Source: a virus
IMG/VR virus record: IMGVR_UViG_3300027747_000827
Coordinates: 1-22,491 of that record
Length of the DNA stretch: 22,491 nt
Strand: one strand, 5' to 3'
Shown here: positions 1-22,491 of the stretch, one piece after another
Position numbering within the stretch: the stretch's first letter is position 1
Layout of the letters: the number at the start of each line of letters is the position of its first letter
Notes under the pieces: generated by a model
Seen by the model: only the letters and a program-made list of their open reading frames with translations
The model's database searches: none
What the model was told of the DNA's origin: nothing
Position numbers and translations under genes: made by a program

Positions 1-1430
1 TGACTAAATACTTCTCTTGATTTAAAAATTGAATATTCATCTTTTGATACCCCAAATTCTTCAAAAACTTTTACTACTTCATCTTCACTAAATTTAAATC
101 CTGTTGATGATGGAGTATTTGTTGTAGGTAAATCTTGGCCACCTTGTTCAGCAATTAAACCAACTAAAGCACGAATTTCATTTGCAGTCATTGATTCTAA
201 TACTTTGTTAGCAACCAATGGACTTAATGAATTAATTGCATCTATAAAATCTTGAGAACTTGAAGATGTTTTAGGTTCTAATTTTGGCGCTCCTAATTTT
301 TCACGAATTTCATCTTTAGTCAAATTAGCTGCTATGATTGAACCATCAAACTCTATACCTATTGGCTCTACCGGTATAATTTGCAATTCACTATTTGCAC
401 CATGTAATTTTGCAAGCAAAGAAAATATTTGTTCTAAAAATATCTGCTTATCATTCACATAAGTATTTTTAAAAATCTCATATGAATCTCTCATTTGTTG
501 CCTAGTTCCTAATTGGCCAGGAGTTGAAATCCCAAATAAATCAGGAGCCGTAATTTGATGGCCAGCAAAGATGTTTTGCTGAATCATTTTATCTACATTA
601 CCAAAATCCTCTTTAGTAATATCGCTTGCTCCCAAGTCCTCAATGACTGGCTTTCTAGAAGCATCATTAACAAAGGAAAGTATGAATTTTTTACCATCAC
701 TTCCCGTAAACCTATCGGTAAATTTGCGTTCAATTTGTCGCTTCTCATCATCTGATGGCTCACCATTTGGTAAGGTAATTAATTTACTAGCACTAAATCC
801 AGTTTGAGCATTACCTAAAACATGTTTAGATATTTCAATGTCTGATTCAACGTAATTTAAAGCACCAAAATAACCAGGTAAAGCATAAGCATTCAAGTTT
901 GGCCTATACTCTTTTAAATAAAGTATTTGAGTACCTTGTCTTAATTGTGTATTAAATGCATTAAATACTTCTCTTTTATATTTTCTATCTTCCCAATTTT
1001 CTGAATACCAATATTGTGTATTATCAGCATTTGTACGAATTTTAGTATAATCAATATGATATATCTCAGATAAATTTTCTCCTGTTACACTCCATATAAC
1101 TTGAATATAAGCACCTCCAAATAACTCAATATCAATAGAAGTTTTACGCAATATTTCAGTTAACGACTCTACTCTATTGGCTTGTGCAATAAATTGATCT
1201 CCAATTGGATCAACTCCTTCTTTAATTTTAAAGCCATTTCCAGTAATATAGTTTACTTTACCTTTAATAATAGCATTATGCTTTGCTGACTTATTATATA
1301 ATTCAACTAAATAATTAGGATAATCATTCTTTTTTCCAAATTCAATATATCCTTCTCCATCACCTTTCTTTTCACGGTACTCAGGTTGCCTTGCCTCAGC
1401 AAATGTTAAAACCATTAATTGATTGCTCAT
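1..1430 (-). CDS. Phage portal protein (3' end cut by window edge)
   Basis: Reading frame is open from an ATG at 1430 to base 1 with no stop, about 476 codons, so the C-terminus is missing. The portal forms the dodecameric ring at the capsid vertex through which DNA is packaged and to which the tail attaches. The translation has portal-type features: an N-terminal stretch with YIEFGKKNDYPNYLVELYN, then KHNAIIKGKVNYITGNGFKI, then ELFGGAYIQVIW, and a later segment with ITAPDLFGISTPGQLGTRQQ, which is the pattern of PBSX/SPP1-like portals. The region after about residue 400 is Ser/Thr-rich and then acidic. The start codon overlaps the stop of the upstream 128-residue gene (ATGA). A portal downstream of the capsid gene is unusual. 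Family assignment is by recognition of sequence pattern; I am fairly sure. Confidence 0.85.
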   Translation of the reverse strand, partial: MSNQLMVLTFAEARQPEYREKKGDGEGYIEFGKKNDYPNYLVELYNKSAKHNAIIKGKVNYITGNGFKIKEGVDPIGDQFIAQANRVESLTEILRKTSIDIELFGGAYIQVIWSVTGENLSEIYHIDYTKIRTNADNTQYWYSENWEDRKYKREVFNAFNTQLRQGTQILYLKEYRPNLNAYALPGYFGALNYVESDIEISKHVLGNAQTGFSASKLITLPNGEPSDDEKRQIERKFTDRFTGSDGKKFILSFVNDASRKPVIEDLGASDITKEDFGNVDKMIQQNIFAGHQITAPDLFGISTPGQLGTRQQMRDSYEIFKNTYVNDKQIFLEQIFSLLAKLHGANSELQIIPVEPIGIEFDGSIIAANLTKDEIREKLGAPKLEPKTSSSSQDFIDAINSLSPLVANKVLESMTANEIRALVGLIAEQGGQDLPTTNTPSSTGFKFSEDEVVKVFEEFGVSKDEYSIFKSREVFS

Positions 1431-1813
1431 ATATCTCTTACTTTGTAAGTATTTGTTTGGTTGCTATATGTTGTAAAACTAAATTGACTTGTATCATTTA
1501 ATAAAGCTTGGCCACTTTCAACCATTGAAGTAGCTTGGGATGGTATTAAATTTGATGTTGATACTTGCTCATAAATTTGATATGTCCATTCACCTGGTAA
1601 TTTATTAGCAAAATAAGAACTTACCGTAATATTGAATGCATTATATCGTTCTTTATAGCTTGATAAATCTGCATTATTTAAAATAACAAATGCAACTATT
1701 TCATTTGTGTTTCTAGACTTAAAATAAAATAACCAATTAGGCGAAGTAAGAGTTGCCTTTTCGCTCAATGTTAAAACTATTTTATTGACTTGTCCCTTAA
1801 TTAAATGTATCAT
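1427..1813 (-). CDS. Small conserved phage protein between tail-tube-like gene and portal
   Basis: A 128-residue protein starting at ATG 1813; a TTG one codon upstream is also in frame but less likely. It begins MIHLIKGQVNKIVLTLSEKA and contains WLFYFKSRNTNEIVAFVI and GEWTYQIYEQ, mostly beta-strand-like, with no membrane segment or signal peptide. Proteins of this look sit among the structural genes of Bacteroidetes siphophages and are usually unnamed. Because it lies between a tail-tube candidate and the portal it may be a minor virion or head-tail joining component, but that is inference from position only. It follows a strong terminator hairpin and overlaps the portal start by 4 nt, so the two are probably co-translated at a lower level than the capsid genes. 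Confidence 0.75.
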   Translation of the reverse strand: MIHLIKGQVNKIVLTLSEKATLTSPNWLFYFKSRNTNEIVAFVILNNADLSSYKERYNAFNITVSSYFANKLPGEWTYQIYEQVSTSNLIPSQATSMVESGQALLNDTSQFSFTTYSNQTNTYKVRDI

Positions 1814-1847
1814 CAATACTAAATAGCATTAGGTAATATTCTTATAT

Positions 1848-1874
1848 AAAAAAAGGGGAAGCATCTGCTCCCCC
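1848..1874 (-). terminator. Rho-independent terminator before the portal pair
   Basis: On the minus strand GGGGGAGC, loop AGAT, then GCTTCCCC form an 8-bp GC-rich stem with one G-T wobble, followed at once by seven T. It lies 25 bases after the stop of the tail-tube-like gene and 35 bases before the next start. It should end or attenuate the capsid/tail transcript ahead of the portal genes. Confidence 0.85.
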
Positions 1875-1899
1875 CTAACCCGTCAACCAAACGACTATC

Positions 1900-2421
1900 T
1901 TAAACTCCTGGAGTTGTCAATGCAGTATAAACTGAATCTGCAACTGCTGGCGCTAATTGTTTTTCTGATGCTGAAAAAGTCAATGTATAACCTGACCGAT
2001 CACCTTGTGCAGTTCCTGAAGAAGCACTTCCAGCCGTTAGGTTTAAACCATAAAGATAACCTAGCAAGAAAGTTTGCCCATTATTATCTTTTACTACTGC
2101 TATCAAATTATTTTGTGCAAGTAATAATATTTCATTTCTTGTTGCGGTTTGCAACTTGTTTAAAACGATTGAAAATTCTTGAGCATAGAATACCGTTCCA
2201 TTTTGAACGTTTGCATTAATATTTTCTGTTAAAGAAGCAGTACCCGGAACTAATTCATATTTATAGAATTTCTTTCCAGCTACTTTAGTTATTGCAGTTA
2301 TTGATCCTGAAGTTGGAGCAGTAATAGTAACATTCGCTTTTTCAATAAAAAATACTTCTAGTATTCCACCTAAAGAATCTCGGCAATCTAAGGCATATCC
2401 TTGAGTTAATGCGCAAGCCAT
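1900..2421 (-). CDS. Virion structural protein, probable tail tube
   Basis: A 173-residue protein starting MACALTQGYALDCRDSLGG at ATG 2421. The opening CAL..GYALDCRDS.GG, the middle FYKYEL and NGTVFYAQEFSIVLNKLQ, and TRNEILLLAQNNLIAVVKDN are a pattern I associate with a conserved structural protein placed next to the major capsid gene in Bacteroidetes siphophages. The predicted character is beta-rich with no transmembrane segment, which fits a tube-forming or head-decoration protein. It is the second gene after the capsid protein and is bracketed by a hairpin (2450-2477) upstream and a strong terminator (1848-1874) downstream, consistent with high, separately tuned expression. The tail-tube role is inferred from size, position and fold character; decoration protein is the main alternative. 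Confidence 0.6.
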   Translation of the reverse strand: MACALTQGYALDCRDSLGGILEVFFIEKANVTITAPTSGSITAITKVAGKKFYKYELVPGTASLTENINANVQNGTVFYAQEFSIVLNKLQTATRNEILLLAQNNLIAVVKDNNGQTFLLGYLYGLNLTAGSASSGTAQGDRSGYTLTFSASEKQLAPAVADSVYTALTTPGV

Positions 2422-2449
2422 AATTATTTTCTTTAAAATGTTAAAATTA

Positions 2450-2477
2450 GGGGAGTCGCATCCAAGCGAATCTCCCC
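2450..2477 (-). terminator. GC-rich hairpin between capsid and tail-tube-like genes
   Basis: Minus strand: GGGGAG pairs with CTCCCC, then after an AT bulge TCGC pairs with GCGA across the loop TTGGAT. That is 10 bp in total, followed by TAATTTTAA rather than a clean T run. It is either a leaky terminator lowering expression after the capsid gene, or a 3' stability hairpin protecting the capsid mRNA. It fills most of the 74-base gap. Confidence 0.6.
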
Positions 2478-2495
2478 GAACTTATTGGTAAGATA

Positions 2496-3458
2496 TTAAG
2501 CTAAGATAAAATCAACCATCTCATCAGGGAATGCAAATTGCACACCGAACTTAAACGCTGCCATGAACTTAATGTTCATTGCATATGGGTCATTGATTAA
2601 TTCAAATTTCTCCTCTTCATTCAACAAGTCAGTACCGATGAACAAGTTAGAAACACGACCAGCGTATATCTTAGAAGTTCCGTTCAATCCTTGAACTGCA
2701 ATAACCTTGATAGTTGTACCTGGCAAAGTTAATTCGCCAGTTGCTTGACCATCAAAAGTATAATTAAATAAATTTGAATTTTTTAATGCGATAGTGTAAG
2801 TACGGAATACATCGTTTCCTACAAAAATAGCAATGTCATCCTTATCAACGATTTGCGCTGGGATAGCTTTGTAAACTGCATCTAAAACTGCAACAACAAC
2901 ACCACTTGTGATACCAGCAGAAGCAGCCAAAGCAGTTCCGTAATAAGTAGTTGTATTTGCGTGGATAACTGAAGCCGAAGCGGCAGCAACTAATTTAACA
3001 TAACCATCAAACTTATTTAAGTTACCATTTGCTGATGCAGTATCTCCTTGCCAAATAGCAGTTTCCAATTGAGCCGCAATCCTAGCTGACTTTTTAGTTG
3101 TATAATCAGCAGCAAAAGCAATTGAATCATACATTGAACCAGCCGATAATGCTTTTTGTAAATACTTAGATTCTAAATTTTTAGGACATAATGCCTCTTG
3201 TACTTTAATTTTTCCAACCGTTACACTTCTTTGAGTGAAAGTAGTTGTACCCGATGCGTTGAATCCGCAATCGCTATCATCTTGAAAGAAAGCATCAGTA
3301 TCCATGATACCAATTTTCTCAGAAGATTTTACTCCAACTAAAACGTTTCCTTGAGATTTAATCAAAGTAGCAGTTTTAGAGCCAAGAACTGAAGATGTTA
3401 CTAATAATGCTTCGTTTTCTTTGGCGTAATCCGTTAATGTACTTACAACAAATGCCAT
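2496..3458 (-). CDS. Major capsid protein (HK97-fold type)
   Basis: A 320-residue protein starting MAFVVSTLTDYAKENEALLV. It has the overall layout of the short, scaffold-dependent capsid proteins of Bacteroidetes siphophages: an N-terminal helix, a Gly/Ala-rich middle (LVAAASASVIHANTTTYYGT), an A-domain-like part with IAIFVGNDVFRTYTIAL, and a conserved C-terminus FMAAFKFGVQFAFPDEMVDF. It assembles the icosahedral shell. The gene follows the protease and scaffold-like genes, the usual head-assembly order. To the eye it uses more G and C at third positions than its neighbours, as expected for a very highly expressed gene. The start ATG lies 21 bases after the scaffold stop. Assignment is from context plus sequence character and is well supported. 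Confidence 0.85.
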   Translation of the reverse strand: MAFVVSTLTDYAKENEALLVTSSVLGSKTATLIKSQGNVLVGVKSSEKIGIMDTDAFFQDDSDCGFNASGTTTFTQRSVTVGKIKVQEALCPKNLESKYLQKALSAGSMYDSIAFAADYTTKKSARIAAQLETAIWQGDTASANGNLNKFDGYVKLVAAASASVIHANTTTYYGTALAASAGITSGVVVAVLDAVYKAIPAQIVDKDDIAIFVGNDVFRTYTIALKNSNLFNYTFDGQATGELTLPGTTIKVIAVQGLNGTSKIYAGRVSNLFIGTDLLNEEEKFELINDPYAMNIKFMAAFKFGVQFAFPDEMVDFILA

Positions 3459-3479
3459 AATTTTTTCTTTTTAAAATTT

Positions 3480-4058
3480 TTAATTTAAAGTTTTTACTCT
3501 TTGTAAGAACCGCTCTATTTTGTCAGCCTTTGGCTCAACGATTCTAAAATTGTTTTTTGGATTTTGGATTGGGTCAGCTACTGGAGTCTTTGTAAATCCT
3601 TCCAATACAATTAACATTTCGCTAAATCCTTGATTAAACTTGCCTTCTAATTCACCTAGTTTGTTTTTCAAAGCCTCATTCTCGGCTTGTAAGTAGGTAA
3701 TAGTAGCATTCATTTCATCAAATTTAGAATTGGCTTCCATTATAGCCTCTTCTGAAGTTGGTAGTTCGCCTACAGGACTTTCAATTCCTTCAACTTTACC
3801 AGCAACTACGGTCATCATAGTACCATCTGCTAATTCATACTCACCATCGGGAGCAGATACAGAGTTTCCTGATGCATCAACAAGCATAGCATCTGCGCCA
3901 ATCTCCAAAGCTGATAAATCGATTTTACTTCCATCTTTAAGGTCGTATGTTACGAATACCAATTGTGTCGCTGGCTCAGGTACAATTTCTTCAGTTTGTA
4001 TAGCATTATTATCTGCTAACAAAACCTTAATTTTTTCAATCGCTTCTGAAACGTTCAT
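3480..4058 (-). CDS. Capsid scaffold-like coiled-coil protein
   Basis: A 192-residue acidic protein starting MNVSEAIEKIKVLLADNN. Residues 30-100 look beta-rich with short acidic repeats (DLKDGSKIDLSALEIGADAM). Residues 104-150 form a heptad-like helix (NATITYLQAENEALKNKLGE), and the last 30 residues are basic (PKADKIERFLQRVKTLN). An acidic body with a coiled coil and a basic C-terminal tail that can bind the capsid protein is the classic scaffold layout, and the gene sits between protease and capsid genes. Scaffold proteins guide shell assembly and are then removed, here presumably by the adjacent protease. No enzyme motif is visible. The function is inferred from architecture and position. 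Confidence 0.7.
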   Translation of the reverse strand: MNVSEAIEKIKVLLADNNAIQTEEIVPEPATQLVFVTYDLKDGSKIDLSALEIGADAMLVDASGNSVSAPDGEYELADGTMMTVVAGKVEGIESPVGELPTSEEAIMEANSKFDEMNATITYLQAENEALKNKLGELEGKFNQGFSEMLIVLEGFTKTPVADPIQNPKNNFRIVEPKADKIERFLQRVKTLN

Positions 4059-4106
4059 AAATTGTTTTACTTATTTGATTATAAATACTGATTAATTAAT
4101 ACTTTA

Positions 4107-4700
4107 TCATTTAACTTGTTCTAAAATAGAACATAATTCAGACCATAGAGATTCTTCAACACTCATAGGTTGTTTTTCTTTCTTATAGTTAAAAACTCCT
4201 TCAACGCTAAATCCCTTAAATTCTCCTGATTTAATTTTATTCCATACTGATTCATTTTCTACTTTAAAACTCCCAAACCATGATCCTTCCGGTGCATCCT
4301 CAAATCCTTTCATGGCTACTACTCCTCTTGCAGAATCAACAATAAATGATTCATACATAGTAACCCCTTCAACTGCTAAAGCCTCATCATGCATCAAATT
4401 AACATTTGACTGATATCCTTTCTTGAAAAACTTTTGTGCTATCTTTTCAATTGTTGGCGCAGTAAACGTGACATAATATTCGCCATTTTGATCATTCCTA
4501 TAAATAGGAGTATCTGCAAGCATTAATGCACCCGAAACAATTCTTCGATCTTCAGATTGAATAACAAAATTAGCCTTTTGTTCTTTGAACATTAAAAAGT
4601 CTTTTTCAATTGCTGGCCTATCAACTAATGCAACAAAATCAACTTCGACATCATCATTTAAATCTTCGCTTATTTCTAATTGATATATTGGTAATTTCAT
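4107..4700 (-). CDS. XkdF-like prohead serine protease
   Basis: A 197-residue protein starting MKLPIYQLEISEDLNDDVEV. The core VDFVALVDRPAIEKDFLMF, then DRRIVSGALMLADTPIYR, VNLMHDE, YESFIVD and FKGFSVEGVF match the pattern of the XkdF/S78_2 family of phage head maturation proteases. The likely catalytic His is in NLMHDE and the likely nucleophile Ser is in GFSVEG. It would cleave the scaffold and perhaps capsid precursor inside the prohead. The order protease, scaffold, capsid is as expected. It follows the tape measure gene by 11 bases, so head genes are fused onto the end of the tail operon. Confidence 0.82.
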   Translation of the reverse strand: MKLPIYQLEISEDLNDDVEVDFVALVDRPAIEKDFLMFKEQKANFVIQSEDRRIVSGALMLADTPIYRNDQNGEYYVTFTAPTIEKIAQKFFKKGYQSNVNLMHDEALAVEGVTMYESFIVDSARGVVAMKGFEDAPEGSWFGSFKVENESVWNKIKSGEFKGFSVEGVFNYKKEKQPMSVEESLWSELCSILEQVK

Positions 4701-4711
4701 ATTTTTATTAT

Positions 4712-6463
4712 TTATATTCTTGCAGAATTTTCTATTCTTTGTATTCTCTTTTGACTTCCCGTAATATCTGATTCAACTACATAAGCACGGGATGCTACAT
4801 TTCCAATCGCATTTAAAGAAGTTGCATCTAAAGCCGTAGGAGCATTAGGAGTAAAACTTGGAGGAACCGGTGCAGCAGATAATCTTGCACCTCCTCCACC
4901 ACCACTCATATCACTTACTCCAGGAATACTAGGCAATGGAGTATTAATAATTGAATTTACACTTAATAAACCTTGAGCAATGGTCGCTGCCGCTGCAATA
5001 AAATTAAATGGTACTGGCAATTTTAATGCTTCAGTTGCTCCTACGTAAGTATTAATAGTAGCATCAGCAATACCTAAAGCCTTACCAGCAACCGTACCCT
5101 CACCTGCTAATTGCATTCCAGTACGTAAAGCATTACTAACAATACCAAGTTTTTGCTCTTGAGTTAATTGTGTAATTTTTACTTCAGCATCTGCATTGGC
5201 TTTTAAAGACTTGTTCATTGAATTAGTAATTAATCCAAATGTTTTAGCCTTATCATTTTGAACTACATCAAAAATATTTTTGACATCTTTTAATTCTTTT
5301 ACTTCAACTTTGCCTGAGTCTCTTTTAATTTGATCAATTTCATCATTTGCTTTTTTCGTTAAAAATACTTTTAATTTTATATTATCAGAAAATAGCGATA
5401 AATCGGTTTCAAGTTGTTGCTTAATTTTAACAATCTTTTTATCTTCTTCAGATAAGCCAGCTTCCGCAAGTTCATTTATTCTTGTTATTCTTGCTAACTC
5501 ATTTGCTATTTCTTTGTCAATTCGTTCAGCTTGCTTTTTTAAATATTCATCATCTCCTTTTTTTTGAGTTGCTAAAACTGATTTTTTATAATTGCCTTCA
5601 ATGACAATTAATTCATTTTTAGAATCGGCTAATTGCTTTGTTTCTTCAGTTGATAATCTTACCCCATTCCTTTTTTTTGCCTCAAGTACATTTATATCCT
5701 CAGATGCTATTTGTTTCCTCTTATCGAATAATTCTCTTTCAGATGCACCTTGTGACTCAAGTACTTTTAATTCCCTTTCATATTGCTCTTTGCGATTTTT
5801 TGAATTTTTGGCATATAATTCTAATCCTCTATCAACTTCAGAAGTAATGCCTACAAAATCCGTAACTTTAGTAACTATATTACCTATAGCGTTGGCAATG
5901 GTTCCTAAACCTGGAACTAATTTTAGTACCGCATCCCTTACTTTATCAAAATTTGCAACTAATAAACCTAAACCTATGGCTAAAGCACCAATTCCCGAAG
6001 CAATTAATGCCCCTCTTAAAGTTGTAAATGCTTGTAAAACTTGAGTTTTAATTACTAATGCCAAGTTTTTGAACCCATCTATTGACCCTAATATTGTATT
6101 AAGACCTTCTGAAAATGCTAATGCTCCTTGAACCTTTAGTAATTGCTTTTGAACGTTCTCTGATTCAACCCCAAACAAAGCCAATGCACCTTGCGCTCCG
6201 GCAAATGCACCAGCCACTCCTTGAATTGATTGACCAAATGCCTTAAATTTAGCATCAGGATTAAATGCATCAATAGTAGCTTTTGCATCTCCAATACGAT
6301 CCTTTAATTCAGCTGCTCTTTTAGCTGCGTTAGCTATTTCCTTAGCAGATGCGCCAGCAGTATTTTGCAATCGTGCTAATTCTTGAACAGATTCTTTTAA
6401 TTGAGTTCTTAAACTTCGTGTATCTGCTACTAAATCAATACCAACCTTTGCGTTTTCAGCCAT
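4712..6463 (-). CDS. Tail tape measure protein
   Basis: A 583-residue, largely helical protein. It begins MAENAKVGIDLVADTRSLRT with a coiled coil over residues 18-60, followed by an Ala/Gly-rich stretch with hydrophobic helices (residues about 145-170, GALIASGIGALAIGLGLLVA). A long charged coiled coil spans about 215-400, and a second hydrophobic Ala/Gly-rich part covers about 440-505. The C-terminus carries a Gly-run (SGGGGGARL) and Pro-rich linker. This mix of coiled coils and membrane-like helices is diagnostic of tape measure proteins, which set tail length and enter the cell envelope during injection. At roughly 1.5 Angstrom per residue it predicts a tail somewhat under 100 nm. It starts 3 bases after the upstream tail protein. 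No lysozyme or peptidase motif is visible. Confidence 0.88.
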   Translation of the reverse strand: MAENAKVGIDLVADTRSLRTQLKESVQELARLQNTAGASAKEIANAAKRAAELKDRIGDAKATIDAFNPDAKFKAFGQSIQGVAGAFAGAQGALALFGVESENVQKQLLKVQGALAFSEGLNTILGSIDGFKNLALVIKTQVLQAFTTLRGALIASGIGALAIGLGLLVANFDKVRDAVLKLVPGLGTIANAIGNIVTKVTDFVGITSEVDRGLELYAKNSKNRKEQYERELKVLESQGASERELFDKRKQIASEDINVLEAKKRNGVRLSTEETKQLADSKNELIVIEGNYKKSVLATQKKGDDEYLKKQAERIDKEIANELARITRINELAEAGLSEEDKKIVKIKQQLETDLSLFSDNIKLKVFLTKKANDEIDQIKRDSGKVEVKELKDVKNIFDVVQNDKAKTFGLITNSMNKSLKANADAEVKITQLTQEQKLGIVSNALRTGMQLAGEGTVAGKALGIADATINTYVGATEALKLPVPFNFIAAAATIAQGLLSVNSIINTPLPSIPGVSDMSGGGGGARLSAAPVPPSFTPNAPTALDATSLNAIGNVASRAYVVESDITGSQKRIQRIENSARI

Positions 6464-6466
6464 TTC

Positions 6467-8653
6467 TTAACTTGGATAAAATAATTCAATTACTCTTAAC
6501 AATTCACATTTGGTTGTTTGCGAAATATTCGGGTTAAAATCAATGACTTTATTTAATCGCCATAATGCTCCATCAATATAAATAAGTTGAGCAAAATCGA
6601 GAGAATAAATATCTTGTACGGTTAAATATAAATAGCAAGTTAGAAGCTTACTATCTTTGTTTATTATTTCAGCTAAATATTCATCCCACCAAGCATTAAA
6701 TAAATTAGCCGTAGGATATGGATTTGATAAACTAAAATAAACTTCATTTGGCACTCCAAAATTAATATCAGCAGAAGGTATATCAGGATCATCAAAATGG
6801 CCAGCATATCCATACGTAGTTAAACCAGTTCTTAAATTACCTTCTCCTTGTGAACTTTCTTGTTTAATTGCCCAAGAAGTTGTTGTTGCGTTTTTAAATA
6901 ACATAATACGAATGTTATTATCTTTTCGCTCTTGAACTCCGCTGGTTGCTTTAAATAAATTTGCCCTTAATTTTGTATCGGTAGAATCTTTAGTAATAAT
7001 ACTTGAACTAAAAATTACTTTTACTTCCGTTCTATCTTCGGCAAATTGGAAGCCAGTATCTTCTTTCCTATCTCCATAAGATTCATTATATTTTTTAAAA
7101 TAAATTTCATTATAATAGTCATCATCTTCGGTATAAACATAATCGTAATACCTTGAATTTAATTCCGACATTGGTTTAATAGAAATTTCTTTTGAATAGT
7201 CTAATTTGTTTGACCAATCAATTGAATCGGCAATAGGATCAGAAAGTAAAAGTAATCCCGTAGCATCGCCAGGCTCTCCATGCAATAATAATTCACCTAA
7301 ATCATTTATCTTTAAAAATCCAGCACCGGTTCTATAAAATTCAACATATGGTTCAATTAATAAATGAGTTGTTATTTTAGGGTCTTCATAAACGTACAAA
7401 TTAAACATCCTACATATTGAAGCAAAGAAGTCTTTTTGTTGTATTCCTTTTGGAAGCAAATGACCCATCACTAAATTTGAATTTCTAATTGCGTTTGCAG
7501 ATTGAGCATAATCAGCTACAAACTCTAAAAATAAATTAGGGTCTAATGTAACATAATCTTCAAATGCTGTAAAATTTGCATTAACATTAATAACATCTCC
7601 AACACCTAATAAAGTTGACATTAGCCAATCAATATTAAATACTTGGTAGTCCGTATCAGTAGTAAAAGTTTCCGTGTATAATAAAGTTGCTGATTGATAA
7701 ACGGAAATGGAAAAAGTACCTGGTCTTGATAATGATATTTGTCCGTAAAGTCTAACTTTACCAAGTGCTGAACCTGAGCCAGCAAATGTAAAATATTGAT
7801 TATTTGCGTCTTTTGTAAAATTTACTAAATTAGTAATTGTATTAAAAGCTAAATTATCGGATGCGCCAGCAGATGTACCGTTGCTTAAAGAATTATTCCC
7901 ATAAACCAATAATAAATCCTTTGTTAATTGCTCAAGGTTTGCTTTATTATTTGGAATAATTAAACTCTTAAAAAAAGGCGTATCAAAAAATGCAGAAGTA
8001 TACGTGTAATCTGAATTTAAAATTATTCTATCTATTATTTCGTGTACAAAAAATGCTGGTCTAAAGGCATTCAAATGCCAATCGTGTCCTGAATTATTTG
8101 CTGGATGTCTGCATAGTCCGTAATCAATTAAAGGATATACAATACCTACTCCACTTGCAACACCCGAAGCACTCCAAGAATTGGCTACATTGGTTTCATT
8201 CCAAGCTTGATTATACTGATTAAAGTCGGTCATATCCTCAAGCAATTTATTTCCGATTACTGAGGCAAAACCACCTAACTCTCCAAAAACAACACATTGA
8301 TATTCAATAACTTTGTTCTGAATGGTTATCTCCAAAAGGCGAAGAACTCCCTTAAATACTTGTATCTTATTAACAAATATCTGACAATTTGCTTGTCGTG
8401 TCGGGTCGAAATTATTATTAACATTAATCGTATTACCGTTGATATTAGTTGTACTAATATTACCACTGGTAAAATTATAAATATGACCAAAAATCTTGTT
8501 GTTATTAGCGTTGCCAGGTACGTTAATTGTTTTCGAATAGTTAGTATTTCTCGCTGAAAAGTCCTTAATGTCATCTATTGCGTAATTTAATTCTGCTCCT
8601 AAATCTTCAAATAAATCTAATCTTTGTTGTTCAACTATTATTTCAGTTATCAT
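6467..8653 (-). CDS. Large tail protein, hub/baseplate-like candidate
   Basis: A 728-residue protein starting MITEIIVEQQRLDLFEDLGA. The N-terminal part (LNYAIDDIKDFSARNTNYSK, then IFGHIYNF) resembles a conserved tail protein of Bacteroidetes siphophages, and the rest is beta-rich and aromatic, with an acidic YDYVYTEDDDYYNEIYF segment near residue 490. It abuts the tape measure gene and its ATG overlaps the stop of the 382-residue tail gene by one base (TAATG), so it belongs to the tail operon. Size and position suggest a tail-tip hub or receptor-binding assembly, but I see no enzymatic motif and cannot separate those roles. Virion tail location is well supported; the specific role is inference. 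Confidence 0.65.
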   Translation of the reverse strand: MITEIIVEQQRLDLFEDLGAELNYAIDDIKDFSARNTNYSKTINVPGNANNNKIFGHIYNFTSGNISTTNINGNTINVNNNFDPTRQANCQIFVNKIQVFKGVLRLLEITIQNKVIEYQCVVFGELGGFASVIGNKLLEDMTDFNQYNQAWNETNVANSWSASGVASGVGIVYPLIDYGLCRHPANNSGHDWHLNAFRPAFFVHEIIDRIILNSDYTYTSAFFDTPFFKSLIIPNNKANLEQLTKDLLLVYGNNSLSNGTSAGASDNLAFNTITNLVNFTKDANNQYFTFAGSGSALGKVRLYGQISLSRPGTFSISVYQSATLLYTETFTTDTDYQVFNIDWLMSTLLGVGDVINVNANFTAFEDYVTLDPNLFLEFVADYAQSANAIRNSNLVMGHLLPKGIQQKDFFASICRMFNLYVYEDPKITTHLLIEPYVEFYRTGAGFLKINDLGELLLHGEPGDATGLLLLSDPIADSIDWSNKLDYSKEISIKPMSELNSRYYDYVYTEDDDYYNEIYFKKYNESYGDRKEDTGFQFAEDRTEVKVIFSSSIITKDSTDTKLRANLFKATSGVQERKDNNIRIMLFKNATTTSWAIKQESSQGEGNLRTGLTTYGYAGHFDDPDIPSADINFGVPNEVYFSLSNPYPTANLFNAWWDEYLAEIINKDSKLLTCYLYLTVQDIYSLDFAQLIYIDGALWRLNKVIDFNPNISQTTKCELLRVIELFYPS

Positions 8654-9801
8654 TATTGGAATTGGCTAAATTGTTTTTGACCTAAATCAAATTGAATTTG
8701 ATAATTAAATAATTTATCAGAACTGCTATTTTTTTCTTGCCAATTAGTATCCTTAATAATTATAGGATAATAGTCTTCATTTTCTCCATCAGTTATATGT
8801 AAATACAATTCATTTGAAGCAAACAATTCTGATCCAAGAGCATAATCAGTAGCTGAGATATAATCACTTGTTACTAGGTAACTCCAATCTATTTGAGTTG
8901 ATAATGCTTGAACACCACCATAATGTATACCTGAACTATTTTTAAAAGTCATAGTATTACCACTCCTTTGATAATCAGCAGTTTGATAAGTAGTCTTTTT
9001 AAAATTCTTTTGTTGTCTGCTTAATAATCTAAAAGCAAATGTATCATAACCACCAAATTGATTCTGAAATACTAACCTAACAGAATTAAATCTAGGAGAA
9101 CATACTTGTTTTATAATTATTGTATCTGATCCAATAGTAACTTTATAACCATAAGTTGAACTAGTTATAAATGAACTTCCTAAGTAAGAATTAATAGCAA
9201 AAGGACTCAAGTCTAAAAGCAAAGATGAAAGACTTGATAATGTTCCACCAGTAGATGATGAACCACTATTACTACCATCTTCATTTATCTTTTGAATTGT
9301 TGCCGTAACTGCCGATAAATTGGCATTGAAATAAGTAATAAAAAACTTTTCTCCATCCATTACTTCGCCAGCCGTTCTATCTCTAGTCGTTAAAAACTTA
9401 TTCGCATATTTAGAAATAGAAGTTCTAAATGGATTTAGGGAATAATTCCAACCTTTACCTGTATCAGAAGTCCTAATAATTGGTAATTGGCCTAACCATT
9501 CTTCACCTAAATTTAACGTATAGTCGATGAATAAGAATGATCCAGCATATTGTAAGAGTGAACTTCCTGATGGGTTAAAACCGCTTCCAAGATAATTTCT
9601 GACAATCGGTGCGACATCAAGTACACCATAGTTTCCTGTGTCTGGATAATTTTTAAGTGTGGCGATGTCTTTTCCACCAATTTGTAGAGTAAATACATAT
9701 TTAAATGATGATTGTGAATAATTAGTTGAGGATACTATATGCCATAAACTATCATGAGCCGATGAATATGAAGCTGGAACTGATTCTTTTGTAAATGCCA
9801 T
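8653..9801 (-). CDS. Tail protein, distal-tail-like candidate
   Basis: A 382-residue beta-rich protein starting MAFTKESVPASYSSAHDSLW. Recognisable pieces are VFTLQIGGKDIATLKNYPD, DVAPIVRNYLGSGF, and RLVFQNQFGGYDTFAFRLLSRQ, the last being a pattern seen in tail proteins of Bacteroidetes phages. A Ser/Gly-rich linker (SNSGSSSTGGTLSSLSS) lies around residues 178-195. There is no signal peptide or membrane helix. It is translationally coupled at both ends: TAATG overlaps with the 222-residue gene upstream and with the 728-residue gene downstream. Distal tail or adhesin-carrier roles are both possible. The virion assignment comes from context. Confidence 0.6.
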   Translation of the reverse strand: MAFTKESVPASYSSAHDSLWHIVSSTNYSQSSFKYVFTLQIGGKDIATLKNYPDTGNYGVLDVAPIVRNYLGSGFNPSGSSLLQYAGSFLFIDYTLNLGEEWLGQLPIIRTSDTGKGWNYSLNPFRTSISKYANKFLTTRDRTAGEVMDGEKFFITYFNANLSAVTATIQKINEDGSNSGSSSTGGTLSSLSSLLLDLSPFAINSYLGSSFITSSTYGYKVTIGSDTIIIKQVCSPRFNSVRLVFQNQFGGYDTFAFRLLSRQQKNFKKTTYQTADYQRSGNTMTFKNSSGIHYGGVQALSTQIDWSYLVTSDYISATDYALGSELFASNELYLHITDGENEDYYPIIIKDTNWQEKNSSSDKLFNYQIQFDLGQKQFSQFQ

Positions 9802-10469
9802 TATTTCTTAAATGTTTGCGTAATTGTTAATGCTATATCTTGACCCAATGCCTTAGATAATTTTGCTTTAAAATCTTCTCCAAATGCTTTTTGTTCATTG
9901 TCATCAAAAAAACCTACTCTTGAAATGCCTCGTTCTTTAATTCTTTTTGCAGTATTTTTAGCAATTGCTAGTAATTTTTTTTTAGGATCGGCTGCACCTA
10001 TAATCGTTTTTCGTTTTAATTGTAGTGGACTTAATCCTTTGCGTTGATCTTCATTTCTAATATAATTTTTATGCCTTAAATACCATTGAAGAATTGCCTC
10101 CACCATATTTTTAGAAACCTTTAAAGTTCTAAATTGATATGGAGAATTTGGTTTCCCGCTTTTAATTCCTTTTACCCCTTTATTTTGAAAGTCATAATAT
10201 TTGCTAGCCGGGTTTGAATCATCATAACCAATAGTTAAAGAATATTTGTTTCCTTTTTTATTAATAACTGAAACAGATATATCACTCATATTTCCCCTAT
10301 CGACTTTCCCCTTAGCATTTATTCTTTGCTGAGCCAAGCTAATAAATTTACTTGCAGCATCATACATGACTCTTTCAACCGCATCCAATTTTAATGTGCC
10401 TTGAGAACTTTCTCCTCCTAAATCAAAGTCTTGTCCTAATGCTCTTTGTGCTTGCTCAATGCTTGCCAT
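9801..10469 (-). CDS. Tail completion / gp10-like minor tail protein candidate
   Basis: A 222-residue, strongly basic, mainly helical protein starting MASIEQAQRALGQDFDLGGE. It has ASKFISLAQQRINAKGKVDR near residue 40, then SVINKKGNKYSLTIGYDD, and a Lys/Arg-rich C-terminal half. The layout of an N-terminal helix, a short beta part and a basic C-terminus, positioned right after the tail chaperone genes, is compatible with HK97 gp10-type tail completion proteins, but the match is weak. The start overlaps the end of the frameshift-extended chaperone frame by 14 bases, consistent with coupled translation. It may instead be a DNA-contacting tail-terminator. Confidence 0.5.
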   Translation of the reverse strand: MASIEQAQRALGQDFDLGGESSQGTLKLDAVERVMYDAASKFISLAQQRINAKGKVDRGNMSDISVSVINKKGNKYSLTIGYDDSNPASKYYDFQNKGVKGIKSGKPNSPYQFRTLKVSKNMVEAILQWYLRHKNYIRNEDQRKGLSPLQLKRKTIIGAADPKKKLLAIAKNTAKRIKERGISRVGFFDDNEQKAFGEDFKAKLSKALGQDIALTITQTFKK

Positions 10470-10737
10470 ATATCTTTTTCATTTGCTCTCTATCAAAGCT
10501 ATTCTTTGCCTTTATATAACTTAAATCATTTAATGCTTGTATTGTTGGTAACTCAAATGCATCTGCTAAATTTATTCTTTCGTGTTCGGCAATGATGGTA
10601 GCCTGGTAAATCCATCCATAACGTTGCATAAAGCCATTATCGTTATCTCTGCTTCTAATTTCTCCATCCCGTTCTTGATTAAATCCGATATCAAATAATC
10701 CTTTAAATTCATTATCGAGTCGCTGAACACTTGACAA
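10456..10737 (-). CDS. C-terminal frame of tail assembly chaperone reached by -1 frameshift
   Basis: This frame has no good start of its own: its first possible codon is a TTG created within a run of nine T. It encodes about 93 residues, SSVQRLDNEFKGLFD, then RYGWIYQATIIAEHERINLA and a C-terminal helix LNDLSYIKAKNSFDREQMKK. These resemble the C-terminal part of fused tail chaperones in related phages. Joined to the first 161 residues of the preceding frame by a -1 slip at 10737-10743 it gives a 254-residue product. The two frames overlap for 166 bases. In lambda-like systems the minor shifted product (GT) bridges tape measure and tail tube; this pair lies upstream of the tape measure gene as expected. 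A homopolymer error in the assembly is the main alternative. Confidence 0.65.
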   Translation of the reverse strand: MSSVQRLDNEFKGLFDIGFNQERDGEIRSRDNDNGFMQRYGWIYQATIIAEHERINLADAFELPTIQALNDLSYIKAKNSFDREQMKKIYGKH

Positions 10738-11219
10738 AAAAAAACCACACTTCCATAAACCGATTCAAAGCTTGCAGATAATAAATCTTCAGCATATTCC
10801 TCATGTTTAGTTGCATCATACTTTGCTACTTTCCAACCTCTCCAAGTTAACTTCATAGGAACAACCATTGAAGCAGCTATTTTATGTAAGTTATTTATAA
10901 TATCATTTCCAAAGAATTTAGTTTCTAAATACCTTGAATATGGTATATTTCTAATATCAAAAACACATCTATATCTTTTCTTTCCTATCTTAATAATATC
11001 ATTTGGCTTTGGGATAGGTGCTGACTCAGTAATAAATGTAATTTTTTTTAATTGCTCATTTAATTCCTTAATGCTTAAAGAATCAATTTGATTTTCTGTT
11101 TGATACGTTAAAATCTCTAATGATTTAACTGCAATATCTAACTCAGTCAACCCTTCTCTTTTTACAAGTAAGTTTTGAATTTGTTGCCATTGCCATACCG
11201 TGACATCTTTCCAGTTCAT
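10572..11219 (-). CDS. Tail assembly chaperone, unshifted product
   Basis: A 215-residue protein starting MNWKDVTVWQWQQIQNLLVK. It is mostly helical, with a conserved-looking core (FDIRNIPYSRYLETKFFGN) and LHKIAASMVVPM. The frame passes through GTT TTT TTT TGT at codons 159-162, where a -1 slip would switch to the neighbouring frame. If no slip occurs, translation continues for 54 more codons to LPSLPNTKE. Tail assembly chaperones coat the tape measure protein during tail building and are released before the virion is complete. The gene follows TerL by 16 bases, which is not the usual place. Identification rests on the frameshift arrangement, on its position before the tail genes, and on a resemblance to Bacteroidetes phage proteins of this kind. 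Confidence 0.65.
   Translation of the reverse strand: MNWKDVTVWQWQQIQNLLVKREGLTELDIAVKSLEILTYQTENQIDSLSIKELNEQLKKITFITESAPIPKPNDIIKIGKKRYRCVFDIRNIPYSRYLETKFFGNDIINNLHKIAASMVVPMKLTWRGWKVAKYDATKHEEYAEDLLSASFESVYGSVVFFCQVFSDSIMNLKDYLISDLIKNGMEKLEAEITIMALCNVMDGFTRLPSLPNTKE
10737..10743 (-). other. Slippery heptamer T TTT TTT for -1 ribosomal frameshifting
   Basis: Nine consecutive T (10736-10744, minus strand) are read GTT TTT TTT TGT in the zero frame. The in-phase heptamer T_TTT_TTT allows both ribosomal tRNAs to re-pair perfectly after slipping back one base, and the next codon becomes TTG in the frame of the 93-residue extension. I did not identify a convincing downstream pseudoknot. Confidence 0.6.
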
Positions 11220-11235
11220 ATTTATAAATAGCTAA

Positions 11236-12408
11236 TTAAACAAAGTTGTATCTGCCTGTCCCTGACTTAAAATCAAACTTGCGCCATGCTAATGCTAATG
11301 CACAAACGCAGTCATCCGTAAATCCAGTAGGAGCAGAATATTTTACTCCATGTGATGTATATTGATATTCAAAAACTTCTAATTCATTTTTAATCATTCC
11401 TTCCGGATAATGCACACGTTCTTGATGGATTGCTACTTGAAGACCTAGCATTAATTCTTGCTTACTTTGGCTTGTAAATTTAAACCCTTCAATATCCATT
11501 CCTTCACGTTGTAATTGTTCTACTATCGGATCACCAACTCCAGTACTATCAATTAACATTGGCGCTTTAGATAAATTGCGTATTATGTTCTGAGTTGATG
11601 CCCAATCTTTCTGAAATCGTTCATAATAAGCTACATTACCACTATTATCTAAACCAATAATGACTGTCCAATCTGAATATTTTGCCAAATCGACTCCATA
11701 ACATTTAACAATATTGATTGATATATCAGAAGTACACTTGTTTATTGCCTCATTTCCAAATGGATTCGCAGCATTTTCTGCTGGATTAGCCATGTATTCT
11801 TGCTCAAATACTACATTTGGCAGTTCTTTTTTAGCTGCATCTACCTCTGATGATGCAATAAATGGGTTATCATAGGTACTAAACTTAAATGATTCCCACT
11901 CAGAACTAGCATTAACCCCATTTAAAAACAAAGAATAGAAGTAATTTTTTCCTCTTGGAGTAGATAAGAATATGGCTTTACCTTGATAATCTGTCAAAGT
12001 TGGCCTTATAGAGTTTTGCCATCCACTTTCAAGATCAGGAATATATGAAGCTTCATCAATAATGGCATAATGAAATTTTAAACCACGAAGATTATCTAAT
12101 CTTTCTCCAGTAAAAAATCGAATCTCGCCTCCACTAATTAATTTAAATGTAAGATCACTACGATTTGGAACTGCGACATTGCTCGGCATTAACCTGGCAA
12201 GTTCATCAAAGAATACTTTAGCAAGTTGATAGGTTGGAGTTATATAAGCCACTCGTTTTCCTTGCATCGCTTCAATGCAAGTAATAACTTGGCATATAAG
12301 TGATTTTCCCCATCGCCTACCTGACATGAGTACTTTAAACCTTGCCTTAGATTCTAATACTTTAGCTTGGTTCTTGTGTGGTTTCGGGAGTACTATGTTC
12401 GTTTGCAA
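11236..12408 (-). CDS. terL: Terminase large subunit
   Basis: A 390-residue packaging motor ATPase and nuclease. ATPase part: HKNQAKVLES adenine-contact region (residues 11-20), Walker A GRRWGKS (30-36), Walker B YAIIDEAS (114-121) and the coupling motif FLSTPRGKNYFY (147-158). RNase H-like nuclease part: GVDLAKYSD (239-247) with Asp241, LIDSTGVGD (287-294) with Asp288, and TGFTDDCVCALALAWR (362-377) with Asp366/Asp367. These acidic residues should hold the two metals that cut concatemeric DNA. The start is a TTG at 12408: an in-frame stop lies two codons upstream and the conserved N-terminal region precedes the first ATG. The first 47 bases overlap the small subunit gene. All catalytic motifs look intact. 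Confidence 0.96.
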   Translation of the reverse strand: MQTNIVLPKPHKNQAKVLESKARFKVLMSGRRWGKSLICQVITCIEAMQGKRVAYITPTYQLAKVFFDELARLMPSNVAVPNRSDLTFKLISGGEIRFFTGERLDNLRGLKFHYAIIDEASYIPDLESGWQNSIRPTLTDYQGKAIFLSTPRGKNYFYSLFLNGVNASSEWESFKFSTYDNPFIASSEVDAAKKELPNVVFEQEYMANPAENAANPFGNEAINKCTSDISINIVKCYGVDLAKYSDWTVIIGLDNSGNVAYYERFQKDWASTQNIIRNLSKAPMLIDSTGVGDPIVEQLQREGMDIEGFKFTSQSKQELMLGLQVAIHQERVHYPEGMIKNELEVFEYQYTSHGVKYSAPTGFTDDCVCALALAWRKFDFKSGTGRYNFV

Positions 12409-12799
12409 AACTTATTATTACTTCTTGTTTCTCCTCATTCTTCGCTCTATCAGTCCAACCTAAAAGATTTTTTGCATAGAAAATACCTTTACCTTCATTA
12501 GCAACAACATCAGCCGCTAATGCTCTAAATAATTCATCAATTTGTTTTGTTATCTTATGGCATGGATGATCTTCACTGGAAAGAACTTCATAATAAGTTG
12601 CTCTACTATAAAATTCAAAATCTTGTCTTGGTAACCATATCAATAAAAAAAAACTTATAGTTGGTAAATGGCGCTCTCTTATGGTTTTTACTCCAGCACC
12701 GGTAGCCACTTCCTTAGTTGAGTTTAGGCAATAATCAATATATTTATCTGCCCATTCTAGGAGTCTTTCTTGATCAATATCTTTTGGAAGTCTTGGCAT
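12362..12799 (-). CDS. terS: Terminase small subunit-like protein
   Basis: A 145-residue helical protein starting MPRLPKDIDQERLLEWADKY. An N-terminal helical region is followed by FYSRATYYEVLSSED (residues about 82-96) and FRALAADVVANEGKGIFYAK, ending KNLLGWTDRAKNEEKQEVII. The ATYYEVL...(I)DELF...A..A..GKG..FYAKNLLGW.D pattern is typical of small terminases that recognise phage DNA and hand it to TerL. It lies directly upstream of, and overlaps, terL. The acidic C-terminal tail (HSTPETTQEPS) is also common in such proteins. No obvious HTH triad can be read with certainty. Identity follows from sequence pattern and position together. Confidence 0.82.
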   Translation of the reverse strand: MPRLPKDIDQERLLEWADKYIDYCLNSTKEVATGAGVKTIRERHLPTISFFLLIWLPRQDFEFYSRATYYEVLSSEDHPCHKITKQIDELFRALAADVVANEGKGIFYAKNLLGWTDRAKNEEKQEVIISFANEHSTPETTQEPS

Positions 12800-12858
12800 T
12801 ATTTTTTAAATATTTATGACAGCTATTTCATAATCAAAAAATTCTTTATCTGTTGCTA

Positions 12859-13290
12859 TCAAAATTTTATTGCTTTAGTATCTGTATTTATTTTAATTAA
12901 ATCAATCTCCTTTTGATTATTATCATAATGAGTTCCAATTCCTAATCGTTTTATTGTTTTCCATTTATATTGGCCATTTGTAAAATAAACTCTTGATTTA
13001 GGTATGCCTAATTTTTCGGCCATACGATATACTTCAGATGCAAAGTATTCATTTCGCCTAGTTATAATATAAACTATTTTGCCTTCTCTGATTAATCTTT
13101 TTGCAATCTCTTGACCTCTTGCAGTTGATAATGTATCATCAAAATCAAATGAAACCTTTGAACTATCTGCTTGGTATTCTCCACTTGCTAAAATTGCTTG
13201 CCATACTTGAACTGCTTTTTCTTCAGTATCATAAATACAAGCGCCATTCCCTATGCGCCATTTATCATTTGAACATTTAATTACTGGCAT
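12859..13290 (-). CDS. HAD-superfamily hydrolase with N-terminal IKCSN-type mini-domain
   Basis: A 143-residue protein. Residues 1-36 (MPVIKCSNDKWRIGNGACIY, then a short helix KAVQVWQAILA) form a small motif I associate with phage-encoded head and protease-related proteins. Residues 45 onward are a HAD phosphatase core: motif I DFDDT (49-53, nucleophile Asp49, acid Asp51), motif II Thr77 in YIITRR, a basic residue near Lys109/Lys114, and a final acidic loop HYDNNQKEID (121-130). It probably hydrolyses a phosphate from a nucleotide or small molecule, but the substrate cannot be read. Its ATG overlaps the glycosyltransferase stop (TAATG), so the two may act together. A 59-base gap separates it from terS. 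Confidence 0.75.
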   Translation of the reverse strand: MPVIKCSNDKWRIGNGACIYDTEEKAVQVWQAILASGEYQADSSKVSFDFDDTLSTARGQEIAKRLIREGKIVYIITRRNEYFASEVYRMAEKLGIPKSRVYFTNGQYKWKTIKRLGIGTHYDNNQKEIDLIKINTDTKAIKF

Positions 13291-14306
13291 TATTCTATGA
13301 GTTTAGAATAAATAGCAAATCTATCCTCATTAATTTTAAATAGATCATAATGCTCACGAACATATTCAGCATTTGACTCCCCAAAATCTATTCTCATCTG
13401 TGAACTAAATGCCATTCTCTTAATATCTCTCTCCCAATTATCTACCCAACATACCGTTGGAATGTCATCATATGGCGCTCGTTTTATTGCCATTAATGGA
13501 ATACGTTTAGCACCAGCTTCCAATGCCTTTAGATTTGATTTTAGTTTGTTAAATTTATTATCAAGTAATGGTGCAAGTAATATATCAGCCTCTTGGTAAA
13601 AATTCATGTATAAATCTACTGGCATTGATTCAAGAATTTTATGATTTAATCTTTCATTAGCAGTAAACCAATCACCCATTTGCTTCCAATGAAATTCATT
13701 TACTTTATTCCATCCACAAAGTAGCATTCTAGTAGATTCTTTAAATGATTTAGATTTAGACAATTCATAAATCGGATTCTTTAATTGCCTCATATCAGGA
13801 AAATGAGTGATGCTTCCGGTATGTGCTATGGTAACTAATTCATTTACATTTCTTTGAGCAGTAAATTGATCCTTATCAAATGGCAAAGCATTAGGAATAA
13901 TATAACAATTAGGATTTATTTTAATAATTTCAAGCCTTAGCCTATTATGAGTTGTCGTAACAACATCAGCATATTTAATAAAATTTTTAATCACATTTGT
14001 TACCCCTAAATCACGATATGTTTTAGCTGATAAATGTTGGCTAAATAATTCCCAATAGTCATCAATATCAACAACTAATTTAAAGCCTATCTTAGCCTTC
14101 CATTTTAATAAATCGGGGAATGGTATTGATTCGCAAAATCTATTGACTACAACCACGTTTATCGCTTTCTCAATAAGCATCTCTTCAGTCATTGTATCCG
14201 TTATCATACAATACTCTTTATTCATTACCGATAATGGTAATGCTAGTCTATGATAAGTAACTCCTGAATGTCTACTTCCTACGGCGCATATTCTTAATTT
14301 GGACAT
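13290..14306 (-). CDS. Glycosyltransferase (GT-B, GT4-like)
   Basis: A 338-residue protein from ATG 14306 (MSKLRICAVGSRHSGVTYHR); an upstream in-frame start would add 10 residues overlapping the previous gene further. Features of GT-B enzymes: the N-terminal nucleotide-fold start with GSRHSGVTYHRLALPL, VVDIDDYWEL near residue 88, NCYIIPNALPFD near 145, IAHTGSITHFPD near 168, and a donor-binding C-terminal part with EADILLAPLLDNKFNKLKSN followed by LKALEAGA. It should transfer a sugar from a nucleotide-sugar to an unknown acceptor, such as the virion, modified phage DNA bases or host glycan. It sits between small genes and a HAD hydrolase just before packaging genes, an unusual place that hints at a role in virion or DNA modification. 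Confidence 0.8.
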   Translation of the reverse strand: MSKLRICAVGSRHSGVTYHRLALPLSVMNKEYCMITDTMTEEMLIEKAINVVVVNRFCESIPFPDLLKWKAKIGFKLVVDIDDYWELFSQHLSAKTYRDLGVTNVIKNFIKYADVVTTTHNRLRLEIIKINPNCYIIPNALPFDKDQFTAQRNVNELVTIAHTGSITHFPDMRQLKNPIYELSKSKSFKESTRMLLCGWNKVNEFHWKQMGDWFTANERLNHKILESMPVDLYMNFYQEADILLAPLLDNKFNKLKSNLKALEAGAKRIPLMAIKRAPYDDIPTVCWVDNWERDIKRMAFSSQMRIDFGESNAEYVREHYDLFKINEDRFAIYSKLIE

Positions 14307-14556
14307 CGTTTGGTTTTGATTGGTTGAGTTTTGCAATATATTTTACTCCTTCATAATGAGCCGATAATCTTTTAAGCATATCAAAAACACAAGAACCACA
14401 CCACGAATTAAAATTAAAATCCTTGTTAATATATTTTCGATATAGGTTTGCATACTCCTCAAGTATTTCTCTTTCTATATTTTTTGTAAAACCTAATGCT
14501 ACCGCTTCAAAGTTTATAATATTGGCTTCTATAAATGCTATCTCTTGATCAGTCAT
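14272..14556 (-). CDS. Small protein with WCGSC motif, function unknown
   Basis: A 94-residue helical protein starting MTDQEIAFIEANIINFEAVA. It has a CxxC-type pair in FNSWCGSCVFDMLKRLSAHY (residues 49-68) and a basic C-terminus (KNMRRRK). The CGSC pair could bind metal or a redox partner, but it is a single pair, so zinc binding would need partners elsewhere. I recognise the WCGSC..DML..L pattern from small unnamed proteins encoded next to sigma-like regulators and terminase genes in Bacteroidetes phages. It overlaps the membrane-protein gene before it by 4 bases (ATGA) and the glycosyltransferase after it by 35 bases. Confidence 0.7.
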   Translation of the reverse strand: MTDQEIAFIEANIINFEAVALGFTKNIEREILEEYANLYRKYINKDFNFNSWCGSCVFDMLKRLSAHYEGVKYIAKLNQSKPNDVQIKNMRRRK

Positions 14557-14780
14557 AGTTTATTTATTAGTCTATAAATTACTGCCCCTAAAACTCCCGA
14601 ACTAAATACAATTGCTATACATTCTTGATATTGAATTGGAATTACAATTAAAACAATAGCGCTCCAGGTACTTAAACATGGAGTACAACTAAATGGCTTA
14701 AAATTTAATCTAAATGACTGATATAAATTTGTCATTGTAAAAAATACTGCAAAAGAAACGGCTGCTATTATTGTGATCAT
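14553..14780 (-). CDS. Small multi-span membrane protein with CxxC motif
   Basis: A 75-residue protein with two to three predicted membrane helices: residues 1-18 (MITIIAAVSFAVFFTMTNLY), about 38-50 (STWSAIVLIVIPI), and about 53-70 (CIAIVFSSGVLGAVIYRL). Between the first two lies FKPFSCTPCLSTW, a C-x2-C-x3-W loop also found in DUF1360-like small membrane proteins. Size and topology would fit a holin, but lysis genes are 7 kb away, so I do not assign that. It overlaps both neighbours by 4 bases (ATGA). Confidence 0.65.
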   Translation of the reverse strand: MITIIAAVSFAVFFTMTNLYQSFRLNFKPFSCTPCLSTWSAIVLIVIPIQYQECIAIVFSSGVLGAVIYRLINKL

Positions 14781-14959
14781 TTTAATGTATGGTAAATTTC
14801 ATCTTTGACTAAACTCCAGTAAGCTTGATCATCTGCCTTTAATTTTTGTTGTAATATTAATTCGCAAATGTATAATCCAAGTTCTTTAGCAAATAATTTA
14901 TTTCCACAAAAATACAAAGAATTTAAAAGCAAACTATTTGCTCGTTCATCAGGCTTCAT
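14777..14959 (-). CDS. Small unknown protein after the sigma-like gene
   Basis: A 60-residue helical protein starting MKPDERANSLLLNSLYFCGN. Its ATG lies 11 bases inside the end of the sigma-like gene and its stop overlaps the next start by 4 bases, so it is part of a tightly coupled operon. No motif recognised. It is short and amphipathic, possibly a partner of the regulator. Confidence 0.6.
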   Translation of the reverse strand: MKPDERANSLLLNSLYFCGNKLFAKELGLYICELILQQKLKADDQAYWSLVKDEIYHTLK

Positions 14960-15461
14960 CTCTTATTTTCTTTTTAATGTTAGAAATCGTTTTGACTATT
15001 GACATATATGGAATGCCAGTCTTTCTTGAAATTTCTGTTTGATTAAAATTTAATTCGACATAAGTATCAAGTAACATATCCTCATACCAGCTTAATTCTT
15101 TTCTTGCCTTCTCTACCTGGTTGTAAAGACTTTCTTTATAATCCTTTATAATATCCTCAATTTGAGCCAATTCTTGTATGCTATCAAGACATTCATACTT
15201 TGCTCTAAAATGTCTAAAGAATGGCTGATTCATACCGGTACTATATATCATGTTTAGCATGCATCTGACCAACCAATATTTTAAACCACTTGATCCATTG
15301 TTATTATAAATTGACCAAAATTTATCTTCACTTATTGAGCATAGATTTAAAAACATTTCTTGTTTTAATTCTTCCCTTAAATTTGATGGATGCATCTTTA
15401 TCAAAGCTTGTTTAATCTCCTTTGAGTTATAAAGTTCTTCGATGATTTGCGACCTGGTCAT
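14949..15461 (-). CDS. Sigma-factor-like transcription regulator with C-terminal HTH
   Basis: A 170-residue protein starting MTRSQIIEELYNSKEIKQAL. Its first 80 residues are helical with a region-2-like part (ELKQEMFLNLCSISEDKFWS, then GLKYWLVRCMLNMIY). The C-terminal 45 residues read LLDTYVELNFNQTEISRKTG, then IPYMSIVKTISNIKKKI, the layout of a sigma-70 region-4 helix-turn-helix (recognition helix about residues 148-165). This would bind promoter DNA and recruit host RNA polymerase. It lies at the boundary between replication genes and packaging/structural genes, which suits a middle-to-late switch. It is shorter than typical ECF factors, so a divergent phage factor or a non-sigma regulator is possible. 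Confidence 0.65.
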   Translation of the reverse strand: MTRSQIIEELYNSKEIKQALIKMHPSNLREELKQEMFLNLCSISEDKFWSIYNNNGSSGLKYWLVRCMLNMIYSTGMNQPFFRHFRAKYECLDSIQELAQIEDIIKDYKESLYNQVEKARKELSWYEDMLLDTYVELNFNQTEISRKTGIPYMSIVKTISNIKKKIRDEA

Positions 15462-15556
15462 TCCTTTGATTTTTTGATTATTTCAAAAATAAAATAAACA
15501 ATAAAAGCCAGTTCAATAATTCCTACCGTAATGGCTTCCCAAATTAATCTTTCCAC
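15458..15556 (-). CDS. Single-span membrane micropeptide (32 residues)
   Basis: A 32-codon ORF starting with GTG at 15556, inside the end of the DUF3310 gene, and ending ATGA with the sigma-like gene start. It reads ERLIWEAITVGIIELAFIVY, then FIFEIIKKSKE: one hydrophobic helix with basic C-terminal residues. The tight overlaps on both sides are the main evidence that it is translated. Function unknown. Confidence 0.5.
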   Translation of the reverse strand: MERLIWEAITVGIIELAFIVYFIFEIIKKSKE

Positions 15557-15774
15557 TTTTCTAGTTCCCTATTTAAATACCAAATTGCTTTACTCAAATC
15601 TTTCTTTTTAAATCCTTTCTTATCTGATCTTAGTATGTATTTAATTGCATTACCTAGATTAAAGTTAAGATCAAATGAATCAATTATATCAATTACCTCA
15701 ATGCCATTACCCTGATAATGTTCAGGATGATTGACTTCTTCTTTGATAACTCCTTGATATTTAATATTTTCCAT
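15544..15774 (-). CDS. DUF3310 family protein (SaV-like / T7 gp1.7 relative)
   Basis: A 76-residue protein from ATG 15774 (a TTG two codons upstream is also in frame). The core VNHPEHYQGNGIEVIDIIDS, then GNAIKYILRSDKKG and LSKAIWYLNRELEKW, is the DUF3310 signature: the NHPxHY motif, the conserved Glu/Asp of EVID and the NAxKYxxR helix. The family includes small phage proteins related to T7 gp1.7, a nucleotide kinase, so a role in nucleotide metabolism during replication is plausible. The gene is of usual domain length and lies between replication genes and the sigma-like regulator. Confidence 0.85.
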   Translation of the reverse strand: MENIKYQGVIKEEVNHPEHYQGNGIEVIDIIDSFDLNFNLGNAIKYILRSDKKGFKKKDLSKAIWYLNRELEKWKD

Positions 15775-15786
15775 GCTCAAAGTTAT

Positions 15787-15999
15787 TTAAAATTCATGCA
15801 TTTCCAAGTAATCTTTAATTTTTTTTGTTTGTCTGTAAGCTGGATATGATGATCCATTTTCCATTAAGATTCTATTTTTATTTATTTCAAGGCTAAAATT
15901 TAAATCTAAATAGGTAGCACAATTAATTTTAATTTGTCGTGTTGGATATTCTAACATCTTATCTATCCATTTAATTGCATTCCTATGATTTTCTTTCAA
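15787..15999 (-). CDS. Small unknown protein
   Basis: A 70-residue protein with a TTG start at 15999 that overlaps the VRR-NUC stop (TTGA). It reads KENHRNAIKWIDKMLEYPTR at the N-terminus and ends in YRQTKKIKDYLEMHEF, basic and helical with a beta-like middle. The first ATG would remove 14 residues. No recognised domain. Placement between a nuclease and DUF3310 suggests an early role. Confidence 0.55.
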   Translation of the reverse strand: MKENHRNAIKWIDKMLEYPTRQIKINCATYLDLNFSLEINKNRILMENGSSYPAYRQTKKIKDYLEMHEF

Positions 16000-16346
16000 A
16001 TCTCATCTGCTTTAAACTTTCTTATTAGTTCAATGCAATCATCTAACCTTCGAACAATCGTATAATAATACCCATGTGCAAGTGCAATCTGTTGGAATGC
16101 TTTTTGATTCGGTTGCTGGCTTCCCTTTTCAATTTTAACCTCGACAAATAATCCTTTCCAATTCTTGTTAGAGATCATCCAAAACATATCAGCCACTCCA
16201 GCTTTAGCACCTTCCATTTTTAACTTAATTGCAACTAATCTATGCCTTGCTCCTCCGTTAGGAATTGAAAAATAATAAAAGTCTTGTGTAAAATCTAACC
16301 AATGACAAATTGCAACTTGTAGTTTATGCTCATATTCATTTCTCAT
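15996..16346 (-). CDS. VRR-NUC domain nuclease
   Basis: A 116-residue protein from ATG 16346 (MRNEYEHKLQVAICHWLDF); an upstream in-frame extension lies inside the previous gene. It is a minimal VRR-NUC domain of the PD-(D/E)xK nuclease fold. The N-terminal Glu (E4-E6) is followed by FSIPNGGARHRLVAIKLKME, GAKAGVADM with catalytic Asp53, and GLFVEVKIEKGSQQPNQKAF with Glu69 and Lys71, then the YTIVRR strand that names the family. Phage members of this size act as structure-specific or Holliday-junction-type endonucleases in recombination or debranching. All catalytic residues are present. It is encoded a few genes downstream of the ERF and SSB-like genes, forming a recombination set. Confidence 0.88.
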   Translation of the reverse strand: MRNEYEHKLQVAICHWLDFTQDFYYFSIPNGGARHRLVAIKLKMEGAKAGVADMFWMISNKNWKGLFVEVKIEKGSQQPNQKAFQQIALAHGYYYTIVRRLDDCIELIRKFKADEI

Positions 16347-16536
16347 TATTTTTAATTGAATAAGCTGAAGCACAAAGAAAAAAAATATATAAAGCAAAAC
16401 AAAAAAATCTTATTAGAATGTGCCAATTTGCTGGATTAAAATCCCATTGAATAAATGTAAATATTATGTAACATACTAATGCAGGAAAAATCCACATTCT
16501 AAAATATTGTTTTTTAGTTAATTTTTTAGTTTCCAT
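16336..16536 (-). CDS. Two-span membrane protein, unknown
   Basis: A 66-residue protein from ATG 16536 (METKKLTKKQYFRMWIFPAL). Two hydrophobic helices (FPALVCYIIFTFI, and ILIRFFCFALYIFFLCASAY) flank a short WDFNPANW loop, with a lysine-rich cytosolic N-terminus. It overlaps neighbours by 11 bases on each side. Topology would fit a small holin or a superinfection or envelope-modifying protein; none can be chosen from sequence. Confidence 0.6.
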   Translation of the reverse strand: METKKLTKKQYFRMWIFPALVCYIIFTFIQWDFNPANWHILIRFFCFALYIFFLCASAYSIKNNEK

Positions 16537-16777
16537 TGTCTTGTTGTTTAAAGTGGTTATTCGGAATTTCCGAATTATCACTCTGTTTAATAATTAACCT
16601 ACCATGATTCGTATATAATCTCAAATCAATTGTATCCGTAAATATATCTTCATCAGAATCAATTCCAAAATCATTATTAATTATTTTTTTTTCTAATGTC
16701 TGATTATTTTTTGTCGAGTAATAATAAGCATAGCAAATTAATGCCAGCGCAGTTCCGTAAATTAGTTTTCTTTTCAT
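16526..16777 (-). CDS. Small membrane-anchored protein, unknown
   Basis: An 83-residue protein starting MKRKLIYGTALALICYAYYY, a basic N-terminus with one hydrophobic helix or signal anchor (residues 4-20). An acidic, polar domain follows (IDSDEDIFTDTIDLRLYTNH). The soluble part would be outside or inside depending on anchor orientation. No lipobox Cys is positioned convincingly (Cys15 precedes aromatic residues). It starts with a TAATG overlap on the replication-associated gene. Confidence 0.6.
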   Translation of the reverse strand: MKRKLIYGTALALICYAYYYSTKNNQTLEKKIINNDFGIDSDEDIFTDTIDLRLYTNHGRLIIKQSDNSEIPNNHFKQQDNGN

Positions 16778-17526
16778 TATTCGTTAGGTTTAATAGTTCC
16801 ATCTTGATCAATAAAGCAATCAAATGTAGCTAAAGAATTGATAAATTTAATATAACCTTGAGTTTTACAATGTAATTTTCTCTCTTCAACATCTTGAATA
16901 TTAGAATACTTATTCCAAAGTTCTATTTTTTCTTCTCTTGAAATTGTAGGTATTTTAAATTGTTCTAAATAATCAAATAAGATTGATAAGCCTCCAGCAA
17001 TAAACGTAAATTTCTTATCATTTTGTTCGCAAAATCTAATTTGCTTGGCATATTCATTAGCCGTGTCAATGGCTTGCTTCTTTAATTCTTGATCACTTGG
17101 TACCGGTATCTTTTCTTCTTTTTGTTTTTCCTTTGCAACCTTACTTAAAACTTCATTTTTTTCGTAATAATATTTCTTTATCCATTGCACAAAAATAGAT
17201 GAATTAAAAAATACTGATGATTCAGCTTGATTCAAATACTCGCCATTTAATCCATTGTTAACAGCAATCATTATATCATCCTCTGAATAGTTACCAAATG
17301 CCTCAAGATCGGTTAAAATTAATTTAATATCCATTTCTTCCTCTCCTTTATTTTTGTCCCTTAAACCTAACTTGGCTTTAGCTAATGCAACTACTTTCAT
17401 TGCAATCTGTAATTTTTTACTTTCAGATAATAATTTAATCACTGGCTTTAAATATGCCTGATAAATTAATTCTTCTCTTTTAGTTAAATAATTATTTTCT
17501 ACTGAAAGGATTATTGAATGTTCCAT
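16777..17526 (-). CDS. Replication-associated protein of unknown function
   Basis: A 249-residue mostly helical protein starting MEHSIILSVENNYLTKREEL. It contains a Lys/Glu-rich linker (SKVAKEKQKEEKIPVPSDQE) around residues 127-146 and a C-terminal helical part (LWNKYSNIQDVEERKLHCKT). There are no Walker motifs, so it is not an AAA+ helicase loader. It overlaps the replication initiator by 35 bases and is therefore translated with it. In lambda-like systems this position holds the helicase-loading protein (P), and a non-ATPase loader of that type is the best guess, but it rests on synteny alone. A DnaD/phage-replisome-like fold is also possible. Confidence 0.6.
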   Translation of the reverse strand: MEHSIILSVENNYLTKREELIYQAYLKPVIKLLSESKKLQIAMKVVALAKAKLGLRDKNKGEEEMDIKLILTDLEAFGNYSEDDIMIAVNNGLNGEYLNQAESSVFFNSSIFVQWIKKYYYEKNEVLSKVAKEKQKEEKIPVPSDQELKKQAIDTANEYAKQIRFCEQNDKKFTFIAGGLSILFDYLEQFKIPTISREEKIELWNKYSNIQDVEERKLHCKTQGYIKFINSLATFDCFIDQDGTIKPNE

Positions 17527-18265
17527 CTTCTATTTCTTTTAAAAGTTTTTGTTCTAATGAATATAAATTCTCAAAGTTCTTTTGGTGATTACCTTTTTTT
17601 TCTAAAGGTTGATGATAAATAATCTCATCGTTCCAGCATTTATTATTTAAATAAGTAGATGGATTTTTTCTAAATTTAATATCTTGATTTGCATTTACAT
17701 AATCTTGAATAGTATTTAAAATATTATCAATATCATTTACAGATAATTTATTCCAAGTCTTTTCGCATTTAGATCTATCTACTTTTTTATTATAACAATC
17801 CCAAAAGAAATTAAAATCACTTTCGCGTTGTATACTTGTAGATTTGTATACTTGTATATTTGTATTATTGTAAATTGGTATATCTATATGATCAATGCTT
17901 TGTACCGTGCTTTCCCTTTGCTTTGTACCATGCTTTATCAATGCTTTATCAAGTGCTTTGCTATGTGCTTTATCAAAATTTGATAGAGCAACTATGTTAG
18001 CAGAATACTGATTTTTACTTCTTTCAACCACAATAATTAACCCAATTTCTTCGAGATCATTAAGAGTATTAATATAAGTATTATGAGATTTTATACCGAT
18101 GGCTTCCATCGACATCATGCTTGGAAGACCAAATTTTTTCTTCCATCCTAATCTGTTACAATGCTCAATAATAAAGAAATATAAAGCACAATGATTTGGC
18201 TTTATTTTATCTGGATTATCATAGGCATAGTCCCAAAAGTTTCTTGACAAACTATATATGTCCAT
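17492..18265 (-). CDS. Replication initiator (O-like), carrying the origin repeats
   Basis: A 257-residue protein starting MDIYSLSRNFWDYAYDNPDK. Residues 1-95 form a winged-helix-like DNA-binding domain (LYFFIIEHCNRLGW, SMEAIGIKSHNTYINTLNDL, EEIGLIIVVERSKNQYSA). Residues 98-150 are a low-complexity linker (DKAHSKALDKALIKH). Residues 150-215 carry the phage replication C-terminal module FFWDCYNKKV, KTWNKL, KNPSTYLNNKCWNDE. This is the layout of phage O-type initiators, which bind iterons and recruit helicase. The DNA coding for the linker is itself two tandem repeat arrays, as in lambda where ori lies inside O. The ATG is 3 bases after the T-tract of a leader terminator, so expression likely depends on read-through. 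Confidence 0.82.
   Translation of the reverse strand: MDIYSLSRNFWDYAYDNPDKIKPNHCALYFFIIEHCNRLGWKKKFGLPSMMSMEAIGIKSHNTYINTLNDLEEIGLIIVVERSKNQYSANIVALSNFDKAHSKALDKALIKHGTKQRESTVQSIDHIDIPIYNNTNIQVYKSTSIQRESDFNFFWDCYNKKVDRSKCEKTWNKLSVNDIDNILNTIQDYVNANQDIKFRKNPSTYLNNKCWNDEIIYHQPLEKKGNHQKNFENLYSLEQKLLKEIEDGTFNNPFSRK
17828..17891. repeat. 8-bp tandem repeat array (TTGTAnnn), 16-bp iteron-like
   Basis: On the plus strand TTGTA recurs at 17828, 17836, 17844, 17852, 17860 and 17868, exactly every 8 bp, then decays (TGGTA at 17876, CTATA at 17884). The 13-mer TTGTATACTTGTA is identical at 17828 and 17844 and has two changes at 17860, a 16-bp period. Neither 8 nor 16 is a multiple of 3, so the repeats run through all reading frames of the initiator linker. 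That argues for selection on DNA rather than peptide. Confidence 0.85.
17896..17976. repeat. Seven TGCTTT repeats at 11-12 bp spacing (23-bp iterons)
   Basis: TGCTTT occurs at 17896, 17908, 17919, 17931, 17942, 17954 and 17966 on the plus strand (AAAGCA on the coding strand), with spacings of 12, 11, 12, 11, 12 and 12. As pairs they make units of 23, 23 and 24 bp; TGCTTTGTACC opens the first two and TGCTTTATCAA recurs in others. Because 11- and 23-bp steps break codon phase, the encoded peptide changes from DKAHSKALDKAL to GTKQRESTVQS while the DNA repeat persists. Confidence 0.85.
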
Positions 18266-18268
18266 TTT

Positions 18269-18312
18269 AAAAAATAAAAAAGCCAGTCTGCGTCAGAGTG
18301 CAGAACTGGCTT
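18269..18312 (-). terminator. Rho-independent terminator abutting the rep start codon
   Basis: Minus strand AAGCCAGTTCTGC, loop ACTCTGAC, GCAGACTGGCTT: an 11-bp stem with one bulged T, followed by TTTTTATTTTTT. The rep ATG (18265) comes 3 bases after the T tract, so termination here would block rep expression and read-through would permit it. Confidence 0.85.
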
Positions 18313-18363
18313 GGTTGGTAAAGATACCGGATAACCCAAAGACTCTGACCCCTTTGGCTTATT
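18269..18363 (-). ncRNA. Structured leader RNA with kissing loops, upstream of rep
   Basis: From a TATATTTG element the predicted RNA starts near 18363 and holds three contiguous hairpins. H1 (18357-18336) is CCAAAG / CTTTGG with a 10-nt loop containing GUCAGAGU. H2 (18336-18313) is GGUU / AACC plus GGUA / UACC with loop UCUU and an AUCC bulge. H3 (18312-18281) is the terminator, with an 8-nt loop ACUCUGAC. The H1 and H3 loops are perfectly complementary over 8 nt, enough for an intramolecular kissing interaction or dimerisation. The 5'-end AAGCCA can also pair with UGGCUU at the 3' arm of H3, giving an alternative fold that would open the terminator. It is either a stand-alone small RNA or an attenuator leader for rep. 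Confidence 0.7.
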
Positions 18364-18367
18364 GTTA

Positions 18368-18375
18368 CAAATATA
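18368..18375 (-). promoter_or_regulatory. Bacteroidetes-type -7 element TATATTTG (leader RNA promoter)
   Basis: TATATTTG on the minus strand matches the Bacteroidetes TAnnTTTG -7 consensus exactly. It lies between a 32-codon ORF stop (18382) and the structured RNA, giving a start near 18360-18364. I see no clear -33 TTTG at the expected distance. Confidence 0.55.
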
Positions 18376-18381
18376 CAAAGA

Positions 18382-18480
18382 TTATTTTTTTTGTTTAGGA
18401 ATAATCCCTAGTTTTTTACGATCTTTTTCTAACTCTTTGGCTAAATAAATGTGCCAAGTATTATATGTTAATTTTTTCAT
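18382..18480 (-). CDS. Micropeptide (32 residues), lysine-rich
   Basis: An ORF from ATG 18480 overlapping the stop of the 44-residue membrane ORF (ATGA), reading MKKLTYNTWHIYLAKELEKD, then RKKLGIIPKQKK. It is basic and helical. Its stop lies 6 bases before the promoter-like element. Coupling by ATGA and protein-like composition support it. Function unknown. Confidence 0.55.
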   Translation of the reverse strand: MKKLTYNTWHIYLAKELEKDRKKLGIIPKQKK

Positions 18481-18611
18481 TGGTTGTAAATTTTAGTGAT
18501 AATTTCGACAACTATTGCAAATATCCAGCATGATATGATTCCCACAATTCCGACCATCGTAAGAAATTCAGCTATCTCACATGAATTATTGGACTTCCCT
18601 TGCTTTCTCAT
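18477..18611 (-). CDS. Single-span membrane micropeptide (44 residues)
   Basis: An ORF from ATG 18611, starting inside the end of the 76-residue gene (26-base overlap) and ending ATGA with the next ORF. It begins MRKQGKSNNSCEIAEFL, followed by one hydrophobic helix VGIVGIISCWIFAIVVEII and a short basic tail KIYNQ. Overlaps on both sides argue for real translation. Function unknown. Confidence 0.55.
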   Translation of the reverse strand: MRKQGKSNNSCEIAEFLTMVGIVGIISCWIFAIVVEIITKIYNQ

Positions 18612-18816
18612 CTTGCATTTGTTTAGCTATTAACGCAACTTCAGCCATTACTTCTGGATACTTCACATACCCTTCACCTTTATTCCTTGTGTTCCAATAC
18701 ACAACTTGCTGGATATTTAAAACATTCCATTCTCTTGCAGAAAAAGGTAGTATACCTTTCTTATTTAAACTATCGGCAACTGCCTGATGTATATTCATTT
18801 TTTTGATCTTTATCAT
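18586..18816 (-). CDS. Small unknown protein, early region
   Basis: A 76-residue protein from ATG 18816 (MIKIKKMNIHQAVADSLNKK); an internal ATG at residue 7 is an alternative. It is helical, with WNVLNIQQVVYWNTRNKGEG in the middle and a helical, charged C-terminus (VALIAKQMQDEKAREVQ). No recognised domain. It lies between the SSB-like gene cluster and the rep leader. Confidence 0.6.
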   Translation of the reverse strand: MIKIKKMNIHQAVADSLNKKGILPFSAREWNVLNIQQVVYWNTRNKGEGYVKYPEVMAEVALIAKQMQDEKAREVQ

Positions 18817-18820
18817 AATT

Positions 18821-19012
18821 TTAATTTTTATTTAGTTCTCTTTCCATTTCTTCGGTAATTATTAGATACTCTTCGTATTCTTCTAATTCATTCCATTTTC
18901 TTTTTGCTTTTAAATATGGTTCAATTTCAGCTTCTGAAAATGTTCTCTCTTCGCAAAATCTTGATCTGTCTAATAAATCTATCCATCGGAATAAATAGGT
19001 TTTCTTTTCCAT
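18821..19012 (-). CDS. Small acidic protein, unknown
   Basis: A 63-residue protein starting MEKKTYLFRWIDLLDRSRFC and then very Glu-rich (WNELEEYEEYLIITEEMERE). The charge pattern could suit a DNA mimic or an SSB partner, but that is only suggestive. It starts 2 bases after the SSB-like stop, so it is likely co-translated with it. Confidence 0.6.
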   Translation of the reverse strand: MEKKTYLFRWIDLLDRSRFCEERTFSEAEIEPYLKAKRKWNELEEYEEYLIITEEMERELNKN

Positions 19013-19014
19013 AT

Positions 19015-19326
19015 CTAAAAAGGTAAATCGTTTGTATTCATTTCATTAATTTCATCAATTTCAAAGTTAACTAACTTCTTTACTCCAGTACTTGCCTGAT
19101 CTTGTCGTGCTGGTAATGATTTGCCAATTTTAAAGTTGCCCAATATTGGGGCATTTTTCTCTGGAGTCTTTACTCCATCTTGTGTGATGAAACCAAAGTT
19201 TCCGTAATTATCAGGATCATCTTTTAAGAATCCAGAAATATTAAGGTATGTACCTTTCTTACCTTTGTACAATTTAGACTTGTCTAACAAATCTACGTTG
19301 ATTGAAATGCTTACTAACTTGCTCAT
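19015..19326 (-). CDS. Single-stranded DNA-binding-like protein
   Basis: A 103-residue protein starting MSKLVSISINVDLLDKSKLY. Beta-strand segments (LVSISINVDLL, GTYLNISGFLKDDPD, NFGFITQDG) suggest an OB-fold-like core, and a basic linker leads to an acidic end, EINEMNTNDLPF. That end resembles the conserved C-terminal tip (D-D-x-x-P-F type) used by SSB proteins to dock recombination and replication partners. It overlaps the ERF gene by 4 bases (ATGA), and an SSB beside a single-strand annealing protein is a standard phage pairing. It would coat ssDNA at phage forks and feed ERF. The fold is inferred from pattern and tip; overall length is short but workable. Confidence 0.7.
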   Translation of the reverse strand: MSKLVSISINVDLLDKSKLYKGKKGTYLNISGFLKDDPDNYGNFGFITQDGVKTPEKNAPILGNFKIGKSLPARQDQASTGVKKLVNFEIDEINEMNTNDLPF

Positions 19327-19874
19327 TTAGTTGGTTGGTTAATTGTAAAACTTAATTTTTTAGTTTTAAATAATGATAACACATTTTGATCGTTATTAAC
19401 AATGTCTGATTTTTCTGCATATAAAGCATTTAATTCATCAATTGAATCGCAATCATAAATTAATTTTTTCCATTGTAATAATGGCAATTGTGCTGGATTT
19501 GACTGCACTTGTGTTCCAGCTGCATCTGTATCTTTATCGACCACTAACCCCAAAATACTGGATAAACAATATCTCCGAAAATAGGTATAACCGCTGCCCA
19601 TTGCCTGAAAATCATTCATATTTCCAAGTTTTACTTTAGGAATTATTGTAAAACTTTCTAATGATTCTCCACTTTCAACGTGAAAAAGAATTGTTCTGAT
19701 TCCATCATTTTCAAGCAATTGGCTAAAACATAAGCCATTCTTTTTAAGTAATGGATTAATAACGGAAAAAATTTGTGGCAGATCGGCATAGGTGTAATTG
19801 TGGCCTTTGGTATCCTTATGAATGACAGGGCATTCATTTTGAAAATTGGATAATGATTTAATTAGGTTTATCAT
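19323..19874 (-). CDS. erf: ERF-family single-strand annealing protein
   Basis: A 183-residue protein starting MINLIKSLSNFQNECPVIHK. The ERF signature is clear: NYTYADLPQIFSVINPLLKK (residues 26-45), GLCFSQLLE, then NMNDFQAMGSGYTYFRRYCL, with SSILGLVVDKDTDAA after it. These span the conserved ERF superfamily core. The C-terminal 60 residues are a variable tail. ERF proteins anneal complementary single strands and drive phage recombination and genome circularisation or concatemer formation without RecA. The gene is first in an ATGA-coupled pair with the SSB-like protein, and a VRR-NUC nuclease is encoded downstream. Start at ATG 19874; no obvious alternative. Confidence 0.92.
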   Translation of the reverse strand: MINLIKSLSNFQNECPVIHKDTKGHNYTYADLPQIFSVINPLLKKNGLCFSQLLENDGIRTILFHVESGESLESFTIIPKVKLGNMNDFQAMGSGYTYFRRYCLSSILGLVVDKDTDAAGTQVQSNPAQLPLLQWKKLIYDCDSIDELNALYAEKSDIVNNDQNVLSLFKTKKLSFTINQPTK

Positions 19875-19875
19875 G

Positions 19876-20022
19876 TTAGTCTTGGTTTAACTCTATAAAT
19901 TTTGATTTGTAAATTCTTTCTTCTCGATATACTTTAGACCAAAAGTCTTCGAACCCCTCGCAATACCAAGTACAATGATAATACCCAGCTTCGTCTTGAA
20001 ATTTTGCTTTATACTTATGCAT
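19876..20022 (-). CDS. Small unknown protein before erf
   Basis: A 48-residue protein from ATG 20022 (MHKYKAKFQDEAGYYHCTWY, then ending YKSKFIELNQD). An upstream TTG-start extension would give a signal-like start but lies wholly in another gene's frame. It overlaps the preceding membrane micropeptide by 8 bases and ends one base before erf. Cysteines and aromatics are frequent. Unknown function. Confidence 0.55.
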   Translation of the reverse strand: MHKYKAKFQDEAGYYHCTWYCEGFEDFWSKVYREERIYKSKFIELNQD

Positions 20023-20149
20023 GGCCTGTGATGATTGGGATGATGTGACAATACATAATATAAATAAAAATGGTGATGACAATCATCCCATACAATCCTT
20101 GTGGATCTTCTTGGTGAAATTCTTTGAAAAATTTAATGATTTTTTTCAT
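20015..20149 (-). CDS. Single-span membrane micropeptide (44 residues)
   Basis: An ORF from ATG 20149 starting MKKIIKFFKEFHQEDPQGLY, followed by a hydrophobic helix MIVITIFIYIMYCHIIPIIT and ending GHA. The gap it fills is otherwise unexplained, and it begins one base after the previous gene's stop (20151) and overlaps the next start. A membrane helix with a lysine-rich N-terminus is clear. Function unknown. Confidence 0.6.
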   Translation of the reverse strand: MKKIIKFFKEFHQEDPQGLYGMIVITIFIYIMYCHIIPIITGHA

Positions 20150-20150
20150 G

Positions 20151-20333
20151 TTAGTAGTTACGTTTAGTTTTGATTTTTACAATGTGTAAATGAGATGTGT
20201 TAGCCAATAAATTATTAGCAATCTTAATGGCATCTTGCTTGCTCCAGCAGTTTTTAACTACTGATGCAATTTCATTCCCTTGCTTGTCTTGAAATGAGAA
20301 AAGGTATGCGTACTCTTTTGGTAAATTTTTCAT
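20151..20333 (-). CDS. First gene of early operon, small unknown protein
   Basis: A 60-residue protein starting MKNLPKEYAYLFSFQDKQGN with a beta-like N-terminal half and a helix SKQDAIKIANNLLA, ending in IVKIKTKRNY. It is first after a TATATTTG element and an inverted repeat. No domain recognised. The fold looks like a compact alpha/beta protein. Confidence 0.6.
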   Translation of the reverse strand: MKNLPKEYAYLFSFQDKQGNEIASVVKNCWSKQDAIKIANNLLANTSHLHIVKIKTKRNY

Positions 20334-20348
20334 TTGATTTAAGTTTTT

Positions 20349-20370
20349 AAAATAGCTTCGTTGCTATTTT
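20349..20370 (-). promoter_or_regulatory. Inverted repeat in the early 5' UTR
   Basis: AAAATAGC and GCTATTTT form a perfect 8-bp inverted repeat around a 6-nt spacer, between the TATATTTG element (20377) and the start codon (20333). The expected transcript would start close to it, so it is either a 5'-end mRNA hairpin or a DNA operator for a repressor. Confidence 0.6.
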
Positions 20371-20376
20371 TTGAGA

Positions 20377-20384
20377 CAAATATA
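20377..20384 (-). promoter_or_regulatory. Bacteroidetes-type -7 element TATATTTG (early operon)
   Basis: TATATTTG on the minus strand, 43 bases upstream of the first early gene. Exact match to TAnnTTTG. The expected -33 position is T-rich but has no clean TTTG. Likely drives the early operon. Confidence 0.55.
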
Positions 20385-20443
20385 TAACTAATATTTTAAA
20401 TAAAAAAACTTTATATAAAATTATTTTAATTATTTATTAGGTA

Positions 20444-20475
20444 TAAAAAAATCCCCATCGGTAAGACCAATGAGG
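20444..20475 (-). terminator. Rho-independent terminator after phosphoesterase gene
   Basis: Minus strand CCTCATTGGT, loop CTT, ACCGATGGGG: a 10-bp stem with two T-G wobbles, followed by ATTTTTTTAT. It ends transcription 54 bases after the metallophosphoesterase stop and separates it from the early operon. Confidence 0.85.
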
Positions 20476-20512
20476 AAATTAAGACCAAACTTAAACCCTT
20501 TAACCTATTATG
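20447..20512 (-). ncRNA. Possible short terminated RNA
   Basis: Between the TATATTTG element at 20518-20525 and the T tract of the terminator lie about 65 bases with no ORF. A weak hairpin TTAAG / CTTAA (loop TTTGGT) precedes the terminator stem, and TTGGTCTTA occurs twice. If the promoter is active the product would be a small RNA of about 65 nt. It may equally be just the 3' UTR of the phosphoesterase mRNA. Confidence 0.35.
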
Positions 20513-20517
20513 AAAAT

Positions 20518-20525
20518 CAAATATA
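20518..20525 (-). promoter_or_regulatory. Promoter-like TATATTTG just after phosphoesterase stop
   Basis: Exact TAnnTTTG match 3 bases after the stop codon of the metallophosphoesterase, the third copy of TATATTTG in a non-coding gap of this window. No -33 TTTG seen at standard spacing. Confidence 0.4.
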
Positions 20526-20528
20526 CTA

Positions 20529-21524
20529 TTATTTTACAATTTTACCATCCCTAATCTGAATATTATTTACTTTACTTTTTCCGTTTACAATTTCAACAAT
20601 TGCAAAACCATGATTGTGATGTGAAAATGGCATATATTTTGGACTCAATACAGTTAAGCATCCAATAGAATAAGTATTTATAAACTCTTTAAAACCTGTT
20701 TTCTTTTGTGTGTTGCTGGTCCTATGAACGTGTCCTATTAATGTATTGCAAATTGTTTTGTTAAATAGATTCTGACTTGGATTAACTCCGCCACCTCCGT
20801 ACAATTCATGGCCATGTAATACTAATAGATCTCCCATCTCCATTCCTTGCCAATCCTCAATCATTGTAATACCTAATTTATCTAACCTAAAAAATACATC
20901 AAATTGTAAATCATGTATTTGCGCAAATTCTTCAGCTTGCAATTGTAAAGATTTTGCAAATCTATTTTCGTGATTACCTAACTTATAATAAATTGGAATG
21001 TTTCTATATATGTCCCTTAACCTTTGCAAGAAATCTCGATTCATATCCACTTCCCTTTTAAAATCACGCATATCCTTTTCTTTTTCATGTCTAGAAATAG
21101 AATAAAAATCTTGAATATCTCCATTTAAATATAAGCAATCAATCTCTTGATCCTTTAAATGTTTAATTGCGCAAGTCAATGCTTGAAGATCGTGGTATGG
21201 AAAATGTATATCAGATAATATTCCAATCTTTTTTAGATTACCCGGTAGTTTAGCAGAAACATATTCTTTGCCAATACTTGCTTCTATACCAAAATTGTCT
21301 AATGTTTCAAGATTATAATTTACGACTAGTGGTGGTAATTCTAGGTTAATTGATTGCGCTGATCTTTCTTTAGATTTAATATTATTGGTAATCATAAATT
21401 TTCTAAAACTATTCCAAGATTGATATCCATACATCGTGTGGAATGTGTTATAAAAATCTTTATTAGTCATATTAGTAGAGTAAAAATGCTCTCTAATCTT
21501 TGTGACTTTATCGGCCTTGTTCAT
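20529..21524 (-). CDS. Calcineurin-like metallophosphoesterase
   Basis: A 331-residue protein from ATG 21524 (MNKADKVTKIREHFY); a TTG seven codons upstream is possible but overlaps the previous gene more. The first 95 residues are helical and then variable, perhaps a DNA-binding or docking part. The catalytic domain has all five family motifs: SDIH (104-107), GDIQD (135-139), GNHE (183-186), HGHE (237-240) and GHVH (264-267), which bind two metals. It should hydrolyse phosphodiesters or phosphomonoesters; the target may be nucleic acid or a nucleotide signal. No nuclease subdomain (Mre11 capping) is evident. It sits between lysis genes and the early operon and is followed by its own terminator. 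Confidence 0.88.
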   Translation of the reverse strand: MNKADKVTKIREHFYSTNMTNKDFYNTFHTMYGYQSWNSFRKFMITNNIKSKERSAQSINLELPPLVVNYNLETLDNFGIEASIGKEYVSAKLPGNLKKIGILSDIHFPYHDLQALTCAIKHLKDQEIDCLYLNGDIQDFYSISRHEKEKDMRDFKREVDMNRDFLQRLRDIYRNIPIYYKLGNHENRFAKSLQLQAEEFAQIHDLQFDVFFRLDKLGITMIEDWQGMEMGDLLVLHGHELYGGGGVNPSQNLFNKTICNTLIGHVHRTSNTQKKTGFKEFINTYSIGCLTVLSPKYMPFSHHNHGFAIVEIVNGKSKVNNIQIRDGKIVK

Positions 21525-21699
21525 ATTCTTGCATAAGTGTGTCAACTAAAAACTCAATATTATTTAATACTTTCATTCTTAAAACATATGCAGCATCATC
21601 CACGTGTTCTATGTTCTCCATTACATCCATCATTGTATGCAATAAATCCTTTGCTTTTGAAATTGGTTTCTCCACCGGTTCTATATCTATATTATACAT
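21508..21699 (-). CDS. Small acidic helical protein, unknown
   Basis: A 63-residue protein starting MYNIDIEPVEKPISKAKDLL, mostly one or two helices (DVMENIEHVDDAAYVLRMKV), acidic. It overlaps the spanin-like gene by 8 bases and the phosphoesterase by 17. No motif recognised. Confidence 0.6.
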   Translation of the reverse strand: MYNIDIEPVEKPISKAKDLLHTMMDVMENIEHVDDAAYVLRMKVLNNIEFLVDTLMQEYEQGR

Positions 21700-22141
21700 A
21701 AATAAATTTTATATATATATACCCAAAAATTAATAAACCTTGAAAAATAATAGTTAAAAAACACCAGGTAGGAATGATATTTCTAGTCACAATTTTAGTA
21801 GCATTTTGTGACAGATTAGTTTCCTTATTTCGATACTTGCTTTCGTAAATACTTTTTAATGAATCAATATTAATTGTGGCTTCAATCTTGCCATTATAAG
21901 ACCTTATAATTATGCGACCTTGTGGTAGTATTATCTTTGAGTAGAAAGTCTTTAATATGCCAGCAGAATCGCAAGGATTATCAATAAGTAAGGTATCATG
22001 AATAGCATTAAATTTTGTAATTATTTTGTAATCACGAATTGTATCTATTCGTATCTTTTCGGATACAATATTATTAACCTTAGTACTCTTACAAGAAATA
22101 AAAAAGTTTGCAATTAGCAAACAAAGAATAAGTTTTTTCAT
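21692..22141 (-). CDS. Candidate unimolecular spanin (lipoprotein with C-terminal TM)
   Basis: A 149-residue protein. The N-terminus MKKLILCLLIANFFISC is a lipoprotein signal with a lipobox-like FISC and the lipidated Cys at residue 17. The middle (about 20-115) is a periplasmic domain with a beta-rich part (RIIIRSYNGKIEATINIDSL) and a Lys/Asn-rich end. The C-terminus has a membrane helix (residues about 122-147, PTWCFLTIIFQGLLIFGYIY). An outer-membrane lipid anchor plus an inner-membrane C-terminal helix is exactly the u-spanin architecture (T1 gp11 type), which fuses the two membranes in the last step of lysis. It overlaps the lysozyme gene by 4 bases (ATGA). The function is inferred from topology and position; the lipobox is non-canonical but acceptable for Bacteroidetes. 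Confidence 0.65.
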   Translation of the reverse strand: MKKLILCLLIANFFISCKSTKVNNIVSEKIRIDTIRDYKIITKFNAIHDTLLIDNPCDSAGILKTFYSKIILPQGRIIIRSYNGKIEATINIDSLKSIYESKYRNKETNLSQNATKIVTRNIIPTWCFLTIIFQGLLIFGYIYIKFIYV

Positions 22142-22491
22142 GAAAAGTATAGTTCTAATTCTGCGTTTCTTCGAAGTGTTAAACCATTTAAGACTTTACC
22201 TCCACTCTTATTCCATTTTAAAAATTCTAATTTTATGGATTCATCGTTGGGATCAACATTAACTTTTTTTAATAATGTGCTTGATTTTAAAGACCCAGCG
22301 CCCAAGTTATAGCAAAATGATACAAGTGCATCGAATTGGTTTTGATTAATATCATCACGGCAAAATGAGTCAACACTCCTTTCATAATGTTTAATTACAT
22401 TTAAAAAAATATCGGTTGCTCTTGCTTCGCTAATAGGCTCATCAGTCATTTTGACTTTTGATCCATCTTCGTAATAAGTGCAACCGATTGA
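22138..22491 (-). CDS. GH24 lysozyme / endolysin (5' end cut by window edge)
   Basis: The frame is open to the right edge, so the start and the catalytic Glu region lie outside. An internal ATG at 22449 is not the true start, since IGCTYYEDGSKVK before it fits the family. Visible GH24 features: NQNQFDALVSFCYNLGAGSL (about 53-72 of the visible part), STLLKKVN, FLKWNKSGGKVLNGL and the terminal RRNAELELYF. These are the P21/P22-type lysozyme core, which cleaves the MurNAc-GlcNAc bond of peptidoglycan. No conclusion can be drawn about a SAR or signal sequence. It is followed at ATGA by the spanin candidate, giving a lysis cassette; no holin is visible before the edge. Confidence 0.88.
   Translation of the reverse strand, partial: SIGCTYYEDGSKVKMTDEPISEARATDIFLNVIKHYERSVDSFCRDDINQNQFDALVSFCYNLGAGSLKSSTLLKKVNVDPNDESIKLEFLKWNKSGGKVLNGLTLRRNAELELYFS

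Follow-up and report, generated by a model that had tools for sequence, protein, structure and literature searches.

Leader RNAs that keep their loop fit while the letters change point to a possible self-recognising switch of phage replication

Introduction

In the plasmids pT181 and pIP501, the rep gene lies behind an attenuator, and copy number is sensed through loop RNA pairing with an inhibitor encoded on the opposite strand. Comparable RNAs are known from phages. The IsrK locus of the Salmonella prophage Gifsy-1 makes a short terminated RNA and a read-through mRNA from one promoter, with the shorter isoform acting on the longer in trans (PMC4825925). The CI RNA of P4 terminates transcription of replication genes (PMC4825925). 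Complementary loops within one RNA occur in phi29 pRNA, where two of them pair between molecules over 4 bp in the service of DNA packaging (PMC7357161), and in cobalamin riboswitches, where the L5-L13 contact is an intramolecular loop-loop pairing in a regulatory leader (PMC11260477).

Here, we describe a leader RNA from the minus strand of the virus sequence IMGVR_UViG_3300027747_000827, of which the 22,491 nucleotides analyzed are henceforth termed the window, in which the loop of a first hairpin (H1) is complementary to the loop of a terminator hairpin (H3) ahead of rep. As in pT181 and pIP501, a rep gene is placed behind a putative attenuator, but the complement lies on the same strand and in the same RNA, unlike in these plasmids and ColE1. 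The anatomy of promoter, terminator and gene, known here from sequence alone, fits that of IsrK, which differs in that it is not described with a kissing partner for its terminator loop or with loop alleles, and in that it controls an antiterminator circuit in an Enterobacteria prophage. With P4 CI and the c4 RNA of P1/P7, the leader would share the principle of a phage RNA that distinguishes related phages and, by pairing with a leader, stops expression of replication genes (P4) or of an antirepressor (c4). Those are, however, processed antisense-like RNAs of temperate elements; here a single leader, closed by its own terminator, contains both partners, and the phages that carry it have no recognisable integrase. 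Lysogenic immunity of the CI/c4 type was accordingly rejected: none of 50 records, many of them fragments, contains a tyrosine integrase, and none of 21 records, likewise often fragmentary, a serine recombinase above cut-off. Two complementary loops in one phage RNA also recall phi29 pRNA, but the loops of the leader share 7-8 bp and its 3' end is a terminator, and its place at a replication operon in all lineages led us to dismiss a packaging RNA of this type. Cobalamin riboswitches differ in having a conserved aptamer core, which the leader lacks, and Rfam finds no riboswitch.

The preliminary description of the locus, drawn from the letters of the window, knew of no RNA family with this shape, and the searches agree. 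Rfam 15 (cmscan) gave 0 matches above the gathering threshold in the window, nothing meaningful around the leader at E up to 5, and, with the limit set to 0.05, no match for seven other loci; the nearest sub-threshold matches (ceN44, PreQ1 and DUF2693 RNA) were judged to be noise. No description of such a leader was found in the set of papers searched. We regard the leader as attenuator-like, perhaps in the manner of IsrK or CI, and as a member of none of the families tested.

Results

The leader RNA spans positions 18363-18269 of the minus strand (ca. 90 nt) and precedes rep (17492-18265, minus strand), the first gene after it, which encodes a replication initiation protein (phrog_270, E = 2.3e-19). 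A Bacteroidota-type -7 promoter element, TATATTTG (18368-18375, minus strand, as are all features that follow), is separated by the 4-nt spacer TAAC from the base of H1, and transcription should start at or adjoining this hairpin. H1 (18330-18363), the predicted 5'-terminal hairpin, is supported by folding and by changes on both stem sides in relatives; it reads AATAA-G-CCAAAG/CTTTGG-G-TTATC, i.e., a 5-bp lower stem, a G.G mismatch and a 6-bp upper stem. Its 10-nt loop, GG-GUCAGAGU, ends in the eight-nucleotide kissing sequence GUCAGAGU (18342-18349). A small spacer hairpin of only 4 bp, H2 (GGUA-UCUU-UACC, 18317-18328), appears in the fold and has counterparts in the linkers of relatives. H3, the terminator hairpin (18280-18312), contains a bulged U and reads AAGCCAGUUCUGC (arm), ACUCUGAC (loop) and GCAGACUGGCUU (arm). 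The entire 8-nt H3 loop, ACUCUGAC (18292-18299), is the exact complement of the kissing sequence in the H1 loop, and the two covary. The U tract of the intrinsic terminator, UUUU-A-UUUUUU (18269-18279), where the 3' end of a short RNA of ca. 90 nt is expected, is followed by AAA and the rep ATG at 18265.

The minimum free energy fold consists of the three hairpins (-33.6 kcal/mol, z = -4.5), and 0 of 200 shuffled sequences were equally stable. A sequence element followed by three hairpins, the last a terminator just before rep, had been proposed at the outset together with loops able to kiss over 8 bp, and both proposals stand. A GC-rich hairpin with a U tract between promoter and start codon, as expected of an attenuator, is found in sequence, fold and relatives. 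On the opposite strand of the leader, inspection revealed no terminator-like U tract after a hairpin. The loop 7-mers are absent elsewhere in the window, which leaves the leader as the only site of an exact partner. Directly upstream of the promoter and outside the RNA lies a 32-aa ORF, MKKLTYNTWHIYLAKELEKDRKKLGIIPKQKK (18382-18480, minus strand); the stretch that holds it is 93-95% identical in the relatives L002 and L008.

To follow the loop pairing, relatives were drawn from viral contigs by a pattern for the terminator arms that left the loop free and ignored H1. In each of the 93 distinct leaders, a stretch of at least 7 nt within the 75 nt upstream is perfectly complementary to the leader's own H3 loop; permuted H3 loops have such a partner in only 2.4%. 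Six loop alleles exist (GUCAGAGU, GUAGGAGU, GUCGGAGU, GUGGUAG, GUGAGAG and GUCGUAG), each with a matching H3 loop. In an alignment of 34 distinct leaders, 32 cells of the loop helix are changed on both sides, a count reached by 0 of 500 shuffles, and controls with a slid (offset) pairing are flat. The stems behave similarly in the same 34 relatives: 9 of 11 pairs of H1 (98.1% of cells paired) and 5 of 12 pairs of H3 carry changes on both sides. The compensatory changes that the preliminary description had named as its check, in loops as well as stems, are thus present, with the proviso that counts from this alignment are inflated by the relatedness of the sequences. One further suggestion, a competition of AAGCCA near the 5' end for UGGCUU in the terminator arm, fell: in H1, AAGCCA makes up the lower strand and pairs with GGGUUAU, and as an antiterminator pairing with the terminator arm it shows no covariation (0 changes on both sides) and is broken in many of the 34 relatives compared. 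The lower H1 stem itself covaries, from AATAA/TTATT to AATTA/TAATT.

All 34 relatives, and also the cultured Flavobacterium phage FCL-2, have a hairpin of 3-6 bp at the position of H2. The linker between H1 and H3 measures 17-21 nt, of which 3-9 nt remain unpaired with H2 folded. Cognate loop pairs have predicted energies of -9 to -12 kcal/mol and most non-cognate pairs of -3 to -7 kcal/mol; the commonest alleles are incompletely orthogonal, with -10.2 kcal/mol for GUCGGAGU and ACUCUGAC. When records were grouped by allele, no clear excess of the own 8-mer was apparent outside the leader.

Because relatedness inflates covariation counts, the same architecture in unrelated sequences weighs more. 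The counterparts in cultured phages were found through gene homology and an architecture scan for a promoter, an H1 loop complementary to an H3 loop, a terminator and an ATG, which recovers the leaders of cultured phages and gave 0 matches in a 2.1-Mb order-3 Markov control. L003, with a rep 91% identical to that of the window, has an unrelated leader with the loops CTCACTAC/GTAGTGAG. Further loop pairs are GTCGAGA/TCTCGAC (L185-L187 and L190), TTTTAGCG/CGCTAAAA (L196), AACACAC/GTGTGTT (L178) and ACAGCAC/GTGCTG (the rep leader of L182, found by inspection). Among cultured phages, the pairs are CATCCTA/TAGGATG in Tenacibaculum phage JQ, GGTGGAA/TTCCACC in Polaribacter phage Danklef_1, CATCCAC/GTGGATG in FCL-2 and GTAGAGAG/CTCTCTAC in Flavobacterium phage FCV-1. 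These leaders, L185 and L190 in the case of the shared pair, lie at or near the head of a replication-initiator operon. The scan detected no such leader in phi40:1 (first 50 kb), phi18:1, phiSM and phi13:1 (50 kb each), nor in Ingeline_6, P12024S, P12002L and 11b. Only chance matches were returned by blastn of the window leader against cultured phages and of one relative's leader region against plasmids.

Three of the sequences have additional features. In L178 (2885-3005) and L182 (ca. 2890-3000), the kissing sequence (AACACAC and ACAGCAC, respectively) is present a third time, just 5' of the ATG; the terminator loop could also pair with this start region, and all three sites change together between the two phages. 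L182 contains a second kissing-terminator leader (251-369) of other sequence (TCTTCAC/GTGAAGA) ahead of a different operon (MKKTLFNDKPQGLL..., no PHROG match), which suggests that the design may extend beyond replication genes. A leader-like region in L180 (1900-2055), with long complementary pieces TTGTGAATCATAA and TTATGGTTCACA plus GGTGTGAA before the ATG, fits the H1/H3 scheme poorly.

The position of the leader relative to promoter and gene is constant. H1 is preceded, at a distance of 4-6 nt, by a TANNTT(T/G)N element in 105 of 106 distinct leaders, half of which also have a -33 TTG 19 nt upstream of the -7 element; this short distance predicts that H1 forms the very 5' end of the RNA. 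At the other end, the start codon follows GGCTTT by 11-17 nt in 100 of 101 loci, not all of them independent, and by 22 nt in the remaining one. A covariance model found one full match in 47 of 50 records and none in those of L003 and L190, since their leaders are unrelated in sequence. The 59,277-base record of L167 (L206, L207) has two leaders before two different rep genes ca. 31 kb apart and is probably an assembly chimera of two related phages of ca. 30 kb.

Behind the leader, about 16 unrelated kinds of first gene occur, mostly replication initiators or HNH nucleases that precede them, and in L005 (rep 70% identical) the leader is located one gene further upstream. The carriers are viruses of Flavobacterium-like bacteria, in which the RNA sits just before DNA-replication genes, and it likely controls these genes. 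The initial idea of a leader gating rep therefore needs widening: a leader with kissing loops and a terminator does precede rep, but it is not rep-specific, given the range of first genes and the existence of sequence-unrelated counterparts in cultured phages of flavobacteria. In L072, L082, L117 and L204 (1640-2008), an HNH or GIY-YIG-like endonuclease is the first gene directly behind the leader, and these genes look as if they had entered the gap between leader and replication gene. The downstream initiators of L006, L059, L066, L067 and L102 have unrelated N-terminal parts and a common C-terminal tail, (P/E)KLGTSAARMEA(L/I)(R/K)(K/N)W, which suggests modular exchange of the DNA-binding part.

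Between near-identical phages, the leader diverges more than either flank. Both flanks are 93-98% identical between the window and L002, the leader is 77% identical, and the kiss is intact in both; L074 and L077 share a gene at 98-100% and a leader at 85% identity. Exchange is visible in other comparisons: the window and L008 have the leader (94%) and the upstream part in common but not the gene, and FCL-2 and FCV-1 share the upstream gene, after which leaders and following genes differ. Leader alleles are swapped between phages.

Discussion

That the kissing-loop leader is a genuine structure, far from chance, we consider near certain, and the loop pairing is under selection. As to its role, we regard it as evenly poised whether the leader is a transcription attenuator of the replication operon whose terminated product of ca. 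90 nt recognises its own leader in trans. Transcription would begin at H1, and H3 would stop most transcripts to yield a short RNA protected by hairpins at both ends, with read-through past H3 producing the rep mRNA. The kiss between H1 and H3 would span 7-8 bp, and the functional contact would be mainly intermolecular, the short RNA binding the nascent or read-through leader of another genome copy with the same loop allele. The loop would then be a specificity tag, and rep expression would track how many like genomes a cell contains. The sign would most likely be negative, so that a phage would hold back the replication of its own kind and of any superinfecting phage that shares its allele; we prefer negative feedback because it best fits replication control and allele diversity. 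An attenuator and a small RNA that recognises itself had been offered as alternatives in the preliminary description; they are compatible, since the short RNA would be the terminated leader. Termination at H3 in vivo, accumulation of the short RNA, action in trans and the sign are what we infer from the comparisons above; the host RNA-seq published for FCL-2 was made without phage (PMC8092290).

Recognition in trans is favored because folding of H2 leaves only 3-9 unpaired linker nucleotides, because the alleles diversify, and because the window offers the RNA no exact partner other than itself. A divergence peak in which internal pairing is kept would also fit specificity alleles recognised in trans, although recombination at a conserved cassette, or an antagonist, could yield local divergence as well, and the cross-pairing of the commonest alleles speaks against strict specificity. 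More broadly, and tentatively, the leaders may represent an undescribed, widespread RNA class of Bacteroidota phages that have no recognisable integrase, in which genomes sense their own kind in trans through the loop-pair allele, combining replication control with incompatibility (superinfection exclusion) under diversifying selection on the allele; we hold this to be possible, short of an even chance.

A possible alternative, and a serious one, is that H1 and H3 of one molecule kiss in cis only. The resulting compact fold would determine how efficiently the terminator works, how stable the RNA is or how easily ribosomes reach the nearby ATG, or, in a variant of equal standing, it would be read by a ligand or by a protein of phage or host; in either case, the loop letters would drift with compensation and mean nothing between molecules. 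All covariation is as expected for such pairing, which would leave the same trace as recognition in trans and would be kinetically favored, and kissing loops within one leader are well known from cobalamin riboswitches (PMC11260477). The difficulty is geometric, as we judge it: with H2 open, a linker of 17-21 nt might be barely long enough to connect the helices, but the few nucleotides left with H2 folded are little for a coaxial stack of H1, kiss and H3 of ca. 30 bp. Pairing in cis alone also does not explain that near-identical phages differ more in the leader than in the coding sequence on either side, or that whole alleles are swapped at one locus in F. columnare phages.

Recognition in trans could instead carry the opposite sign. 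A short RNA that binds the read-through or nascent leader and favors rep read-through or translation would create a delay switch that fires replication after build-up. IsrK offers a precedent, its short form favoring its own mRNA (PMC4825925), and the third kissing copy before the ATG in L178 and L182 means that loop pairing could govern translation there. The canonical family lacks such a copy near the ATG, however, and positive feedback alone would not explain allele diversification, so we think it rather unlikely.

Diversity might also be driven by an antagonist, such as an RNA-targeting host Cas13, a satellite or a host decoy RNA, with pairing kept for structure alone. F. columnare has a type VI-B CRISPR-Cas system that was studied with phage FCL-2 (PMC8092290), and the leader is where divergence peaks. 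Yet a small number of alleles is found repeatedly, in many phages and ahead of many genes, which resembles a limited specificity set and not open-ended escape, and makes this origin improbable in our view. Still harder to sustain is a stand-alone small RNA with other phage or host targets and an incidental place before rep: both ends appear hairpin-protected, as in stable small RNAs, but the 11-17-nt spacing to the start codon is fixed across 16 kinds of gene, and neither the loop 7-mers in the window nor the own 8-mers in the allele groups point to a target beyond the leader. Chance complementarity beside an ordinary terminator, arguable from the window alone because short repeats often match by chance, is refuted by 93 of 93 leaders against 2.4% and by the empty 2.1-Mb control for the full architecture with promoter.

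Leaders with a loop that complements the loop of their own terminator, an arrangement that has survived full sequence turnover in several lineages, constitute a distinct architecture without an Rfam entry and provide a handle on replication timing in Bacteroidota phages, whose gene control is little known. As cultured phages carry different natural alleles, the idea is directly testable in FCL-2 and FCV-1 (Flavobacterium columnare), Danklef (Polaribacter) and JQ (Tenacibaculum), and the loop pairs are ready-made orthogonal RNA parts, the commonest alleles being not fully orthogonal. The persistence of the fit through changes of sequence suggests a self-recognising RNA switch that may set when or how much a phage replicates; if the pairing takes place in trans, it would amount to RNA-coded recognition of self and non-self among phages.
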